Assembly: GCA_002841275.1 (NCBI GenBank)
Contig: PHET01000001.1
Coordinates: 96,464-160,463, forward strand
Origin: Actinobacteria bacterium HGW-Actinobacteria-7
GTDB lineage: Bacteria > Actinomycetota > Coriobacteriia > Anaerosomatales > PHET01
Direction of reading: 5' to 3'
Length of the DNA stretch: 64,000 nucleotides
Below are positions 1-64,000 of the stretch, one piece after another. The notes under the pieces are model-generated. The model was not told the origin of the DNA and searched no databases. It worked only from the letters and a program-made list of their open reading frames with translations. A program made the translations under genes and the position numbers. Numbering within the stretch: position 1 is the stretch's first letter; each line of letters starts with the position of its first letter.

Positions 1-338
1 ATCTTCTTGGCGAGCTCCGTCTCGATTCCCATCACCAGTGTGCCGACGTAACGAACGGTTCCCCCTGTTGCAGCCTGAGGCGCGCCCCAGGCAACAGCCT
101 TCAGGTCGATCTGTCGCTTGACGAGCTTGCTGTTCAGTACGTCTTTGACCTGGCCGCCCACAAAGTCGCTGGGAGCGGACAACGTGAATGACTTGTCGGC
201 CTTGCTGAACTCCAAGGTTGCCCCTGAGTCCTTGAGGTCGTAGCGCTGAACGAGTTCCTTGGACGCCTGCTGGAACGCGTTGTCCACTTCTTGCAGGTCG
301 ACCTCGGAAACCACGTCGAAACTGCTGTCCTTCGCCAT
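1..338 (-). CDS. yajQ: YajQ family nucleotide-binding protein (3' end outside window)
   Basis: The first 112 residues of a YajQ/UPF0234 protein are visible and the C-terminus runs off the left edge; the family is usually about 160 residues. The N-terminus MAKDSSFDVVSEVD is typical of the family, and the ATG at 336-338 follows a GGAGAGAGG Shine-Dalgarno. YajQ proteins have two ferredoxin-like domains; some bind cyclic di-GMP or nucleic acid and act as cytosolic effectors or chaperone-like factors, but the role in this lineage is not known. The gene starts 24 bases after the rodZ stop, so it is probably the next gene of the ftsK-rodZ operon. Confidence 0.9.
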   Translation of the reverse strand, partial: MAKDSSFDVVSEVDLQEVDNAFQQASKELVQRYDLKDSGATLEFSKADKSFTLSAPSDFVGGQVKDVLNSKLVKRQIDLKAVAWGAPQAATGGTVRYVGTLVMGIETELAKK

Positions 339-362
339 GCTCTTGTCCTCTCTCCGGGTAGG

Positions 363-1115
363 CTACTCAGTGGGCGCTGCATCGAGGGTGACCGATGGGG
401 TCGACCCGCCGTTCGGAATCTTCACTGACGTTCCATCGCGCTTCACAGTCACAACAGAAGGCTTTCCAATCAGGACAACTGCCCTGGTGGACACTTCGAA
501 CGTCTCGCTCTGCCCACCTGCGAGCGTGCCCTCGTACGCCTTCTTGCCGTCGACCGTCACCTTGAGCCATGAGGCCCCGGACGCGGCGACGGCGACCACG
601 AGCGTGAATGGCTGACGTTTGACTGCCTGTTGGGTCGTCGGCTTGGCGACGGCCGTTGCGGTATCCACCTCACCGGTGCTCGAGCTCTCGATTAACGGTG
701 AGGGTTCAGGCAGTGCGGTCTCGGGGCCGTGCCAGATTCGAGCCACCGCCCAGATCGACAACGAGAGCAACGCCACTACGAGCACCACTATCACTGCCGC
801 ACGTGCGGGAATCGCGTGCTGCTGAGCGCGGTGCGGTACCGCGACCTCGGCCTGAGGAAGACTGATCTCGTGGAAGCGGCCGGAACCTGTCTCGGACTTG
901 TACAGATTCAGCAGCGTCACCGAATCGAGTTCAAGCAGCCGGGCATAGCTTGAGATATAACCACGTACGTACCCTGGATTAGGCAGGCGTGCGTAGTCGC
1001 CGTCCTCCAGCGCACGAATCAGGCGGGCGCGGATTCGCGTTGCCGCCTCTGCCTGGTCGAGCGTCATCCCGACAGCGATGCGCCGCTCTCTCAGTGTGTC
1101 TCCGAGTTTTCCCAC
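363..1115 (-). CDS. rodZ: RodZ-like helix-turn-helix membrane protein (DUF4115)
   Basis: This 250-residue protein has an N-terminal Xre/HTH_25-type helix-turn-helix (about residues 4-70), one transmembrane helix (about 105-127), a Ser/Thr/Pro linker, and a C-terminal beta-rich DUF4115 domain (about 170-250). This is the architecture of RodZ, which links the MreB cytoskeleton to the cell-wall elongation machinery: HTH in the cytoplasm, C-terminal domain outside. The start is GTG (1113-1115), one base after the ftsK stop, so the two are translationally coupled. In Bacillus the homologue ymfM lies in the same neighbourhood. The RodZ role is inferred from architecture and context. Confidence 0.85.
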   Translation of the reverse strand: MGKLGDTLRERRIAVGMTLDQAEAATRIRARLIRALEDGDYARLPNPGYVRGYISSYARLLELDSVTLLNLYKSETGSGRFHEISLPQAEVAVPHRAQQHAIPARAAVIVVLVVALLSLSIWAVARIWHGPETALPEPSPLIESSSTGEVDTATAVAKPTTQQAVKRQPFTLVVAVAASGASWLKVTVDGKKAYEGTLAGGQSETFEVSTRAVVLIGKPSVVTVKRDGTSVKIPNGGSTPSVTLDAAPTE

Positions 1116-1116
1116 G

Positions 1117-3348
1117 TCAGAGACCTTCCGCTTCTTCTCGCTCGAATACTTTCAAGGACTCCAGGTCCTCGATGTCGCACAGTACCTCTCTTGGTTTGCT
1201 TCCGTCCGGTGGCCCCACTACGCCCTTGGACTCGAGCATGTCCATGATACGACCTGCCCGCGCGTAGCCCACCTTCAGACGTCGCTGCAGCAGCGACGTC
1301 GAACCCAGCCCGCTGGTCACCACGATATCGGCTGCTTCCCAGATCAGCGGGTCGTCATCGTCTCCGGTGTCCACTCCCCCGCCAACCGAGGAGACCTTGA
1401 GATGCAGTATCTCCTCGTGGTAGTCGGGCTCCGACTGCTGCTTGAGGTGTTCGACGATCGCTTCGATCTCGCTCTCTGCGACGTAGCAGCCCTGGATACG
1501 TTTGGGCTTGGGCCAGGCCGGCGTAGAGAAGAGCATGTCACCAAGGCCGACCAGCTTCTCGGCACCCGGCTGATCGAGAACCACGCGGCTATCGATCGCG
1601 CTGGCCACATTGAATGCGATCCGGTTGGTGATGTTGGCCTTGATAAGGCCTGTGACAACGTTTGCCTCAGGACGCTGAGTCGCCACGATGAGATGAATAC
1701 CAGCGGCCCGTGCCAGCTGCGCGATACGACAGATCGATTCCTCGACCTCCTTGGCGGCCACCATCATGAGGTCCGCCAACTCGTCGATCACTATGACCAA
1801 GTAGGGAAGCTCGGCACCCCCCTCGGGGCCCTTGCCGTCTTGAACCATCGCGTTGTAGGCACCGATATTCCGTGCACCCGCGACTTGAAGAACCTTGAGC
1901 CGCCGCTCCATCTCAGTGACGGCCCATGCCAGAGAGCTGGCGGCCTCCTTGGGCTCGGTCACCACCGGCACATACAGATGCGGCACCCCGTTGTACAGGG
2001 AGAGCTCAACTCGCTTCGGGTCTATCAGAATCAAGCGCACCTCTGACGGCGTGGAACGCATGATGATGCTCATCAGCATTGCGTTGATCGCTACCGACTT
2101 GCCTGATCCGGTGGTACCACCGATCAGTAGGTGCGGCATGACCGCAAGGTCAGCGAGAATCCCATCGCCGGCGACGTCCTTGCCGATGCCCAACAGCAGC
2201 GGGCCGCCCTCACCGGATGGCACGAGCACGTCACCTAGGGTGACCGAGCTGCGGCGAATGTTGGGCACTTCGATACCAACCAGCGCCTTGCCGGGAATCG
2301 GAGCCATGATGCGGACAGTGGATGAGGCGAGCGCAAGCGCAAGATCGTCTGCGAGTGCCGTCACGCGATTGAGCCGCACACCCTTGGCGATCTCGACCTC
2401 GAACAGCGTGACCGTCGGTCCCGCCATCCAGCTGACCACTCGCGCGGGAATATCGAATGTTGCGAGCGTCTCGGTGATCACTCCAGCAGTGATCTTGAGC
2501 TCGTTGTCACTCGCCTTGTGTTTCGCAGCGGATTCAGATGTCCGCGTCAGCATCGAAAGGGGTGGGAGGACGAATCCTTCCATCGCACGCGGTGCAACGG
2601 TGCGCGGTGTAGGCACGGTCTTACGTACCTGCTCGGGATCCTCGACGGAACGTGCGCGTCGCGGCAGAGCAGCCGTCTTCGCTCCGGCATCGGCGCCATC
2701 GCCGTTGCCGATCGGTGCCGTACGGGTCGCACGCTCGACCGAACTCCGCTTTCCGCGCGCCCGCGGTTCGACCGAGTCCGATGCCGCGAACCACTCTCGA
2801 ACGACATCCACCAACCCGGAGATCGACAGACCAGTCACCACGAGTCCCACAAGCAACAGAGCAACCAGCAATACCGCAGCGATGGCCGACGTGGTGGGGG
2901 TGGCAAGCGCCCAGGCGACCGCTCCACCCACGTAGCCGCCGTGCGCGGCCACTATGGAGCGGGAGGCAAGATACTCGCCACCGGGAGTCGTCAGAGAGAC
3001 CAGTGAGATGAGCGACAGGACACACAGCCCCAGCCCGGCACCTGTACGAGCCTCGTGAATCTCAACTCGCACGAAGAACGACACGCCCCAGAGCAGCAAC
3101 CCGACAGGGATGAGGAAGGCTCCGACCCCGAATGCCGATTTGAGGCCGGCCGAAACGGCGCCTGCGGCGAATCCGCTCCTGCTGCTCATCACAGCGATCA
3201 TCAGCGCGACACCCAGAGCGGATAGAACCACGCCGATGATGTCTCGCTTCGAGCGATCGTCGAGCATCCCGGGTTCAACGCGCGCGGCCGCTCGGCCGCC
3301 CTTGGCCTTGGCTTTGGAGGATGATCTCTGTGGGGTCGAGCGTGCCAT
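1117..3348 (-). CDS. ftsK: FtsK/SpoIIIE DNA translocase
   Basis: This 743-residue membrane-anchored ATPase pumps DNA and helps clear and resolve chromosomes at division. Four hydrophobic segments occupy roughly the first 180 residues, followed by a linker, the FtsK motor with Walker A GGTTGSGKS (about residues 410-418) and Walker B LVIVIDELADLMM, and a C-terminal winged-helix gamma domain that would read KOPS-like sites and activate XerCD. The open frame reaches 3399, but I choose the ATG at 3346-3348 because GGAAGGGA lies just upstream and the longer form would run into uppP. The linker is short, as in SpoIIIE/SftA-sized proteins, not the long Pro/Gln linker of E. coli FtsK. Confidence 0.95.
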   Translation of the reverse strand: MARSTPQRSSSKAKAKGGRAAARVEPGMLDDRSKRDIIGVVLSALGVALMIAVMSSRSGFAAGAVSAGLKSAFGVGAFLIPVGLLLWGVSFFVRVEIHEARTGAGLGLCVLSLISLVSLTTPGGEYLASRSIVAAHGGYVGGAVAWALATPTTSAIAAVLLVALLLVGLVVTGLSISGLVDVVREWFAASDSVEPRARGKRSSVERATRTAPIGNGDGADAGAKTAALPRRARSVEDPEQVRKTVPTPRTVAPRAMEGFVLPPLSMLTRTSESAAKHKASDNELKITAGVITETLATFDIPARVVSWMAGPTVTLFEVEIAKGVRLNRVTALADDLALALASSTVRIMAPIPGKALVGIEVPNIRRSSVTLGDVLVPSGEGGPLLLGIGKDVAGDGILADLAVMPHLLIGGTTGSGKSVAINAMLMSIIMRSTPSEVRLILIDPKRVELSLYNGVPHLYVPVVTEPKEAASSLAWAVTEMERRLKVLQVAGARNIGAYNAMVQDGKGPEGGAELPYLVIVIDELADLMMVAAKEVEESICRIAQLARAAGIHLIVATQRPEANVVTGLIKANITNRIAFNVASAIDSRVVLDQPGAEKLVGLGDMLFSTPAWPKPKRIQGCYVAESEIEAIVEHLKQQSEPDYHEEILHLKVSSVGGGVDTGDDDDPLIWEAADIVVTSGLGSTSLLQRRLKVGYARAGRIMDMLESKGVVGPPDGSKPREVLCDIEDLESLKVFEREEAEGL

Positions 3349-3361
3349 GCCGTCCCTTCCG

Positions 3362-4177
3362 CTAGACCAACCAGAGCTGCCATGCGACGACGGCAGCACC
3401 TACCAGAGCAGTGTAGACCGCGAACGGATAGAGCGAACGTTTCTTGAGGTAGTTCAGCAACCATGCAATCGAGACGTAGCCCGCAATCGCTGAGGCCGCA
3501 AACGCCGCAATTGAGACGGGAAGACTCGGAAGTGAGCTCGCACCTGACGATATGGCGTCGTACGCGGTCTTCCCGCTCGCGAGCAGGATGATGGGTGCGG
3601 AGAGGAGGAACGAGAAACGCGCAGCCTGCTCGCGGTCGAGACCCGTGAGAAGCCCTGCCGAGATGGTGGAACCTGAGCGCGAAATGCCCGGCATGATCGC
3701 AAATCCCTGCGCCAACCCGATCAGACTCGCTTGCAGCCAGGTCATCCGCTCGGGCGCGTCGAACCGCTTGGTTGAAAGTCGCTCAGCGACCACCAGAATC
3801 ACAGAGGTGACCATCAGGAACAGACCGACCCAGATGACTCGATCGAAAAGTGACTTGAAGAAGTCGTCAAATGCCAGACCTATCACTCCCGTGATGAACG
3901 TTCCAGCAACCACCAACCACGCTAGTCGCTTGTCGGCAGCCTTGTCCGGGTCGCTCGAGAACGCCGCCATCAGGAGCCGCCAAAGATCCGACCAGAAATA
4001 GGCAAAGACCGCGACGAGCGTGCCCAAGTGCAGCAGTACGTCGAACGACACATTCCCCGCGAACTCCTGCCAACCGAACAGCTCAGGCACGATCACCAAG
4101 TGACCCGACGATGAGATGGGCAGGAACTCCGCGATACCCTGGACAACGCCCAGCACGACCGCCTGGATGAGTTCCAC
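3362..4177 (-). CDS. uppP: Undecaprenyl-diphosphatase UppP (BacA family)
   Basis: This 271-residue polytopic membrane protein dephosphorylates undecaprenyl diphosphate to regenerate the lipid carrier for peptidoglycan and other envelope polymers. Both family motifs are visible: an N-terminal EFLPISSSGHL segment and PGISRSGST in the middle, embedded in about eight hydrophobic helices. The start is GTG (4175-4177), sharing one base with the RNase J stop. The product acts after UppS, whose gene lies at 27811-28581. Overproduction of this family gives bacitracin resistance in other bacteria; nothing here suggests more than the housekeeping role. Confidence 0.95.
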   Translation of the reverse strand: MELIQAVVLGVVQGIAEFLPISSSGHLVIVPELFGWQEFAGNVSFDVLLHLGTLVAVFAYFWSDLWRLLMAAFSSDPDKAADKRLAWLVVAGTFITGVIGLAFDDFFKSLFDRVIWVGLFLMVTSVILVVAERLSTKRFDAPERMTWLQASLIGLAQGFAIMPGISRSGSTISAGLLTGLDREQAARFSFLLSAPIILLASGKTAYDAISSGASSLPSLPVSIAAFAASAIAGYVSIAWLLNYLKKRSLYPFAVYTALVGAAVVAWQLWLV

Positions 4178-5847
4178 TAGACCTCCATTACCACAGGAAT
4201 GATCATCGGGCGACGGCGAATCCGCTCCCAGAAGAACTGCGAGAGGGACTCTCGGACCCGTTTCTGCACCACTGAGAAGTCGGTCACGCCCTCGGCACCC
4301 GTCTTCGCCAGCGCCTTCGCCACCCGAGCGCGAGCCTCTTCCATGACATTGTCGCCCTCCGCGAACACGATTCCGCGAGTGACTATCTCGGGCTCACCAG
4401 CGGGTTTGCCGGTACGCGAATCAATGGCGATGACGATGGTTGCGATTCCGTCCTGACTCATGTGCTGCCGATCGCGCAGGACCACCTGGCCCAAGTCCCC
4501 CACGCTCAGTCCGTCCACGTAGACGACGCCGCTCTCGACTCGTTCGCCGAGCCGCGCCTCTTCCTCGTCGATCTCGAGACAATCACCGTTCTCCATGATG
4601 AAGATCGCGTCCTCAGGGATTCCGACACTCTGAGCCAGACGCGCATGAGCCGCAAGATGACGAGTCTCGCCGTGTACCGGCATGAAGAACTCCGGCTGAA
4701 CCAGATTGAGCATCAGCTTGAGTTCCTCTGCGTAAGCATGCCCAGATACATGGACGTCTGCGGTTCCGCGATGAACAACAATCGCACCGATCTTTGTCAG
4801 ACGGTTGATCACGCGGCTAACGGCCTTCTCGTTTCCCGGAACCGGGCTTGCCGAGATGATGACGGTGTCGCCCTTCTCGACCTGGACGGTCCGGTGATCA
4901 CCGTTCGCCATGCGGGCGAGCGCCGACAGCGGTTCTCCCTGGCTGCCGGTACACAGCACAACGACCTTCTCGGGAGGCAGCCCGTGAGTGTCATAGGCGT
5001 CGACGATGTTGTCCGGGTCGATGTTCAGATAGCCGAGTTCGCGTGCGATCTTCGTGTTTTGCACCATCGACCGCCCTGTCACGACGATCTTGCGATCAGC
5101 CGCAACCGCCGCATCACAGACCTGCTGGAGGCGATGGATATGGCTCGCGAACGAGGCCACGATGACTCGCTGCTCCGCGTGGGAGATGATGTCTCTCAGC
5201 GCGCGTCCGACTTCAGCCTCGGACCGGCAGAACCCCTTGTTCTCAGCTCCGGTCGAGTCGCTTAGAAGCAGCGTCACTCCCGTCTTCCCGAACTTGGCGA
5301 TCGCTCCGTAGTCGGTCAATCGCCCGTCGATAGGCGTCTGATCGAGCTTGAAGTCACCAGTGTGCATCACGTTGCCGACCGGTGTCCGAATGAAGATCCC
5401 CACGCCATCGGGGATCGAGTGGTTGACCGGGAAGAAGTCCAGTCCGAACACGCCTAGTGAGACGTGACTCGAATCCTTGATCTCACGGAGCTTGGGCTTC
5501 TTGATCTTGTGCTCTTCAAGCTTCCCTTTGATCAGGCCAAGGGTGAGCTTCGTTCCCAGTACGGGAACGGGAATACCCAGCTCCTTGAGCAGGTAGGGCA
5601 GTGCTCCCGTGTGGTCCTCGTGACCATGTGTGATCACGATGCCGCGAAGGCGATCTTTGCGCTTCACCACATACGAGTAGTCGGGCAGGATGAGATCCAC
5701 GCCCGGGTGATCGTCGTCGGGGAACATGATTCCGGCATCGACCATGATCATGTCGTTGCCATACTCGATGACGGTCATGTTCTTTCCGATACCATCGAGC
5801 CCGCCGAGGGGTATGACGCGGAGGCGGTCAGTCTTCTGTTTGGTCAT
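4177..5847 (-). CDS. rnj: Ribonuclease J
   Basis: This 556-residue metallo-beta-lactamase/beta-CASP ribonuclease has 5'-to-3' exo- and endonuclease activity on mRNA and rRNA precursors. The zinc motif HGHEDH is at residues 74-79, further metal ligands follow in the HTGDFK region, and the C-terminal third carries the RNase J dimerisation domain. The length matches RNase J1/J2 of Firmicutes and actinobacterial RNase J. The ATG at 5845-5847 lies about 14 bases after GGTGAGGAG, a rather long spacing. In Bacillus rnjB (ymfA) sits at the same place after dapA, so this is a syntenic orthologue. Confidence 0.95.
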   Translation of the reverse strand: MTKQKTDRLRVIPLGGLDGIGKNMTVIEYGNDMIMVDAGIMFPDDDHPGVDLILPDYSYVVKRKDRLRGIVITHGHEDHTGALPYLLKELGIPVPVLGTKLTLGLIKGKLEEHKIKKPKLREIKDSSHVSLGVFGLDFFPVNHSIPDGVGIFIRTPVGNVMHTGDFKLDQTPIDGRLTDYGAIAKFGKTGVTLLLSDSTGAENKGFCRSEAEVGRALRDIISHAEQRVIVASFASHIHRLQQVCDAAVAADRKIVVTGRSMVQNTKIARELGYLNIDPDNIVDAYDTHGLPPEKVVVLCTGSQGEPLSALARMANGDHRTVQVEKGDTVIISASPVPGNEKAVSRVINRLTKIGAIVVHRGTADVHVSGHAYAEELKLMLNLVQPEFFMPVHGETRHLAAHARLAQSVGIPEDAIFIMENGDCLEIDEEEARLGERVESGVVYVDGLSVGDLGQVVLRDRQHMSQDGIATIVIAIDSRTGKPAGEPEIVTRGIVFAEGDNVMEEARARVAKALAKTGAEGVTDFSVVQKRVRESLSQFFWERIRRRPMIIPVVMEV

Positions 5848-5979
5848 AGGCTTGAATGATTCTCCTCACCGGAGTCGTATGCTCCGAAGTGCGCACGCTG
5901 CGACTCGCAACGAGCGTTCCAGTGTTTCGTGTATCAAAGCGTCGCGCTGATGCGCGGCGCATCCGTCCGTTTCAGATCG

Positions 5980-6873
5980 CTAGTCGAGCAGCCCGACGTG
6001 GCGCATGACGCGATCGAGTTCCGCCGTCTGATCGGGAGTCGGTTCCACCAACGGCAGTCGCACCCCACCGACGTCGAATCCCTTGAGTCGCAGACCCTCT
6101 TTGACCATGATCGGGTTCGAAGTCATGAACAGCGCCTTCATGAGCGGCAGGAGCTCGAGGTGAATCCTGAGCGCGCGCGTGTGGTCGCCACCCACCTGCG
6201 CGTCGATCATCTCTTTGAATCGCACTCCTGCCACGTGGCTCAGCACCGAGATCACACCGGTGCCGCCGAGTCCCATCATCGGCAGGGTCATCTCATCGTC
6301 GCCGCTCAGCACCTCGAACCCTTCGGGAGCGCCGTCGATGATCTGTGCGATCTGGGTTAGATTGCCACTCGCTTCTTTGACCGCGACGATGTTCTCGCAA
6401 TCATGCGCGAGTCGCAGGGTCGTCTCGGCGGTCATGTTGATCACACAACGCCCAGGGATGTTGTACAGGATCACGGGAACGTCAACTGACTCCGCGATAG
6501 CCCTGAAGTGCCGATAGAGGCCCTCCTGCGGAGGCTTGTTGTAGTACGGGACGACGGCCATGATGGCGTCCACTCCCAGGGCGACGACCTCGCGAGCGAA
6601 CTGTAGCGAGTCATCGGTGCAGTTGTCGCCAGCATTCGCGATGACGGGCGCCCGTCCACCCACCGCATCGATCACGGTACGGAAGAGCTCGATCTTCTGG
6701 TCGTAGAACACTGTTGGGCTCTCACCGGTCGTACCGCACACGACCAGTGCGTCGGTACCCTCGGACAGCAGCCGCACTGCGAGTTCCGCCGCGCGGTTGA
6801 GGTCCAGCGAGTTGTCGGCGGTGAAAGGCGTCACCATGGCCGTGAGCATGCGGCCGAAGCGCGGTGTGGTCAT
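5980..6873 (-). CDS. dapA: 4-hydroxy-tetrahydrodipicolinate synthase
   Basis: This 297-residue TIM-barrel aldolase condenses pyruvate with aspartate semialdehyde, the first committed step of diaminopimelate and lysine synthesis. Visible catalytic features are GTTGES (47-52), Tyr137 in LYNIPGR and the Schiff-base Lys166 in VAVKEASGN. It follows lysC by about 130 bases in the cluster dapB-lysC-dapA. No asd gene lies between them, unlike the Bacillus asd-dapG-dapA order. I see no lysine riboswitch in the gaps around it. Confidence 0.96.
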   Translation of the reverse strand: MTTPRFGRMLTAMVTPFTADNSLDLNRAAELAVRLLSEGTDALVVCGTTGESPTVFYDQKIELFRTVIDAVGGRAPVIANAGDNCTDDSLQFAREVVALGVDAIMAVVPYYNKPPQEGLYRHFRAIAESVDVPVILYNIPGRCVINMTAETTLRLAHDCENIVAVKEASGNLTQIAQIIDGAPEGFEVLSGDDEMTLPMMGLGGTGVISVLSHVAGVRFKEMIDAQVGGDHTRALRIHLELLPLMKALFMTSNPIMVKEGLRLKGFDVGGVRLPLVEPTPDQTAELDRVMRHVGLLD

Positions 6874-7002
6874 CTGTGGTCAACCCCTCATGCGAATCGC
6901 AGCGTGCGATGAGTTTGTAGTGCCGTTTCTACCCACCATTGTGTCACAGCGAGCAGGTGTTCGCTGAGCACAAGTCTCGCGCCGTTGCTGAGGCGTCACA
7001 CC

Positions 7003-8235
7003 TTATGCGCCAAGCGCGAACCCCTCATGCAGTGCAATGACCGCCTTCTCGGCATCTCGCGCACCAACGAGTACCGAGATCGTGGTATGCGAGTCGGCAG
7101 TCTGCAACACCGTGACTCCCGCATCCGCCAAACAGCTGGCCATGCGTGCCATCACACCCGGAACGCCGTGCATGCCCGCACCAACGAGTGTTACCTTGGC
7201 AAGCTCAGCACTCACTTCGTGAGCGAGGCCCAACCGGCTCAACACCCCCTGCACAGCCTCGACCGAGTCCTTGTTGACCGAGAAGACCAGCGTCTCCCCA
7301 ACAGGTGTGAACATGTCGAGCGACACGCCCGCATCAGCCATGGACCTGTAGACGAGTGCTTGGGCCGCCATGTTCCCAAAACTGCCTTCTTCCGCGCGAA
7401 GGGCAACGCGGATCCGCGTCACGTCAGCCACATGAGAGACCGCAGTGGCGACCATTGAGGGCTTGTAAGCGGCGATATCAGCGACCTTGGTACCCGCATG
7501 GTCGGTGTAGGTGTTGCGCACACGCACCGAAAGCCCGCTCGCAAGAGCCAGCTCGGCAGCGGGAGTATGGACGACCCGGCTACCGTGCATGGCCATCTGG
7601 TGCAGCTCGTCTGCGCGAACCGTGTCGAGCACGGCTGCCCCGTCGCACACACGGGGGTCAGCTGACATGACGCCATCCACATCGGTATAGATCTCGACTT
7701 CGAAGGCGTCGAGGGCGACCCCCAAGGCGCATGCGGTGGTGTCACTGCCACCCCGTCCCAACGTGGTCAGCGAACCTTCCCGGGATACGCCCTGGAATCC
7801 GCAGACCACTGGCACGAGCCCGGCTTCAAGCGCTCGGTACAAAGGCCCGGTATGAATCTCGGAAATCGCAGCGCCTCCGTGGACACCATCAGTGAGGATG
7901 CCGGCCTCGGCTCCGGTAAACGCCGTTGCTGCTATGCCGGCGGCCCGGAGCTCAGATGCGATCAGAATCGCCGAGACGATCTCGCCGACGCTGGCGAGCA
8001 GGTCACTTTCGCGTTCGTCAGCAGGGAGTCCGTCGACCAGTGAGAGGAGCGTGTCTGTGGCATAGGGGGCGCCCCTACGACCCATAGCCGAGACGACCAC
8101 CACTACCGCACGACCCAACTCGAGTGATTCAGCAATACGCGCGGCAATCGCGGCTCGCCCTTCAGGCGTCGCGACCGACGTGCCACCGAACTTCATGACC
8201 ACGATGGGGCGGTTCGGCTGTCCGCTGTCCGACAC
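7003..8235 (-). CDS. lysC: Aspartate kinase
   Basis: This 410-residue aspartokinase phosphorylates aspartate, the entry to the lysine, threonine and methionine branches. The N-terminal amino-acid kinase motif KFGGTS is at residues 15-20, and two ACT domains in the last 150 residues are the expected feedback-inhibition site. The length fits the monofunctional class with both subunits encoded in one frame. The GTG start at 8233-8235 follows a GGGGGAG sequence, and the gene begins directly after the dapB stop, so the two are probably coupled. Confidence 0.95.
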   Translation of the reverse strand: MSDSGQPNRPIVVMKFGGTSVATPEGRAAIAARIAESLELGRAVVVVVSAMGRRGAPYATDTLLSLVDGLPADERESDLLASVGEIVSAILIASELRAAGIAATAFTGAEAGILTDGVHGGAAISEIHTGPLYRALEAGLVPVVCGFQGVSREGSLTTLGRGGSDTTACALGVALDAFEVEIYTDVDGVMSADPRVCDGAAVLDTVRADELHQMAMHGSRVVHTPAAELALASGLSVRVRNTYTDHAGTKVADIAAYKPSMVATAVSHVADVTRIRVALRAEEGSFGNMAAQALVYRSMADAGVSLDMFTPVGETLVFSVNKDSVEAVQGVLSRLGLAHEVSAELAKVTLVGAGMHGVPGVMARMASCLADAGVTVLQTADSHTTISVLVGARDAEKAVIALHEGFALGA

Positions 8236-8236
8236 C

Positions 8237-9028
8237 CTACTCCCCCATCAGCTTCTCAAGACCGATAACCAGGCCCTCGTTGTTCCCGACCTCACGACAG
8301 GCAAGCACCACACCGGGCATGAAGCTCGTACGGTCGATCGTGTCGTGGCGTATGGATAGCGTCTGCCCTTGACCGCCGAACAGCACCTCTTGGTGCGCCA
8401 CGAGGCCCGGCAAACGTATCGAATGAACGCTGACACCGTCGACGAGCGCGCCGCGGGCGCCTTCCATCCCGGGAAGCTCCGTCTCGCGGCCGGGCGACGC
8501 TGGCGAAGCGCCGCGTGCCTCAGCGATCATCTTCGCGGTACGAATCGCTGTCCCGGACGGAGCATCGAGCTTCTGGTCGTGGTGCAGCTCGATCACTTCC
8601 ACATGCGGCATGAAACGAGCAGCCTTCTGGGCGAACTGCATCATGAGCACAGCGCCGATGGCGAAGTTGGGAGCGAAAAACAGACACGTGCCCTCCGGGC
8701 CGAGAAGTGCCAACTCGCCGAGGAGTGCTTCAGAAAGGCCGGTCGTTCCCACCACGCAGTCCACTCCGGCAGCGAGAGCTATCCGTAGATTTCCTTCGAC
8801 AACATCAGGCCTGGTGAAGTCGACCATCACATCAGGCTTTTCGAACTCGATGGCTGTCGCCAGATCGGTCGCGCACTCAATATGGCTGCCGTGAACATCT
8901 TGGACGAAGCAGCCCGAGACACCCGGATCGACCGCAGAGACAACCTCCATACCTTCGGCTGCAGACACAGCCTTGACCACTTCAGAACCCACGCGGCCAG
9001 CCGCGCCAGCCACCAGAACACGAATCAT
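8237..9028 (-). CDS. dapB: 4-hydroxy-tetrahydrodipicolinate reductase
   Basis: This 263-residue NAD(P)H-dependent reductase catalyses the second step of the diaminopimelate branch. The Rossmann motif GAAGRVG is near residues 8-14, the conserved APNFAIG segment lies in the middle, and the ELHHDQKLDAPSGTA signature holds the catalytic His/Lys pair. The length matches the family (about 245-270). It is the first gene of the dapB-lysC-dapA set and lies 33 bases after the M16 peptidase gene, probably in the same transcript as pnp. Confidence 0.96.
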   Translation of the reverse strand: MIRVLVAGAAGRVGSEVVKAVSAAEGMEVVSAVDPGVSGCFVQDVHGSHIECATDLATAIEFEKPDVMVDFTRPDVVEGNLRIALAAGVDCVVGTTGLSEALLGELALLGPEGTCLFFAPNFAIGAVLMMQFAQKAARFMPHVEVIELHHDQKLDAPSGTAIRTAKMIAEARGASPASPGRETELPGMEGARGALVDGVSVHSIRLPGLVAHQEVLFGGQGQTLSIRHDTIDRTSFMPGVVLACREVGNNEGLVIGLEKLMGE

Positions 9029-9061
9029 CTGCTCAGTCCCCTATCTTCGATTCCGTAGCTG

Positions 9062-10315
9062 CTAGCCGAGCAGCGGCTCGAGTTTCTCACGCGTGAACGG
9101 GCCAATGACAGCCAGCACCTTCTCGCGAGTAAGTGCGTCTGCGCTGACTCGGCGAAGATCATCCATCGTCACGGCGTCAAATCGCTCCATGATCTCATCG
9201 GCCGACAGGATCTCCCCGCCCGTGACCTCATTCTTCCCAAGCCGTGTCATTCGGTTGCGTGTCGATTCCATACCCAGCACGAGATGCCCCTTGGCCGCCT
9301 GCCGTACGCGGTCGAGTTCCTCCGGAGTGACCCCGTTCTCGGCAACCTTCTCCATCTCAGTGCGAATCAGGCGGATCACCTCTTCCGCATTGTCAGGACG
9401 TGTGCCTGCGTACACGGCGAATTGGCCCGTGTCCTGGAAGAGCATCGAGAACGAATAGACCGCATATACCAGCCCGCGGCGCTCGCGAATCTCCTGGAAC
9501 AGCCGTGATGACATGCCTCCACCCAAGATACCGTCGAGCACCGACAGTGTGAACCGGTCGGGATGGTGTGCGTTGAGCGCCTCAACGCCATAGCAGATGT
9601 GCGCCTGCTCGGTCTCCTTCTCCAACACCGCGATCTGGCTCCTGCCTGCGGCCTCAGCGACCGGACGCACAGTTCGTGCCCCGACCGGCATGCCGTTCAA
9701 GAACCTCTCGGTCAGCGCAACCAGCGCGTCATGATCGACGCTACCTGCTGCCGCGACCACGCAGTTCCCGGTGAGGTAGTGCTTGCCTCGGAAGGTGATC
9801 GACTGGTTGTGGTCGAAACCGCCGACAGTCTGTCGGCTACCCAGGATAGGCAGACCGATGGGATGATCGGGCCAGAGCGCATGGCTGAATATCTCGTGGA
9901 TACGATCGTCGGGCGTGTCCTCCATCCGCGCGATCTCCTCGATGACTACCTCGCGCTCGGAAGTGCACGACTCGTCGTCAAGGTTGGCGTTGACACACAT
10001 GTCGGACAGAAGCTCGAACGCCGTGTCGAGGTGCTCGTCGACGAACCGGGCGTAGTAGCAGGTGTATTCCTTGGACGTGAACGCGTTGAGTTCAGCACCC
10101 AAGCGGTCGAACTGCTCGGAGATGTCCTTGGCACTGCGCGATGGTGTGCCCTTGAACATCATGTGCTCCATGAAGTGCGACATGCCCGCTTCCGGCGGGC
10201 TCTCATCCCGGCTGCCTACCGAGAACCAGATACCCAGAGCGACAGAACGTACCGAGTCAACCGGCTCAGACATGACGGTGATGCCGTTGTCGAGCACTGT
10301 CTTGCGATAGAACAC
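9062..10315 (-). CDS. M16 family zinc peptidase (MlpA-like)
   Basis: This 417-residue insulinase/processing-peptidase-type protease has the inverted zinc motif HFMEH at residues 47-51 of the chosen start, followed by the M16 N-terminal and inactive C-terminal halves. The open frame extends to 10636 and would overlap pnp by 158 bases. I choose the GTG at 10313-10315 (reading VFYRKTVLDNG) because an AAAGAGG ribosome site precedes it and the family pattern begins there. Bacillus mlpA (ymxG) occupies the same position after pnpA. The substrate is unknown; the enzyme is probably cytosolic since no signal peptide is seen. Confidence 0.9.
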   Translation of the reverse strand: MFYRKTVLDNGITVMSEPVDSVRSVALGIWFSVGSRDESPPEAGMSHFMEHMMFKGTPSRSAKDISEQFDRLGAELNAFTSKEYTCYYARFVDEHLDTAFELLSDMCVNANLDDESCTSEREVVIEEIARMEDTPDDRIHEIFSHALWPDHPIGLPILGSRQTVGGFDHNQSITFRGKHYLTGNCVVAAAGSVDHDALVALTERFLNGMPVGARTVRPVAEAAGRSQIAVLEKETEQAHICYGVEALNAHHPDRFTLSVLDGILGGGMSSRLFQEIRERRGLVYAVYSFSMLFQDTGQFAVYAGTRPDNAEEVIRLIRTEMEKVAENGVTPEELDRVRQAAKGHLVLGMESTRNRMTRLGKNEVTGGEILSADEIMERFDAVTMDDLRRVSADALTREKVLAVIGPFTREKLEPLLG

Positions 10316-10426
10316 GTGAGACCTCTTTCGGGTCAAGGAAGCGTCGGGTGTTGCCGCCCTAGCATATCGCAGGCTGGCGGCCGATACAGACCGAGTTCGC
10401 TGCGCAGGCTCACAACCGCTGACGCA

Positions 10427-10456
10427 GCGAGGCCCCCGGTCTCCCGAGGGCCTCGC
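10427..10456 (-). terminator. Hairpin after pnp, no U tract
   Basis: A 9-bp inverted repeat, GCGAGGCCC and GGGCCTCGC, sits 22 bases beyond the pnp stop. No T-run follows on the minus strand, so it may be an mRNA 3' stabiliser or a weak or partial terminator that lets transcription continue into the M16 gene. Confidence 0.45.
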
Positions 10457-10478
10457 GAAGCTCTGAAGTGATTGGTGC

Positions 10479-12671
10479 TTAGTGCCTGCGACGCGGGCTG
10501 CGATCACGACTACCGGAGTCGCCGCTGTCGCGACGCGGGCCACGATCGGCGCGGTCACCGCTGGGAGCCGATGATGCGGAGCCCTCGGGCGCCGGCGGCT
10601 TGTCCAGACGGTCGAGGCTGACCTTGCCGCGATCATCGATCTCGAGAATCTTGACGTGGACCTCGTCGCCGACGTTCAGTACGTCTTCGACCTTGCCCAC
10701 ACGGCCCTGGGCCACGCGGCTGATGTGCAGCAGGCCGTCCTTGCCCGGGAACAGCTCGACGAAGGCGCCGAACGCCTGGATGGCCACGACGCGACCATGG
10801 TACTCCTCGCCGATCTCCGGCTCCTTGACGATGGCCTGGATGCGGCGGACCGCTTCCTCTCCACCAAGGTCGCGCGACGCGATGAAGATCGTGCCGTCTT
10901 CCTGGATGTCAATCTGAGCGCCGGTGTCGGCCTGGATACCGCGAATGACCTTGCCGCCCGAACCGATGACGTCACGGATCTTGTCGGACGGGATCTTGAT
11001 GGTGATGATCCGCGGCGCGAACTCGCTCATCTCGGCACGTGCCTCGCCGATCTCCTCGAGCATCTTGCCGAGGATGAATGCGCGGCCTTCCTTGGCCTGC
11101 ATCAGCGCCTTGCGCAGAATGTCCACACTCAGGCCCTTGGCCTTGTTGTCCATCTGCATTGCAGTGATTCCGTTGGGCGTACCTGCGACCTTGAAGTCCA
11201 TGTCGCCCAAGAAGTCCTCAAGCCCCTGGATGTCGGTCAGGATGGCAACATCGTCGCCCTCCTTGATGAGCCCCATGGCGATACCGGAGACCGGAGCCGC
11301 GATCGGCACACCCGCGTCCATCAGCGCCAGAGTCGAGCCGCACACAGAACCCATTGACGACGACCCATTGGACTCGAGCACCTCAGAAACGATGCGGATC
11401 GTGTACGGGAACTCTTCCTCGGCCGGGATGACCGGCAGCAAGGCGCGCTCTGCAAGAGCACCATGACCGATGTCACGGCGCTTGGGTCCGCGCATGAAGC
11501 CCGTCTCACCGGTCGAGAACGGCGGGAAGTTGTAGTGATGGATGTAGCGCTTGCCCTCGGCGACATCGATCGTGTCGAGGCGCTGCCACTCGCTTAGCAT
11601 ACCCAGCGTCAGCACGGAGAGCACTTGGGTCTGGCCACGAGTGAACAGGCCTGATCCGTGGGCGCGAGGAAGGTATCCGGCGGTGTTGGAGATCTTGCGC
11701 ACCTCGTTGAGCTTGCGGCCATCGGCGCGCTCGCCCTCGGTGAGCACCATCGTACGCATGGTCTTCTTCTCGAGCTGCTTGAGGACCGCCTTGATGTCCT
11801 TGCCCTGAGCCGCGATCTCCTCGTCCGAGAAGGTCGCGAGCAGCTCGTCCTTGACCGCCTGTACCCCGTCCATGCGAGCGTGCTTGTCCGCGTTGTGCAG
11901 TGCGACCTTCATCATGTCCGCACCAGCGGAGAATATGCGGTCGGTCAACGCGGGATCGACGGACTGGAGCTTGACCTCCATGGGCTTGATGTCGACCTGG
12001 GCGAGGAACTTCTCCTGCACGTCGCAGAATGCTCCGATGGCCTCCTGCGCGAACATGAGAGCCGCGAGCATGTCCTCCTCGGTGACCTCCTGAGCGCCAG
12101 CCTCGAGCATGTAGACCGCGTCCTTCGAGCCTGCGACGACGAGGTCGAGATCTGAATCCTCGGCCTGATCGAAGCTCGGGTTCACCAAGAACTCTCCGGT
12201 CTCGACGTCACGACACACGCGAACGCCGGCAAGCGGGCCCTCGAACGGGATGCCTGCTGCGAGCAACGCCGAGGAAGCGCCCATGATCGAGATGACGTCG
12301 GGCTGATGGACCTGGTCGGCCGAGAGGACCGTGGCGATTACCTGGACCTCGTTGCGGAAACCGTCCGCGAAAGATGAGCGGATGGGCCGGTCGATCATTC
12401 GGGCGGTCAGCGTGGCCTTCTCGGAAGGACGCGACTCCCGCTTGATGAAACCACCGGGAAGCTTGCCGGCTGCGTACATGCGCTCTTCGAAGTCGACCGT
12501 CAGCGGGAAGAAGTCCAGGTCCTTCGGAAACTTCGACGCGGTGGCGGTGACAAGAACCATGGTATCGCCCTGGCGAACGGTGACGGCGCCACCTGCCTGC
12601 TTGGCGAGCTCTCCGATCTCGAGCACGTACTCCTTACCGTACAGTTCGAACTTCTCTACGATCTTGGTCAT
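10479..12671 (-). CDS. pnp: Polyribonucleotide nucleotidyltransferase (PNPase)
   Basis: This 730-residue 3'-to-5' phosphorolytic exoribonuclease acts in mRNA turnover and 3'-end processing. Domains in order are RNase PH 1, an alpha-helical linker, RNase PH 2, a KH domain with GSGGKVIRG, an S1 domain (about 620-690), and a 40-residue Arg/Asp/Ser-rich basic tail. The tail is absent from the shorter enzymes and resembles disordered RNA-binding extensions common in actinobacterial PNPases. The ATG start is preceded by GGGAAGAAGAGAG. It follows rpsO, an arrangement conserved in very many bacteria. Confidence 0.97.
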   Translation of the reverse strand: MTKIVEKFELYGKEYVLEIGELAKQAGGAVTVRQGDTMVLVTATASKFPKDLDFFPLTVDFEERMYAAGKLPGGFIKRESRPSEKATLTARMIDRPIRSSFADGFRNEVQVIATVLSADQVHQPDVISIMGASSALLAAGIPFEGPLAGVRVCRDVETGEFLVNPSFDQAEDSDLDLVVAGSKDAVYMLEAGAQEVTEEDMLAALMFAQEAIGAFCDVQEKFLAQVDIKPMEVKLQSVDPALTDRIFSAGADMMKVALHNADKHARMDGVQAVKDELLATFSDEEIAAQGKDIKAVLKQLEKKTMRTMVLTEGERADGRKLNEVRKISNTAGYLPRAHGSGLFTRGQTQVLSVLTLGMLSEWQRLDTIDVAEGKRYIHHYNFPPFSTGETGFMRGPKRRDIGHGALAERALLPVIPAEEEFPYTIRIVSEVLESNGSSSMGSVCGSTLALMDAGVPIAAPVSGIAMGLIKEGDDVAILTDIQGLEDFLGDMDFKVAGTPNGITAMQMDNKAKGLSVDILRKALMQAKEGRAFILGKMLEEIGEARAEMSEFAPRIITIKIPSDKIRDVIGSGGKVIRGIQADTGAQIDIQEDGTIFIASRDLGGEEAVRRIQAIVKEPEIGEEYHGRVVAIQAFGAFVELFPGKDGLLHISRVAQGRVGKVEDVLNVGDEVHVKILEIDDRGKVSLDRLDKPPAPEGSASSAPSGDRADRGPRRDSGDSGSRDRSPRRRH

Positions 12672-12735
12672 GGATTCTCTCTTCTTCCCTCATCTTCGGA
12701 CCCGAACGCCCCATGCGCGCGAGCCAGTGAAACGA

Positions 12736-12764
12736 GAGGGCGGGAGGCTCGACCCCCCGCCCTC
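12736..12764 (-). terminator. Intrinsic terminator candidate after rpsO
   Basis: The inverted repeat GAGGGCGGG and CCCGCCCTC (9 bp, loop of 11) lies just beyond the rpsO stop and before pnp. The minus-strand continuation is TCGTTTC, a weak U tract. It could terminate part of the rpsO transcripts or serve as a processing site between rpsO and pnp. Confidence 0.55.
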
Positions 12765-12782
12765 GAGTACCTGTGTTGGTAC

Positions 12783-13052
12783 TTACCCGCGAATACCAAG
12801 CTTCGCGATGAGCGCACGATAGCGCTCGATGTCTACCTTCTTCAGGTAGTTGGTGAGGCGACGGCGCTGACCGACGAGCTTCAGCAGTCCGCGGCGGGTG
12901 TGATGATCCTTCTTGTGGATCTTCAGGTGCTCGGTGAGATCGCGGATGCGCTGCGTGAGCAGTGCTACCTGAACCTCGGTCGAGCCCGTATCGCTCTCGC
13001 CACGACCGTGATCGGCGATGATCTCGGCCTTCACATTCTTCTCAAGCGGCAT
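12783..13052 (-). CDS. rpsO: Small ribosomal subunit protein S15
   Basis: This 89-residue S15 has exactly the usual family length. It binds the 16S rRNA three-way junction and helps form the central domain and bridge B4. The conserved segment from [10 protein letters not shown] through [20 protein letters not shown] and the Tyr-Leu-Lys-Lys end are present. The frame opens 12 bases earlier with a GTG, but the ATG at 13050-13052 is preferred because AAAGGTGG lies 8 bases upstream and the family starts there. A promoter candidate and a folded leader lie upstream. Confidence 0.97.
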
Positions 13053-13080
13053 ATCAGTTTCCACCTTTCATGTGGATTCG

Positions 13081-13127
13081 CCCCGGTCCGGGATGGGCGC
13101 AGGTGGCGCGCACCTCTCAGGCCGGGG
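13081..13127 (-). promoter_or_regulatory. Structured rpsO leader (possible S15 autoregulatory RNA)
   Basis: Between the putative promoter and the rpsO start, CCCCGG (13081-13086) pairs with CCGGGG (13122-13127), and an inner AGGTG/CACCT hairpin (13101-13105 with 13111-13115) is nested inside. S15 is known to repress its own mRNA through leader folds that mimic its rRNA site, and these folds differ between phyla. The assignment here is inference from position and pairing only. Confidence 0.5.
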
Positions 13128-13146
13128 TAAGACACAGAACCGAAGA

Positions 13147-13155
13147 AGTATATCA
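13147..13155 (-). promoter_or_regulatory. Extended -10 promoter candidate for rpsO
   Basis: On the minus strand the sequence reads TGA-TATACT, an extended -10 with a near-consensus hexamer. No good -35 is seen at 16-18 bases upstream. It lies between the end of the small unknown gene (stop at 13185) and the rpsO leader, the expected place for a ribosomal protein promoter. Confidence 0.5.
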
Positions 13156-13184
13156 CACACGGTGCCGGGCGGCGCCCACGAGCC

Positions 13185-13580
13185 TCACTCGGAAGAACCC
13201 GACCAACGCTCATCCAAGCACTCGCGAGCGAGTGCCGCGAACTCAGGCGGAACGAACAACCGGAACCGCTGTGCGTTCATGAGTTCCGGGCGGACACCTG
13301 TCAACGCCTCCGGCGGGAAGGGTGACCAGACATACGGGATTGCGGCTGCCTGAAGCGGTGCCGTGATACCGAACGCCGTCAACGGACCGGTGACATTCAC
13401 CAGGCTGATCGGTCCGAGGACCTCAACCCAGCTCGCGTCGAACTGGCCGTAGGGTTCGCTCGCGTCAACGTTGGCGACCGCTCGCTCCGCAGCCTCAAGC
13501 GCTTCGGGGTCATCGACGATCGGATCATCGGCCCAACCGAGTTCCTCTTCACCCGCGCCTGGCGTGGAGTCACGCTCCAC
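13185..13580 (-). CDS. Small protein of unknown function (possibly DUF2007-like)
   Basis: This is a 131-residue protein with a very acidic N-terminal 40 residues rich in Glu, Asp and Ala, then a compact hydrophobic domain (about 48-125). The pattern is a beta-strand (VNVTGPLTAF), a helix, a Pro-rich loop, and a final RLFVPPEFAALARECL segment. The last part resembles DUF2007 putative signal-transducing proteins, which end in a similar strand-helix VPxxxAxxAxxxL pattern, but I cannot confirm this. The GTG start has AAGGAG seven bases upstream. It is inserted between ribF and rpsO, which are direct neighbours in Bacillus. No signal peptide or membrane segment is seen. Confidence 0.75.
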   Translation of the reverse strand: MERDSTPGAGEEELGWADDPIVDDPEALEAAERAVANVDASEPYGQFDASWVEVLGPISLVNVTGPLTAFGITAPLQAAAIPYVWSPFPPEALTGVRPELMNAQRFRLFVPPEFAALARECLDERWSGSSE

Positions 13581-13592
13581 CGAGTCGCTCCT

Positions 13593-14543
13593 TCAACACT
13601 CGAGATTGCGGTTCTCACACACCAGATCGATTGTTGCGGAGATATCTCGGCCGATCTGGGCCTTGAGCGCCTCAAAGGAGTCGAAGTGCTCCTGGTCGCG
13701 CAAACGTCTGTAGAAGTCCAGCGTGACCCGCTGCCCGTACAGATCTCCGGCGTAATCGATGATATGTGCCTCAAGGTAGTCGCTCGCCTGAGGAAACGTG
13801 GGCGGCACACCGACCGAGATCGCAGCAGCCCACCGAGTACCGTCCTGCAGCTGTGCGATTCCGGCGTAGACTCCGCTGGCCGGCAACGCGGAGAACTCGT
13901 CAGGTTCCACGTTGGCCGTTGCGAACCCCAAGGCGGTGCCTTCACCCCGGCCGTGCACCACGACTCCGGTCAACCGAGGTGCGTAACCCAGAAGATCCAT
14001 CGCAGATGCGATATCTCCGACAGCGATCAGCCCCCGTATGCGAGTGGAGCTCACCGGGTGCCCTTGCACCTCGAGAAGCGAGTGACCGACGACATCGATG
14101 TTGTGCTCGATACCCCATACATACAGCGTGTCGAGGTCACCGGACGCACCGCGCCCGAATCGGAAGTCCTTTCCCACATGGACTGAGACGACCTCGCAGC
14201 ACTGTCCGAGAACCTCATCGAGGAACTCCTCTGCTCCGGTGGCCGCCATCTGGGCAGTGAAAGGCACAACGAGCACGACCGACATCCCGTGCGCGAGAAT
14301 CGCGTCGATCTTGTCTTCGAGTCTCAGCAGCTGAGGCGCGGCCGTTTCTGGCGTGACCACCTGATCCGGATCGCGGTCGAAGGTGACAGCGATTGCACGC
14401 GCACCGTGGTTGCGCGCATCTTGAAGGGTTTGGTCCAGAAGCTCTTGGTGGCCGCGGTGAACACCGTCGAACACGCCAATCGCCACACACGCGCGCCCGA
14501 GTGGCCGCATGCCAGGTTCCCATGTTACAACCGTGCGATTCAC
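13593..14543 (-). CDS. ribF: Bifunctional riboflavin kinase / FAD synthetase
   Basis: This 316-residue cytosolic enzyme makes FMN from riboflavin and then FAD. The N-terminal nucleotidyltransferase domain carries GVFDGVHRGH (23-32), and the C-terminal flavokinase domain has the GRGEGTALGFATANV motif, slightly expanded against the usual GRGxxLGFPTAN. The GTG start overlaps the truB stop by 4 bases, so the two are coupled. The product would supply FAD/FMN to TrmFO, FabK and the NMO-like protein encoded elsewhere in this window. The position after truB is conserved with Bacillus ribC. Confidence 0.96.
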   Translation of the reverse strand: MNRTVVTWEPGMRPLGRACVAIGVFDGVHRGHQELLDQTLQDARNHGARAIAVTFDRDPDQVVTPETAAPQLLRLEDKIDAILAHGMSVVLVVPFTAQMAATGAEEFLDEVLGQCCEVVSVHVGKDFRFGRGASGDLDTLYVWGIEHNIDVVGHSLLEVQGHPVSSTRIRGLIAVGDIASAMDLLGYAPRLTGVVVHGRGEGTALGFATANVEPDEFSALPASGVYAGIAQLQDGTRWAAAISVGVPPTFPQASDYLEAHIIDYAGDLYGQRVTLDFYRRLRDQEHFDSFEALKAQIGRDISATIDLVCENRNLEC

Positions 14544-15469
14544 AGCGCCCTCGCAACGGGCGTGGCGAAAACGACCTCAGGTACCAACCGCTGCCCACGT
14601 GAGCGATACAACGCATCGAGGCGGCCGACACTGCTGATTGCTACAAGCTCATCTGCCGAGCTGGTCTCGGCCGTGGCCAGGTTCAGCGGACGTCCGTCCG
14701 ACACCGCATCGCTGGCGACCTCGATGACGCGCACATCGAGCGCGGCCACGGGATCGATGAACAGCGATCCGATGGATCCCTGCGCACCCGCCTGCTCGAT
14801 TCGCTCAAGTGAGTGGGACTGCGTCACCGACAGAGCGCCGCTCGAAACACGCCGCAACGCCGACAGGTGCGCGAGGGAGCCAACAGCAAGTCCGATATCA
14901 CGGGCCAATGCACGGACGTAGGTTCCTTTGCTCACGATGAACCTGACTCGCCAGGTCTGATCGGCCACGTCCACGCCGAGTAACTCAGCGCTCATGACAT
15001 CGATTGCCCGCGGTGCGAGTTCCGTGACTCCGCCACTGCGCGCCACACGGTGAGCGATCTTGCCGCCCACCTTGATCGCCGAGTACTGCGGGGGCATCTG
15101 CATGGACTTACCGAGAAGTCCCTCCAGGACATCGTGTGCACGAGTCGTCGAGAGCACGTCGGTCGGGACGGGCGCCTGTGCGAGCACGGCACCCTCAGAA
15201 TCGTCGGTGTCGGTCTGAGAACCAAAACGAATCGAGGCTTCATAGCCCTTGGATTTCGAAGAGAGGTACGGCTCCAGACGCGTGGCAGGACCCACCAGCA
15301 CAACGAGAAGCCCTGACGCCAACGGATCCAGTGTACCCGCGTGGCCCACGCGCTTCTCACCGGTTGCCCTGCGAACGATGTTGACCACGTCGTGGCTGGT
15401 CATGCCGGTGGGCTTGTCTACCAGCAGCACACCCGAAAGCCCAGACTGTCCGCGCTTGAGGCTGCTCAC
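14540..15469 (-). CDS. truB: tRNA pseudouridine(55) synthase
   Basis: This 309-residue enzyme converts U55 of the tRNA T-loop to pseudouridine. The catalytic Asp48 is in HAGTLDPLASG, and the KP-T-SH motif is at residues 19-26. A PUA-like C-terminal portion completes the usual length. The GTG start overlaps the nrnA stop by 4 bases and the stop overlaps ribF by 4 bases, so nrnA-truB-ribF form a tightly coupled run. Confidence 0.96.
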   Translation of the reverse strand: MSSLKRGQSGLSGVLLVDKPTGMTSHDVVNIVRRATGEKRVGHAGTLDPLASGLLVVLVGPATRLEPYLSSKSKGYEASIRFGSQTDTDDSEGAVLAQAPVPTDVLSTTRAHDVLEGLLGKSMQMPPQYSAIKVGGKIAHRVARSGGVTELAPRAIDVMSAELLGVDVADQTWRVRFIVSKGTYVRALARDIGLAVGSLAHLSALRRVSSGALSVTQSHSLERIEQAGAQGSIGSLFIDPVAALDVRVIEVASDAVSDGRPLNLATAETSSADELVAISSVGRLDALYRSRGQRLVPEVVFATPVARAL

Positions 15470-16440
15470 GAACTCAGATCGCCACCTGGCAGAAGCGGTA
15501 GAAGCTCGTGCAGCGCGGAGTCGATACCCGACTCGAACCTGGTCAATCCGGCTGCAGCGTGGTGACCACCCCCGTCGAACCGGCGGGCAACAGCACCAAC
15601 ATCGAATCCGGTCTTCGCGCGCAGATTCACGCGCACTTCATCGCCCCGAGCTCGCAACACCATTGCGACATCGATGTCGTCAAGAACGCGCACCGCGTCA
15701 GGAAGGAACTCCGCCTCTTCCGGTAGCGCACCCGTGGACACGAAATCGTCGTCAGCCAGCCACGTGTAGGCGACATGACCACCGTTGACCACTGACAGCC
15801 GAGACATCGCGAGCGCTTCAAGGGCCAAGGAACCGGCGGAGCGGCTCTGGTAGACGAGCCGGGCCACCTCCGAGGGGTCGGCTCCGGCATCTATCATCGC
15901 GGCGGCGTCCCGCAGCGCTGCGGATGTGGTGTTCTGATACTGGAAACGGCCGGTATCAGTGAGAAGCGCTGTATAGCAGCACAGAGCGATTTCGGCCGTC
16001 GGCTGGATATCAAGCACCTCGAGCAGCTGCCAGACAAGTTGCCCGGTCGCGGCCGCAGAAGTATCAAGCACACCAATGTTGGCGTAGCCGACACCGTCGG
16101 GATGGTGATCGATGACTATCAGCGTCTCGGCACGCTCGGCGAGGTCCCGTGCGATCCCCAGCCGCTCAGGCACAGGTGTGTCCAACGCGACGAAGACTGC
16201 AGGTGGCTCCAGGTCGGCCGCCGGGGTGTACAGCCCGAATCCCGGCAGCCATTCATAGGTCTTTGACGGCTCGCGATCGTCAGCGAGAGTGGGAATCGCT
16301 GCAATGCCCAAAGACCGCAACGCAAGCGTCAGTCCGAGGACCGACCCGACTGCATCTCCATCCGGGCGGACGTGAGCGCAGATTACCACCGACGAGGCAC
16401 GTCGCAAGGCCACAGCGGCGTGGTGGAGAGCAGCCTTCAA
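15466..16440 (-). CDS. nrnA: DHH/DHHA1 phosphoesterase (NrnA-type oligoribonuclease / pAp phosphatase)
   Basis: This 324-residue protein has DHH motif I (HVRPDGDAVGS, from residue 23), the DHH motif proper in VIDHHPDG, and a C-terminal DHHA1 domain ending in FDGGGHHAAAG. Family members degrade nano-RNAs or dephosphorylate 3'-phosphoadenosine 5'-phosphate; some actinobacterial ones hydrolyse cyclic dinucleotides, so the exact substrate is uncertain. The start is TTG (16438-16440) with AGAGGT nine bases upstream. The place between rbfA and truB is common in bacteria and ties it to RNA metabolism. Confidence 0.9.
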   Translation of the reverse strand: MKAALHHAAVALRRASSVVICAHVRPDGDAVGSVLGLTLALRSLGIAAIPTLADDREPSKTYEWLPGFGLYTPAADLEPPAVFVALDTPVPERLGIARDLAERAETLIVIDHHPDGVGYANIGVLDTSAAATGQLVWQLLEVLDIQPTAEIALCCYTALLTDTGRFQYQNTTSAALRDAAAMIDAGADPSEVARLVYQSRSAGSLALEALAMSRLSVVNGGHVAYTWLADDDFVSTGALPEEAEFLPDAVRVLDDIDVAMVLRARGDEVRVNLRAKTGFDVGAVARRFDGGGHHAAAGLTRFESGIDSALHELLPLLPGGDLSS

Positions 16441-16445
16441 CAGCG

Positions 16446-16838
16446 CTATACCTCTTCATCCTCGTCGACACTGGGCTGCGCGCCCTCGCCATCGACAAGG
16501 GTCGGTGGAATGTGCGTGAGTGCCTCTGCCATCTTAGCGCCTGCATCAACACTCTCGTCGATGAAGAACCGGAGCTCGGGTGTGACTCTCCACCCGACAC
16601 TCCTGCCCAACATCGACCGAACACGTCCACGCGCGGACTCGAGTCCGGCCAGAACTTCCTCATAACGCTCGGGGCTCGCGCTCACATACACGCTGGCCAC
16701 GCTGCGATCCGGGCTTACCTTCGCACCGGTGACCGTGACCAGCATCAAACGCGGGTCCGAGACCTCGACCGCCAGTATTTCAGCAACTGCCTCGCGCACC
16801 TTCTCGTCCATGCGCCGGCCAAATGATTCGCGACTCAC
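16446..16838 (-). CDS. rbfA: Ribosome-binding factor A
   Basis: This 130-residue KH-like-fold protein binds the 30S subunit and helps mature the 5' end of 16S rRNA. The pattern includes an N-terminal RMDEKVREAVAEIL segment, the VSPDRSVASVYVS core and ELRFFIDESVDAG near the end. A short acidic tail closes the protein. It begins 9 bases after infB in the canonical nusA-infB-rbfA-truB order. Confidence 0.95.
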   Translation of the reverse strand: MSRESFGRRMDEKVREAVAEILAVEVSDPRLMLVTVTGAKVSPDRSVASVYVSASPERYEEVLAGLESARGRVRSMLGRSVGWRVTPELRFFIDESVDAGAKMAEALTHIPPTLVDGEGAQPSVDEDEEV

Positions 16839-16847
16839 AACTGCCTC

Positions 16848-19388
16848 CTAGGCCTCGCGGGCCACCTCGATGACCTTAAAGCCTTCGATGATGTCGCCTT
16901 CCTTGAGATCCTGGAAACCGTCGATGGATATCCCGCATTCATAGCCGGACTTGACGGTCTTGACGTCATCTTTGAACCGGCGCAGTGACGACATCTTGCC
17001 CTCATGCACGACGGTACCATCGCGGACGATACGAATCTGGTCGTCTCGGGTGATCTCACCCTCCTGCACGTAGCAACCAGCAATGACGCCGGCCTTGGGA
17101 ACACGGAACAGCTCGCGTACTTCCACCCGCGCCGTATCCTTCTCCACGAAATCAGGAGCAAGCATGCCCACGCGTGCGGCATTGATCTCTTCGATGGCCT
17201 GATAGATGACACGATAGAGACGGATGTCGACCTTCTCGGTCTCCGCAAGGGACTTCGCCTGCGGCGTCGGCCTCACGTTGAAGCCGATGACGATCGCGTC
17301 TGATGCATCTGCGAGCATGACATCGGACTCCGAGATGGCACCGACGGCGGAGTGGATCACGTTGATGCGGACCTCGGTCTGGTCCATCTTGTCGAGTGCA
17401 TCCTTGAGCGCCTCGATCGAGCCATGAACGTCCGCCTTGACGACGAGATTCAGTTCCCTGAGTTCACCCTCGGCGATACGATCAAACAGGTCGTCGAGGC
17501 TGACGTGGCGTTTGGTGGCGGCCTGATCGACCAGACGCTGCTTGAGAGCCCGCTCCTCAGCCAGATTGCGAGCATCCCGCTCGTCGCTGAACACGCGGAA
17601 CTCGTCACCGGCGCTAGGGACATTCGAGATACCGAGCACTTCGACGGGATCGGCCGGACCCGCGCTGGCTACCTTCTTACCAAGCGGATCGATAAGCGCA
17701 CGCACACGGCCAAAGGTCGTGCCCGCCACAATGGCGTCGCCCACGCGCATGGTGCCTCTCTGGACAAGAACAGTGGCGACAGGGCCGCGACCCTTGTCGA
17801 GATTGGCCTCGATGACCACGCCCGAGGCGGTGGTATTCGGGTTGGCCTTGAGCTCAAGAATATCCGCCTGGAGAAGAACCATTTCGAGCAGACCCTCGAT
17901 GTTGATGCGCTTCTTGGCCGACACCTCGACGAAGATGTTGGTGCCACCCCACTCCTCGGGCACGATCTCGTGCTCGGTGAGCATCTGCTTGACCTGTTCC
18001 GGATTCGCGCCGTCTTTGTCGATCTTGTTGACAGCGACGATGATCGGGACTCCGGCGGCCTTCGCATGGTGGATGGCCTCGACCGTCTGCGGCATGACGC
18101 CGTCGTCGGCGGCCACAACCAGGATGACGATGTCAGTGATGTTCGCACCACGGGCGCGCATGGCAGTGAAGGCCTCGTGGCCCGGCGTGTCGATGAACGT
18201 GATCATGCGGCCGTTCTTGTGGACCACTGAAGCGCCGATGTGCTGCGTGATACCGCCAGCCTCAGTTGCCGCAACACCCGTCTCGCGAATGGCGTCAAGC
18301 AACGACGTCTTACCGTGATCGACGTGGCCCATGACGGTGACAACAGGTGACCGGGGCAACAGGTCTTCATCTTTGTCCTCGAACGTCCAGCCCATCTCTT
18401 CGGCAGGCTTGACGACGCGGACCTCACGGCCCATGTCTTCCCCGATGATCTCGATGATGTCCCGCATCATGGGCTGGTTCACCGTGAGAGGCGTACCCAG
18501 CATGAAGAGCCGCTTGATGACGTCGTTTCCGGGAACTCCGAGGAGATCTGCGAAGTCGCCAACGGTGATGCCTTCGGTGACAGTGATGGATTCGCCGCCA
18601 CTGGGCAGTTCAACGTGGGTCGCCTCGTCGTGGAGGCGTGCCTCTTCGACCTCTTCGCCGGACTTCTTGTGCTTCTTCTTCTTCTTGCGACCGCCCTCGG
18701 CCTGCGCGGCGGCGACCGCCGCCTTGGCCTCTTCGATGACCTTATCGCGCTGCAGCTGTTCGGCCTCAACGGCCATCTTGCGGTAGCGCTCCTCCTCGGC
18801 CTTCTCGAGTTTGGCAGCCTTCTCAGCACCGAGTCTAGCGGACTCGGCTGCAATCGCAGCCTCAAGCGGGCTGAGCTCAGCCGCCGCCACAGGCTCCTCG
18901 GGCTCGACCACGGGAGCATCGACCACAGGTTCCGGTACAGGCTCGACTACGGTCTGGACCTCGATCTGAGCACGCGCATCCGCGGTCTCGGCCTCTTCGC
19001 GGGCGACCTGCTCGATCTCCGCGCGCTTGCGTGCCTCTTCCTCGAGGCGACGCTGCTCTTCCTCGCGCGCCTTGCGATCAGCCTCCCGCGCCTTGCGCTC
19101 GGCGTCTTCGGCCTTGCGGCGAGACTCCTCCTCGGTCTTACGACGAGCCTCTTCCTCCGCCAGCCGGACGGCGTCCTCGGCCTCTTTCACGTGGCGCTCG
19201 TTCTCGATTGCGGACTGGCGCTCCGCGATCTCGGGTCCGAGTTCCTTGCGGATCTTGTCGACGTAGGCCTCGACCAGCGTGGAAGCATGGTTCTTCGCCG
19301 GTATCTTCATATCGGCGAGCCGGTCGATCAGCTCCTTGCTTGACATACCGAACTCTTTGGCGAGTTCGTGGACTCTCATACTCGGCAT
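16848..19388 (-). CDS. infB: Translation initiation factor IF-2
   Basis: This 846-residue GTPase brings initiator tRNA to the 30S subunit and promotes subunit joining. It starts with the IF2_N three-helix module (MRVHELAKEFG), followed by about 180 residues of charged Glu/Ala/Arg coiled coil, a lysine-rich patch (residues about 235-243) and a second IF2_N module. The G domain has GHVDHGKTS near residue 353, then domains II, III and C2. Two ATGs lie nine bases apart; I take the first, which sits closest to GGGAGAG. YlxQ, present between ylxR and infB in Bacillus, is absent. Confidence 0.97.
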   Translation of the reverse strand: MPSMRVHELAKEFGMSSKELIDRLADMKIPAKNHASTLVEAYVDKIRKELGPEIAERQSAIENERHVKEAEDAVRLAEEEARRKTEEESRRKAEDAERKAREADRKAREEEQRRLEEEARKRAEIEQVAREEAETADARAQIEVQTVVEPVPEPVVDAPVVEPEEPVAAAELSPLEAAIAAESARLGAEKAAKLEKAEEERYRKMAVEAEQLQRDKVIEEAKAAVAAAQAEGGRKKKKKHKKSGEEVEEARLHDEATHVELPSGGESITVTEGITVGDFADLLGVPGNDVIKRLFMLGTPLTVNQPMMRDIIEIIGEDMGREVRVVKPAEEMGWTFEDKDEDLLPRSPVVTVMGHVDHGKTSLLDAIRETGVAATEAGGITQHIGASVVHKNGRMITFIDTPGHEAFTAMRARGANITDIVILVVAADDGVMPQTVEAIHHAKAAGVPIIVAVNKIDKDGANPEQVKQMLTEHEIVPEEWGGTNIFVEVSAKKRINIEGLLEMVLLQADILELKANPNTTASGVVIEANLDKGRGPVATVLVQRGTMRVGDAIVAGTTFGRVRALIDPLGKKVASAGPADPVEVLGISNVPSAGDEFRVFSDERDARNLAEERALKQRLVDQAATKRHVSLDDLFDRIAEGELRELNLVVKADVHGSIEALKDALDKMDQTEVRINVIHSAVGAISESDVMLADASDAIVIGFNVRPTPQAKSLAETEKVDIRLYRVIYQAIEEINAARVGMLAPDFVEKDTARVEVRELFRVPKAGVIAGCYVQEGEITRDDQIRIVRDGTVVHEGKMSSLRRFKDDVKTVKSGYECGISIDGFQDLKEGDIIEGFKVIEVAREA

Positions 19389-19396
19389 ACTCTAGG

Positions 19397-19696
19397 TCAC
19401 TCTCCCTGCTTCGGGTCTCTGCTGGCGAGGAGCCCGTCGAAGTCACGTCGTAGTCTCAAGTAGTCGTCGTCTTGCATTCTCACCCGAAGCGCCGAGTCCA
19501 ACTTGCGGCGCCTTCGCGCCAACTCGAAACAGTCCGGGTCCACGCACAGGTACGCCCCACGCCCGTCAGCCTTGCCGCTCGCGTCGAGCTCAACATGGCC
19601 TTCCGGCGTACGCACGAATCGAACCAGTTCCCGCTTCGTCGAAGCGGCACCACAACCGGTACAGGTTCGCGTGGGAACCTTGCGTGGTTTCATCAC
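19397..19696 (-). CDS. rnpM: YlxR family RNase P modulator RnpM
   Basis: This 99-residue DUF448 protein has the N-terminal signature RTCTGCG, the LVRFVR strand and GRGAYLC. YlxR of Bacillus has been described as an RNA-binding RNase P modulator (RnpM). The ATG overlaps the nusA stop as ATGA, so translation is coupled. A second cysteine pair (LCVDPDC) together with CTGC could hold a metal ion, though many family members lack part of this set. Confidence 0.93.
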   Translation of the reverse strand: MMKPRKVPTRTCTGCGAASTKRELVRFVRTPEGHVELDASGKADGRGAYLCVDPDCFELARRRRKLDSALRVRMQDDDYLRLRRDFDGLLASRDPKQGE

Positions 19697-20853
19697 TCGG
19701 CGGCGGCCTCCTTCTCGTGCAGGCCACAGTAGTAGCCGCCCGGACGTGCCTGGTTGCGACAGCGAATACCTGATGAAGTGACCGCGCAGCAGCGGCCATC
19801 GAACTCCTCGCCAGCCTCCTTGGGCTCACCTGAGCTCGTGGAGATGCCCTGCTCAGCGGCGGTAGCGGCGCTCTTGATGTCGATACGCCATCCGGTCAGC
19901 TTCGCCGCGAGGCGGGCGTTCTGACCTTCCTTGCCGATTGCAAGGGAGAGTTGGTCGTTGGGAACGATGACCGTCGCGGTGTGCGAGTCGGCATCGACAA
20001 GAACGCGGTCCACCTTGGCTGGAGACAACGAGCTGGCGACGTATGCCGCCGGCTCCTCGTTCCACGGGATGACGTCGATACGCTCACCGCGCAGTTCGCC
20101 CACGATCATGCGGACTCTGCTGCCCTTGGGGCCGACGCACGCCCCAACCGGGTCGAGCCCGGACTCTCGGCTCGACACAGCCACCTTGGAACGGGCACCG
20201 GCCTCGCGAGCAACGCTCTTGATTTCGACGATGCCGTCATAGACCTCGGGCACCTCGATCTCGAAGAGGCGACGAATCAGGCCCGGGTGGGTACGCGATA
20301 CGACGATCGAAGGCTCGGAGCCCTGGCCCCGCCGTACTTCGATGATGTAGGCCTTGATGCGTTCGTTATGGTTGTAGCGCTCGTTGTTGGGCTGCTCACC
20401 TGGCGGAAGTAGCGCCTCGACGCCCTCGCGCAACTTGATCAGCGTGTAGCGCGAGTCGCTCTGCTGAACGGTGCCGGTAACGCTCTCTCCGATGCGGTCC
20501 GCATACTCCTCGAAGATCCGCTCACGCTCGGCGTCACGAATGATCGACGTTATCACGCTCTTCGCATTCTGCGCGGCGATACGGGAGACATCCGCCGGTG
20601 TGACGTCGCGCTCCTCATATTCGGGCTCTTCGCCGGCCTCTTCGTCCCACTCGCCCACAGGGACGAGTTCGTAGACGTAGATACGGCCGCTCTCGCGGTC
20701 GATCGTGACCCTTGTGAGATTGTCGAGGTCGAGAATCCGCTGATACGTGTGCGCCAGCGACTGCTCGAGTTTGTCGAGCATGTCGTACTCGTCGATGCCC
20801 TTCTCCTGCGCAAGTACACGCAGCGCATCCATCACATTAAGCTCGGAGCTCAT
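19693..20853 (-). CDS. nusA: Transcription factor NusA with extra C-terminal Cys/His module
   Basis: This 386-residue factor controls pausing, termination and antitermination. Domains in order are the N-terminal RNAP-binding domain (1 to about 125), S1 (about 130-200) and two KH domains (about 200-345). The GPKGSRVRMIVGEL and AIGKEGQNARLAAKLTGW motifs are clear. There are no acidic AR repeats. After an acidic linker the protein adds about 32 residues (355-386) with the pattern C-x2-T-x2-G-x2-C-x10-C-x2-H, not part of standard NusA. This looks like a small zinc-binding peptide. The gene abuts rimP and overlaps rnpM. Confidence 0.96.
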   Translation of the reverse strand: MSSELNVMDALRVLAQEKGIDEYDMLDKLEQSLAHTYQRILDLDNLTRVTIDRESGRIYVYELVPVGEWDEEAGEEPEYEERDVTPADVSRIAAQNAKSVITSIIRDAERERIFEEYADRIGESVTGTVQQSDSRYTLIKLREGVEALLPPGEQPNNERYNHNERIKAYIIEVRRGQGSEPSIVVSRTHPGLIRRLFEIEVPEVYDGIVEIKSVAREAGARSKVAVSSRESGLDPVGACVGPKGSRVRMIVGELRGERIDVIPWNEEPAAYVASSLSPAKVDRVLVDADSHTATVIVPNDQLSLAIGKEGQNARLAAKLTGWRIDIKSAATAAEQGISTSSGEPKEAGEEFDGRCCAVTSSGIRCRNQARPGGYYCGLHEKEAAAE

Positions 20854-21342
20854 TTACGAGGCGCCCCTTTCTTGGTTGAAACTCACGACGCCCTTGAGGC
20901 GTGCCTTCTGGACAGAATCAAGCGGGATGCGCACGTGCTCGTCATCTACCTCGAGCACGACGTCGCTCCCTTCCACGCCAACGAGCCGACCGCTCCACGA
21001 ACTGCGCTCCGAACCGGGTGCGTGGATCTTCACGCTGATAGTCTCGCCCGCAAAACGTTCGAAGTGCTCTCTTGTTCGAAGCGGACGATCCACACCGGGA
21101 GATGACACTTCCAGCGTATACGAACCGGCTATTGGATCCGCCTCGTCGATCGCCTCGGAGACCCAGGCGTTCGCAGCGCAGATCGCATCGATATCAAGGT
21201 CGTCCTCACAGTCCAGAAGTACCCGAATGACGGTGGACTTATGTCCCCCGGACTGCTCAACAGCCACGAGCTCGAAGCCGTGCTCGATCGCAAGCGGTTC
21301 GAGAAGCGTCGTGAGCTTCTCCACCAGATCGTTTCGTCCCAT
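20854..21342 (-). CDS. rimP: Ribosome maturation factor RimP
   Basis: This 162-residue 30S assembly factor acts early in subunit maturation. The N-terminal alpha/beta domain contains the GHKSTVIRVLLD strand and the SPGVDRPL signature, followed by an SH3-like C-terminal domain. The ATG at 21340-21342 is preceded by the strong ribosome site AAGGAGGTGA. It is the first gene of the rimP-nusA-rnpM-infB-rbfA-nrnA-truB-ribF operon. Its leader carries a terminator-like hairpin. Confidence 0.95.
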   Translation of the reverse strand: MGRNDLVEKLTTLLEPLAIEHGFELVAVEQSGGHKSTVIRVLLDCEDDLDIDAICAANAWVSEAIDEADPIAGSYTLEVSSPGVDRPLRTREHFERFAGETISVKIHAPGSERSSWSGRLVGVEGSDVVLEVDDEHVRIPLDSVQKARLKGVVSFNQERGAS

Positions 21343-21370
21343 TCGGTCACCTCCTTACCCGCAGAACAAA

Positions 21371-21394
21371 AGAAGCGAGCGTAAGCCCACTTCT
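21371..21394 (-). terminator. Terminator-like hairpin in the rimP leader (attenuator candidate)
   Basis: On the minus strand AGAAGTGGGC, loop TTAC, GCTCGCTTCT forms a 10-bp stem (with two G-U pairs), followed directly by TTTGTTCT. It lies downstream of the putative rimP promoter and only 29 bases before the rimP ATG, so it belongs to the operon leader and is not the proS terminator. In B. subtilis a NusA-dependent leader terminator is reported to autoregulate this operon; the same logic is inferred here. Confidence 0.7.
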
Positions 21395-21424
21395 CGCAAG
21401 ACGACAGATTCACATGCTCGACGG

Positions 21425-21452
21425 ATTCTACCACAGGAGGAGCGCGGTTCAA
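21425..21452 (-). promoter_or_regulatory. Promoter for the rimP-nusA-infB operon
   Basis: Minus-strand TTGAAC, 16-base spacer, TAGAAT, with TGG before the -10 (extended -10). Transcription would begin near 21418, giving a leader of about 75 bases that contains the hairpin at 21371-21394. Confidence 0.7.
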
Positions 21453-21515
21453 AGCAGGCCGAGAGCAAGAAACCGCCCCCAGCCGCCTATGCACCGCGAT
21501 GCCAGGCCGCCTGAC

Positions 21516-23240
21516 TCAGACGAAGCGCGCTCGCTCGCTCTCGACCATCGAAACGATCTTCTGCGCTGCCTCCGAAACCGGGAGGGTCGCACGCTCACCC
21601 GAGCCACGAACCTTCAACTCCACGATGCCTTCGGCAAGCCCCTTCTTGCCCACGACCACCTGGAAGGGCCAGCCGATGAGATCCGCGTCGTTGAACTTCA
21701 CGCCGGCACGTTCGTCTCGATCGTCGATCACCGTCTCGACACCGGCCTCGCCAAGCGCCTTCCACAGGGACTCCGCGACTTCGAAGACCTCACCGTCGGC
21801 CATCAGTGGAAGGATGGCGACCTCGAGCGGCGCGATTGACACGGGCCACTGGATACCGGCGTCGTCGTTGTACTGCTCGATCACAGCAGCCAAAGAGCGA
21901 CTGACACCCACGCCGTAACACCCCATGACGAACGGCTGCTCTTCGCCATTCTCGTCCGAGAAGGTCGCACCCATAGCCTCCGAGTAGCGTGTGCCCAGCT
22001 GGAACACCTGACTCACTTCGATACCTCGTGCGCCTTCGAGTACCGCGCCACACTCGGGGCATCGGTCGCCTGGTGCAGCAACCACCAGATCTGCCCACTG
22101 GCCGACCTCGAAATCACGCCCGGGTAGCGCGCCGAACAGATGGAACCCATCTTCGTTCGCGCCCACGGCCCACGCAACGTCGTCCTTGAGACACACGTCA
22201 GCAACCACGAGCGTGCCAGGCAGGGTGTTAACGGGACCCAAGGAGCCCTTGGGTATCCCGTACTTCTCAAAGTCCGTCTCGTCGAGCAGTTCCACGCCCT
22301 CGACCGCCCAAGCGGCCTTGACCGCGTTGAGTTCGCGATCGCCCGGAACGCAGAAGAACACCAGCGTGCCCTCCGGGGTCTTGCCAGCCATCGTCTTGAC
22401 GGTGTCATGTTCGGAAACTCCAAACGCACCCGCCAGATCGGCTATCGTCTTGAGCCCCGGCGTGGCCCGCTTCTCCATGGAGACGGCCTCGGTGATCGAC
22501 GGTATGCGAACCACGGTCGTCTCGGCAGCTTCGACGTTGGCGGCGAACCCACACGTGCAGTGCACCAATTCCGCCTCGCCTGCCTCAGCCAACGCCATGA
22601 ACTCGGTGGTCACCTTACCGCCGATCTGGCCCGACTCGGCCACCACTGGACGATACTCGAGTCCAAGTCGCTCACAGATGCGGCCGTAGGCACCAGCCTG
22701 CGCGTCGTAATGCTCCTGGAGCGACTCCTGTGAGGTGTGAAAGCTATAGGCGTCCTTCATGATGAACTCACGACCACGCAGCAGGCCGAAACGCGGACGG
22801 ATCTCGTCGCGGAACTTCATATTGATCTGGTAGAAGGACAGCGGCAGCTCACGGTAGCTCCGAACGTCGCTGCGCACCAGGGCGGTGATGATCTCTTCGT
22901 GAGTGGGTCCAAGGCAGAATTCGCGGCCGTGGCGGTCCTTTAGCCTTGCAAGCTCCGGACCGTACAGATCCCAGCGGCCCGACTCGGTCCACAACTCCGC
23001 AGGCTGCACGATGGGCAGCAAGACCTCTTGGGAGCCGATCGCGTCCATCTCCTCACGCACGATCCTCTCGATCTTCGCAATCGAGCGCAGACCCAGGGGC
23101 AGAAACGAGTAGATGCCGCTGGCGGCCTTGCGGATCATGCCCGCACGCAGCAACAGCCGGTGCGATGCGAGTTCGGCCTCGGTCGGATCCTCTTTGAGTG
23201 TGGGGACGTAAAGTGAGCTCATCCGGAATGCGACGGTCAT
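21516..23240 (-). CDS. proS: Prolyl-tRNA synthetase (bacterial type, with editing domain)
   Basis: This 574-residue class II synthetase charges tRNA-Pro. Visible are the N-terminal RKAASGIYSFLPLG segment, motif 2 (IRPRFGLLRGREFIMKDAY, residues about 130-150), a YbaK-type editing insertion in the middle, motif 3 (GCYGVGVSRSLAA) and the anticodon-binding domain. The frame extends to 23330, but the ATG at 23238-23240 with GGAGAGA just upstream is preferred. The next in-frame ATG at 23220-23222 is possible. PolC, which follows proS in Bacillus, is absent. Confidence 0.95.
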   Translation of the reverse strand: MTVAFRMSSLYVPTLKEDPTEAELASHRLLLRAGMIRKAASGIYSFLPLGLRSIAKIERIVREEMDAIGSQEVLLPIVQPAELWTESGRWDLYGPELARLKDRHGREFCLGPTHEEIITALVRSDVRSYRELPLSFYQINMKFRDEIRPRFGLLRGREFIMKDAYSFHTSQESLQEHYDAQAGAYGRICERLGLEYRPVVAESGQIGGKVTTEFMALAEAGEAELVHCTCGFAANVEAAETTVVRIPSITEAVSMEKRATPGLKTIADLAGAFGVSEHDTVKTMAGKTPEGTLVFFCVPGDRELNAVKAAWAVEGVELLDETDFEKYGIPKGSLGPVNTLPGTLVVADVCLKDDVAWAVGANEDGFHLFGALPGRDFEVGQWADLVVAAPGDRCPECGAVLEGARGIEVSQVFQLGTRYSEAMGATFSDENGEEQPFVMGCYGVGVSRSLAAVIEQYNDDAGIQWPVSIAPLEVAILPLMADGEVFEVAESLWKALGEAGVETVIDDRDERAGVKFNDADLIGWPFQVVVGKKGLAEGIVELKVRGSGERATLPVSEAAQKIVSMVESERARFV

Positions 23241-23315
23241 TCGATCTCTCCAGTCAGTACGCGAAGCGAAGCCGGGTGCGGCCCGTTCACGATCGGTCAG
23301 TTCACTGTGATGCGT

Positions 23316-23324
23316 AGGATAGCA
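23316..23324 (-). promoter_or_regulatory. Weak extended -10 candidate upstream of proS
   Basis: Minus-strand TGC-TATCCT in the 110-base gap between ispG and proS. No convincing -35 is present. It is offered only as a possible internal promoter. Confidence 0.3.
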
Positions 23325-23350
23325 GTCCACAGCGGAGCCGCGCGGAGTGC

Positions 23351-24421
23351 TCAGTCGTTTTCGCCAACCGCGCTCAACCGGGCGACCTCTTCCATGAGCG
23401 CATCGACTATCTGGGCCTCGGGCACTTTCCGAATGGGTTCGCCTTTGGCGAAGATCAACCCCAGTCCCTTGCCTGCGGCGACGCCCAAGTCCGCCTCCCG
23501 CGCCTCGCCGGGGCCGTTGACGATACAGCCCATCACCGCCACTTTGATCGGCGTGGGATGCGCGCGTAGTCGCCGTTCGACCTCCTCGGCTATAGGAATC
23601 AGGTCCACCTCACAACGGCCGCATGTCGGGCAGCTGATGAGTTCAGGTGAGTTGCGACGGATGTCGAGCGCGCCAAGGATCTCCCAGCCCACACGGACCT
23701 CCTCGACTGGGGATGCGGTCAGCGACACACGGAGCGTGTCGCCGATTCCCTCACCAAGCAGAATCCCCAGACCGACCGACGACTTGACCGTTCCCGAGAA
23801 CGCCGTCCCGGCCTCTGTCACCCCGATGTGAAGCGGATACGGGATAGCGTCGGCGAGTCTGCGATACGCCTCAACGGTCGCCAGAACGCTCGACGCCTTC
23901 GCGGAGACAACGATGTCCGAGAACCCCCGCGACTCGAAGTGCTCGCAGAAAGCGACCGCGCTCGCGGCGAGTTTCTGGGAAAGAGGCCAGTCCAGATCGC
24001 GGTACTCCTCGGCAAGCGAACCAGCGTTGACGCCGATCCTGATGGGAATACCCGCGTTGCCTGCGGCGTCTATGACCTCGTCCACCCGACCCATGTCGCC
24101 GATATTCCCGGGATTGATGCGTAGCTTCGCGGCACCCCGACGAGTCGCCTCGATGGCCAAGCGATGATCGAAATGAATGTCAGCCACCACGGGCAGCACC
24201 GACCGCTCGCAGATCGCCTCGAACCCATCGAGAGCATCGGCTTTGGGGATGGCAACGCGTACGATCTCGCACCCGGCGCTCGCCAGATCATCGATCTGGG
24301 CAACTGTCGCATCGGGGTCACGCGTATCAGTGTTAGTCATCGACTGGACGCTCACGGGTGCGCTGGCGCCCATGCGGACCGACCCAACGCCAACGCCACG
24401 CGTCTGGCGTCTTGTGATCAC
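23351..24421 (-). CDS. ispG: 4-hydroxy-3-methylbut-2-en-1-yl diphosphate synthase (IspG/GcpE)
   Basis: This 356-residue iron-sulfur enzyme of the MEP isoprenoid pathway converts the cyclic diphosphate MEcPP to HMBPP. The N-terminal TIM-barrel opens with VQSMTNTDTRD. The C-terminal cluster-binding domain shows CPTCGRC near residue 263 and GCIVNGPGEA further on, which supply the [4Fe-4S] cysteines. It follows rseP and dxr, so two MEP-pathway steps are encoded together. A reducing partner (ferredoxin or flavodoxin) is not in the window. Confidence 0.96.
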   Translation of the reverse strand: MITRRQTRGVGVGSVRMGASAPVSVQSMTNTDTRDPDATVAQIDDLASAGCEIVRVAIPKADALDGFEAICERSVLPVVADIHFDHRLAIEATRRGAAKLRINPGNIGDMGRVDEVIDAAGNAGIPIRIGVNAGSLAEEYRDLDWPLSQKLAASAVAFCEHFESRGFSDIVVSAKASSVLATVEAYRRLADAIPYPLHIGVTEAGTAFSGTVKSSVGLGILLGEGIGDTLRVSLTASPVEEVRVGWEILGALDIRRNSPELISCPTCGRCEVDLIPIAEEVERRLRAHPTPIKVAVMGCIVNGPGEAREADLGVAAGKGLGLIFAKGEPIRKVPEAQIVDALMEEVARLSAVGEND

Positions 24422-24436
24422 CGTCTCACTCCCCCA

Positions 24437-25696
24437 CTAGCCATGCATGGTCAGGCGCACGATATCAGCGTACATGAGGTAGCCGATCAGCGAGAACAGC
24501 AACATAGCGCCTACCGCCGAGAACGACAGCGACACTCGCCGCGAGAACGGCTTACCGCGCAACCGCTCGACAAGCTCAACCGCGATCTTACCGCCGTCGA
24601 GTGGCGGAATCGGCAGGATGTTGATCACGCCGAGGGAAAGAGACAGAACGGCGACGAGCCCGGCATAGGAGAGAGCCCCTTCGCGCGCAGCATCGGCCGC
24701 AATCACCGACGCACCGATCACGCTCGAGGACTGACTGACTGAAACACGGAACGTCTCCGGATTGAAGAAGCCGGCTATAGCTACGAAGACCATGCCGATG
24801 TAGCTGAAAGACAGCGCGATCGCCTGAAGGACGCTAGGCTTCGTCGCCACAACTTGCGAGGTCACACCGAGGAGCGCGCCGCCCTTAGGGTTGGTGCCGA
24901 GCACCGCCGTGACGGTGCGACGGACCGCGTTGCGCTCGAATGTGACCGGTACACGGTCACCGGGTTTGTGAGCACTGATCGCGGTCACGATCTGGCTGAA
25001 CTCAGTGATGTCCTTATCGCCGATGCGTATGATGTGATCGCCGGTGACAAGCCCGGCCACAGCTGCGGCGGAGTCAGTCGAAGGAACCTCTATGCGCCCG
25101 GTCTCCTTGAGGTACCCGAACGTCGAGAGCACGACCGTGAAGACGAGAATCGCCGTCGCGAGATTGAACGCGACCCCGGCAGACAGCATCGCCACACGCT
25201 TCCACGTGGGAAGCGCGCGATAGGTCACGCTGCGTGCACGGTCCAGCAACGCGATCGGGTCATCGGCGTCGACCGGCGCGAAACGTGAGCGGTAGGAGTA
25301 GTCGTCGCCGTCAATCGCCTCAAGGGCGTCCCAGTCTGCGAGCGTCAGCATCACCCGGTCCGCATCCTTGGGGTCGATTCCGAGTTCCTGTGAGATCATC
25401 ATCGAATCGGCCTGACCCAGTCGCGTGACCAGCGCAAGTGCCGGTCCCAGCAGTGGGTCCTCGGGACCTGGCTCCATGCCTGCGATTCGCACGTACCCGC
25501 CCAGCGGCACCGCGGTCACCCCGTATGTGGTCTTCTTGCCACGTATGCGCAACGCCGGGCCGGGCAGCCCGACCATGAACTCATGGACCTTCACACCGAA
25601 CAACCGGGCGGCAACGAAGTGACCGCCCTCGTGGATAACCACGAGCAGCGAGAACGTAATGATGCCCCAGAAGACCGCAGCGAGTCCTTCAGCCAT
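24437..25696 (-). CDS. rseP: RseP/RasP-type site-2 zinc metalloprotease with internal insertion
   Basis: This 419-residue intramembrane protease is predicted to cut membrane-bound regulators such as anti-sigma factors and remnant signal peptides. The zinc motif HEGGH is at residues 22-26 in the first membrane helix, a PDZ domain lies at about 200-275, and NILPIPPLDGGK is in the third membrane segment. Between MEPGPED (about 74-80) and PTWKR (about 163) there are about 82 residues where most homologues have about 10-25. The usual AGPxxN before the second membrane helix reads AGVAFN. The gene sits between dxr and ispG as in many bacteria. Confidence 0.93.
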   Translation of the reverse strand: MAEGLAAVFWGIITFSLLVVIHEGGHFVAARLFGVKVHEFMVGLPGPALRIRGKKTTYGVTAVPLGGYVRIAGMEPGPEDPLLGPALALVTRLGQADSMMISQELGIDPKDADRVMLTLADWDALEAIDGDDYSYRSRFAPVDADDPIALLDRARSVTYRALPTWKRVAMLSAGVAFNLATAILVFTVVLSTFGYLKETGRIEVPSTDSAAAVAGLVTGDHIIRIGDKDITEFSQIVTAISAHKPGDRVPVTFERNAVRRTVTAVLGTNPKGGALLGVTSQVVATKPSVLQAIALSFSYIGMVFVAIAGFFNPETFRVSVSQSSSVIGASVIAADAAREGALSYAGLVAVLSLSLGVINILPIPPLDGGKIAVELVERLRGKPFSRRVSLSFSAVGAMLLFSLIGYLMYADIVRLTMHG

Positions 25697-25801
25697 GAAC
25701 GGCGATTCCCTTCCGAATCACGAGCCACCTTGCATCCAGTGGCTGCTTGGTTCGTGCAAACCATGCGCCACGAGTGGGCACAACATACAGAGCACACGGC
25801 A

Positions 25802-26968
25802 TCAGAGAGCGTCGAGTACCGCTTTTGCTCGACTCCGCGACCACGAATCAACCGACTCGAGCTGCTCAAGGGACTCAACGATCTGCACGTCGTGCTCCGA
25901 GAGCACCCGTTGCACGACCTCTTCGATACCCAGAAAGCCGCACTTGCCTTCAAGAAACGCCGCGACGCCGGTCTCGTTCGCCGCATTCATGACCGCAGGC
26001 GCCGTACCCCCTGTCTTGCCGACCTGGAACGCAGTGCGCAAACAGCCGAAGACCGAAAGGTCCGCTGGCTCGAAATCGAGAGATCCCAACGTGGTGAAGT
26101 CAATCGGCGTGACTGGCGCCTCCCACCGCCTGGGGTGGCTGAACGCGTACTGTATGGGTATACGCATGTCCGTGACGCCGAGGTGGGCTTTCACGCTGCC
26201 GTCGCTGTACTCGACCATGGAATGAACGCAGCTCTGCGGGTGGACCACGACGCGAATCCTGTCGTAGTCGATCCCAAAGAGATGGTGTGCTTCGATCACC
26301 TCGAGGCCCTTGTTCATCAGCGTCGCCGAATCGATGGTGATCTTGGGGCCCATGGTCCATGTCGGATGTGCCAAGGCCTGCTCGGCCGTTATTCCGGAGA
26401 GCTCCTCGCGCGTGCGCCCACGAAACGGTCCCCCACTAGCCGTCAGCCAGAGCAGTTCGACATCGCGCGCATCCTCGCCAAGCAGGCACTGGAAGATCGC
26501 TGAATGCTCGGAGTCCACGGGGATCAACTTGCCGTCTTCCACAAGCGGCATGATCAGTTCACCGCCCACGACCAACGACTCCTTGTTGGCCAGCGCCAGC
26601 GTGAGTCCTGCCTGAACCGTCTCCCAGGTGACCCGAAGTCCGGCCGCGCCAACGAGAGCATTGAGAACGACCTGGGCGCCCGTCTCGGTGGCCAGACGGA
26701 CAACCGCGTCTGGACCGCCGCCCACGATCACGAAAGGATCACCGGCACTCACCGAGTGGCCAGAAGCGTGGGCCGCAGCATCGGCATCCGCGAGCGCGAT
26801 GTCGGCGACCCCGAACCGGCGAGCTTGCTCGAGCAACAGATCCGCATTGCTATGTGCGGAGAGCGCCACGACCTCGATCCGGTCAGGATGTGCGGCCGCG
26901 ATCGAGAGAGCTTGCGTCCCGATCGATCCGGTCGACCCGAGAATCGCCACCTTCAGCCGATCGCTCAC
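25802..26968 (-). CDS. dxr: 1-deoxy-D-xylulose-5-phosphate reductoisomerase
   Basis: This 388-residue NADPH enzyme catalyses the first committed MEP-pathway step. The nucleotide motif GSTGSIG is at residues 11-17; the substrate loop ASGGPFRG and the metal-binding DSEHSAIFQC and LMNKGLEVIEAHHLF segments are present. The frame opens at 27010, but the GTG at 26966-26968 makes a 4-base GTGA overlap with the cdsA stop and fits the family N-terminus, so I choose it. It precedes rseP by a 105-base gap. Confidence 0.95.
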   Translation of the reverse strand: MSDRLKVAILGSTGSIGTQALSIAAAHPDRIEVVALSAHSNADLLLEQARRFGVADIALADADAAAHASGHSVSAGDPFVIVGGGPDAVVRLATETGAQVVLNALVGAAGLRVTWETVQAGLTLALANKESLVVGGELIMPLVEDGKLIPVDSEHSAIFQCLLGEDARDVELLWLTASGGPFRGRTREELSGITAEQALAHPTWTMGPKITIDSATLMNKGLEVIEAHHLFGIDYDRIRVVVHPQSCVHSMVEYSDGSVKAHLGVTDMRIPIQYAFSHPRRWEAPVTPIDFTTLGSLDFEPADLSVFGCLRTAFQVGKTGGTAPAVMNAANETGVAAFLEGKCGFLGIEEVVQRVLSEHDVQIVESLEQLESVDSWSRSRAKAVLDAL

Positions 26969-27810
26969 CGGACACCGCCCCACCACAGAACCCAATACGC
27001 GACCAGACACACCAGAATCAGAGAGTCCAGACGATCGAGAAAGCCGCCGTGTCCGGGAAGCGAGCTGCCGGAGTCCTTGACCCCGGCTTCGCGCTTCATG
27101 CGCGACTCCGCAAGATCACCGACAACGGACGACAGCGCAACAGCAACGCCGGCCGCGAGAGCCAGCCACCGGCTGAGGTCGAGTCCGGGGAGGAGCGGAG
27201 CGGCGAGCCATACCAACGTGCACGCGAGTGCGCCAGCAACGAAACCCTCCCAGGACTTCTTGGGTGAAATGTGCGGCACCATCTTGTGGCGTCCTGCAAG
27301 CGAACCGACAAAATAGGCCGCCATGTCGTTGACCCAGACGCTCACCACCAGAACCACTGACAGCAAAAGACCCTGCTCAAACGTACGGATGAGAACCAGA
27401 TACGCGAGCAGAAATCCGGTATAGACCGCGCCAAAGACCGTCTCTGCTGTGTCCGCAGTCTGAACGTGGACGAACAGGGTGTGCCACAGGAGGGAGGCTG
27501 CAATGAGAGCGGTGACCACGGCCGAGAGACCCGGAAGCCCCCAGAATGCAGCAGCGATAGGCATTGCGGTCGCCGCGATGATACCGAACGGTTCGTTGGG
27601 GAGCCGTCGCTCACGCCGCTCCATCGCGTAGAACTCAGCTGCGGCGAAACCGGCCATCGCACCGAACAGCACCCCAGTAGGCCGAACGCCCCACCACAGG
27701 GCGCCGAGGACCGCTAGCCCGTAGACGAGGGCAGTCGAGACCCGTCGCATCAGGGACGCGGGCTTGATGCCGGCAGGCTGGCTCTCCGGAAATGCGCTCT
27801 GCTTCGCCAT
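26965..27810 (-). CDS. cdsA: Phosphatidate cytidylyltransferase
   Basis: This 281-residue polytopic membrane enzyme makes CDP-diacylglycerol from phosphatidic acid and CTP, the branch point to phospholipids. About eight hydrophobic helices are visible. The family signature appears as DMAAYFVGSLAGRH, ISPKKSWEG and, near the C-terminus, VKDSGSSLPGHGGFLDRLDS. The ATG lies directly beside the uppS stop. The order uppS-cdsA-dxr-rseP is the usual lipid/isoprenoid run. Confidence 0.96.
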   Translation of the reverse strand: MAKQSAFPESQPAGIKPASLMRRVSTALVYGLAVLGALWWGVRPTGVLFGAMAGFAAAEFYAMERRERRLPNEPFGIIAATAMPIAAAFWGLPGLSAVVTALIAASLLWHTLFVHVQTADTAETVFGAVYTGFLLAYLVLIRTFEQGLLLSVVLVVSVWVNDMAAYFVGSLAGRHKMVPHISPKKSWEGFVAGALACTLVWLAAPLLPGLDLSRWLALAAGVAVALSSVVGDLAESRMKREAGVKDSGSSLPGHGGFLDRLDSLILVCLVAYWVLWWGGVR

Positions 27811-28581
27811 CTAGCTGCCCCCGAAACGCCGGGTGCGCCCTTGGTAGTCCACAGCAGCAGCCAGCAAGTCAGATCGGTCGAAGTCAGGCCAGAGGGTCTC
27901 GGTGACCCAGAACTCACTGTAGGCGATCTCCCAGAGCAGGAAGTTGCTGACCCGCATCTCGCCGCTGGTTCTGACCAACAGGTCCGGATCCGGGATTCCG
28001 GCGGTGGAAAGGCGCGAAGCTACAAGCGCCTCGTCGATCTGCGCCGGCTGAATCGCACCCGAAACGGCTGCCTGGGCGATATCCCGTACAGCCTCGACGA
28101 TGTCCACGCGGCCGCCGTAGCTCAGAGCCACCACCAGGGTGAGACCGTCATTGAGCTTGGTGCGTTCCACGCACCGTTCGAATGCACGCGCAGTCGCCTG
28201 CGGCACACGGTCGATGCTGCCGATCACCTTGACCCGCACGCGCATCTTCTCGAGATTGACGAGCTCTCGCTCAAGGACTTCGACGAACAGCGACATCAGC
28301 CCGGTGACCTCGTCACGAGGGCGACTCCAGTTCTCCGAGGAGAACGAGTAGATAGTCAGATACTCGATGCCCAACTCGATGGAGGCAGCGATGACCTCTC
28401 GTACTGCCTGGGCCCCAGCCTTGTGCCCCGCGAGACGCGGCAGCCCGCGCTGCTCGGCCCATCGGCCGTTGCCATCCATGATGATAGCGACGTGTCGAGG
28501 CGCGCGCTCAGAATCGAACTCGGCGATAAGGTCGCCAGTGCCCGTGAAGAACGCCGATCTCGAAGACGAATCAGGGCTCAC
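27811..28581 (-). CDS. uppS: Isoprenyl transferase (undecaprenyl diphosphate synthase type)
   Basis: This 256-residue cis-prenyltransferase elongates farnesyl diphosphate with isopentenyl diphosphate to build the C55 (or similar) lipid carrier. The signature IIMDGNGRWA holds catalytic Asp36, with AGHKAG shortly after and a YSFSSENW motif near residue 80. The GTG start (28579-28581) is three bases after the frr stop. Actinobacteria often carry two such enzymes making different chain lengths, so the product length cannot be read from the sequence. Confidence 0.94.
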   Translation of the reverse strand: MSPDSSSRSAFFTGTGDLIAEFDSERAPRHVAIIMDGNGRWAEQRGLPRLAGHKAGAQAVREVIAASIELGIEYLTIYSFSSENWSRPRDEVTGLMSLFVEVLERELVNLEKMRVRVKVIGSIDRVPQATARAFERCVERTKLNDGLTLVVALSYGGRVDIVEAVRDIAQAAVSGAIQPAQIDEALVASRLSTAGIPDPDLLVRTSGEMRVSNFLLWEIAYSEFWVTETLWPDFDRSDLLAAAVDYQGRTRRFGGS

Positions 28582-28584
28582 GCC

Positions 28585-29981
<1,397 letters not shown>

Positions 29982-30002
29982 TCAACTCTATGACGAGAGG
30001 CC

Positions 30003-30893
30003 CTACTCTGCCGCGCTCTCACCCAGATTGAAGCGGATGAAGCCGATGATCTCGATACTGTCGCCGGTCGCCTTGGAGGTCTCTTTGGTGTACTGGTCAA
30101 CAGTGATGTCCATATTCTTGACGAACTGCTGCTCAGCCAAGACGACTTCCTTGTAGAACTTCTCGATACGGCCCTGAGCCATCTTCTCCTGAATCGCCTC
30201 GGGCTTGCCGGACTCGGCAGCCTGGGCCTTGTAGATGGAAAGCTCGTGCTCGAGAACCGAGGCATCCACTTCGTCGCGACGGGTGACCATGGGAGACGCA
30301 GCCGCGACCTGCATGGCCACGTCCTTTGAGAACGCGGAGAACTCCGGCGTCGCTGCTGTCTCGGGCTTTGTGAACGCGTAGGTCACCATCACGCCGATCT
30401 TGCCACCACCGTGGACATAGGTCGCCACAGCGCCGGTACCTTCGACCGTCTCACGGACGAATCGTGCAATGCCCATGTTCTCGCCCAGCTTGCCGACCAT
30501 TTCGCCGAGAACTTGCTCGACGGTGATGTCGCGGTCAGCCACGGTCTGCGTCTTCAGCTCGTCAACGTCGGCGGGTGCCTCGGCAGCGACGTGCTGAGCA
30601 AGCGAACCGACGAAACCGGTGAAGTCTGCGTTGCGTCCGACGAAGTCTGTTTCGCAGTTGACCTCGACAAGTACGCCAACGCGGGAGTCGTCGCTCACAT
30701 AGGCAGCCACAGTACCTTCGTTGGTGGCCCTACCCGACTTCTTGGCTAGCGCGGCCAGGCCGCGGGTGCGCAGTACGTCGACGGCCTTCTCTATATCGCC
30801 CTCGGTCTCAGTGAGCGCCTTCTTGCACTCCATCATGCCCGCTCCGGTGCACTCGCGAAGCTCCTTGACCATGCTAGCGGTGATTTCAGCCAT
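30003..30893 (-). CDS. tsf: Elongation factor Ts
   Basis: This 296-residue nucleotide exchange factor recycles EF-Tu. The N-terminal UBA-like part contains the signature RECTGAGMMECKKAL, followed by the dimerisation/core region with VEVNCETDFVGRN. The length matches the full-length bacterial type (about 280-300), not the shorter form. It lies 57 bases after rpsB. Confidence 0.97.
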   Translation of the reverse strand: MAEITASMVKELRECTGAGMMECKKALTETEGDIEKAVDVLRTRGLAALAKKSGRATNEGTVAAYVSDDSRVGVLVEVNCETDFVGRNADFTGFVGSLAQHVAAEAPADVDELKTQTVADRDITVEQVLGEMVGKLGENMGIARFVRETVEGTGAVATYVHGGGKIGVMVTYAFTKPETAATPEFSAFSKDVAMQVAAASPMVTRRDEVDASVLEHELSIYKAQAAESGKPEAIQEKMAQGRIEKFYKEVVLAEQQFVKNMDITVDQYTKETSKATGDSIEIIGFIRFNLGESAAE

Positions 30894-30950
30894 GCCTAAA
30901 CCTCCAAGAATCGTAGAGGAGAAATGATTCTCTCGTTCGTATGGGCAGTA

Positions 30951-31805
30951 CTACTCGGACTTGGCGGCGTCTTCTGCCACGGCAGCGATCGCCGCAGCGG
31001 GACTCTCCGTCTCGACGCATTCTTCAGCGACCGGTACAGCCTCGACAGCAGTCTCGACGACCGGCGCAGCGGCGTCGACAACCGGGGCAACGGTCTCAGA
31101 AGCGAGAACGTCGGGAACCTGTGCTCCGCCGCCTCCGTCGATAATCGCATCGGCGATCACGCGGCACATGAGACCAACCGAACGAATCGCGTCGTCGTTG
31201 GCGGGAATGAGATAGTCGACCTCATCCGGATCCGCGTTGGTGTCCACCAGACCGATGATGGGAATGTGCAGACGGCGGGCTTCCTTGATCGCGATGTCCT
31301 CGCGCTTCGTGTCAATGACGAACAGAGCAGCCGGCACTTCACGCATCTCACGAATACCATTGAGGTTAGACTGCAGCTTCGTGAGTTCCTTGTGCAGAAG
31401 GATCTGCTCCTTCTTGGGAAGCGACGCCATACGTCCGTCGGTGTCCATCGCTTCGAGCTCCTCCATGCGCTGAATACGTGAGCGCATGGTCACGAAGTTG
31501 GTGAGCATCCCGCCGAGCCAGCGGTTGGTGACATACGGCATACCCGCGCGTCCGGCCTCGGTGATTATGGGCTCCTGCGCCTGCTTCTTGGTGCCGACGA
31601 ACAGGATCTTCTGGCCACGCTGGCCGATGGAACGAGCGAACTTGTAGGAATGCTCCAACTCGCGAAGCGTGCGCTGCAGGTCGAGGATGTAGATGCCGTT
31701 GCGTTCCGTGAAGATGTACGGCTTCATCTTCGGGTTCCAGCGCCTGGTCTGGTGACCAAAGTGGACGCCCGCCTCGAGCAGGCTTTTCATGGTAACGATG
31801 GGCAT
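30951..31805 (-). CDS. rpsB: Small ribosomal subunit protein S2
   Basis: This 284-residue S2 binds the 30S head/body junction and recruits S1 in some bacteria. The conserved N-terminal region [19 protein letters not shown] and the [11 protein letters not shown] segment are clear. The last 50 residues form an Ala/Val/Glu-rich acidic tail beyond the core, as in other actinobacterial S2 proteins. It is preceded by a promoter candidate and a leader hairpin. Confidence 0.97.
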
Positions 31806-31854
31806 AGCAAGGCCTTCCTTTCGGTTTCTTCCTCCGCACAGGATCTTCCCCTCA

Positions 31855-31882
31855 CATGACCGCTTCTCAGCGGCACCTCATG
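31855..31882 (-). promoter_or_regulatory. Leader hairpin upstream of rpsB
   Basis: In the 108-base rpsB leader, CCGCT-loop-AGCGG is flanked by CATGA and TCATG, giving a two-part stem with a small bulge. No T-run follows, so it is not a terminator. It could be the S2 autoregulatory site known from other bacteria, but this rests on position alone. Confidence 0.45.
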
Positions 31883-31919
31883 CCAGAGTCCTCCATGCGT
31901 GTGTGTTACGAGCCAAAGA

Positions 31920-31928
31920 AGTATAGCA
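31920..31928 (-). promoter_or_regulatory. Extended -10 promoter for rpsB-tsf
   Basis: Minus-strand TGC-TATACT, a near-perfect extended -10. The -35 region (CTGGCA, 17-base spacer) falls inside the hairpin of the preceding terminator, so terminator and promoter share sequence. Confidence 0.5.
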
Positions 31929-31954
31929 AAAGCCCCGCTGAATGCCAGCGGGGC
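31928..31954 (-). terminator. Strong intrinsic terminator after the response regulator gene
   Basis: Minus-strand GCCCCGCTG, loop of five, CAGCGGGGC followed by TTTT: a perfect 9-bp GC-rich stem with a U run, 29 bases beyond the response regulator stop. Confidence 0.85.
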
Positions 31955-31982
31955 CTCTCAGACAACACTCCGTGGACTCGGA

Positions 31983-32600
31983 TCAGAACTCACGCGAGCA
32001 GCGCGGGCATGTCACGTGGGCGTCATACCAACGATGGTCGCCGGCTTTCGCTACCAATTCCAGTACGAGTTCGACCTCGCATGCCGGGCACCACAGTCGT
32101 CTCGGGAGATCGGCCGCCGCCACGAAACGATCGGCATCCGCCTCATGGTCCCTCAACAAGACCTGATAGGTGTTGGCGCTGAATTCCGTCTTGGGCACGT
32201 CCGCCTGCGGCTCGGGACGAGAGCGCTCTATCTTGGCCAGGATCTTTGAAATCCTATTGGCCACGTCATTGGGCCTGGCTTCGTTCTTGATCAGATAGTC
32301 CACCGCGCCCATCTCGATACCACGCTTTACGTCGGCTTCTTGTCCTAGATTAGACAGGATGAGAACAGGAACGTCCCTTAGCCGAGGATCCCGCTTCACC
32401 AAGTCGAGCACCTCAAGTCCGCTCATCTTGGGCATGATGAGATCCAGCAGTATCAGATCCGGCGTGTCCGACCGCATCAGCGTCAGCGCCTCAGCGCCGT
32501 CCGCCGCGTTGAGGACGCGGTACCCGTCGTGCTCAAGACGATCCGAATACATCTGTCGCAGCATCTGAGTGTCTTCGACAACGAGTATGGTCTTGCCCAT
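31983..32600 (-). CDS. Response regulator: CheY-like receiver with C-terminal zinc ribbon
   Basis: This 205-residue protein starts with a receiver domain (1 to about 120): acidic pair Glu9-Asp10, phosphoacceptor Asp53 in LLLDLIMPKMSG, the LILSN Ser and the conserved Lys in YLIKNEA. After a short linker the C-terminus has CPAC (171-174) and CPRC (198-201), a four-cysteine zinc ribbon. There is no DNA-binding HTH. The output is therefore likely protein- or nucleic-acid binding through the ribbon. No histidine kinase is nearby. It follows the sigma factor gene by 79 bases and ends at a strong terminator, so the two are probably co-transcribed. Confidence 0.85.
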   Translation of the reverse strand: MGKTILVVEDTQMLRQMYSDRLEHDGYRVLNAADGAEALTLMRSDTPDLILLDLIMPKMSGLEVLDLVKRDPRLRDVPVLILSNLGQEADVKRGIEMGAVDYLIKNEARPNDVANRISKILAKIERSRPEPQADVPKTEFSANTYQVLLRDHEADADRFVAAADLPRRLWCPACEVELVLELVAKAGDHRWYDAHVTCPRCSREF

Positions 32601-32679
32601 AAACTGGCCTCTTCCGTGTCAGATGATCCCAACCGCACACTGACCACGATGGGCGGCGTCGGTCAGTCTCTCTTGAGTG

Positions 32680-33456
32680 TCAGACGCTCTGAGCTGCATG
32701 TAGACGCGCACGCAACCTCAAAACGGCCTTGGTATGCAGCTGGCTGACCCGCGATTCGGTCACTCCCAGAACCTGACCGATCTCCTTGAGCGTCAATCCC
32801 TCGTAGTAGTACAGGGCTATGACTGTCTTCTCGCGCTCAGGAAGTCTGTCGATGGCATTCGCAAGGATCTCCTTGACCTCGGTGATCTCGAACACGACAA
32901 CCGGATCATCCGCAGCATCGTCGCGAATCGCCCCAATGGCGCTCTGCGTATCGTCGCGCTCAGGCCCAGACCACAGTTCCTCGAAACTCACCACGGAAGT
33001 GTAGCTGAGCCGGGACAGTATCCCGTGATACTCCTTTGTGCTGACGCCCATCCGTCCGGCCACTTCATCGTCGGTCGGCACACGGCGAAGCTCGTTTTCG
33101 AGTTGAATGTACGCCGACTCGATCTCGCGGGCCCTCGACCGAACCGACCGAGGAACCCAGTCCATCGCTCGCAACTCATCGATGATCGCGCCCTTGATTC
33201 GTGCTATCGCATAGGTCTCGAACTTGATTGCACGGGTGAGGTCGAACTTCTCGATCGCATCTATCAGGCCGAATATGCCGTAGCTTATCAGGTCAGACGT
33301 CTCTACTGAATGTGGCAAGCTCGAAGCAAGCCTACCCGCAACATACTTGACCAGCGGCGAGTAGTTGAGAATCAACTGGTCGCGCGCATCTGTGTCGGCA
33401 TCGTCCTTGTATTGCGCCCAAAGTGCGGCGACGTCAGTCCGTGAATCGGACTTCAT
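32680..33456 (-). CDS. FliA/WhiG family RNA polymerase sigma factor
   Basis: This 258-residue sigma-28-type factor lacks region 1. Region 2 includes DLISYGIFGLIDAIEKFD (about 56-73) and the DNA-melting FETYAIARIKGAIIDELR stretch; region 3 begins with VPRSVRSRAREIE, and region 4.2 ends in a helix-turn-helix LKEIGQVLGVTESRVSQLH. In Bacillus the flagellar sigD and in Streptomyces the sporulation factor whiG both lie just upstream of rpsB, as here. No flagellar genes and no FlgM-like anti-sigma factor are in the window. The regulon cannot be read from this region; motility, development or another programme are all possible. Confidence 0.92.
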   Translation of the reverse strand: MKSDSRTDVAALWAQYKDDADTDARDQLILNYSPLVKYVAGRLASSLPHSVETSDLISYGIFGLIDAIEKFDLTRAIKFETYAIARIKGAIIDELRAMDWVPRSVRSRAREIESAYIQLENELRRVPTDDEVAGRMGVSTKEYHGILSRLSYTSVVSFEELWSGPERDDTQSAIGAIRDDAADDPVVVFEITEVKEILANAIDRLPEREKTVIALYYYEGLTLKEIGQVLGVTESRVSQLHTKAVLRLRARLHAAQSV

Positions 33457-33488
33457 GCAGTTGCCCCCTACTGCGACGGGCTCATCGG

Positions 33489-34394
33489 TCAGGCGCGCGG
33501 ATGTGCGGTACGGTGCACGTCTCTGAGTCTCTTCATGCTTAGGTGAGTATAAATCTGGGTGGTAGACAGGGCAACATGGCCCAAAAGCTCCTGAACCGTA
33601 CGCAGATCGGCACCCGCTTCCAGCAAGTGGGTCGCAAATGTGTGACGCATCGCGTGAGGGGTTAATGCCGTTGCGGCACCCGCAACACCGATGTAGCGCT
33701 TGAAGATGCGACGGACCGCGTCTTCAGACAGCCGGTTGCCGCGTGTGGAGAGGAAGACACTCCCCGGTGAATCGGCGCGTGCCAAGTGAGATCGGCCGTC
33801 ACGCAGGTAGTCGCGGAGCCGTGACTGGGCCACCGCGTGCAGCGGCACGATGCGTTCCTTGGATCCCTTCCCCAGCACGGTCATCTGCCCCTGAGCCAAG
33901 TCGAGCGCATCAAGGGTGAGTCCGCTGAGCTCGCCGACGCGCACGCCGCTCGCGTAGAGCAGTTCAAGCACTGCGGCATCGCGAAGTCCGACCGGCGTAT
34001 CACGCACTGGGGCGTCCAGAATCGCTTCGAGTTCGTCTGTCGGGAAGATCCGCGGGAGCCGCGCCGGTATCTTGGGTGCGAGCAGGACCGAAGCCGGATC
34101 CGAGGTGGCGAGACCCTCAGATACAAGGTAGGCGAAGAGCGACCTCACCGCAGACAGACGCCGCGATATGGTTCTCTTCGCGTAGCGCGCACGGTCGAGC
34201 TCCGCAAGATACAGACGCATCTGGCGATGAGTAAGGGTCATCGGATCCAGCGATGCGCGCTCCGCCCACTCGAGGTAGCGCTGCAGATCCGTCGCATACG
34301 CGCGCACGGTGTTCGGGGAGGCGCCCCGCTCCACAGAAAGGTGAACCAGGAATCGATCCACCAGCTCCGAAGCAGTGACCGGAGGGTCACCCAT
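33489..34394 (-). CDS. xerC: Tyrosine recombinase XerC
   Basis: This 301-residue site-specific recombinase would act with a second Xer protein at dif to resolve chromosome dimers, activated by FtsK (also in this window). The N-terminal SAM-like domain (about 1-95) is followed by the catalytic domain with Arg in SGVRVGEL, HAMRHTFATHLL (His-x-x-Arg), and the nucleophilic Tyr in STTQIYTH. The ATG overlaps the trmFO stop by 8 bases. The position matches Bacillus codV and actinobacterial xerC next to dprA. XerC rather than XerD is inferred from synteny. Confidence 0.93.
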   Translation of the reverse strand: MGDPPVTASELVDRFLVHLSVERGASPNTVRAYATDLQRYLEWAERASLDPMTLTHRQMRLYLAELDRARYAKRTISRRLSAVRSLFAYLVSEGLATSDPASVLLAPKIPARLPRIFPTDELEAILDAPVRDTPVGLRDAAVLELLYASGVRVGELSGLTLDALDLAQGQMTVLGKGSKERIVPLHAVAQSRLRDYLRDGRSHLARADSPGSVFLSTRGNRLSEDAVRRIFKRYIGVAGAATALTPHAMRHTFATHLLEAGADLRTVQELLGHVALSTTQIYTHLSMKRLRDVHRTAHPRA

Positions 34395-35739
34395 CGAAGT
34401 GCCCCCCCGCGAACCTCAGGTCATCTCGACGAGCGAGCCACGCCCGAAGGTCACTCAGGGCCCTGTGAGAATAGGCGGCATAGCGTTCACGTTTTCCGCG
34501 AACCCGCTCCTTCAGTGGAGGAATGATGCCAAAGTTCACGTGCATCGGCTGGTACTTGGTGGTCATCGGATCAGTCGCGTATGCCACAAGTGCCCCGAAT
34601 GCCGTGGTAACCGGCAGTATCGCAGGCTCACCGCCCACCACGGCTGCGAAGGTGTTCAATCCAGCGAGCAAGCCGGACGCGACGGCCTCGACATACCCTT
34701 CGGTGCCTGTGAGTTGGCCCGCAAGACGCACTCGCGGAGTCGCGCGCACCGAGAGTGTGGCGTCTAGCACGCGCGGCGCGTCGACGAAGGTGTTGCGGTG
34801 CATCACACCGTAGCGGAAGAACTCAGCATCTTCGAGCCCGGGAATGAGCCTGAAGACCCTACGCTGTTCAGGAAAGGTGAGATTGGTCTGGAAGCCAACC
34901 AGGTTATAGGCGCTGCCCGAAGCATTCTCCGCGCGTAGCTGGACCACCGCCCACGGGCGCACCCCTGTTCGCGGGTCCTCAAGTCCCACAGGCTTGAGCG
35001 CACCGAAACGCAGTGCATCCCGACCGCTGCGAGCCACCTCCTCGACAGGCTGACATGCCGAGAAGAGCTCGCGCCGCTCGAAATCCTTCTCGTGTACCCG
35101 CGCCGCACCCACCAGCGCGCCATAGAACACGTCGTACTCTTCGCGCGTCATTGGCGCGTTCAGGTAGTCTGCGGTCTCGCCCTTGCCATACCGAGATGCG
35201 GCGAACACGATCGAACGGTCCATGCTCTGCTCATCGACGATTGGGGCCGCCGCGTCGAAGAACGCCAGCCGCTCTGCGCCGACGATTGCGCTCAACGCAG
35301 CTTCTATCGATGCGCTGGAGAGTGGGCCGGTAGCGATTATGACCGGCCCATCCGGGATCGCGGACGCCTCGCCGCGCTGGAGGGTGATGAGCGGATGTTC
35401 CTCCACCCGACGCGTCACCTCGGCCGAGAAGCGCGCTCGATCGACGGCGAGCGCCCCGCCGGCCGGCACTCGTTGCTCACGAGCAACACTCAGGACCATG
35501 CTGCCGAGCAACTCCAGTTCGGCCTTGAGCAGCCCTGCAGCGGTCTGCGCATCCTCGCTCTTCAACGAGTTCGAGCAGACGAGTTCCGCCAGATCACCGC
35601 TTGTGTGGGCCGGGGTCATCACCTCGGGACGCATCTCCATGAGCGTCACAGCGACTCCGCGAGTCGCGAGTTGCCAGGCCGCCTCGCAGCCAGCCAGGCC
35701 CCCGCCGATAACAGTGACGGATCCGGTGCTTGTGGGCAT
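34387..35739 (-). CDS. trmFO: Folate/FAD-dependent tRNA (uracil-54-C5)-methyltransferase TrmFO
   Basis: This 450-residue flavoprotein methylates U54 of the tRNA T-loop using methylenetetrahydrofolate and reduced FAD. The FAD-binding motif VIGGGLAGCEAA begins near residue 10, CSNSLKSE holds a conserved cysteine, and the C-terminal family motif FGIIPPL is present. This enzyme is typical of Firmicutes and some other phyla and, to my knowledge, patchy in Actinomycetota. Together with TruB it modifies adjacent T-loop positions. It lies between dprA and xerC as gid does in Bacillus, where topA is also present but missing here. Confidence 0.96.
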   Translation of the reverse strand: MPTSTGSVTVIGGGLAGCEAAWQLATRGVAVTLMEMRPEVMTPAHTSGDLAELVCSNSLKSEDAQTAAGLLKAELELLGSMVLSVAREQRVPAGGALAVDRARFSAEVTRRVEEHPLITLQRGEASAIPDGPVIIATGPLSSASIEAALSAIVGAERLAFFDAAAPIVDEQSMDRSIVFAASRYGKGETADYLNAPMTREEYDVFYGALVGAARVHEKDFERRELFSACQPVEEVARSGRDALRFGALKPVGLEDPRTGVRPWAVVQLRAENASGSAYNLVGFQTNLTFPEQRRVFRLIPGLEDAEFFRYGVMHRNTFVDAPRVLDATLSVRATPRVRLAGQLTGTEGYVEAVASGLLAGLNTFAAVVGGEPAILPVTTAFGALVAYATDPMTTKYQPMHVNFGIIPPLKERVRGKRERYAAYSHRALSDLRAWLARRDDLRFAGGHFDG

Positions 35740-35799
35740 GCAGTGCGTTCCTCTCGCCTTGCGTTGATTGCCGGTGAGCGCATTGTAGCGCGCGCGAGT

Positions 35800-36678
35800 T
35801 CATCGCGGCCCGTACCTCCCGTCACGAAAGCGAACCACTTGACCTGTGGTCTCCATCACGCCCAACAGCCTGACGATTGTCACGACGTCCAAGCCGAGTG
35901 CCCGAGCGAGGTCATCGGGTCGCTGGGGGTTGGTCCTGACAGCCGCAAGCACAGGATCGTCTCCTCCCGCTGACGCTGGCGCCCATGGGGTGGGATCTCG
36001 AGCCGGCGGACCCAGCAGCCCTTCCAGAGCAAGACAAAGCTCGTCAGCATCGGTGATGGGGGTCGCGCCCTGCCGTATCAACCTGTTTGCCCCCGCACAC
36101 TCGGGTGCATAGATGGAACCCGGTATCGCCAGCACGTCTCTGCCGGCGGCAAGCGCGTAGTCAGCCGTTGAGAACGTCCCACTCCCCAACGCAGCCTCAA
36201 GCACCAAGAGAGCCATCGAGAGGCCGGCGATGATTCGATTCCGAGTTCGAAACGTCCACTTCTGGGGCTGAGTACCCCATGGGTGCTCGGACACGACCGC
36301 ACCATTGGTTGCAATCGCCCGCAACATCGAACTCGCCGAACGTGGATAGTGGACGTCCGCGCCGCCAGCCATCACGGCGACGCTACGCCCGCCTGACGCC
36401 AGCGCAGCACGGTGGGCTGCCTGATCACACCCGATCGCGCCGCCGGAGACCACCACGTATCCTGCGCCACCCGCCCATCCGGCAAAATACTGCGCGGCAG
36501 CAAGTCCGTACGGCGTTGATTTGCGCGCACCCACGACACCCAACCCCGGAGCTAGGGAACAGGGATCACCCAGTCCGTAGAGTACCGGCGGCGGATCCGG
36601 TGATTCTGCCAGTTGTTCGGGATAGCCGCTTTCACCTATGTGTAGCTCAAATCGGGACAGATCCTCGCACCAGTTCAT
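35800..36678 (-). CDS. dprA: DNA-processing protein DprA (Smf)
   Basis: This 292-residue protein loads RecA on incoming single-stranded DNA in transformable bacteria and is also widely kept in non-competent ones. The Rossmann-like core has VGARKSTPYGL and SGGAIGCDQAAHRAAL, and a winged-helix C-terminus (about 235-292) follows. It lacks the N-terminal SAM domain of some homologues. The ATG overlaps the yifB stop by 4 bases. Together with yifB (ComM-like) it forms a small DNA-uptake or recombination set. Confidence 0.94.
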   Translation of the reverse strand: MNWCEDLSRFELHIGESGYPEQLAESPDPPPVLYGLGDPCSLAPGLGVVGARKSTPYGLAAAQYFAGWAGGAGYVVVSGGAIGCDQAAHRAALASGGRSVAVMAGGADVHYPRSASSMLRAIATNGAVVSEHPWGTQPQKWTFRTRNRIIAGLSMALLVLEAALGSGTFSTADYALAAGRDVLAIPGSIYAPECAGANRLIRQGATPITDADELCLALEGLLGPPARDPTPWAPASAGGDDPVLAAVRTNPQRPDDLARALGLDVVTIVRLLGVMETTGQVVRFRDGRYGPR

Positions 36679-38159
36679 CGTCCGTCCTTCGCTCGGAACC
36701 CTATGGCCTCCGATAGGTGCTCGATCCCCACGCGCGCAGCCCCGTCCAGATCCGCAAACGTTCGCGATACCCGGAGTAGTCGTGTGATGCCTCTCCCTGA
36801 GAGGTGATGTGCCCGTGCGGCGTTCTCCAGGAAGTCACCGGCACCGGCTATCAAGCAACAGCTTGCCAAGAGCGCCGCACCCGAAAGACGGCTGGTGGCG
36901 CCCAAACCTCTACGCGCAGCCAGGGATCTTGCCTCCAAAACGCGCTCGAGGAGCTGTTGTGAGTCGGGCCCCGTGGCTGGTTCCAGGAGCAGCGAAGGAT
37001 CCGGACGCCGTACCTCTACGACGAGATCGATGCGGTCCATCAACGGACCGCCAATGCGAGCGTTGTACCTGTCGATCTGCGCGACATTGCAGCTGCATAT
37101 GCGGGACTCATCTCCCAGAAATCCGCAGGGACACGGGTTTGCGGCCCCCACCAGTGAGAACCGAGCGGGGAAGTTGACCCGCCCCTCGGCCCGCACCAGA
37201 GTCACTGTTCCATCCTCAAGGGGCTGGCGCAGGGATTGTAGCGCCGCAGGACCGAACTGCACCATCTCGTCGAGAAACAGCACACCGTTGTGAGCGAGCG
37301 AGGCCTCCCCTGGCCGCGGCGGGCTTCCCCCGCCGACGAGCCCGGCCACTGAGGCTGAATGGTGGGGAGCCCTGAAAGGCCTGACACCCGACAGCGCTGC
37401 TTGGTCGTCGATGCCTGCCACGGAGTGAACCAATGCAGTCTGCAGCCGCTCGTACTCGTCCAAGGGCGGAAGGATACCCGGGAGCCGACGGGCAAGCATG
37501 GTCTTCCCGGAGCCGGGAGGCCCGACCATCAACACGTTGTGCCCGCCCGCAGCAGCGGCCAAGAGCGCTCGTAGCGCGATCTCTTGACCCACCACCTCTT
37601 TGAAGTCGATCAGCCGCTCTGTGGACGCCGCCGAAACACTGCGCTCAACCGCAGGTTCTGGCAGACCGTTGTGAAGGCTGGAGAGTCTCCGTAGTGGCCG
37701 ATAGTCGAGTCCCTCCACGTGAAGACCGTTCTCCTCTTCCGGACCCACCAGCGTCCGCTGAGCGCTGCGTGCCGAGAGAGCGTGCGCCAACATGCCCGGC
37801 ACTGGTCGGACGCTGCCATCCAGCGATAGCTCGCCCACCGCGACGACATCTCTTGTGACACTCTCCGGCAGTTGCCGGGTCGCCCCTAGGATTCCCAGGG
37901 CGATCGGAAGATCAAAACCGGTGCCGTGCTTTCTGAGCGGTCCCGGCGCCAGATTGACGACGATACGCGCATTGGGTATCTCGTATCCCGAGAATCGCAG
38001 CGCGGAACGCACGCGCTCGCGCGCCTCCTGAACAGCCAGATCGGGCAAACCGACGATCGCGAATGACGGAAGGCCGGCGCCCACGTCAACTTCGACGTCG
38101 ACGGGCAGAGCATCCACACCAACAATCGTCGATGTGCTGATCGAGCACTGACCCGACAT
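36675..38159 (-). CDS. yifB: YifB/ComM family Mg-chelatase-like AAA+ ATPase
   Basis: This 494-residue protein has an N-terminal Lon-protease-like/S5 fold domain (VDVEVDVGAGLPSFAIVGL), a AAA+ core with Walker A GPPGSGKTML, and the Mg-chelatase C-terminal region. ComM homologues act as hexameric helicases that extend branch migration during natural transformation. The frame extends to 38264, but the ATG at 38157-38159 begins the family sequence, so the upstream part is rejected. It sits between yraN and dprA, the same order as mycobacterial Rv2898c-Rv2897c-Rv2896c. Confidence 0.93.
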   Translation of the reverse strand: MSGQCSISTSTIVGVDALPVDVEVDVGAGLPSFAIVGLPDLAVQEARERVRSALRFSGYEIPNARIVVNLAPGPLRKHGTGFDLPIALGILGATRQLPESVTRDVVAVGELSLDGSVRPVPGMLAHALSARSAQRTLVGPEEENGLHVEGLDYRPLRRLSSLHNGLPEPAVERSVSAASTERLIDFKEVVGQEIALRALLAAAAGGHNVLMVGPPGSGKTMLARRLPGILPPLDEYERLQTALVHSVAGIDDQAALSGVRPFRAPHHSASVAGLVGGGSPPRPGEASLAHNGVLFLDEMVQFGPAALQSLRQPLEDGTVTLVRAEGRVNFPARFSLVGAANPCPCGFLGDESRICSCNVAQIDRYNARIGGPLMDRIDLVVEVRRPDPSLLLEPATGPDSQQLLERVLEARSLAARRGLGATSRLSGAALLASCCLIAGAGDFLENAARAHHLSGRGITRLLRVSRTFADLDGAARVGIEHLSEAIGFRAKDGR

Positions 38160-38160
38160 C

Positions 38161-38535
38161 TCAGCTGTCTCCAGGTACGAACGCAGCGCGATGATGCCGC
38201 AACAGCGCACGATCGGCTGCGATGACCAGAATGCTGACCACATCGAAACGCACGGGAACGTCAATCAAGCCGGCTTGTTGGATGTACTCCGCAGCGAGTC
38301 GTCCGTACCGTCTCTGCTTGGCTGGTGTCACGGCCTCGTCTGGGGACCCCTTGGCCTTTGATGTGCGGGTCTTCACTTCACACAGGACCAAGGTGTCTCC
38401 ATCAAGCGCTATGACGTCCACCTCGCCCCGCGTGCTTCGCCAGTTGCGCTCCACGACCGTGAACCCGGCGCGCTCGAGATACGCCACGGCGGCGTCCTCG
38501 CCCCTCTCGCCTAGTCTCTTACGTGCGTCATCCAT
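38161..38535 (-). CDS. yraN: YraN family (UPF0102) putative endonuclease
   Basis: This 124-residue protein has a PD-(D/E)xK nuclease-like fold. GERGEDAAVAYLE opens the domain, GEVDVIALDGDTLVLCEVKTR contains the D-x(n)-ExK catalytic set, and QRRYGRLAAEYI follows. The ATG at 38533-38535 with GGAGGTGG just upstream is preferred to the frame opening at 38589. The true substrate of the family is not established; a link to DNA repair or recombination is suggested by the neighbours rnhB, yifB and dprA. Confidence 0.92.
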   Translation of the reverse strand: MDDARKRLGERGEDAAVAYLERAGFTVVERNWRSTRGEVDVIALDGDTLVLCEVKTRTSKAKGSPDEAVTPAKQRRYGRLAAEYIQQAGLIDVPVRFDVVSILVIAADRALLRHHRAAFVPGDS

Positions 38536-38623
38536 CTGCCCCACCTCCGAAGGCAGGGTTGCACGCAACGCATACCAGACTCGAAACATGAGCTAAACGC
38601 CCAGCTCAGTGGGGTTCGTCAGC

Positions 38624-39409
38624 CTAGAAGAGACTCTGTGTACCGCCGCCGGCTGCGAAAGAACGCCGATGGAGCGGAGAGAGGCCTGAACGCGAAATCG
38701 CATCGAAATGCTCAGCAGTACCGTAGCCCTTGTTCACCTCGAAACCGTACTCGGGGTGCCGCTCGGCCCAATTCACCATGAGCGCATCTCGGGTGACCTT
38801 CGCAAGAATCGACGCCGCCGCTATCGCAGCGACCTTTGAGTCGCCCTTGACTACCGCCGTCTCCTGTTTGGACACCCCAACCGGCAGCCCATCGACCACG
38901 ACATGGTCGGGCTCAAGGTCAAGACCTGCCAACGCCCGGCCCATGGCCCGCCTGAGTGCAGCCGACATTCCGAGCGAGTCGATCTCATCGGCCTCTACGT
39001 GTGCAACAGACCAGCACACGCAGACCTCCTTGATGACTACGGCGAGTTCCTCGCGACGCGCCGAGGAGAGCTTCTTGCTGTCGTTCAATCCTCGGATCTG
39101 AGGCTCGGCCGGAAGAACGCACGCGCCAGCGCTCAAGGGGCCAGCAAGGGCACCTCGGCCGACCTCGTCGACTCCAGCCACCACCATGAAGCCCTCGGCA
39201 GCCAGGCGTGCCTCGAGTTCGTAGAGCGCCTTGAGGCGGGCCGTCTCTTCCTTGACGACGCCTTCTCGTGCCCGGGCCGCAGCTAGAGCGTGCCGCACTC
39301 CGGCTCTGTCATCATCGGCAAGCTCACGGCAGAGCCGTTCAAGCGCCACTCCCGAAGCCGCGCGCAACAGATGATCAATCTCGGAGACCGGCCTTGGGTC
39401 GCGCGTCAT
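38624..39409 (-). CDS. rnhB: Ribonuclease HII
   Basis: This 261-residue enzyme removes RNA from RNA-DNA hybrids and misincorporated ribonucleotides. The catalytic acidic residues sit in AGVDEVGRGALAGP and later in VVVDGLPVG and the KGDSKVAAIAAASILAK segment. Ahead of the core there are about 72 helical residues, like the N-terminal extension of Bacillus RnhB. The ATG at 39407-39409 follows GGAGGT; an upstream start at 39448 is less likely. Confidence 0.95.
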   Translation of the reverse strand: MTRDPRPVSEIDHLLRAASGVALERLCRELADDDRAGVRHALAAARAREGVVKEETARLKALYELEARLAAEGFMVVAGVDEVGRGALAGPLSAGACVLPAEPQIRGLNDSKKLSSARREELAVVIKEVCVCWSVAHVEADEIDSLGMSAALRRAMGRALAGLDLEPDHVVVDGLPVGVSKQETAVVKGDSKVAAIAAASILAKVTRDALMVNWAERHPEYGFEVNKGYGTAEHFDAISRSGLSPLHRRSFAAGGGTQSLF

Positions 39410-39513
39410 CGAGTCGACCTCCGGTCCGGGAAGGCACGAACGGGACATCGCAGCTCGCGACGTCCCGTTCGATTGCGTACTGATGCGTTCAAGCGAAGCA
39501 TCGCCGAGAAGGC

Positions 39514-39858
39514 CTAGTAGCCCTTCTCCTTCAGGCGAGCAGCCTTGCCGATCTTGTCGCGCAGGAAGTAGAGCTTTGCGCGACGTACCTTGCCGCGGCT
39601 GAGGATCTCAACCTTGTCGATCTTGGGCGAGTGGACCGGGAAGGTACGCTCCACGCCAACACCGAAACTGATCTTCCGCACCGTGAACGTCTCGCGGTTC
39701 ATGGCTCCGTGACGGCGGGTGATGACGCCCTGGAAGACCTGGGTACGCTCGCGAGTACCCTCGATGATCTTGTAGTGCACCTTGACGGTGTCGCCAACCT
39801 GAAACTGCGGCAGGTCTTCACGAATCTGCTGCTGTTCGATAGCGCGAATGATATCCAT
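39514..39858 (-). CDS. rplS: Large ribosomal subunit protein L19
   Basis: This 114-residue L19 lies at the 30S-50S interface. The pattern [28 protein letters not shown] and [29 protein letters not shown] is complete. A strong promoter lies upstream, so rplS is also transcribed independently of the rpsP-trmD-lepB genes in front of it. Confidence 0.97.
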
Positions 39859-39920
39859 GTTCCTGCTGTTCCTGTTCCTCGGGTGTGCTTACCGCGGCCC
39901 TCTTTCAGGCGCGAGTGGGT

Positions 39921-39949
39921 AGTATAGACCACGCTCCGGCTTGCGGCAA
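39921..39949 (-). promoter_or_regulatory. Promoter for rplS
   Basis: Minus-strand TTGCCG, 17-base spacer, TATACT, in the gap between lepB and rplS. Spacing and both hexamers are close to the housekeeping consensus. Confidence 0.7.
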
Positions 39950-39985
39950 TGCTTTGTCGCGCTCAGCCACCAGGTGATCGCGCTG

Positions 39986-40579
39986 CTAGCGTAGCTTCCC
40001 GAACGCGTTCAGTGGCCAGTAGGTCCATACCGCCCTGCCGATCGCCGCCTTCACCTTCACGGGACCCAGAGCGCGACTATCTCCACTGTTAGTCCGATTG
40101 TCTCCCATGACCCACATAGTGCCCTTGGCCAGCTTCAGCGGATATCTGATAGCCGGGTCGAGAGGGTCACTTGGTTTCCCATGCGTGTAGGGCTCATCAA
40201 GCACTCTGCCGTTCACTACGACGTTGCCGTCCTTCAGATCGACCGTCTGTCCCTCGACCGCGATGACTCGCTTGATAAGAATCGGGGGATTGGCTTGCGC
40301 GTCGACAGGGTCGTAGTCGGGGTTGTGAAAGACGATCACATCGCCCCGCTCGGGACCTCTGAGAAACCGGTAGGTGATCTTCTCGGCGAAGACCCGATCG
40401 CCCTCGTGGATGGTGGGGATCATCGAGCCCGAAGGGATGACGAAGGCCTGCACGAGGTAGGTCTTGATCCCTTGCGCGAGCACGAACGCCAGCAGTACCA
40501 ACAGGGCCGTCTCAATCAGCCACCGGACTGTCGAGATCTCCTGTGTTGCGCCTGACATGTTGTTCTGATCAGAAGACAC
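39986..40579 (-). CDS. lepB: Signal peptidase I (second of a tandem pair)
   Basis: This 197-residue membrane serine protease removes Sec signal peptides outside the membrane. One N-terminal transmembrane helix (about 23-45) is followed by the catalytic Ser in FVIPSGSMIPTI, the catalytic Lys in IKRVIAVEG and the MGDNRTNSGDSR box. It is clearly a paralogue of the gene just upstream (shared RWLIETALL, PxGSMIPTI, KRVIAVEGQTVD and WTYWPL). Streptomyces has a similar signal peptidase cluster at rplS. Confidence 0.93.
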   Translation of the reverse strand: MSSDQNNMSGATQEISTVRWLIETALLVLLAFVLAQGIKTYLVQAFVIPSGSMIPTIHEGDRVFAEKITYRFLRGPERGDVIVFHNPDYDPVDAQANPPILIKRVIAVEGQTVDLKDGNVVVNGRVLDEPYTHGKPSDPLDPAIRYPLKLAKGTMWVMGDNRTNSGDSRALGPVKVKAAIGRAVWTYWPLNAFGKLR

Positions 40580-40603
40580 TGCGCCTCCGCATCGGTTCGG
40601 GCA

Positions 40604-41221
40604 TCAGTTGAGAGGGCCGAATGCCCCAAGTGGCCAGTATGTCCAAAACGCCCGTCCGCGAACAGTGTCCACGGGTCTTGGGCCGAAGTACCTGCTGTCA
40701 CCGCTACTTGGACGATTGTCCCCCATCAGCCAGATCTGCCCCGGGGGCACCACCGCAGGCAGCGGGACGGTACCTCGTGTTGTGGGCTTACCGTGTACGT
40801 AGGGCTCCTCCAACGGCCGACCGTCGACATAGACGAGATCTCCACGAACATCCACAGTCTGGCCCTCGACAGCGATGACACGTTTGATGAGCTCGGGATG
40901 TTGGCCGTTGGGGTCATCGAAGACCACGATGTCCCCCTGTTGAAACTCACGCGCGAGGCGGAAGCTCACCTTCTCAGCAAGAACGCGATTCCCGATTTCG
41001 ATGGTGGGAATCATCGATCCGGTTGGAATGACAAAGGGCTGGACCACGAAACTCTTGATCGTCTGGGCGAGGACGAACGCAGCCAGTATGACCAGCGCCG
41101 TCTCGATGAGCCAGCGGGCTGCGGGCGTCTGAGGACCCGCGCCACGCGAACTCGCCGAGGGAGTGTTCGCGCCGGGAGCGCTCTCTTCAGTCCGTGTCGA
41201 CTGTTGCTCCACGCCGCTCAC
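40604..41221 (-). CDS. lepB: Signal peptidase I (first of a tandem pair)
   Basis: This 205-residue paralogue of the neighbouring gene has a 35-residue Ser/Glu-rich N-terminal cytosolic part, one membrane helix, the Ser motif VIPTGSMIPTI, the Lys motif KRVIAVEGQTVD and the MGDNRPSSGDSR box. The GTG start overlaps the trmD stop by 4 bases (GTGA), so it is translated with the rpsP operon. It differs from its twin mainly in the loop between the Lys motif and the MGDN box, which may shift substrate preference. Confidence 0.93.
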   Translation of the reverse strand: MSGVEQQSTRTEESAPGANTPSASSRGAGPQTPAARWLIETALVILAAFVLAQTIKSFVVQPFVIPTGSMIPTIEIGNRVLAEKVSFRLAREFQQGDIVVFDDPNGQHPELIKRVIAVEGQTVDVRGDLVYVDGRPLEEPYVHGKPTTRGTVPLPAVVPPGQIWLMGDNRPSSGDSRYFGPRPVDTVRGRAFWTYWPLGAFGPLN

Positions 41222-41973
41222 CTCTGTGGCACCTCTTGTTCAGAATCAGCATCGAACAGCCCGTCGACTATCGCCTTCTCGGAATCCGATAGCGTGGCGT
41301 GTGCCAACAGCTCAGGACGCACAATCGCCGTCCGAGTCACCGCCTGCTCGCGCCTCCAGGCCGCGATGCGACCATGATCGCCGCTGCGCAGCACCTCGGG
41401 CACGTCCATCCCGCGGAACTCCGCTGGGCGTGTGTACTGTGGGTACTCAAGTAGTCCATCCGAGAAGGACTCATCCTCTGAACTCGCGGCATCGCCAAGG
41501 ACACCTGGTAGGAGCCGTGTGATTGCGTCGATAGTGACCATGGCGGGAAGCTCCCCGCCCGTCAGCACATAGTCCCCGATCGACAGCTGCAGGTCGGCGA
41601 GAGACAGCGCTCGCTCATCGAAACCTTCGTATCGGCCGCACACCATGATCAACCGCTCACGGGAAGAGAGTTGCTCGGCAATCGCTTGGTTCAAGGGCGT
41701 CCCCGCAGGGGTGAAGAACACAACCGTCGCAGGTTCATCATCTTGCGCTTGAAGCGCATCAACCGCTTCGAAGAGAGGCTCCGGCTTCATCACCATGCCC
41801 GGCCCGCCTCCGTAGGGCTCGTCATCGGTGGTGCGGTGACGATCGTGAGTCCAGTCGCGAAGGTCGTGGCAGTTCACCGTGACCAGCCCACGCTCACGGG
41901 CGATACCGATGATCGACGTGTCCAGTACCTCACCGAACATCTCAGGGAAGATGGTCACGACATCGATTCGCAT
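41218..41973 (-). CDS. trmD: tRNA (guanine(37)-N1)-methyltransferase
   Basis: This 251-residue SPOUT-class methyltransferase makes m1G37, which prevents +1 frameshifting. The N-terminus MRIDVVTIFPEMF and the knot motifs MVCGRYEGFDERA and LSIGDYVLTGGELPA are clear. The frame opens with a GTG at 41982 overlapping rimM, but the ATG at 41971-41973 matches the family N-terminus and has GGAGAGG about ten bases upstream. The usual rpsP-rimM-trmD order is kept. Confidence 0.96.
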   Translation of the reverse strand: MRIDVVTIFPEMFGEVLDTSIIGIARERGLVTVNCHDLRDWTHDRHRTTDDEPYGGGPGMVMKPEPLFEAVDALQAQDDEPATVVFFTPAGTPLNQAIAEQLSSRERLIMVCGRYEGFDERALSLADLQLSIGDYVLTGGELPAMVTIDAITRLLPGVLGDAASSEDESFSDGLLEYPQYTRPAEFRGMDVPEVLRSGDHGRIAAWRREQAVTRTAIVRPELLAHATLSDSEKAIVDGLFDADSEQEVPQR

Positions 41974-41978
41974 GCGCT

Positions 41979-42506
41979 TCACACCTCTCCATCGATAAGT
42001 CCGTCGAGCAGCTCCACCTTGATCGAGCCGGCCTCTTCGTCAATATCGAGGACTACTTGGTCGATCACAGGAATCAGTATCTCGCCCAACGGGCCCGCGA
42101 GTACCCAGACATCGTTGGCGCCAGTGAATATAGTCTCGACTATCTCGCCAAGATCACCGTGGATCTCGTCCCATACCGAGAATCCATCGAACAGCTCGTC
42201 TTCCGGTGCCTCTTCGAACCACGTGGCCGGCAGCGCATCGGTGCGGACGAGGACCTCGCGCCCTACCAGTGACATCGCGGCATCGACGCCTTCGACCGCG
42301 CGGAGTGTCAGTAGGGTTCCCTTGGGGCCCTGACGTGTCGACAGTACTGTCGCGCTCCTGATGCCGACGGGAGGCGGAACGAACCAGACCTCGCACCCCT
42401 CTAGAACGGACAAAGGGGCCTCAGTGGCCGAAGCCACCGAGACCTCCCCTTTAAGTCCATGCGTTTTGGTCACGCGGCCGACCCGCGCGAACAGTTCGCT
42501 CTCCAT
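41979..42506 (-). CDS. rimM: 16S rRNA processing protein RimM
   Basis: This 175-residue 30S maturation factor binds S19. The N-terminal RimM domain opens with RVGRVTKTHGLKGEV, and the C-terminal PRC-barrel contains the conserved VPVIDQVV-like strand (here ILIPVIDQVVLDID). The frame extends to 42602, through khpA, so the ATG at 42504-42506 is chosen. It starts 7 bases after the khpA stop. Confidence 0.95.
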   Translation of the reverse strand: MESELFARVGRVTKTHGLKGEVSVASATEAPLSVLEGCEVWFVPPPVGIRSATVLSTRQGPKGTLLTLRAVEGVDAAMSLVGREVLVRTDALPATWFEEAPEDELFDGFSVWDEIHGDLGEIVETIFTGANDVWVLAGPLGEILIPVIDQVVLDIDEEAGSIKVELLDGLIDGEV

Positions 42507-42513
42507 GGTGTCG

Positions 42514-42765
42514 TCAGCCGACGACGTCGACCTCAACCGAACGATCCCCGGTGCTACCCGCAGCACGCACCAACGTACGTATGGCTTTGATAATCCGGCC
42601 ACCTCGGCCGATCACCTTGCCCACGTCAGACGGGTCGAGCGTGATTCGATACATCACCGAGCTATCGCTCTCGGTCACGTCGATCACGACGTTCGCCGGT
42701 TCATCGACGAGCGACTCCACGAGATAGCGAACGAGGGCCTCTGTATCTGCGCCGGTGCGGGTCAC
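42514..42765 (-). CDS. khpA: KH-domain RNA-binding protein KhpA
   Basis: This 83-residue single-KH protein (YlqC family) has LVRYLVESLVDEP at the N-terminus and the RNA-binding loop GRGGRIIKAIRTLVR. In Firmicutes KhpA pairs with KhpB/EloR to bind RNA and affect cell elongation and division; the partner is not in this window. The start is GTG (42763-42765). It lies between rpsP and rimM, the conserved place. Confidence 0.94.
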   Translation of the reverse strand: MTRTGADTEALVRYLVESLVDEPANVVIDVTESDSSVMYRITLDPSDVGKVIGRGGRIIKAIRTLVRAAGSTGDRSVEVDVVG

Positions 42766-42777
42766 GTGTTCAGTCCG

Positions 42778-43254
42778 CTACTCGGCGTCGGCAGCCTCGG
42801 GCGACTCCTCAACAGGAGCCTCCTCGGCGACCTCTTCTGAAGCGGCAGCTTCGGCGGCGGCGGCTTCAGCTGCAGCGGCCTCAGCGGCAGCTGCGGCGTC
42901 GGCGGCAGCCTTCGCTGCATCAGCGGCGGCCTTCTCGGCAGCGGCTACCTCAGCGGCTGCGCGAGCAACCGACTTCTTCGAGGGCTTGGCGGTGCCACCC
43001 TCGGGAAGGACCTTCTCACCACGAGCGATCGCGACCAACTTCACGACGGTCTCGGTCATCTGGGCGCCCTTAGCGACCCATGCATCAACCTTCTCAACGT
43101 CAACCTCGATGAGCGAAGGATTGGCGCGGGGGTTGTAGCGACCGAGCATCTCAATGAAACGACCATCACGACGCGCACGACCGTCGGCGACGACGATTCG
43201 GTAGAACGGCGCCTTTTTGGCCCCGTGACGCGCCAGGCGGATCTTGACTGCCAA
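42778..43254 (-). CDS. rpsP: Small ribosomal subunit protein S16 with long Ala/Glu-rich tail
   Basis: This 158-residue S16 has an ordinary core (about 1-86: [35 protein letters not shown]) and then about 70 residues dominated by Ala, Glu and some Lys, turning acidic at the end. Ordinary S16 has 75-90 residues; actinobacterial S16 proteins are often longer. The start is TTG (43252-43254), supported by GGAGGTG seven bases upstream and by the family N-terminus. It heads rpsP-khpA-rimM-trmD-lepB and has its own promoter. Confidence 0.95.
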
Positions 43255-43270
43255 CGAATTTCACCTCCGG

Positions 43271-43296
43271 AAAAAGCGGCCACCTCGTGCGGCCGC
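43271..43296 (-). terminator. Terminator-like hairpin in the rpsP leader (attenuator candidate)
   Basis: Minus-strand GCGGCC, loop of nine, GGCCGC followed by TTTTT, ending about 16 bases before the rpsP TTG and overlapping the ribosome-site region. An alternative palindrome GTGCGGCCGCAC (43287-43298) competes with it. Since the promoter lies upstream, this is inside the leader. Confidence 0.6.
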
Positions 43297-43320
43297 ACCT
43301 TTCGAGCAAAGCGGTTGTCC

Positions 43321-43349
43321 ATGATACGGCAGGTGGTGCCGCTGGTCAA
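43321..43349 (-). promoter_or_regulatory. Promoter for the rpsP-trmD operon
   Basis: Minus-strand TTGACC, 17-base spacer, TATCAT. Transcription would start near 43314, giving a leader of about 60 bases. Confidence 0.7.
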
Positions 43350-43391
43350 AGACACGGTACCGGGCGTTTGTTCGAGCGCACCCCAAACGTA

Positions 43392-44735
43392 CTAGAACCC
43401 GGGGAAACCTCCCGGCATGCGCATGTGCTTCTTCCCCTTGCCCTGCATGGTCTTGAGCTGTTTCATCATCTTCCGTGTCTCGGCGAACTGCTTGAGGAGT
43501 CGGTTGACGTCGCTCACATGCACACCCGCACCACGCGCGACACGTTCCCTGCGTGTACCGTTCATGACTTTGGGGTTGGCGCGTTCTTTCAACGTCATGG
43601 AGCGAATGATGGCCTCCGTGCGGTCAAGTTCCTTCTCGTCCACCTGCGATTCAAGATCCTTGAGCTTCCCTGCACCCGGAAGTGACTTGAGCACACCCCC
43701 GAGTCCACCCATCTTCCGCACCTGGGATATCTGTGAGAGGAAGTCGTCGAGGGTGAAATCGCCTTTGCCCAGTCGCTGAGCTGTCTTCTCGTCCATCGGA
43801 GCGTCTGCGGCCGCCTCTTGGGCCTTCTCGATCAGAGACACCACGTCGCCCATGCCCAGGATGCGCTTGGCCATACGATCGGGGTGGAAGGGCTCGAATG
43901 CCTCAGGCTTCTCCCCCGCCGAGATGAACTTGATCGGCTTGCCCGTGACCTGCCGAATCGAGAGCGCCGCGCCTCCGCGGGCATCGCCATCCATCTTGCT
44001 CATGATCACGCCGTCGAAATTGACCTTCTCGGCAAATGCGGCGGCCACATTCACGGCGTCCTGGCCGGTCATCGCATCAACGACCATCAGAATCTGGTCG
44101 GGCTTGACCACATCGCGAATGGCTGCGGCCTCGTCCATCATCTCCTCATCGACGTGCAACCTGCCAGCCGTGTCGACGATGACGAGGTCTCTCAAGGAGT
44201 CAATCGCCGCTCGCACGCCTTGCTTCGCGATCGCAACAGGATCGGTGCCTTCGCCGCGATAGACAGGGATGTCCATCTCTCGTCCCAGCGCCTCGAGCTG
44301 GTCGATAGCGGCTGGTCGATGGACGTCACAGGCGACCATCAAGGGCCGGCGTCCCTGCTTCCGCATGAGATAGGCGAGTTTCGCCGTCGCGGTCGTCTTG
44401 CCGGAGCCCTGCAGCCCGACGAGCATGAGCACGTTGGGAATCCTACCCGAGAGCGCGAGCTTGCTGTTCGTGTCTCCCAGAAGGTGAACCATCTCGTCCA
44501 GAACGATCTTGATGACCTGCTGACCGGGGGTGAGCGAATTCATCACGTCGCTGCCCACGGCGCGCTCCTTGACGCGCGCTACGAACTCCTTGACCACCTT
44601 GAAATTGACGTCGGCTTCGAGCAGAGCCATGCGGATCTCGCGCATGGCAACATCGACGTCGGCTTCGCTGAGCCGGCCTTTGCCGGTCAGCCCGGCAAAG
44701 ATCTTCTGAAGTCGATCAGAGAGGTTATCGAACAT
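43392..44735 (-). CDS. ffh: Signal recognition particle protein Ffh (SRP54)
   Basis: This 447-residue GTPase binds signal sequences and 4.5S RNA. The N domain is followed by the G domain with G1 GLQGSGKTTATAKLA and DTAGR, then the M domain (about 300-447) with RRERVARGAGV and a Met/Lys/Gly-rich end. The ATG at 44733-44735 (MFDNLSDRLQ) is chosen over one nine bases upstream because GAAGGA then has proper spacing. ftsY lies upstream, separated from ffh by the third signal peptidase gene; YlxM, found between them in Bacillus, is absent. Confidence 0.96.
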   Translation of the reverse strand: MFDNLSDRLQKIFAGLTGKGRLSEADVDVAMREIRMALLEADVNFKVVKEFVARVKERAVGSDVMNSLTPGQQVIKIVLDEMVHLLGDTNSKLALSGRIPNVLMLVGLQGSGKTTATAKLAYLMRKQGRRPLMVACDVHRPAAIDQLEALGREMDIPVYRGEGTDPVAIAKQGVRAAIDSLRDLVIVDTAGRLHVDEEMMDEAAAIRDVVKPDQILMVVDAMTGQDAVNVAAAFAEKVNFDGVIMSKMDGDARGGAALSIRQVTGKPIKFISAGEKPEAFEPFHPDRMAKRILGMGDVVSLIEKAQEAAADAPMDEKTAQRLGKGDFTLDDFLSQISQVRKMGGLGGVLKSLPGAGKLKDLESQVDEKELDRTEAIIRSMTLKERANPKVMNGTRRERVARGAGVHVSDVNRLLKQFAETRKMMKQLKTMQGKGKKHMRMPGGFPGF

Positions 44736-44798
44736 ACAGGTCATTCCTTCGTGGTGGTCTGAGCCAGCCAGGTCCGGTACGGGCCTGCGGCAGGAGCC

Positions 44799-44807
44799 AG
44801 TGTATCA
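44799..44807 (-). promoter_or_regulatory. Weak extended -10 candidate upstream of ffh
   Basis: Minus-strand TGA-TACACT overlapping the stop codon of the signal peptidase gene. No clear -35. Possible internal promoter for ffh. Confidence 0.3.
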
Positions 44808-45371
44808 GCGAACGCGCGCCAGTCGAGTTATCGGTGCGAACACGTAGACCACGCGACCACGGATCGATGTGAGCGCAATCGGGCCCAGATCGCGACTGTC
44901 GAGTGCCACAGGACGGTTGTCACCCAGCACGTACACATGCCCCTCCGGAACGACGCTTGGCGGGCGAGAGGTGTCTGTGCGCGGGTTGGTGCGGATGGAA
45001 TCTAGGGATTCAACGGCACCGTTGACCAGCGCTATCCCCTGTCGGACTTCGATCGTGTCCCCAGGAAGTGCGACGATGCGCTTGATGAGTCCCTCCGGCT
45101 GGTTGTTCGCACCGGTGACATCGAAGACCACGATGTCACGCCGCACCGGTTCGCGGTAGGATTTTGTCACGAGCAGCAGATCGCCGGAGCGCAAGGTCGG
45201 CTCCATGGAGTCCCCGTCCACACGGCTCGTGTGGAACAACACCTCGAATACTAACAACAAGACGACAAGCACGACCGCAAGCGGAACGAGCAGCTTGCGC
45301 GCGAGATGATCCCCCGTCGGCGGCGCTCCCGGAGCTAGAGCCGTAGGTCCGATGTAGAGATCATCACTCAC
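44805..45371 (-). CDS. lepB: Signal peptidase I (third paralogue)
   Basis: This 188-residue signal peptidase has a membrane helix at about 25-45, the Ser motif VDGDSMEPTLRSGD, the Lys motif IKRIVALPGDTIE and the LGDNRPVALDSRDLG box. It differs more from the tandem pair at 39986-41221 than they do from each other. The GTG at 45369-45371 (VSDDLYIGP) overlaps the ftsY stop by 8 bases; the frame opening at 45668 lies inside ftsY and is rejected. Its location between ftsY and ffh places a processing peptidase in the SRP operon. Confidence 0.92.
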   Translation of the reverse strand: MSDDLYIGPTALAPGAPPTGDHLARKLLVPLAVVLVVLLLVFEVLFHTSRVDGDSMEPTLRSGDLLLVTKSYREPVRRDIVVFDVTGANNQPEGLIKRIVALPGDTIEVRQGIALVNGAVESLDSIRTNPRTDTSRPPSVVPEGHVYVLGDNRPVALDSRDLGPIALTSIRGRVVYVFAPITRLARVR

Positions 45372-46275
45372 CGCGAACGAGCGCTCTGGCGAACAGCGCG
45401 GACTCGAACGGGCGAAGGTCATCGATACTCTCGCCCACACCGATGCGGAGTATCGGAATACCCAGCTCGCGGGAGATAGCCACGGCGATGCCACCTTTGG
45501 ACGTCCCATCCAACTTGGTGAGCACGATTCCGTCGACGCCCATCGCGGCGTTGAACTCCCGCGCCTGGGCGAGCCCGTTCTGACCGGTTGTCGCGTCCAT
45601 GACAAGCAGCGTGCGCACAGGGTGTGCGCATCGAGACGCTGTGACCCGCTGGACCTTCTGTAGCTCACGCATCAGGTCCGCAGAGGTGTGCAGGCGCCCG
45701 GCGGTATCGATGAGCGTCAGGTCAGCACCGCGTTGCTCGGCAGCAACAACTGAATCGAACGCGACTGACGCGGGATCGGCGCCCCTGTCCTTGCGAATGA
45801 CATCGACGCCTGCGCGATCAGCCCACACATCCAACTGCTCGGATGCCGCCGCCCGAAACGTGTCAGCGCTGCCCAGCAGCACGCTCCTGCCCTGGTCGAC
45901 GGCCTGCTTGGCGAGCTTGCCGACAGATGTGGTCTTTCCGGCACCGTTGATGCCCACAACGAGCACCGTGACGGGTGACTCATCCAGCAGGTCCGGCGAC
46001 TGCGAGAACTCGCGAGCGATTCGCTCTTCGAGCATGTCGAGTACGGCCGAGGCGTCCGGCAAAGCCTTGCGCGCAGACTGCTCGCGAAGATCGGCAACCA
46101 TCTCGGTGGTGGCCGTGACTCCCATGTCCGAGCCGATCAACGCGTCTTCCAGGTCGGCCCAGAACTCCTCATCGAGATCTGGACCGCGATTCAGCAGGAC
46201 GTTGAGCTGCTCACCAAGACGCTCCCGGCTCTTGGAGAGACCCTGAGAGAGGCGCCTAAACCACGGGGTGCTCAT
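45364..46275 (-). CDS. ftsY: SRP receptor FtsY
   Basis: This 303-residue SRP GTPase docks Ffh-ribosome complexes at the membrane. The N domain (about 1-90) is followed by the G domain with GINGAGKTTSVGKLA, DTAGRLHTS and the TKLDGTSKGG closing motif. There is no long acidic A domain, as in many Gram-positive FtsY proteins. The ATG overlaps the smc stop by 20 bases. Confidence 0.95.
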   Translation of the reverse strand: MSTPWFRRLSQGLSKSRERLGEQLNVLLNRGPDLDEEFWADLEDALIGSDMGVTATTEMVADLREQSARKALPDASAVLDMLEERIAREFSQSPDLLDESPVTVLVVGINGAGKTTSVGKLAKQAVDQGRSVLLGSADTFRAAASEQLDVWADRAGVDVIRKDRGADPASVAFDSVVAAEQRGADLTLIDTAGRLHTSADLMRELQKVQRVTASRCAHPVRTLLVMDATTGQNGLAQAREFNAAMGVDGIVLTKLDGTSKGGIAVAISRELGIPILRIGVGESIDDLRPFESALFARALVRGE

Positions 46276-49200
46276 GGACGTCTTCCGCGTGCTCGAGGGC
46301 CCGGTCGAGCTTCTGGCTGACCACCTTGCTCACGCCATCAGCCTGCATGGAGACCCCGTACAGCACATCGGCCATCTCCATGGTGCGTCTCTGGTGTGTC
46401 ACAACGATGAACTGGGTGTGCGTGCGCATAGAGTCAGTGAACGCCACGAAACGGCGCAGGTTCGTATCATCGAGCGCCGCCTCCACCTCGTCGAGGATGT
46501 AGAAGGGGCACGGGCGGGTCCGGTAGACGGCGAAGAGCAGCGCAAGCGCAGTCAACGACTTCTCTCCGCCGGACATGAGCGACATCTTCGCGAGCTTCTT
46601 ACCTCTCGGCTGGGCGATGACCTCCACGCCAGTGAGTTCAGGATCGTCGGGCGCCGTCAGCTGCAACTGTGCCGTTCCGCCGGGGAAGAGCACGGAGAAT
46701 ATCTCCTGGAAGTGCTTGTCGACCTGTTCGAACGTTTCAAGAAAACGATCCCTCATCTTTCGATCGATGGCAGCAACGACCTTGTAGAGGGCCTTCCGTG
46801 ACGAATCAAGATCGCCGATCTGCGCGATCATGAAGTCACGGCGTCCCTTCAGCGTGTCGAACTCCTCGACCGCTACCGGGTTCACAGGGCCCAGATTGGC
46901 TATCCGCTTGCGCAGCGCGTGTGCGCGGTCCTCGGTCTCGGTTCTGTCCTCGAGCGCCGGACTCTGGAGCGCCGTCTCAAGCGAGAGCCCCAGCTCTTCG
47001 ACGATCCTGCGGACAGCAAGATTGACCTGAAGCTCAAGCTGGCCCTTGTCGACGCGAAGCCCACTCATCGATTCGTTCTTGCCGTCTATCTCGGCCTGAA
47101 CCATCCGCACGGCGTCTTGGGCGTCATGAATAGTCGTCCGGAGCGATTCGGAGTCAGCCTGCTCGAAACGCGCTCGGTCACGCAGCTTCACGGCCAGCTG
47201 GTCAGCCCTGTCCTGCAGAATCGCATAGAGGTCGTGCAGCGGCTGGATGCGCTCCCTCAACAGCTCGAGCGAACGCTCGGTGTCGCGAGACAACCGCAGC
47301 GTGTCCTCGAGCTCCTTGAGCTCGGCGGCGATCGTGTTGACTTGGCGCTTGAGATGGACCTCCCGCTCGGAGACCGTGGCGATCTCAACCTGACACCCGC
47401 TCAGGCGCTCCGAGATCGCGCTCTCCTCACGGAACCTGGAATCGCGCTGCTCACGCGAAAGGTGGGACGCCTCTTCCAGCCTCTCAATCTCCAACTCGCC
47501 CGCGGCTATCCGCTCGGCGATCCGAGCGATAGCAGGCCGGTCCTTGGCGGTCTTCTCGGCGATATCGTTGATGCGACGCTCAACGCCCGCAGCTTCGTTC
47601 TCAAATGCTGTGAGCTGCTCCTCAAGCCGGCCGACTTCCGCGAGCAGCGAATCGTGTTCCCCGGCCAGCGCAGCGATCTTCTGGGAGAGTTCGAGCGCGT
47701 CCTGCTGAGCCAGAGCGAGGGCCTCCTCGGCCCCTGAGGAGGCCGATTCCGCCTCACCCACAGAAGCCGTCAAGGCCCCGATCTCATCGGTGAGTTCGTT
47801 GATACGTCGCTTCCGGGTGAGGACGCCCTCGGTGTCCGAGACCTGCGTACCCAACGTGAGCTTGCCGTTGGGCCAGACTACAGCGCCTTCAGGAGTGACG
47901 AACCGCGCCCCCGAACCGTCGGCTGCCGATGCAGCTAGCGCCTCCTGGATAGAAGACACCACGAACACGTCGCCGAGCAGGGCCTCGACAGCCGGACGCA
48001 CAGACTCGACACAATCGAGCTCATCAAAGAGCCGCGCACCGCTCTTGGGGTTGGCTCGCGGACGCGAACGCATGCCTTCTACAGGAATCAGTGCTATCTC
48101 GCCCTCGGACTCATCGTTGAGACGGTTGGCTACCCGGAGCGCAGCGTCCGTGTCAGTGACGAGCAGTCCAAACAGGTCCGCGCCAAGAAGCCGTTCGACC
48201 AGGGACTCATAGCGCTCCGGAGCACCGATCGCCTCAGCCAGCGGCCCGATGATCCCGGGCAGCTCCTTTTGTTTGCTGATCGCCCACGCGAGCGCGGGCG
48301 AAGCCGTGGCGAACGCGCGATCGACTTCTTCGAGGCCGCGGACCTCTGCGCGTGCTGCCGAGAGTGACTCACGGCGGGCCTCGAGCTCTCGGCGCCGCGA
48401 ATCGAGCACTCGGACGCGCTTGTCGACGTCGGAATCAGCGAGAGCCGCCTCGCGCTTGACCTTGGACAGCTGGCCGCTGAGCGTCTCGAGCCTCGAGCGC
48501 CGGGCTGACAGGGTGGATTGCGCCGACTGCCCCTGCTCACGTATGTGCTGAGCCCGCTCGCCGAGAAGATCCTGCTCGAGCGAGCACGCGGCAAGAGCCT
48601 GCTCGGACTTGGCGGCGGCTGCTCGGTCATCCTCAAGCATCTTGCGGGCCCGACGGAGTTCGGATCCGAGGCGAGACAGATCATCGTCAGCGGCCATACG
48701 GGCCTTGCGACCGGCTTCGGCCTCACGACGCAGCTCACCGAGCTGGTTATAGAGCGCCTTGAGTCTGCCGTCAGTCTCTGTGCGCTCTTTGCGAAGCATC
48801 TCCAGTTCTCTGCCTCGCGACGCAGAACGCGTGTCAGCCTGGTGCACCTTCGCACGGAGCTCGGACAGCCGCGACACGAGGTTCTTGCCCTTCTCCTCGA
48901 GAAGCAGAAGGCCCGCGTCAAGTCGCTCGAGAATCGACTGCATGCGTCGTCGCTGCTCGGACAGGTCGCCGACGAACAGCCCCTTCTCCTCGAGCAGGTT
49001 CTGGAACTTCTGAAGCTCGGCTTCCTTCTCGGCCAGACGGAGCCGGGAGAGCTCAACGTCGGCGTCAGCCTCCTTCTCGATCTTGGTGAGTTCATCCCAC
49101 CGAGTCTGGAGTGCGCGAAGATCATCGACCGCCAGTGCGGCTTCGATGTCGCGAAGCCCAGTGACCAGCTCACCGTGAGTCGCGGCCTTGGTGGCCTGCC

Positions 49201-49819
49201 GCTCCAACGGTCGCAACTGGCGCTCTATCTCAGTCGAGATGTCGCGTGCGCGCGCAAGGTGAGTCTCCATGCTGGCGAGCTTGCGCAGCGCTCGTTCCTT
49301 GCGCTTCTTGTGCTTGAGTACGCCAGCGGCTTCCTCGATCAGCGAACGACGTTCTTCCGCCCGCGAGTTCAACACTTCGTCGAGTCGGCCCTGGCTGATA
49401 ATCGAATGCGTATCTCGTCCAAGACCCGAATCGTGCAGCAGATCCTGAACATCCATGAGTCGCGCAGGGGCTTGGTTGATGAGGTACTCGCTGTCACCAG
49501 ACCGGTACATCCGCCTGGTGATGGTGACCTCGTTGAACTCGAGCGGCAGCGTACCATCCGAGTTGTCCAGCACCAGGTCGACCTCAGCGACACCGACCGG
49601 CTGACGCGCAGAGGAACCTGCGAAGATCACGTCCTCCATCGCCTGTCCGCGCAGCGACTTGGCGCTCTGTTCGCCCAGCACCCACAAGACGGCATCGGAG
49701 ATGTTCGACTTGCCTGAGCCGTTGGGTCCAACCACGACGGTCACCCCAGGCTCGAGCGACAGCACGCTGCGGTCCGCAAACGACTTGAAACCCTTGAGTA
49801 TGAGCGAGGTTAGGTGCAC
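46256..49819 (-). CDS. smc: Chromosome segregation protein SMC
   Basis: This 1187-residue ATPase is the core of SMC-ScpAB condensin. The Walker A motif GPNGSGKSN is at residues 31-39, two long coiled coils flank the hinge (about residues 500-660), and the C-terminal head carries the LMSGGEKSLTALAL signature and the DEVEAALDD Walker B. The GTG at 49817-49819 (VHLTSLILKG) with AGGGGG upstream is chosen over the longer frame. The rnc-smc-ftsY order is the standard one. Confidence 0.96.
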   Translation of the reverse strand: MHLTSLILKGFKSFADRSVLSLEPGVTVVVGPNGSGKSNISDAVLWVLGEQSAKSLRGQAMEDVIFAGSSARQPVGVAEVDLVLDNSDGTLPLEFNEVTITRRMYRSGDSEYLINQAPARLMDVQDLLHDSGLGRDTHSIISQGRLDEVLNSRAEERRSLIEEAAGVLKHKKRKERALRKLASMETHLARARDISTEIERQLRPLERQATKAATHGELVTGLRDIEAALAVDDLRALQTRWDELTKIEKEADADVELSRLRLAEKEAELQKFQNLLEEKGLFVGDLSEQRRRMQSILERLDAGLLLLEEKGKNLVSRLSELRAKVHQADTRSASRGRELEMLRKERTETDGRLKALYNQLGELRREAEAGRKARMAADDDLSRLGSELRRARKMLEDDRAAAAKSEQALAACSLEQDLLGERAQHIREQGQSAQSTLSARRSRLETLSGQLSKVKREAALADSDVDKRVRVLDSRRRELEARRESLSAARAEVRGLEEVDRAFATASPALAWAISKQKELPGIIGPLAEAIGAPERYESLVERLLGADLFGLLVTDTDAALRVANRLNDESEGEIALIPVEGMRSRPRANPKSGARLFDELDCVESVRPAVEALLGDVFVVSSIQEALAASAADGSGARFVTPEGAVVWPNGKLTLGTQVSDTEGVLTRKRRINELTDEIGALTASVGEAESASSGAEEALALAQQDALELSQKIAALAGEHDSLLAEVGRLEEQLTAFENEAAGVERRINDIAEKTAKDRPAIARIAERIAAGELEIERLEEASHLSREQRDSRFREESAISERLSGCQVEIATVSEREVHLKRQVNTIAAELKELEDTLRLSRDTERSLELLRERIQPLHDLYAILQDRADQLAVKLRDRARFEQADSESLRTTIHDAQDAVRMVQAEIDGKNESMSGLRVDKGQLELQVNLAVRRIVEELGLSLETALQSPALEDRTETEDRAHALRKRIANLGPVNPVAVEEFDTLKGRRDFMIAQIGDLDSSRKALYKVVAAIDRKMRDRFLETFEQVDKHFQEIFSVLFPGGTAQLQLTAPDDPELTGVEVIAQPRGKKLAKMSLMSGGEKSLTALALLFAVYRTRPCPFYILDEVEAALDDTNLRRFVAFTDSMRTHTQFIVVTHQRRTMEMADVLYGVSMQADGVSKVVSQKLDRALEHAEDVHEHPVV

Positions 49820-49923
49820 GGTCCCCCTAGGGAAAAGGCAGGTCGAACGCGGAATACGTGCTGCGCAACAGCGCCGCACAGTTTAACACAGGACCACACT
49901 CCTGAAGCGGGTCTGACCAGTGC

Positions 49924-50634
49924 TCAGAGTTCGGCTACGGCGGCAGCGGCGGCATGCGCCTCAGCCTCTTTCTTCGTCCGTCCGACTCCGACGCCCAACA
50001 CCTCGCCAGCGACCTCGACAACTGCTGTGAACTGGCGATCATGAGGCGGACCCTGCTCGCCCTCTATGCGATACGCAGGAGTCTCCCCACGCGCCTGCAG
50101 AACTTCCTGAAGCACAGACTTGGGATTCTCGGGAGAGTCCGCCGCATCCTCGCTGATCAGCGGGCCCAGCGTCCGCAAAACCCACACGCGTGCCGCCTCA
50201 GCGCCAGCATCAAGGTACAACGCCGCAGTCAGCGCTTCATAGGTGTTCTCGAGAGCCGACGTCAGACCCCTTCGTCCGGTGCCCCGTTCACTCCGGCCCA
50301 CTATCAACGCATCTTCCAGACCCAGCTCGCGTGCGACCTGCGCGAGGACCGAACCCGCGACTACCGACACCTTGATGCGCGTCAGGCCGCCTTCGGGCAG
50401 CTCAGGATATCGTCGGAACGCCTCCTCGGCGATGAAGAGTCCTACCACAGAGTCGCCCAAGAACTCCAGACGCTCATAGAACGAGGCGGGGTCTTTGGCC
50501 TCAACAGCCGATGGATGCGTGAGAGCGCTACGCAGCAACTTGCGATCGGTGAAGACATGACCCATCACGCGCTCTGCCAGCGCGAGACGCTCAGACAGTT
50601 CGAGATTGCCGGACGTGTTCGAATCAGAAGTCAC
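49924..50634 (-). CDS. rnc: Ribonuclease III
   Basis: This 236-residue double-strand-specific endonuclease processes rRNA precursors and structured mRNAs. The catalytic signature ERLEFLGDSVVG lies near residue 50, a second acidic cluster (NTYEALTAALYLDAG) near residue 125, and the C-terminal dsRBD (about 165-236) ends with KKEAEAHAAAAAVAEL. The start is GTG (50632-50634). It follows fabF by 9 bases. Confidence 0.96.
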   Translation of the reverse strand: MTSDSNTSGNLELSERLALAERVMGHVFTDRKLLRSALTHPSAVEAKDPASFYERLEFLGDSVVGLFIAEEAFRRYPELPEGGLTRIKVSVVAGSVLAQVARELGLEDALIVGRSERGTGRRGLTSALENTYEALTAALYLDAGAEAARVWVLRTLGPLISEDAADSPENPKSVLQEVLQARGETPAYRIEGEQGPPHDRQFTAVVEVAGEVLGVGVGRTKKEAEAHAAAAAVAEL

Positions 50635-50643
50635 TATGCCGCC

Positions 50644-51873
50644 TCAGGGGCGCGCCAGAACCAGAGTCGCATTATGCCCGCCGAATCCAAAGGAGTTGCT
50701 CATGCACACCTTCAGATCCACCTTCCGGGCAGTGTTGGCCACGTAGTCCAGGTCACATTCGGGGTCCGGATCGTTCAGGTTGATCGTGGGAGGGACAAGT
50801 CCGTTCTCCATCGCGAGCACGCACGCAACGGCCTCAACAGCGCCTGCACCGCCGAGCATGTGACCCATCATCGACTTGGTGCTGGAGACGAGCGGTACAT
50901 CCGAGCCGAACACCTGCTTCACTGCATTGGTCTCTGCGAGGTCTCCCACGGGGGTTGAGGTCCCGTGTGCGTTGATGTATCCGACGTCCGAGGGCACCAG
51001 CCCAGCCTTCTCGAGCGACTGGCGCATCGAGCGCATGGCACCACTGCCGTCCGGCGCCGGGGCTGTGACATGGTATGCGTCCGCTGATGCCCCGTAGCCC
51101 AGTATCTCTGCACGGATATGGGCTCCACGCGCAACAGCGTGATCCCACTCCTCGAGCACCAGCACGGCACCTCCCTCGGCGATCACGAAGCCGTCGCGGC
51201 TCGCGCTCCAAGGACGCGATGCGCCCTGCGGATCATCGTTTCTGGTGGACAACGCTCTGGCTGCCGAGAAACCCGCAACGCCCAGAGGCGTCACTCCCGC
51301 ATCAAACCCGCCCGCGACAACAACATCCACATCGTTTCGCCGGATCGCCTCGAAGGCCTCACCGATCGAGTGGTTGCCCGTCGCGCACGCGGACACCGGC
51401 GCGTAGTTGATTCCTTTGAGGTTGTAGCGGATGGAGATGTGGCCGGCCGCAAGGTCGACGATCATCATCGGGACAAGGAACGGGCTGATGCGACCCGGAC
51501 CGCGCTCGTTGAGGACAGCGGTCTGCTCCTCCATCGTCCCGAGACCGCCGATACCGGAGCCGACGATAACGCCCGCGCGAAGCGCAAGCTCATCGTCTAT
51601 CTCTGTCAGGCCGGCCTCGGAAAGCGCCTCATGGGCAGCCACCATGGCGAACTGCTGGAAACGCGCCATACGGCGTGACTCTTTGGACGCCATCACCGTC
51701 GACGGGTCAAAGTCATGGATGTAGCCGGCGATACGAGAGGGATAGGCCGACGTATCGAAGTGCTCGATCGTGCTTATCCCGCTGCGACCCGCGGCCAGCG
51801 AATCCCACATCGCTTCAACGCCGATGCCCGTGCAGGTGACAACACCCATTCCGGTTACTGCGACTCTTCTCAT
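50644..51873 (-). CDS. fabF: 3-oxoacyl-ACP synthase II (FabF)
   Basis: This 409-residue condensing enzyme elongates acyl-ACP with malonyl-ACP. The catalytic triad is Cys163 in VSACATGNHSIG, a His in NAHGTSTPVGD and a His in SMMGHMLGGAG. The ATG begins one base after the NMO-like gene stop. It is the last gene of the fab cluster; no fabZ dehydratase or acc carboxylase genes are in the window. Confidence 0.95.
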   Translation of the reverse strand: MRRVAVTGMGVVTCTGIGVEAMWDSLAAGRSGISTIEHFDTSAYPSRIAGYIHDFDPSTVMASKESRRMARFQQFAMVAAHEALSEAGLTEIDDELALRAGVIVGSGIGGLGTMEEQTAVLNERGPGRISPFLVPMMIVDLAAGHISIRYNLKGINYAPVSACATGNHSIGEAFEAIRRNDVDVVVAGGFDAGVTPLGVAGFSAARALSTRNDDPQGASRPWSASRDGFVIAEGGAVLVLEEWDHAVARGAHIRAEILGYGASADAYHVTAPAPDGSGAMRSMRQSLEKAGLVPSDVGYINAHGTSTPVGDLAETNAVKQVFGSDVPLVSSTKSMMGHMLGGAGAVEAVACVLAMENGLVPPTINLNDPDPECDLDYVANTARKVDLKVCMSNSFGFGGHNATLVLARP

Positions 51874-52830
51874 CTACGCAACCTCCTGCGCCTCACGCCA
51901 CTCACGTTCGAGGCGCTCCACGAGCTCGGCGACCGAGGGGACATCGTGGATGCGCGCCGCCGCTGAGCCGGCGAACACCAGCCCCTGCTCGACATCACCC
52001 TGCTGCGCCATCTCCAGCTCGCGAATGATGCAGTACTCCTTGTGACACTCCTTGAGGCACGCGCGACACGACGGAATCGGAGGATAGTCCCCGCTCTGAG
52101 TGCGCTCCCAGAACGGGTTGCGTAGTGCGCGCCCGGGAAGACCCACGGGACTCTTGACTATGACGACATCTGCCTCAGTCGCGTCTACGTACATCTGTTT
52201 GAAGGCGGGAGGCGCGGAAGACTCGACAGTCGCCGCGAACCGGCTACCCATCTGAACGCCCGCAGCTCCCATCTCCAGCGCCCTGCTGATATCTGCGCCG
52301 GTGATCACTCCACCGGCAGCGATGACCGGGATGTCGACCGCTTCGACTATCTCAGGCAAAAGCTCGAGCATCGGTCGGTCGGTGCCCAGATGGCCACCTG
52401 CCTCGACTCCCTCGACGACCACAGCAGCCGCTCCGAACTTCTGTGCAAGCTTGGCAACACGTGGGCTACCGACAATAGGGACCATCGGCACACCGGCGTC
52501 CTTGCACCACGTGAACACGTCGCGCGAGAAGCCAGCGCCCGCGATGACAATATCGATGCCCTCATCAAGAGCGGCATGCACCAGGTCGCTGAACTTGCGA
52601 ACGGCGACCATGATATTCACGCCGACAATGCCGGTCGTTGCCGCCTTTGCCGAACGAATCTCGGCACGCAGTTCGTCGACGGAAAGACCGCTTCCAGCGA
52701 TCACACCAATGCCACCAGCTTCTGCGACGGCCGCTGCGAGCGGCGACAGAGAGATGCGTACAGCCATCCCACCTTGGATGATGGGGAGCCGAGCCGTATG
52801 CGGGCCGATGGTCAAGGGGGGCATCTTCAC
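51874..52830 (-). CDS. FabK/nitronate monooxygenase-like FMN protein with Cys cluster
   Basis: This 318-residue TIM-barrel flavoprotein of the NPD/FabK superfamily has IIQGGMAVRIS at the N-terminus, VVEGVEAGGHLGTDRP as the catalytic His region, and IPVIAAGGVITGADI and GAAGVQMGSRFAAT for phosphate binding. Near the C-terminus four cysteines (255, 258, 262, 267; C-x2-C-x3-C-x4-C) form a cluster that FabK proper lacks. It could be a second enoyl-ACP reductase, a nitronate monooxygenase, or an enzyme of a related anaerobic reaction. The start is GTG at 52828-52830, or the ATG six bases inside. The site between acpP and fabF links it to lipid synthesis. Confidence 0.88.
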   Translation of the reverse strand: MKMPPLTIGPHTARLPIIQGGMAVRISLSPLAAAVAEAGGIGVIAGSGLSVDELRAEIRSAKAATTGIVGVNIMVAVRKFSDLVHAALDEGIDIVIAGAGFSRDVFTWCKDAGVPMVPIVGSPRVAKLAQKFGAAAVVVEGVEAGGHLGTDRPMLELLPEIVEAVDIPVIAAGGVITGADISRALEMGAAGVQMGSRFAATVESSAPPAFKQMYVDATEADVVIVKSPVGLPGRALRNPFWERTQSGDYPPIPSCRACLKECHKEYCIIRELEMAQQGDVEQGLVFAGSAAARIHDVPSVAELVERLEREWREAQEVA

Positions 52831-52922
52831 GTGAACAAGTCTCTCTACTCGAGATCGGACTGCGTGTATCCGGACCCGGACAGCCCCAAGGGCCGCCGGG
52901 TCCGATCACACCGCATAGTCAA

Positions 52923-53159
52923 CTAGGTGGCCTCGATATAGGCTATCGCATCCCCAACAGTCTTGATGCTCTCTGCCTGCTCGTCGGGGATCGAGATACC
53001 AAACTCCTCCTCGAGGGCCATGACGAGCTCGACGATGTCGAGCGAGTCGGCACCGAGGTCATCAACGAACGAGGCTTCTTCGGTCACATCCGCCTCGTCG
53101 ACGTTGAGCTGCTCGACGATCACTGCTTTGACTTTCTCGATGATCTCTTCGTGCTCCAT
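52923..53159 (-). CDS. acpP: Acyl carrier protein
   Basis: This 78-residue acidic protein carries acyl chains on a phosphopantetheine arm at Ser39 in [11 protein letters not shown]. The length and helical pattern are standard. The ATG at 53157-53159 is preceded by GGAGGGAGGTG, far better than the frame opening at 53180. Confidence 0.97.
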
Positions 53160-53214
53160 GAACACACCTCCCTCCGACAAGTTCTCAGTTTCTACGGACT
53201 ACTCGTCCGGCAAG

Positions 53215-53964
53215 CTACACGAATGTCATGCCGCCGTCGACAGCAAGAACCTGACCCGTTATGTAGGCGGCCTCATCGCTGGCTAGAAACGCAACCGTTG
53301 CAGCGACGTCCTGAGGGCTACCAAAACGTCCCATCGCGATCTGTGCTCGCGTGCTTTCCCTCACTGCTTCTGACAGCGCCGCAGTCATGTCAGTCTCTAT
53401 GAATCCTGGGGCGACAGCGTTCGCTCGGACACCACGGCTCGCAAGCTCGCGGGCCACGGATTTCGTCAAACCGATCACCCCAGCCTTGGCGGCAGCATAG
53501 TTCGCTTGACCCGCATTGCCTACGAGACCGACAACGGATGTCACATTCACAATGGCACCCGAGCGCTGCTTCATCATGATCTTGCCCGCTGCACGAGTGA
53601 GCGAGAACACCCCCGTCAGATTCGTGTCGATGACTGCGGCCCAGTCATCATCGCTCATCCTGACGACAAGACCGTCTCGGGTGATTCCCGCGTTGTTGAC
53701 CAGGATATCAAGTCCACCCAGTTCGGAAACGACGCTCTGGACAAGGGCCCCGCATGCGGCGGGATCAGAAACGTCCGCCTGCAACGCCACTGCGCGACCG
53801 CCGGCTTCCCGGATCGATTCCACAACCGCGTCGGCCGCTGATTGGGAACCAGCGTAGTTCACGGCGACAGCAGCACCGCACGAGGCCAGGTGCAGCGCGA
53901 CAGCAGCACCGATACCACGCGAGCCCCCGGTGACCAGCGCGACTCTGTTGCTCAGGTCAGGCAC
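53215..53964 (-). CDS. fabG: 3-oxoacyl-ACP reductase FabG
   Basis: This 249-residue short-chain dehydrogenase uses NADPH to reduce 3-oxoacyl-ACP. The cofactor motif TGGSRGIG is near residue 13, NNAG near 89, and the catalytic Ser and Y-x3-K (NYAAAKAG) follow. The start is GTG (53962-53964), two bases after the fabD stop. Context inside the fab cluster supports FabG over other short-chain dehydrogenases. Confidence 0.95.
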
Positions 53965-53966
53965 GG

Positions 53967-54884
53967 CTACGACACCTCCTGAAGAATGGATTCGATACCG
54001 ACAGCCTCCGCTGAAATCGCGGTCACCCCGTCAACTCTGCGCGCGAGCCCCGTGAGCACTGCACCGGGTCCCGATTCCACGAGCGTCACGGGTCCCTCCG
54101 CGGCCAACGAGAACATGGTCTCCGTCCAGCGCACAGGAGACGTTATCTGGGCGATCAATCGCTCTCGAATCGCTGCCCCGTCAATCTCAGCGGTAGGATC
54201 GGTGTTCTGAAACACGGGCACTGACGCATCCGCGAACTCCGCACCGCGGACCAGCTCCTCGAACGCGGTGCCGGCCGACTCCATCAAAGGTGAGTGGAAC
54301 GCCCCAGCCACCTTCAGCGGCACTACCTTGCGCGCTCCGGCATCGACAAGCGCATTCGACGCCAGTCCTACCGCGTCAAGCGTTCCCGAGATGACGATCT
54401 GGCCTGGCGAATTGTCGTTCGCTATCCATACGCCATCGATCTGGGACACGACAGCTCCGATCTCATTGGCGGCCATGCCAAGTACCGCCGCCATGGTGCC
54501 CGGGTTAAGAAGGGCCGCTTTCGCCATCAAGCGGCTGCGCTCCACAACGAGTTCAAGCCCAGCTTCCACCGAGTAGACCCCGGCAATTGCCAAGGCTGCC
54601 AGCTCACCCAAAGAGTGTCCTGCCACCCCGACGGGCACAAGACCGCGCTCAAGTAGCGCACAGCCCCACGCCCAGTCTGCGAGGTAGAGCAGCGGCTGCG
54701 CGACTCTGGTGTCGGCGAGTTCAGTCTCCGGCCCAAGAGTCACAATGGCTCTGAGATCGAGGTCCGAAAGCGCCTCGGCCGCGTCCAGAAGCCTCGAGAG
54801 AGCGTCTTGCTCAGGGACATCAGCAAGCATCCCAAGCCTCTGGGAGCCCTGTCCGGGAAAGACCAGTGCGCAACGTGACCCCAT
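53967..54884 (-). CDS. fabD: Malonyl-CoA:ACP transacylase FabD
   Basis: This 305-residue enzyme moves malonyl groups from CoA to [14 protein letters not shown] opens the fold, [10 protein letters not shown] has the nucleophilic Ser, and AFHSPLM has the catalytic His. The frame starts with a GTG at 54911 inside fabK, but the ATG at 54882-54884 ([12 protein letters not shown]) fits the family and lies just after the fabK stop. Confidence 0.95.
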
Positions 54885-54888
54885 ACGC

Positions 54889-55839
54889 TCAGCCCTCAAT
54901 CGGACAGGCACCGAGCCGGCACATCGCCTTCTCGGCCTCGTCCATCATCTCGGTGACTATCTCGGCAGCCGGCTGTATGCGACACACAAGAGCTGCCGCC
55001 TGACCCGCCATCAGAGAGCCCATCGACGTATCACCTTCCCGCATGGCGAGAGCCAGTTTGCCACTTCCCAGGCTCTCAAGCTCCTCGACACGATTCTCAC
55101 GATCAAGCTCCTCGAGCATACGTGAGAGCTTGTTCTTGATAACTCGGACTGGATGGCCCGTGGAACGGCCTGTGACCACCGTATCGCGGTCCTTTGCCTT
55201 GAGCACTGCCTGTTTGGCCGCCGGATGGATCGTGCACTCCTCAGCACACATGAAGCGAGTGCCGACCTGCACGCCTTCGGCACCCAGCGCGAACGCTGCG
55301 GCCATGCCACGGCCGTCCGCGATACCGCCCGCTGCCACCACCGGAATCGAAACCGCGTCAACCAGCTGAGGCGTCAGCACCATCGTGGTGAGATCGCCGA
55401 TATGTCCACCAGCCTCCATGCCCTCGCCGATGATGGCGTCCGCGCCGATGGACTCCATGCGCTTGGCCAGCGCGACTGAAGGAGCGATCGGCAGTACTTT
55501 GATGCCGATCTCCTTGAGTGCGGCCATGTACCTGCTGGGATTGCCCGCGCCGGTGGTCACCACTGCGACATGTTCATCGAGCACCATCTGCACAAGCTCA
55601 TCGATGTGTGGAGTCAGCAGCATGAGGTTGACGCCGAACGGTCTGTCCGTCAGCTGCTTGGCTCGACGAATCTGCTCACGCAGGAGGTCGGTGGGCATGT
55701 GGCCCGCGCCGATGATTCCCAGCCCGCCCGCGTTGCTGACCGCAGCCGCCAGTTCTGCGGTGGCAGTCCATGCCATGCCACCCTGGATGATGGGATGCTC
55801 GATACCGAGCAGCTCGGTGAGCCGGGTACGCAGAGCCAT
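54889..55839 (-). CDS. fabK: Enoyl-ACP reductase FabK
   Basis: This 316-residue FMN-dependent enoyl-ACP reductase completes the elongation cycle. IIQGGMAWTATAELAAAVSNAGG, IIGAGHMPTDLLR, GEGMEAGGHIGDLTT and GAEGVQVGTRFMCAEEC are characteristic of FabK rather than FabI. Its place between fabH and fabD supports the role. FabK is used in place of, or beside, the NADH-dependent FabI in many Firmicutes. No fabI is seen here. Confidence 0.92.
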   Translation of the reverse strand: MALRTRLTELLGIEHPIIQGGMAWTATAELAAAVSNAGGLGIIGAGHMPTDLLREQIRRAKQLTDRPFGVNLMLLTPHIDELVQMVLDEHVAVVTTGAGNPSRYMAALKEIGIKVLPIAPSVALAKRMESIGADAIIGEGMEAGGHIGDLTTMVLTPQLVDAVSIPVVAAGGIADGRGMAAAFALGAEGVQVGTRFMCAEECTIHPAAKQAVLKAKDRDTVVTGRSTGHPVRVIKNKLSRMLEELDRENRVEELESLGSGKLALAMREGDTSMGSLMAGQAAALVCRIQPAAEIVTEMMDEAEKAMCRLGACPIEG

Positions 55840-55845
55840 GAGTGC

Positions 55846-56850
55846 CTACTCCTTCTTGTTCGGTGCGGACATCGACCACCGGACGACAGCTGCACCCCAG
55901 GTGAGGCCTGCGCCAAACCCAACGAGAGCGAGCAGATCGCCGGGCGCGAGTTGCCCGCTAGTATACAGTTCGTCCAGGGCCAACGGAATCGACGCCGACG
56001 AGGTATTGCCGGTGCGATCGACGTTGCAGAACACGCGCGAATCATCTATCCCAAGCCGCTCTTCGATAGTGTCGATGATGCGCTTGTTCGCCTGATGTGG
56101 CACGAGCCACGCAAGGTCGTCTGTGGTGTGACCTGAGGCCTCAAGGACCTCCATTGTGGCCCTCGGGATCACTCGAACCGCGAACTTGAAGACCTCGTTG
56201 CCGTTCATCTTGAGGTACTGGTCACCTGCGGCAAGCGTCTCTGCCGTCAATGGATGCGCCGCTCCCCCGCCTGGGACGTTGAGCTGATCCGCACCGGTGC
56301 CGTCCGCGCCCAGCAAGACCGCCTCGACACCCGGCTCGTCCGAGACACGAAGCACCGCTGCTCCCGCACCATCGCCAAAGAGCACGCAGGTGGAGCGGTC
56401 ACCGAAATCCACCAGACGCGTAAGGGCCTCGGCACCGATGATCAAGACCGTCTGGGCTCTTCCGGCTTCAATCACCGACGACCCGTAGTGCAGTGCGTAG
56501 ATGAAGCTCGTGCAGGCCGCCATCACGTCGACTGCCGGGCAGGTCAATCCGAGTTTTGCCTGCGTCATGCACGCGGTAGACGGAAAGATGTGGTCCGGGC
56601 TGGTGGTACCCAAGACGATGAGATCGATCTCGTCACCCGAAATGCCCGCGCGCTCTATCGCGAGCGCCGCAGCGCGCACCGCAAGATCGGACGTCGTCTC
56701 ACCGTCGGCGACGACACGACGCTCACGGATACCAGTGCGAGTGACGATCCATTCGTCGGACGTCTCCACCATGCGCTCAAGCTCTGAATTGGTCAGTATG
56801 TGCTCGGGCAGATACGACCCGATGCCGATGATCTGGGCGTGGCGTGTCAT
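55846..56850 (-). CDS. fabH: 3-oxoacyl-ACP synthase III FabH
   Basis: This 334-residue enzyme starts fatty acid synthesis by condensing an acyl-CoA primer with malonyl-ACP. The catalytic residues are Cys113 in MAACTSFIYAL, a His in VPHQANKRI and an Asn in GNTSSASI. Primer choice (acetyl or branched) cannot be read from the sequence. The gene lies 103 bases after plsX and 6 bases before fabK. Confidence 0.96.
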   Translation of the reverse strand: MTRHAQIIGIGSYLPEHILTNSELERMVETSDEWIVTRTGIRERRVVADGETTSDLAVRAAALAIERAGISGDEIDLIVLGTTSPDHIFPSTACMTQAKLGLTCPAVDVMAACTSFIYALHYGSSVIEAGRAQTVLIIGAEALTRLVDFGDRSTCVLFGDGAGAAVLRVSDEPGVEAVLLGADGTGADQLNVPGGGAAHPLTAETLAAGDQYLKMNGNEVFKFAVRVIPRATMEVLEASGHTTDDLAWLVPHQANKRIIDTIEERLGIDDSRVFCNVDRTGNTSSASIPLALDELYTSGQLAPGDLLALVGFGAGLTWGAAVVRWSMSAPNKKE

Positions 56851-56953
56851 GCTTTCCGACGCTCCTGTCTGAGTTCGCGCCTCTCGTTCGACGCGTGGTC
56901 GGGGAAGTGTACCGAAAGGTCCGACTCCAGTCCACGTGAACCTGTGGTGTCAA

Positions 56954-57949
56954 TCAAGCGAGCGCCTGCGCAATTCTCTCGGTCAATCCACCTCTGACAG
57001 CTGAAACTGCGACGCGAAGCGCGTTGCTCACGGCTGTCGCGCTCGATGAGCCATGTCCGATGATACAGACGCCGTTAACGCCCAGCAGCGGAGCCCCGCC
57101 ATACTCGTCGGGGTCAAGCCGCGCAGCCATCCGCCTCAAGGAAGGCGCGACGACCGCTGCCGCGAGCTTGTTGACCACCGAGGAAGTCATGGCGTCTTTC
57201 ACCTGATGCATCAGGACGCTACTGGTCCCCTCAAGGAGCTTCAGTGCGACGTTGCCGGTGAACCCGTCCGTGACGATAACGTCAGTCCTGCCGGCAAGCA
57301 CCTCGCGACCTTCGATATTTCCGACGAATCCGGGCATCTGCTGGGCAAGCAACGTATGAGCTTCCTGCGCGAGAATCGAACCCTTCGAGGGCTCTTCTCC
57401 TATGTTGAGCAATGCCACGCGCGGGTGAACCATGTCCAGCACAACTGCGGCGTAGGCCGCACCCATGTGCGCGAACTGCAGCAGGTTCTCCGGTTTGCAG
57501 TCCGCGTTAGCCCCCACATCGAGCATGACGGCGGGGACGCCCGCCGTTGGGAGTACTGTCGCAATTGCAGGTCGTGAGACGCCCTTGATCCGTCCCATCA
57601 CCAGCGTCGCCGCTGCCATCGCAGCGCCCGTCGACCCAGCCGAGAAGAAACCCTGGGCCGCTCCGTCGCGCACCAAGCGACACCCGACGACAATCGAGGA
57701 GTCCTTCTTGGAGCGAACAGCCGTGGCCGGATGCTCTCCCATCTCGATGATCTCTGATGTGGGAACAGCGGTGACGCGCGCTGCATGCTGGCGGGCAAAC
57801 GGTTCCACGACGTGGGCGGGACCCGTCAGCAGCACAGTCAACCCATCGTCCTGACCAAGGGCCAAGATGATGCCGTCGAGAACCGCTTTGGGTGCGAAAT
57901 CGCCGCCGACAGCGTCGACGGCGATCGTCACCGGGTGGCTTGCGGACAT
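56954..57949 (-). CDS. plsX: Phosphate acyltransferase PlsX
   Basis: This 331-residue peripheral membrane enzyme makes acyl-phosphate from acyl-ACP, the donor for PlsY in phosphatidic acid synthesis. IAVDAVGGDFAPKAVLDG at the N-terminus, KKDSSIVVG and VTDGFTGNVALKLLEG are family motifs. The rpmF-plsX-fabH order is widely conserved. FapR, which precedes plsX in Bacillus, is absent. Confidence 0.96.
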   Translation of the reverse strand: MSASHPVTIAVDAVGGDFAPKAVLDGIILALGQDDGLTVLLTGPAHVVEPFARQHAARVTAVPTSEIIEMGEHPATAVRSKKDSSIVVGCRLVRDGAAQGFFSAGSTGAAMAAATLVMGRIKGVSRPAIATVLPTAGVPAVMLDVGANADCKPENLLQFAHMGAAYAAVVLDMVHPRVALLNIGEEPSKGSILAQEAHTLLAQQMPGFVGNIEGREVLAGRTDVIVTDGFTGNVALKLLEGTSSVLMHQVKDAMTSSVVNKLAAAVVAPSLRRMAARLDPDEYGGAPLLGVNGVCIIGHGSSSATAVSNALRVAVSAVRGGLTERIAQALA

Positions 57950-57999
57950 GGTCCGTGGGCTCCCTTACTGATCTGGGGTTCAGGCAGGATCGAAAGAGA

Positions 58000-58176
58000 C
58001 TAAGCGGTCTCGATGATCTCCTTGCCGTTGTAATAGCCACACTCGCCGCACACGCGGTGGGGCAGCTTGGTCTTGTGGCACTGGGGACAGACCGAAACCC
58101 CTGCCGCCGTGAGCTTGTGGCTCGAACGGCGAGAGTTGGTCTTCATGCGGCCTTTCTTGCGCTTCGGGACAGCCAT
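58000..58176 (-). CDS. rpmF: Large ribosomal subunit protein L32
   Basis: This 58-residue L32 begins MAVPKRKKGR and has a zinc ribbon with CPQC and CGEC. The frame opens further upstream (58257), but the ATG at 58174-58176 is the family start. It heads the plsX-fab operon behind a promoter candidate, coupling ribosome and membrane synthesis as in many bacteria. Confidence 0.96.
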   Translation of the reverse strand: MAVPKRKKGRMKTNSRRSSHKLTAAGVSVCPQCHKTKLPHRVCGECGYYNGKEIIETA

Positions 58177-58265
58177 GTGAGTTCTTTCTCTCTTCCGTTC
58201 ACGTGCACCATCAACGACACCGGTTCGGTACGCCTTGGTGCGCCTGCGTGTTCGCACGAGCGGTT

Positions 58266-58294
58266 ATGATAACACGCCCCGCTGCGCGTGTGTA
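58266..58294 (-). promoter_or_regulatory. Promoter candidate for rpmF-plsX-fab
   Basis: Minus-strand TACACA, 17-base spacer, TATCAT in the gap between the DUF177 gene and rpmF. The -35 is weak (4 of 6). Confidence 0.5.
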
Positions 58295-58304
58295 GAACCC
58301 TCTT

Positions 58305-58871
58305 TTACCCTTCTTGCCCGCCTGCCTCAGAACCCGAAACAGGCGCCGCGTCATCTAAACCGATCGCTCCCCGCAAGGCGGCGAACGGATGATCTTCATC
58401 GATCCGGTCGCTACAGTCACACCTCTCGGTGTTCAGGTCGGCACCACAGTGCGAACACAGCCCCGCACAGTCCTCGTCGTGGAGTGGCGCAAACGGCGCC
58501 TCGACCACCAGGGCAGCGACAAGGGCAGGACCCAGATCGACTGCGCCGTCCTCGTCGACCCCTTCGGCGTCGTCATCCTCGGCCCTCTCCTGATGCGCCT
58601 GAAGGTAGAAGCCTTCGATCTCGCCTTCGATGACCGAGTCGAACTCACACAGACAACGCGAGCACGTGGCCCGAATCGGCGCCTCGATCGAACCCATGGC
58701 CACGATTCCGTCGCCAGCGTTCGTGATCGTGGCCGAGAACGTTATCGGCGCGGTCACCAGGAACGTCTCATCGCCAACGACCAGCTCAGAGAACTCGACT
58801 GAGCCGTCAACACTCACTGAGCCCCCGATCTCTTCGAGGATCGGGCGTACGTCTACTCGGTATGTGACCAT
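58305..58871 (-). CDS. yceD: DUF177 / YceD family protein
   Basis: This 188-residue cytosolic protein belongs to the YceD/DUF177 family, found next to rpmF in most bacteria and linked to 23S rRNA metabolism in plants and bacteria. It shows the CSRCLCEF motif in the middle and a C-terminal region with CAGLCSHCGADLN plus another CDC, so up to six cysteines could bind zinc. It lies between the SepIVA-like gene and rpmF, as in mycobacteria (Rv2926c). Confidence 0.9.
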   Translation of the reverse strand: MVTYRVDVRPILEEIGGSVSVDGSVEFSELVVGDETFLVTAPITFSATITNAGDGIVAMGSIEAPIRATCSRCLCEFDSVIEGEIEGFYLQAHQERAEDDDAEGVDEDGAVDLGPALVAALVVEAPFAPLHDEDCAGLCSHCGADLNTERCDCSDRIDEDHPFAALRGAIGLDDAAPVSGSEAGGQEG

Positions 58872-58880
58872 GATTCCTCG

Positions 58881-59339
58881 CTACTGGCGCTGCGATACCT
58901 TGCCCTGCAGGCGGTCTCTACCTCGCTGCACGGCAGTCAACAGCTTGCCAAGATTGACTTCGAGATTGGCGAGCATCTCGTCTGCATAATCCTCTGCGCC
59001 CAGCCGAATCTCACGTTCAGCCTGCCGCGCGCTATCAATGAGATCGGCTGCCTGCTGTTCGGCAAGTCGCACGACCTCCTGCTCACTGGCTATCGCGTGG
59101 GCACGTTCGCGGGCCTCTTCCAATACCCGGTTGGCCTCTTTCTCGGCCTCTTCGAGCATCTCTTGGCGCTCCTTGACGATCCAGCGAGCCTGCTTCAGCT
59201 CATCCGGGAACTGTGCACGAATCTCATCGACTATCTCGTAGACAGCATCCGGGTCGACCATCTTGTTGCTCGTGAACGGCACATTCCTGCTGCTGTCCAC
59301 GACTTCTTCGATTCGGTCGATCAGGGCCATGATGTCCAT
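58881..59339 (-). CDS. DivIVA/SepIVA-like coiled-coil protein
   Basis: This 152-residue, strongly charged coiled-coil protein has an N-terminal MALIDRIEEVVDSS helix, a short NVPFTSNKMVDPD segment, and then a continuous helix from about residue 35 to the end. In Mycobacterium the gene next to DUF177 (Rv2927c, SepIVA) is a DivIVA-domain protein of the division and elongation machinery. The same neighbour and similar architecture suggest a homologue. It lacks the membrane-binding GYD-type N-terminus of true DivIVA. An alternative reading as an ATP-synthase-b-like coil is less likely. GGAGG precedes the ATG. Confidence 0.8.
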   Translation of the reverse strand: MDIMALIDRIEEVVDSSRNVPFTSNKMVDPDAVYEIVDEIRAQFPDELKQARWIVKERQEMLEEAEKEANRVLEEARERAHAIASEQEVVRLAEQQAADLIDSARQAEREIRLGAEDYADEMLANLEVNLGKLLTAVQRGRDRLQGKVSQRQ

Positions 59340-59350
59340 GGAGGTCCTCC

Positions 59351-59842
59351 CTAACGGGCTGCATTCAACTTGCGCTCAAGCGCTTCCGCGACGTGCTCCG
59401 GCACAAGGCCGCGAACCGATCCACCGTGCCGTGCGATCTCCTTGACCGCTGATGAACTCAGGTACATGTACTCGGGTACTGCCATGATGAACATGGTTTC
59501 TATGTCCGAATCGAGACGCCAGTTCAGCGCCGCCATTTGGAACTCCCTCTCGAAGTCCGTGACCGCGCGCAGCCCCTTCACGATGACTGACGCACCTGCA
59601 TCCTCGGCGAGATTCACCAATAGCGTATCAAATGGACGCACCGATACGTTACCGCAGTGTGCAGTTGAGCGCTCAACCAAGCTCACGCGCTCCCCAATGG
59701 AGAACAGCGGACCGCCGCCTTTCTCAGGTGAGAGCGCCACTCCCACGACGATCTCATCAAAGATCGCCGACGCCCGCTCGATGATATCGAGATGCCCCGA
59801 CGTTAGTGGATCGAAGGTGCCCGGAACGACTCCGCGCTTCAC
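59351..59842 (-). CDS. coaD: Phosphopantetheine adenylyltransferase
   Basis: This 163-residue enzyme makes dephospho-CoA, the penultimate step of coenzyme A synthesis. GTFDPLTSGHLDII has the nucleotidyltransferase TxGH motif, and VKGLRAVTDFEREFQMA and YMYLSSSAVKEIA follow. The start overlaps the rsmD stop by 4 bases (GTGA). It supplies CoA for the fab/plsX enzymes downstream. Confidence 0.96.
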   Translation of the reverse strand: MKRGVVPGTFDPLTSGHLDIIERASAIFDEIVVGVALSPEKGGGPLFSIGERVSLVERSTAHCGNVSVRPFDTLLVNLAEDAGASVIVKGLRAVTDFEREFQMAALNWRLDSDIETMFIMAVPEYMYLSSSAVKEIARHGGSVRGLVPEHVAEALERKLNAAR

Positions 59843-60420
59843 TGCGACCCACCACTCCCCTCAAAGACGGCGATATCGATCTCGGTCGACCCGTACTTCC
59901 GGCGCTGCTCCACGCCGAACTTCGCAGGCCATGGCATGGGCTTCCCCGAAAGGTGCTCCCACACAACGACCGCCTCATCCGCAATTGCACCCGCTTCGGC
60001 GAGGTTCTCAAGCATGCGAGCGACTTCGGTCTGGTCGAGTGTATATGGCGGGTCGAGGAGAATCAACGAGAACGGCCCACCCCCGATGCCCCGCCTTGCC
60101 AGCGCAAAGGCGTCGCCCGCCACCACACGCGTGGTCGATTCGATTCCGAGAAGCGCCAGATTGTCTCTCAAGGTGACCAGTGCGGACCTGCTCGACTCGA
60201 CGAAAGTGGCGCGCCGGCATCCGCGCGAGAGCGCCTCGAGTCCCAACGCGCCGCTCCCGGCGAACGCGTCCAGGACGTTGCTGTCTCCCAAAGTCGGGCC
60301 GAGCAGCGAACTCAGAGAGGAGAACAGCGCCTCGCGCACCCGGTCCGTGGTGGGCCGCGTGCTCTCTCCCTTCGGCGACTTGAGACGTCTTCCTCGGAAC
60401 TGCCCAGCTATGATTCTCAT
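59839..60420 (-). CDS. rsmD: 16S rRNA (guanine(966)-N2)-methyltransferase RsmD
   Basis: This 193-residue Rossmann methyltransferase modifies G966. MRIIAGQFRGRRL at the N-terminus, AFAGSGALGLEALSRG for SAM binding and LDPPY for catalysis are clear. The ATG at 60418-60420 makes an ATGA overlap with the recG stop and fits the family, so it is preferred to the ATG 15 bases upstream. Confidence 0.94.
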   Translation of the reverse strand: MRIIAGQFRGRRLKSPKGESTRPTTDRVREALFSSLSSLLGPTLGDSNVLDAFAGSGALGLEALSRGCRRATFVESSRSALVTLRDNLALLGIESTTRVVAGDAFALARRGIGGGPFSLILLDPPYTLDQTEVARMLENLAEAGAIADEAVVVWEHLSGKPMPWPAKFGVEQRRKYGSTEIDIAVFEGSGGSQ

Positions 60421-62522
60421 CCGCTGCTCACCCACTCCCAGGCTTCGGTGAAGGTACGGCGCACCTGCCTGAGCAGCGGAGCGTGTACCGGCTGTCTCAA
60501 GTGAGGGTCGTCAGACACCAGGGCAAACGCGTCCACGCGCGCCATCTCCACCAGGTCCAGATCCTCGATGAGACTCGCGATGGTGAGATCCGGAATCCCA
60601 TGCTGACGGTCTCCCAGCACCTGACCTTCTCCGCGCAACCGAAGGTCGGCCTCGGCCAGCGCGAACCCGTCCGAAGTGCTCACAAGTACGCTCAACCGCT
60701 CGCGCGCCTCCGCCGAACACGCCTCCGACACCAGCCACACTTCTCCGGGATACTCGCCTCGCCCCACGCGCCCGCGCAGTTGGTGCAGCTGAGCGAGACC
60801 AAAACGATCCGCGTCCTCGATGATCATGACGGTGGCATTAGGCACGTCAACGCCCACTTCGATGACCGTCGTCGCCACCAGCACGTCGATCGTGCCCTCA
60901 CGAAATTCGCGCATCACCGCGATCTTGTCGGCTGAGCGCATCCTGCCCGTCAGGAGCCCGACCCGCAAGTTCGGGAATACCTCATTGCGCAGCCGCTCGG
61001 CCTCACGAGTCGCCGCTTTTGCCTGCGCCGTATTGGACTCGTCGACCAACGCACAGACCACGTAGGCCTGTCTGCCGTCTTTGACGGCGGCCCGAACCGC
61101 CTGGTGTGCAGGCGTGGCGGTATGCGGCTTCACAAGGCGTGTGGTGACGCCCGCGGCTGCATGCGGGCGTGTCCGCAGGTACGATGTCGCCAAGTCGCCA
61201 TAGAGCGTGAGCGCGAGCGAGCGAGGAATCGGAGTGGCGGTCATCACCAGAAGATCAGCCGAGACGCCCTTCGCCCTGAGCCCAAGTCGCTGGTTCACCC
61301 CGAACCGGTGTTGCTCGTCCACGATCGCGAGCGTGAGCCGCTTGAAGGCGACGCCCTGCTCCAGGAGCGCGTGCGTCCCGAACAGCACGTGGACTTCCCC
61401 GTCCGCGAGTGCACTCAGAATCGCGCGACGCTCGACCGCTGGAGTCGCGCCGGTGAGCAGCCGCCAACTGATGCCTGAAGCATCCATGAGCGGTCCGACC
61501 TTCTCGGCGTACTGGACTGCAAGGACCTCTGTGGGCGCCATCATCGCCGTCTGCGCGCCAGTGTCCGCCACAGCGGCCATTGCGTGTGCTGCCACCAGCG
61601 TCTTTCCGGTCCCGACGTCTCCTAGAAGAAGCCTGTTCATCGGGCGAGGCTCGGCCATGTCGACCAGAACCTCATTCGATGACCTCTTCTGGTCATCTGT
61701 CAGAACAAACGGTATCGCGGCTCTGAGCGCAGACAGGGCAGGCCCGTCGATGACGTGGGCGACGCCGGCCTGCTCGCGGGTCAGAGCGTACCTACGCATG
61801 GCCATATAGAGCTGAACCATGAGCAGCTCGTCATAGGCTAAGCGCCGGCGTGCAGCATCAGCGCGGCTGAGCGACTGGGGGAAATGGACGTCAGTGAGCG
61901 CAGTCGCAAGATCGACGAGCCCACGATCCATGCGCAGTTGAGCGGGAAGATGGTCTGGTACATCCGCCGCGTCATCGACCGCCGCCGCAATCAACCGACG
62001 AAGCCAACCGGTGGACAGCCCATCGGTAGTTCCGTGCACGGGCAGCACGCGACCTGCCGCTCGGGGTTCGTCCTCATCTGGGAGCTTCTCGACAAAGGGG
62101 GTCTTGATCCGTTTGAGGCCAAAGTCGATCTCGACCTTGCCGGCGAACGCCACGCGCTCGCCTTGGACAAAGCGCTGCTGTACCCACGGTTGGTTGAACC
62201 ACACGCCGATAAGCACGCCGCTTCCATCGACAATCGCGACCTCGGTGATCGTCAGACGCGGCTTGGGCTTCTTGACCTTCACCTCATGAACCCGTCCCAC
62301 AACCGTCGCTTCGGTGCCCGCATGCACCTGGCTGAGCGCCTTGATCTCAGAAAGATCGAGATAGCGCGACGGGTAATGGCGAAGTAGATCGCCAAGGGTG
62401 CGGATGCCGAGTCGCGAAAGCGCATCAGCACGCGCACCGTCAACGAACCGACCGGCAACGACAGGCAGGTCATGCGCTGCCAGCCGCTCCGCCTTGTCAT
62501 GAAGTGTGAGTGGTGACACCAC
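60417..62522 (-). CDS. recG: ATP-dependent DNA helicase RecG
   Basis: This protein of about 701 residues remodels stalled replication forks and branch-migrates Holliday junctions. An N-terminal helical region and wedge OB fold are followed by helicase motifs: GDVGTGKTLVA (Walker A), DEQHRFG (motif II), VTATPIPRSLA (III) and HQLRGRVGRG (VI). The open frame reaches 62747 through degV, so the start must be later. I place it at the GTG 62520-62522, 10 bases after the degV stop; the adjacent GTG at 62519 is equally possible, and no clear ribosome site is seen. Confidence 0.93.
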   Translation of the reverse strand: MVSPLTLHDKAERLAAHDLPVVAGRFVDGARADALSRLGIRTLGDLLRHYPSRYLDLSEIKALSQVHAGTEATVVGRVHEVKVKKPKPRLTITEVAIVDGSGVLIGVWFNQPWVQQRFVQGERVAFAGKVEIDFGLKRIKTPFVEKLPDEDEPRAAGRVLPVHGTTDGLSTGWLRRLIAAAVDDAADVPDHLPAQLRMDRGLVDLATALTDVHFPQSLSRADAARRRLAYDELLMVQLYMAMRRYALTREQAGVAHVIDGPALSALRAAIPFVLTDDQKRSSNEVLVDMAEPRPMNRLLLGDVGTGKTLVAAHAMAAVADTGAQTAMMAPTEVLAVQYAEKVGPLMDASGISWRLLTGATPAVERRAILSALADGEVHVLFGTHALLEQGVAFKRLTLAIVDEQHRFGVNQRLGLRAKGVSADLLVMTATPIPRSLALTLYGDLATSYLRTRPHAAAGVTTRLVKPHTATPAHQAVRAAVKDGRQAYVVCALVDESNTAQAKAATREAERLRNEVFPNLRVGLLTGRMRSADKIAVMREFREGTIDVLVATTVIEVGVDVPNATVMIIEDADRFGLAQLHQLRGRVGRGEYPGEVWLVSEACSAEARERLSVLVSTSDGFALAEADLRLRGEGQVLGDRQHGIPDLTIASLIEDLDLVEMARVDAFALVSDDPHLRQPVHAPLLRQVRRTFTEAWEWVSSG

Positions 62523-62532
62523 CAGTGGTGCG

Positions 62533-63387
62533 CTAGCCCAGAGGATAGAACGCACAGCCGAGGGCGTTGGGCCCTGCATAGGTACCCACCACAGAGCCCA
62601 CGAACCCGACAGACTCGATCTCGGCATCGGCACCGCTGTTCTCAATGAGTGTCTTGAGCTCGAGCCCACAGTCGTCCGTGCAGGCATGGAACAGTGATAC
62701 GCGTAGCCGCCCTCTCGATCGGGACTCCTCCGCGACGTGGTTCGCAAGCTCAGCGAGCGCCTTCTTGCGGCCCTTCACCTTCTTGAACGGCTCTATGATG
62801 CCGTCGCCGTTCATCGTAAGCACTGGCTTGATGTTGAGCAGCGATGCAGCCAGGCCGGAGGCCTTGCCCGCGCGACCACCCTTGACCAAATAGTCAAGCG
62901 TGTCGAGTACGAAGAACAGCCGCATGGACTCGGAGACCTGCGCAGCGACCTGCGCCACCCGGTCGCCATCGGCACCTTCATCGCGCGCCTGCGCGGCCGC
63001 CTTGACTACCAGCGCCAGAGCCTGTGTGACCTTCTTGGTATCGATGACATGCACGGGTACAGGTGCGCTCTGTGCGGCGATTGTCGCCGAACTCACCGTA
63101 CCTGAGAGGGCCGAAGTTAGATGAATGGACACTATCGAGTCACAGCCCGCATCCGCCAACTCCTTGTAGACAGCACTGAACTCCGCAGGGGATGGCTGCG
63201 ATGTCTTGGGGAGTATGGGCGAAGACACCAGTCGCTCGTAGAACTGCTCCGGCGCGAGTTCGATCCAGTCGAGCCACGACTCCTCCCCGATGAGTACCTT
63301 GAGCGGCACCATGCGCACGTCAAGTGCCGAGAGCACATCGGGAGCCAGGTCACAGGTGCTGTCGGTGACGATTCCTACGTGGGGCAT
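62533..63387 (-). CDS. DegV family fatty acid-binding protein
   Basis: This 284-residue two-domain protein binds a fatty acid between its domains. VTDSTCDL at the N-terminus, SIHLTSALSGTVSSA and GRAGKASGLAASLLNIKPVL match the DegV/FakB family. In Firmicutes FakB presents fatty acids to the kinase FakA, whose probable gene lies directly upstream here. The pair would allow fatty acid phosphorylation feeding the PlsX product pool. FakB assignment is inferred from the neighbour. Confidence 0.92.
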   Translation of the reverse strand: MPHVGIVTDSTCDLAPDVLSALDVRMVPLKVLIGEESWLDWIELAPEQFYERLVSSPILPKTSQPSPAEFSAVYKELADAGCDSIVSIHLTSALSGTVSSATIAAQSAPVPVHVIDTKKVTQALALVVKAAAQARDEGADGDRVAQVAAQVSESMRLFFVLDTLDYLVKGGRAGKASGLAASLLNIKPVLTMNGDGIIEPFKKVKGRKKALAELANHVAEESRSRGRLRVSLFHACTDDCGLELKTLIENSGADAEIESVGFVGSVVGTYAGPNALGCAFYPLG

Positions 63388-63403
63388 GGGCGATTCCTCG
63401 GTT

Positions 63404-64000
63404 CTACTCGGCGGACAGCACTATCGGGTAGAGCGGTTGCTCGCCACGGTGCGCTTCAATCGAAACCTCCGGGAACTCGTCAATCATGCGGGCGGTCACA
63501 GCATCAAGCGCCGCATCAGTGAGGTCTTCGCCCGCCAAAACGGTGATCGTCTCGGCCCCGTCCCGCGCAAAGATGCGCGCGAGGTCCATGGCGACCTCCT
63601 CCACGTCGGTCCCGACCGCCTCGATCTCCTCATCATCGATGATCCCGATAATCTGGCCACTAACGATATCGCCGTTCTTGCCCTTGGCGTCCTTCACGGC
63701 CTTCGTGACCTCGCCGGTGCGCACAGTAACAGCCGCTTCAGACATTGCCTCCACCGACGCGCTCAGATCGTCTGAGCCGTCAAATGCGAGAAGCGCAGCG
63801 AAAGCCTGTGGCACGGATCGCGTGGGCACGACAGCTACGCGATCGCCGGCAAAGGTCGCGGCTGCATTAGCCGCCATCAGGATGTTCTTGTTGTTGGGTA
63901 GAACGATGACCTTCTCGGCGCGAACCTGTTCGACCGCGTCGAGCAGATCCTGTGTCGATGGGTTCATGGTCTGACCGCCGCTGACGACGACATCGACCCC
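63404..64000 (-). CDS. fakA: DAK2/YloV family protein, C-terminal part (FakA-like; 5' end outside window)
   Basis: The last 198 residues of a longer frame that continues past the right edge without a stop. VVSGGQTMNPSTQDLLDAV and VIVLPNNKNI are typical of the DegV-binding C-terminal domain of FakA/YloV; the N-terminal DhaL kinase domain would lie beyond 64000. FakA is the ATP-binding kinase subunit that phosphorylates FakB-bound fatty acids. The Met at 63967 is internal and should not be taken as a start. In Bacillus yloV also lies near recG. Confidence 0.88.
   Translation of the reverse strand, partial: GVDVVVSGGQTMNPSTQDLLDAVEQVRAEKVIVLPNNKNILMAANAAATFAGDRVAVVPTRSVPQAFAALLAFDGSDDLSASVEAMSEAAVTVRTGEVTKAVKDAKGKNGDIVSGQIIGIIDDEEIEAVGTDVEEVAMDLARIFARDGAETITVLAGEDLTDAALDAVTARMIDEFPEVSIEAHRGEQPLYPIVLSAE

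Follow-up and report, generated by a model that had tools for sequence, protein, structure and literature searches.

Does the NusA protein encoded at this locus end in a genuine zinc-binding module, and if so, what would such a module contact? The question arose from the window, the whole 64,000-nucleotide stretch of Actinobacteria bacterium HGW-Actinobacteria-7 DNA analysed here, in which an earlier note had read a Cys/His zinc-finger-like element at the C-terminus of NusA. Work on NusA has been confined almost wholly to proteobacteria, Bacillus and mycobacteria, all of which lack the module, so a form of the protein that is common in a further large phylum has escaped study.

A Cys3His module at the C-terminus of NusA

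The gene lies in the order rimP - nusA - ylxR - infB, which is the typical arrangement of a nusA operon. The N-terminal domain, S1 domain and two KH domains of its product stood in the expected order, and the fold matched NusA structures. The features of the gene, all on the minus strand, were as follows.

19693..20853, minus strand: nusA, 386 aa, comprising N-terminal domain, S1, KH1, KH2, acidic linker and Cys3His module (open reading frame; Pfam NusA_N, S1, KH_5 and KH_1; AlphaFold2 model)
20521..20835, minus strand: NusA N-terminal domain, residues 7-111 (PF08529, E=7.1e-16)
20323..20496, minus strand: S1 domain, residues 120-177 (PF00575, E=3.2e-4, slightly below cut-off)
20002..20202, minus strand: KH1 (KH_5), residues 218-284 (PF13184, E=4.2e-25)
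19870..19980, minus strand: KH2, residues 292-328 (PF00013, E=8.2e-5), the final part common to NusA of other phyla
19804..19869, minus strand: variable, acidic, flexible linker, residues 329-350 (pN/pS 0.78; pLDDT below 50 at 342-348)
19696..19803, minus strand: folded C-terminal module, residues 351-386, short strands followed by helix 377-385 (AlphaFold2 pLDDT)
19717..19791, minus strand: Cys3His core C-x9-C-x10-C-x2-H, residues 355-379 (no variation among 63 distinct Coriobacteriia NusA tails; synonymous codon changes only)
Ligand codons, minus strand: C355 at 19789-19791, C365 at 19759-19761, C376 at 19726-19728, H379 at 19717-19719

NusA_N (58.9 bits, cut-off 23.8), KH_5 (88.1 bits, cut-off 27) and KH_1 (22.7 bits, cut-off 21.5) exceeded their Pfam cut-offs, and the S1 domain fell marginally short (21.4 bits, cut-off 22). 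Downstream, YlxR (19397-19696, minus strand), whose start codon overlaps the end of nusA, has paired cysteines too (CTGC and CVDPDC).

Beyond KH2 and the acidic variable linker, the C-terminal sequence is GRC355CAVTSSGIRC365RNQARPGGYYC376GLH379EKEAAAE. The Cys/His module on this C-terminus is a real observation, and its position in the earlier note, residues 355-379, was confirmed; the first Cys ligand had been misassigned. The proposed motif, C-x2-T-x2-G-x2-C, starts at C356, a position that is mostly V, I, E or A in relatives, whereas the neighbouring C355 is invariant. The motif is therefore C-x9-C-x10-C-x2-H, and the Cys3His reading stands with C355 as its first member.

The same note had suggested looking for the three Cys and one His in related NusA proteins, and there they were conserved: C, G, C, C and H were invariant in 63 distinct Coriobacteriia tails. 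By the numbering of the 34-residue module, C3, G10, R12, C13, R14, N15, C24 and H27 were constant in these 63 sequences of the class, none of which failed the pattern; G362, R364, R366 and N367 were thus invariant across the class in addition to the metal ligands. A comparison of 12 NusA genes of the order gave pN/pS values of 0.26 for the module, 0.78 for the linker next to it and 0.05 for KH2, with synonymous differences only at the Cys/His codons of the module. The contrast between module and linker indicates that the module evolves under constraint. The Cys3His pattern was absent from every other open frame of at least 150 aa in the window. Three trivial origins were rejected: a chance occurrence of Cys and His, because of the constraint and the synonymous-only changes at the ligand codons; an assembly artefact, because the module is present in many independent genomes; and a frame error, because the nusA reading frame is intact.

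In an AlphaFold2 model built with 50 aligned NusA proteins, residues 351-380 scored pLDDT 86-91 and the terminus 81. The first two Cys lie among short strands, and a helix spanning 377-385 begins between C376 and H379. Linker residues 342-348 fell below 50, hence a tethered rather than docked module. Modelled alone with 40 relatives, it reached a mean pLDDT of 88.8. These models contain no zinc, and the metal site is predicted from conservation and fold, on which basis C355, C365, C376 and H379 very likely bind Zn2+.

When the fold was compared with solved structures using Foldseek, the top match in the PDB was the zinc finger of the Xenopus Mcm10 internal domain (3ebe; TM 0.76, rmsd 1.4 A over 35 columns, probability 0.82), with a non-significant E of 0.9, such values being usual for 38 residues. 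Maize Mcm10 with ssDNA (7y01) followed. Further matches, with probability near 1 and E of 0.04 or above, were to predicted viral proteins annotated as WRC and to numerous unnamed proteins of phages and giant viruses. No PDB sequence was matched significantly in profile searches with the module.

Spread of the module and its other hosts

Among the 80 best named relatives of the window NusA, 51 came from Coriobacteriia or near (metagenome-assembled genomes labelled Actinomycetota, Coriobacteriia, Anaerosomatales, Coriobacteriales or Eggerthellales) and 29 from Bacillota. The module was present in every Coriobacteriia NusA read among them and in none of the 29 from Bacillota. A profile of 18 modules matched at E<=1e-4 in 146 of 297 genomes drawn evenly from Actinomycetota and in 0 of 150 Bacillota genomes, the latter being a usable control because the same profile was positive in the former. 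DUF5763, sought in six Bacillota and 14 control genomes, gave no match, a result that is uninformative taken alone.

In a search with the whole protein, NusA was found in 289 of the 297 sampled Actinomycetota genomes, and at least 93 of the 289 had a module-bearing NusA. Among the matches listed, at least 88 alignments ran through the module and five more were recognised by direct reading; these counts are lower bounds. Loci read outside Coriobacteriia placed module-bearing NusA in at least 16 families; many other Actinomycetota NusA proteins (for example in families f26, f40 and f45) lacked the module, or their alignment ended near residue 330-350. The module, which had been noted as a peculiarity of this NusA, is therefore not special to it. 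Given its wide occurrence across families of Actinomycetota, it is old and common there.

Natural variants were also seen. In NusA of several Actinomycetota families the last pair was C-x4-H (YCGLPAH, CGIPSH) in place of C-x2-H (L189, L193, L203, L204, L210-L214, L216, L223 and L224). NusA L183 (genome G167) had Tyr for the third Cys with the remainder of the module intact, and in the complete Coriobacteriia genome G070 NusA (L208) was without the module; this natural loss offers a possible control.

The secondary matches of the NusA tail were C-termini of RpoC and bL21 from families elsewhere in this order. RpoC (beta'), 1426-1460 aa long, carried two tandem Cys3His modules at its C-terminus after an acidic linker (L032:671-4954, L036, L041 and L045-L053), and ribosomal protein bL21 carried one C-terminal module after a long Lys/Ala/Pro linker (L033, L034, L038-L040, L043, L049 and L054-L057). 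Matches of about 190 aa had been candidates for NusG; reading them showed bL21, and NusG was rejected. We collected 25 distinct modules from RpoC and 16 from bL21. When 16 genomes (12 of the order, four of the class) were searched to E=0.1, all matches better than E=1e-9 were NusA, RpoC or bL21, and the next stood at E=0.006 or worse; in the 12 closely checked genomes of the order, these three proteins were the only significant carriers. In the window's own genome the profile search found the NusA copy only, with the next match at E=0.33.

The bL21 modules most resembled those of NusA (mean best identity 0.80), in keeping with their having been copied from it, although 25 residues leave the direction unsettled. 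The cores of NusA modules had a mean net charge of +3.1 and those of RpoC and bL21 modules +1.5. Elsewhere in the phylum, the only further carriers recognised were PlsC-like acyltransferases, with a related module near the N-terminus (L190-L192, L199, L205, L217-L219, L221, L222 and L227).

Candidate roles of the module

The reading we favour, with a probability of about 0.5, is that the module is a structural zinc finger which, on its flexible tether, gives the machinery of transcription and ribosome assembly one more contact to nucleic acid. The C-terminus of NusA would be a small treble-clef-like finger joined to KH2 by the flexible acidic linker, with Zn2+ at C355, C365, C376 and H379 playing a structural role. 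Between C365 and C376, a basic loop (R-C-R-N-x-A-R) would add a contact to nucleic acid, most likely the nascent RNA exiting the polymerase, and the module would thereby extend the S1-KH1-KH2 RNA platform where E. coli NusA has AR1/AR2. Binding of nucleic acid is likely by analogy: neighbours in fold and sequence with known function (Mcm10, WRC, ET) bind nucleic acid, which makes such a contact the best guess; RNA as its ligand is our inference. The basic cores of the NusA modules support this role, as do the continuity of the module with the RNA-binding S1-KH1-KH2 face and the fact that its hosts in the order (NusA, RpoC and bL21 only) all handle RNA. Counting against it are the less basic cores in RpoC and bL21, the Foldseek E of 0.9 and the PlsC-like carriers, whose function lies outside RNA handling; moreover, bL21 and RNA polymerase are not known to be in contact.

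Since relatives have gained this module on beta' (in tandem) and on bL21 as well, it probably targets something encountered by transcribing polymerase and early 50S particle alike. A class of early 50S intermediates is without bL21, uL13 and bL20 (PMC10460392), which suggests that bL21 joins with part of domain II. Nascent rRNA would be the first candidate for a common target of the three modules, a speculative proposal. That one small zinc finger recurs on NusA, beta' and bL21, with hardly any other carrier in those genomes, amounts to a natural experiment and points to a single ligand common to all three. A bolder reading, possible though on balance unlikely, is that a single module was copied from NusA onto beta' and bL21 in this order of Coriobacteriia, giving NusA, the elongating polymerase and the early 50S particle one tag and one ligand, either nascent rRNA or one adaptor. 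If true, transcription and ribosome assembly would be physically linked in a manner specific to this lineage.

The chief rival is a protein partner, since AR1/AR2 occupy the place of the module in E. coli and AR2 binds the C-terminal domain of the polymerase alpha subunit (alpha-CTD), being autoinhibitory for NusA off the polymerase (PMC12297416). The finger would then dock on one shared protein and gather NusA, beta' and bL21 at one hub; the partner might be the alpha-CTD, another polymerase subunit, a ribosomal protein or an adaptor, and in NusA the module would replace the contact between AR2 and alpha-CTD of E. coli. The long flexible linkers in all three hosts agree with docking, and the PlsC-like carriers, which do not handle RNA, suggest that the module may serve protein contacts more generally. 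However, the nearest characterised relatives (Mcm10, WRC, HRT/ET) contact nucleic acid, and the module lacks an acidic AR-like surface, the NusA cores being basic. We consider docking possible, though on balance unlikely.

A passive role was judged improbable. A mobile DUF5763-type module gained at the C-terminus, with no important function of its own, would account for its loss in G070 and the Tyr substitution in L183, and similar modules do occur in phage families; but a hitch-hiker sits poorly with the low pN/pS of the module relative to its linker, with its persistence throughout almost all of Coriobacteriia and in many further families, and with its independent spread to RpoC and bL21. 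Still less probable was the suggestion, also made in the earlier note, that the tail senses zinc or redox state. Loss of zinc or oxidation under stress would alter NusA activity, or modules on abundant machinery would act as a zinc store. From general knowledge, Cys3His sites can be labile and the carriers are abundant proteins, yet conservation extends well beyond the ligands, as is typical when a role is structural or lies in binding, and sensing by the NusA module found no support. Nor did the proposed autoregulation of nusA through its leader: Rfam returned no known RNA at window positions 16000-24000, and a leader of known riboswitch type was not supported.

Across much of Actinomycetota, then, an ancient transcription factor bears a very small zinc finger of familiar type, a combination undescribed as far as we found; its recurrence on beta' and bL21 is striking. 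No published description of a zinc tail on NusA, RpoC or bL21 turned up, which is weak evidence given incomplete literature coverage.

Comparison with known NusA proteins and zinc fingers

The NusA proteins of E. coli, B. subtilis, Mycobacterium tuberculosis and Thermotoga share the core of N-terminal domain, S1, KH1 and KH2. They differ after it: E. coli has AR1/AR2, the others compared have short or acidic tails, and none has a Cys/His module. Solved NusA chains aligned to residue ~334 at most, none covering the module (E. coli chains to residue 328 only, the M. tuberculosis chain to residue 332), and the tail of the window NusA gave no AR-type Pfam match. The statement that standard NusA has nothing like the module was thus borne out in Bacillota NusA and in solved NusA structures.

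The resemblance to DUF5763 (PF19067) proposed in the earlier note was supported. This family has the same C-x9-C...C-x2-H pattern, with C-x6-G-x2-C and YC-x2-H, and residues 3-30 of the module aligned to positions 4-30 of its 39-position model with the Cys3His ligands in register. In the Pfam search of the tail, the module alone matched at E=0.0085 (17.2 bits; 10.5 bits in full NusA), under the family's gathering cut-off of 26.3; indeed the window copy fell below every curated profile cut-off. In an alignment of 12 related modules, DUF5763 (best E=1.1e-6) and zf-TRM13_CCCH matched 12/12, zf-primase 10/12 and WRC 6/12. We found no paper mentioning DUF5763, within incomplete literature coverage.

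Comparable short Cys/His modules occur in the GvpO halophile-type N-terminal domain (NF045806), the HGGxSTG domain (NF041373), a phage terminase small subunit (phrog_10899) and zf-TRM13_CCCH (PF11722). The related modules matched these at E of about 1e-6 to 1e-3, below curated cut-offs where such are given, and the host proteins are unrelated. A tblastn search of the NusA tail against phage records found nothing.

Among fingers of known function, the WRC (PF08879) and HRT-ET fingers of plant growth-regulating factors and EFFECTOR OF TRANSCRIPTION have identical ligand spacing. CX9CX10CX2H defines the plant WRC/HRT DNA-binding C3H finger (PMC7380329), and within the HRT family the ET repeats are zinc- and DNA-binding elements (PMC6585611). 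Unlike the NusA module, these fingers belong to eukaryotic DNA-binding transcription factors with QLQ or GIY-YIG domains; the WRC matches of related modules were weak (best E=0.0023), and the window copy had no match to this profile at E up to 10. The CCCH finger of the Mcm10 internal domain (zf-primase, PF09329; 3ebe, 7y01) has the same Cys3His ligands and gives the best, though not significant, solved fold match beside the zf-primase profile matches. It differs from the NusA module in that it packs on an OB fold and is part of the eukaryotic replisome; OB fold and CCCH finger of Mcm10 jointly bind ssDNA and dsDNA (PMC5333062).

Follow-up and report, generated by a model that had tools for sequence, protein, structure and literature searches.

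An orphan response regulator with a zinc-ribbon output domain, encoded behind whiG, as a candidate control of a WhiG/FlgM-like type IV pilus circuit in a flagellum-less order

What might a phosphorylation switch ending in four cysteines be doing directly behind the gene of a FliA/WhiG-family sigma factor in bacteria without flagella? The question is raised by a window of 64,000 nt (the whole stretch of DNA that was analysed) from an actinobacterial genome, which carries such a gene on its minus strand (Table 1). Its relatives were compared across 61 genomes from its order, which is most likely Anaerosomatales (OPB41) of the class Coriobacteriia. The regulator emerges as a good candidate for the missing control of a sigma factor circuit which probably serves type IV pili, and a mechanism for this control is proposed.

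A response regulator with an undescribed output domain

The N-terminal part of the protein was recognized in the initial annotation as a complete receiver, on account of Asp53 and the lysine of a YLIKN motif, and this was upheld. A Pfam search matched it to Response_reg (PF00072) with an E value of 3e-25, and the residues E9, D10, D53 and K105 (the lysine of YLIKN) are invariant in an alignment of 30 orthologs. The AF2 model of the whole regulator has a mean pLDDT of 84 and a pTM of 0.64, with pLDDT values of 92–98 across most of the receiver and a poorly ordered linker at approximately aa 131–152. Structure comparison found known receiver structures which match the domain with a TM of about 0.93 of target, while at the sequence level it is similar to RssB receivers among many others. 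Possessing the receiver fold, the acidic pair, the phospho-acceptor aspartate and the conserved lysine, the protein is a two-component response regulator, and its phosphorylation would be expected at D53. The receiver is its only Pfam match above cut-off, with no PhyR-type sigma-like domain being present.

The segment 31998–32090, which had drawn attention to the gene, was found to consist of precisely the codons of CPAC-x23-CPRC. The four cysteines and the spacing of 23 residues are intact in all of the intact orthologs read, which indicates that the pattern is not a product of chance; homologs without the cysteines, which would have spoken against one regulatory unit with the sigma gene, were not found among these orthologs. 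The C-terminal domain is conserved over 25 aligned rows, and ortholog alignments show near-invariant flanks of the ribbon (R-R-[FL]-W-CPACE and GW[YF][DE]AH). With moderate confidence, AF2 predicts a helix at aa 154–162 and strands at aa 179–185 and 188–197, the latter forming a beta hairpin between the CxxC knuckles. As modelled, with two CxxC knuckles around a beta hairpin, the domain is a zinc ribbon, and it would be expected to bind zinc.

No Pfam or NCBIfam family was matched above cut-off by the C-terminal domain, and its best PDB sequence match is weak (6zxw_H, E 0.00045). A comparable known output is TackOD1, a mainly archaeal, cysteine-rich receiver output described from type IV pilus loci, in which 11 cysteines are conserved over about 200 aa (PMC5847659). 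The domain of the regulator is likewise a cysteine-rich and probably zinc-binding output on a receiver. However, it has four cysteines in about 65 aa, TackOD1 (PF18551) is absent among the Pfam matches listed for the regulator, and membership of that family was rejected. A profile search of 300 genomes from other orders of the class yielded no credible relative of the domain, the sole match being at chance level and running across a stop codon. Among 397 genomes sampled across the phylum one isolated relative was found, in G579, and 99 relatives of that genome contained no further ones. This near-confinement to one order (300 and 397 genomes) rules out a general Actinomycetota domain. Judged by sequence, the ribbon is an undescribed response-regulator output domain. 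The G579 homolog (L301:1501-2091) has 43% identity and adjoins an AMP-ligase gene rather than whiG; it is possibly the result of horizontal transfer or contamination.

It had been suggested that the ribbon might bind nucleic acid. Binding to DNA or RNA is unlikely, as the domain is acidic with a mean net charge of -2.8.

Table 1. Features of the regulator locus (window coordinates) and the FlgM-like gene of the same genome
Feature	Position	Strand	Basis
205-aa orphan response regulator (receiver plus predicted zinc-ribbon output)	31983..32600	-	ORF, Pfam Response_reg, orthologs
Regulator start ATG; stop codon	32600; 31983-31985	-	ORF
CheY-like receiver domain, aa 1-127 (E9, D10, D53, S83, K105)	32220..32600	-	Pfam, AF2, invariant catalytic residues
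C-terminal output domain, about aa 141-205 (65 aa), short helix then predicted zinc ribbon	31986..32180	-	25 aligned rows, AF2
Four-cysteine ribbon CPAC-x23-CPRC, aa 171-201	31998..32090	-	Sequence, ortholog conservation
whiG, FliA/WhiG-family sigma factor, 258 aa	32680..33456	-	NCBIfam PRK06288 WhiG equivalog
xerC, fixed upstream neighbour	33489..34394	-	Synteny
rpsB, fixed downstream neighbour, then tsf, pyrH	30951..31805	-	Synteny in relatives
Rho-independent terminator 3' of regulator, GCCCCGCTG-GCATT-CAGCGGGGC-TTTT	31926..31954	-	Fold
Gene of the FlgM-like candidate anti-sigma factor (MIISDEQ...), 5' of pilB	G000 contig C16:25626-25877 (L280:3627-3881)

Linkage to whiG and probable loss within the order

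The assignment of the preceding gene to a FliA/WhiG sigma factor in the initial annotation was borne out by the NCBIfam WhiG equivalog NF004935 (372.7 bits vs. a cut-off of 343). The stop codon of whiG and the start of the regulator are separated by 79 nt, the genes xerC, whiG and regulator are all co-directional, and co-transcription of the regulator with whiG is likely. Orthologs of the regulator (E ≤ 1e-25) were detected in 44 of the 61 genomes, mostly at 50–60% identity, and whiG in 60. Co-occurrence with the sigma gene, by which the proposed pairing was to be judged, proved strict in one direction: whiG lies immediately upstream in 44/44 genomes having the regulator, which is found nowhere else in the order, and wherever the contigs extend far enough the genes run xerC-whiG-regulator-rpsB-tsf. 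The suggestion that sigma factor and regulator form one regulatory unit withstood both checks proposed for it. The dependence is one-way: 16 genomes keep whiG and are missing the regulator (rpsB then usually following straight after whiG). The strong terminator reported after the gene exists, as a hairpin with a T tract (-27.1 kcal/mol, z -3.61; it was not reported by a plain terminator scan), but is not a general trait. Of 41 relatives having the regulator, no more than 11 show a comparable terminator, and a conserved terminator as the mark of a bicistronic unit was rejected on this count.

The presence pattern of the regulator needs six changes on a tree built from WhiG, RpsB, XerC and Tsf, with at least four of these on well supported branches. 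Such a count does not on its own distinguish gains from losses; loss is favoured by the fixed slot and by a possible degraded remnant of the regulator in G010. On this basis the order probably saw four to six losses of the regulator while whiG stayed, and the regulator is dispensable. One ortholog (G015; L122, about 2160–2741) is frameshifted upstream of the ribbon, through either assembly error or decay. In G003 (L135) an ORF of 502 aa, probably encoding a cell-surface repeat protein, is situated between whiG and rpsB, where the regulator would sit.

WhiG-type promoters, type IV pili and a FlgM-like protein

Flagellin was found in none of the 61 genomes of the order, with four control genomes being positive, and flagella were on this ground rejected as the target of WhiG. 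A search of the 61 genomes for the promoter pattern TAAA-N14-16-GCCGATAA gave 26 exact matches, compared with 1 for the reversed pattern, and seven of the 26 are located directly upstream of a type IV pilin gene situated behind pilC. The genome of the window (G000) has a perfect WhiG-type promoter between pilC and the pilin gene (contig C14:64001-64027; L168:1501-1527), the only perfect N15 match in that genome. By position, 47 of 49 genomes were found to have a WhiG-type promoter (TAAAG-N13-15-GCCGATAN) ahead of the pilin gene, the match in these pilC-pilA gaps having at most 3 mismatches in 13 and lying 43–77 nt from the pilA start codon. This promoter occurs in genomes with and without the regulator, and persists without it where pilC is kept. 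Weight was given to the exact and positional searches only; a one-mismatch search of the window's genome returned background (2 matches vs. 4 for the reversed control). These promoter positions suggest that WhiG in this flagellum-less order probably drives type IV pili and not flagella. Exact matches were also observed at L172 and L180, preceding a large membrane or sensor protein, and at L179, preceding a CheB-like methylesterase (sequence-based calls).

Behind one of the exact matches lies a gene of the FlgM family. When an alignment of six such proteins was used as a profile, this FlgM-like gene was found in 53 of the 61 genomes, and the protein of the window's genome (C16:25626) matches the order's alignment with an E value of 6e-18. 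PF04316 is matched above cut-off in two genomes and at E < 0.001 in four more; the protein of the window's own genome has no match to Pfam FlgM by itself. The gene is positioned upstream of pilB wherever its neighbourhood was read, and the pilB of the window's genome carries an MshEN domain. The WhiG-type promoter ends 7–11 nt 5' of the FlgM-like start in nearly all cases, and 7 nt before the ATG in the window's genome, where the mRNA may be nearly leaderless. As pilA and the FlgM-like gene share WhiG-type promoters, it is plausible that sigma factor, candidate anti-sigma factor and pilin would form an autoregulated circuit.

Control of type IV pili by RsiG/WhiG has been described for Rubrobacter, where the promoters through which WhiG acts on the pilus genes are of the TAAA/GCCGATAA type seen here (PMC8325347). 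The c-di-GMP switch RsiG-WhiG of Streptomyces and Rubrobacter likewise acts on an actinobacterial WhiG-family sigma factor; the order studied here differs in having a FlgM-like protein as candidate anti-sigma factor and a receiver-ribbon protein in the whiG operon, and FlgM is unmentioned in the text of the RsiG/WhiG paper (PMC8325347). Cultured Anaerosomatales are non-motile and piliated, with one producing pili only with ferrihydrite (PMC9686372). Through the pilus circuit, the sensing of an electron acceptor could thus be linked in a testable way to the expression of pili on insoluble iron, and the circuit is a larger result than the regulator itself.

Possible roles of the regulator

In the classical case, inhibition by FlgM ends when FlgM is exported through the flagellum. 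With a FlgM-like protein and its sigma factor but no flagellum, the order needs another release step, for which the receiver-ribbon protein is a natural candidate. The best reading of the regulator is that of an accessory phospho-switch acting through protein-protein contact. We tentatively favour a role in which this order-specific switch, with the ribbon as its protein-interaction output, tunes the WhiG/FlgM-like circuit controlling type IV pili. In this scheme (i) an unlinked histidine kinase would phosphorylate the receiver at D53, (ii) the C4 zinc ribbon would serve protein interaction and not DNA binding, (iii) the regulator, co-transcribed with whiG, would tune the balance of WhiG (sigma) and FlgM-like protein (anti-sigma), and (iv) WhiG would transcribe, in hosts without a flagellum, both the gene of the type IV pilin and that of the anti-sigma factor. 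The most likely step of control would be binding of the phosphorylated regulator to the FlgM-like anti-sigma factor, or to its complex with WhiG, by which WhiG would be freed. Such release would stand in for flagellar FlgM export, which is impossible without a flagellum. We infer the contact with the anti-sigma factor, and its direction, from the place of the gene in the whiG operon, the protein-binding character of the regulator and the lack of a flagellum for FlgM exit, which together make it a candidate release switch. If this is true, the receiver-ribbon protein would be the missing control knob of the pilus sigma factor. The broader proposal, that a flagellar sigma/anti-sigma pair has been kept as a pilus circuit in which phosphorylation of a receiver-zinc-ribbon protein replaces FlgM export, as a new phospho-controlled class of anti-anti-sigma factor, is rather doubtful.

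Co-occurrence gave trends in keeping with a link to pili. Of the 44 genomes with the regulator 40 have kept pilC, vs. 9 of the 17 without it (Fisher p 0.002, kinship ignored), and the median FlgM-like score is 84 bits with the regulator vs. 34 without (p 0.0004, no tree correction). Neither association is significant after tree correction (4 independent pairs), so that a tracking of pilC or FlgM-like loss by regulator loss is a raw trend only. One clade (f4) has lost the regulator and retained a normal FlgM-like protein. This speaks against the favoured role, as do the dispensability of the regulator, the persistence of the pilA promoter without it and the missing Pfam FlgM match of the FlgM-like protein in the window's genome.

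The commoner occurrence of pilC in genomes with the regulator also suits a post-transcriptional role in pili, in which the regulator would bind the motor or assembly machinery in the manner of PilG/PilH or FrzS and lie in the whiG operon for co-expression only. A receiver of the CheY type that carries a small tail for protein binding would be apt for this purpose, no docking to WhiG is predicted, and type IV pilus loci also contain TackOD1, itself an archaeal cysteine-rich receiver output (PMC5847659). Yet the gene is always after whiG and never in a pilus cluster, and nine genomes with pilC have no regulator, making this role unlikely.

Alternatively, the direct partner of the regulator could be WhiG or the WhiG-RNA polymerase, on which it would act as a phospho-dependent anti-sigma factor, a proteolysis adaptor (as RssB for RpoS) or a co-activator, with the FlgM-like protein being separate. 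The strict operon linkage to the sigma gene alone and the resemblance of the receiver to RssB receivers (among many others) agree with this, and binding of the ribbon to RNA polymerase or a sigma factor had been raised in the initial annotation. However, when WhiG and the regulator of L017 were folded as a read-through chain (stop read as Gly; 10 paired and 38 unpaired rows) the pTM was 0.38 with no confident docking or interface, and WhiG is equally conserved where the regulator was lost (e.g., 81% identity in G032). Direct stable binding of WhiG is not supported by this model, although with a shallow and mostly unpaired alignment the missing docking is weak evidence; we consider direct binding unlikely. 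Least probable is that the regulator is unrelated to sigma activity and that gene order near ribosomal protein genes just changes slowly: the xerC-whiG-rpsB-tsf block is in any case conserved as a whole and stays intact when the regulator is lost, but the repeated clean absence from the same slot, without relocation in 44 genomes, and the parallel pilC and FlgM-like trends (though not significant on the tree) make this improbable.

The favoured reading, release of WhiG from its anti-sigma factor by the phosphorylated regulator, has its likeness in PhyR-NepR-EcfG, in which a phosphorylated receiver protein frees a sigma factor from its anti-sigma factor. PhyR carries a sigma-like decoy domain. 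Here too a phosphorylated receiver would free the sigma factor, but no sigma-like domain was found. The Pseudomonas aeruginosa response regulator HsbR acts on FlgM via HsbA (PMC5085249) and shares with the proposed scheme the control of a FliA-family sigma factor by a response regulator through the anti-sigma factor FlgM; it differs in having a kinase/phosphatase output and needing HsbA, where the regulator described here has a zinc ribbon. AsfR of Actinoplanes is also an orphan phosphorylatable receiver, and its actinobacterial host likewise has pili and sigma factors of the FliA/WhiG type, but it is a stand-alone receiver without a ribbon, and its gene does not adjoin a sigma gene (PMC11960193).
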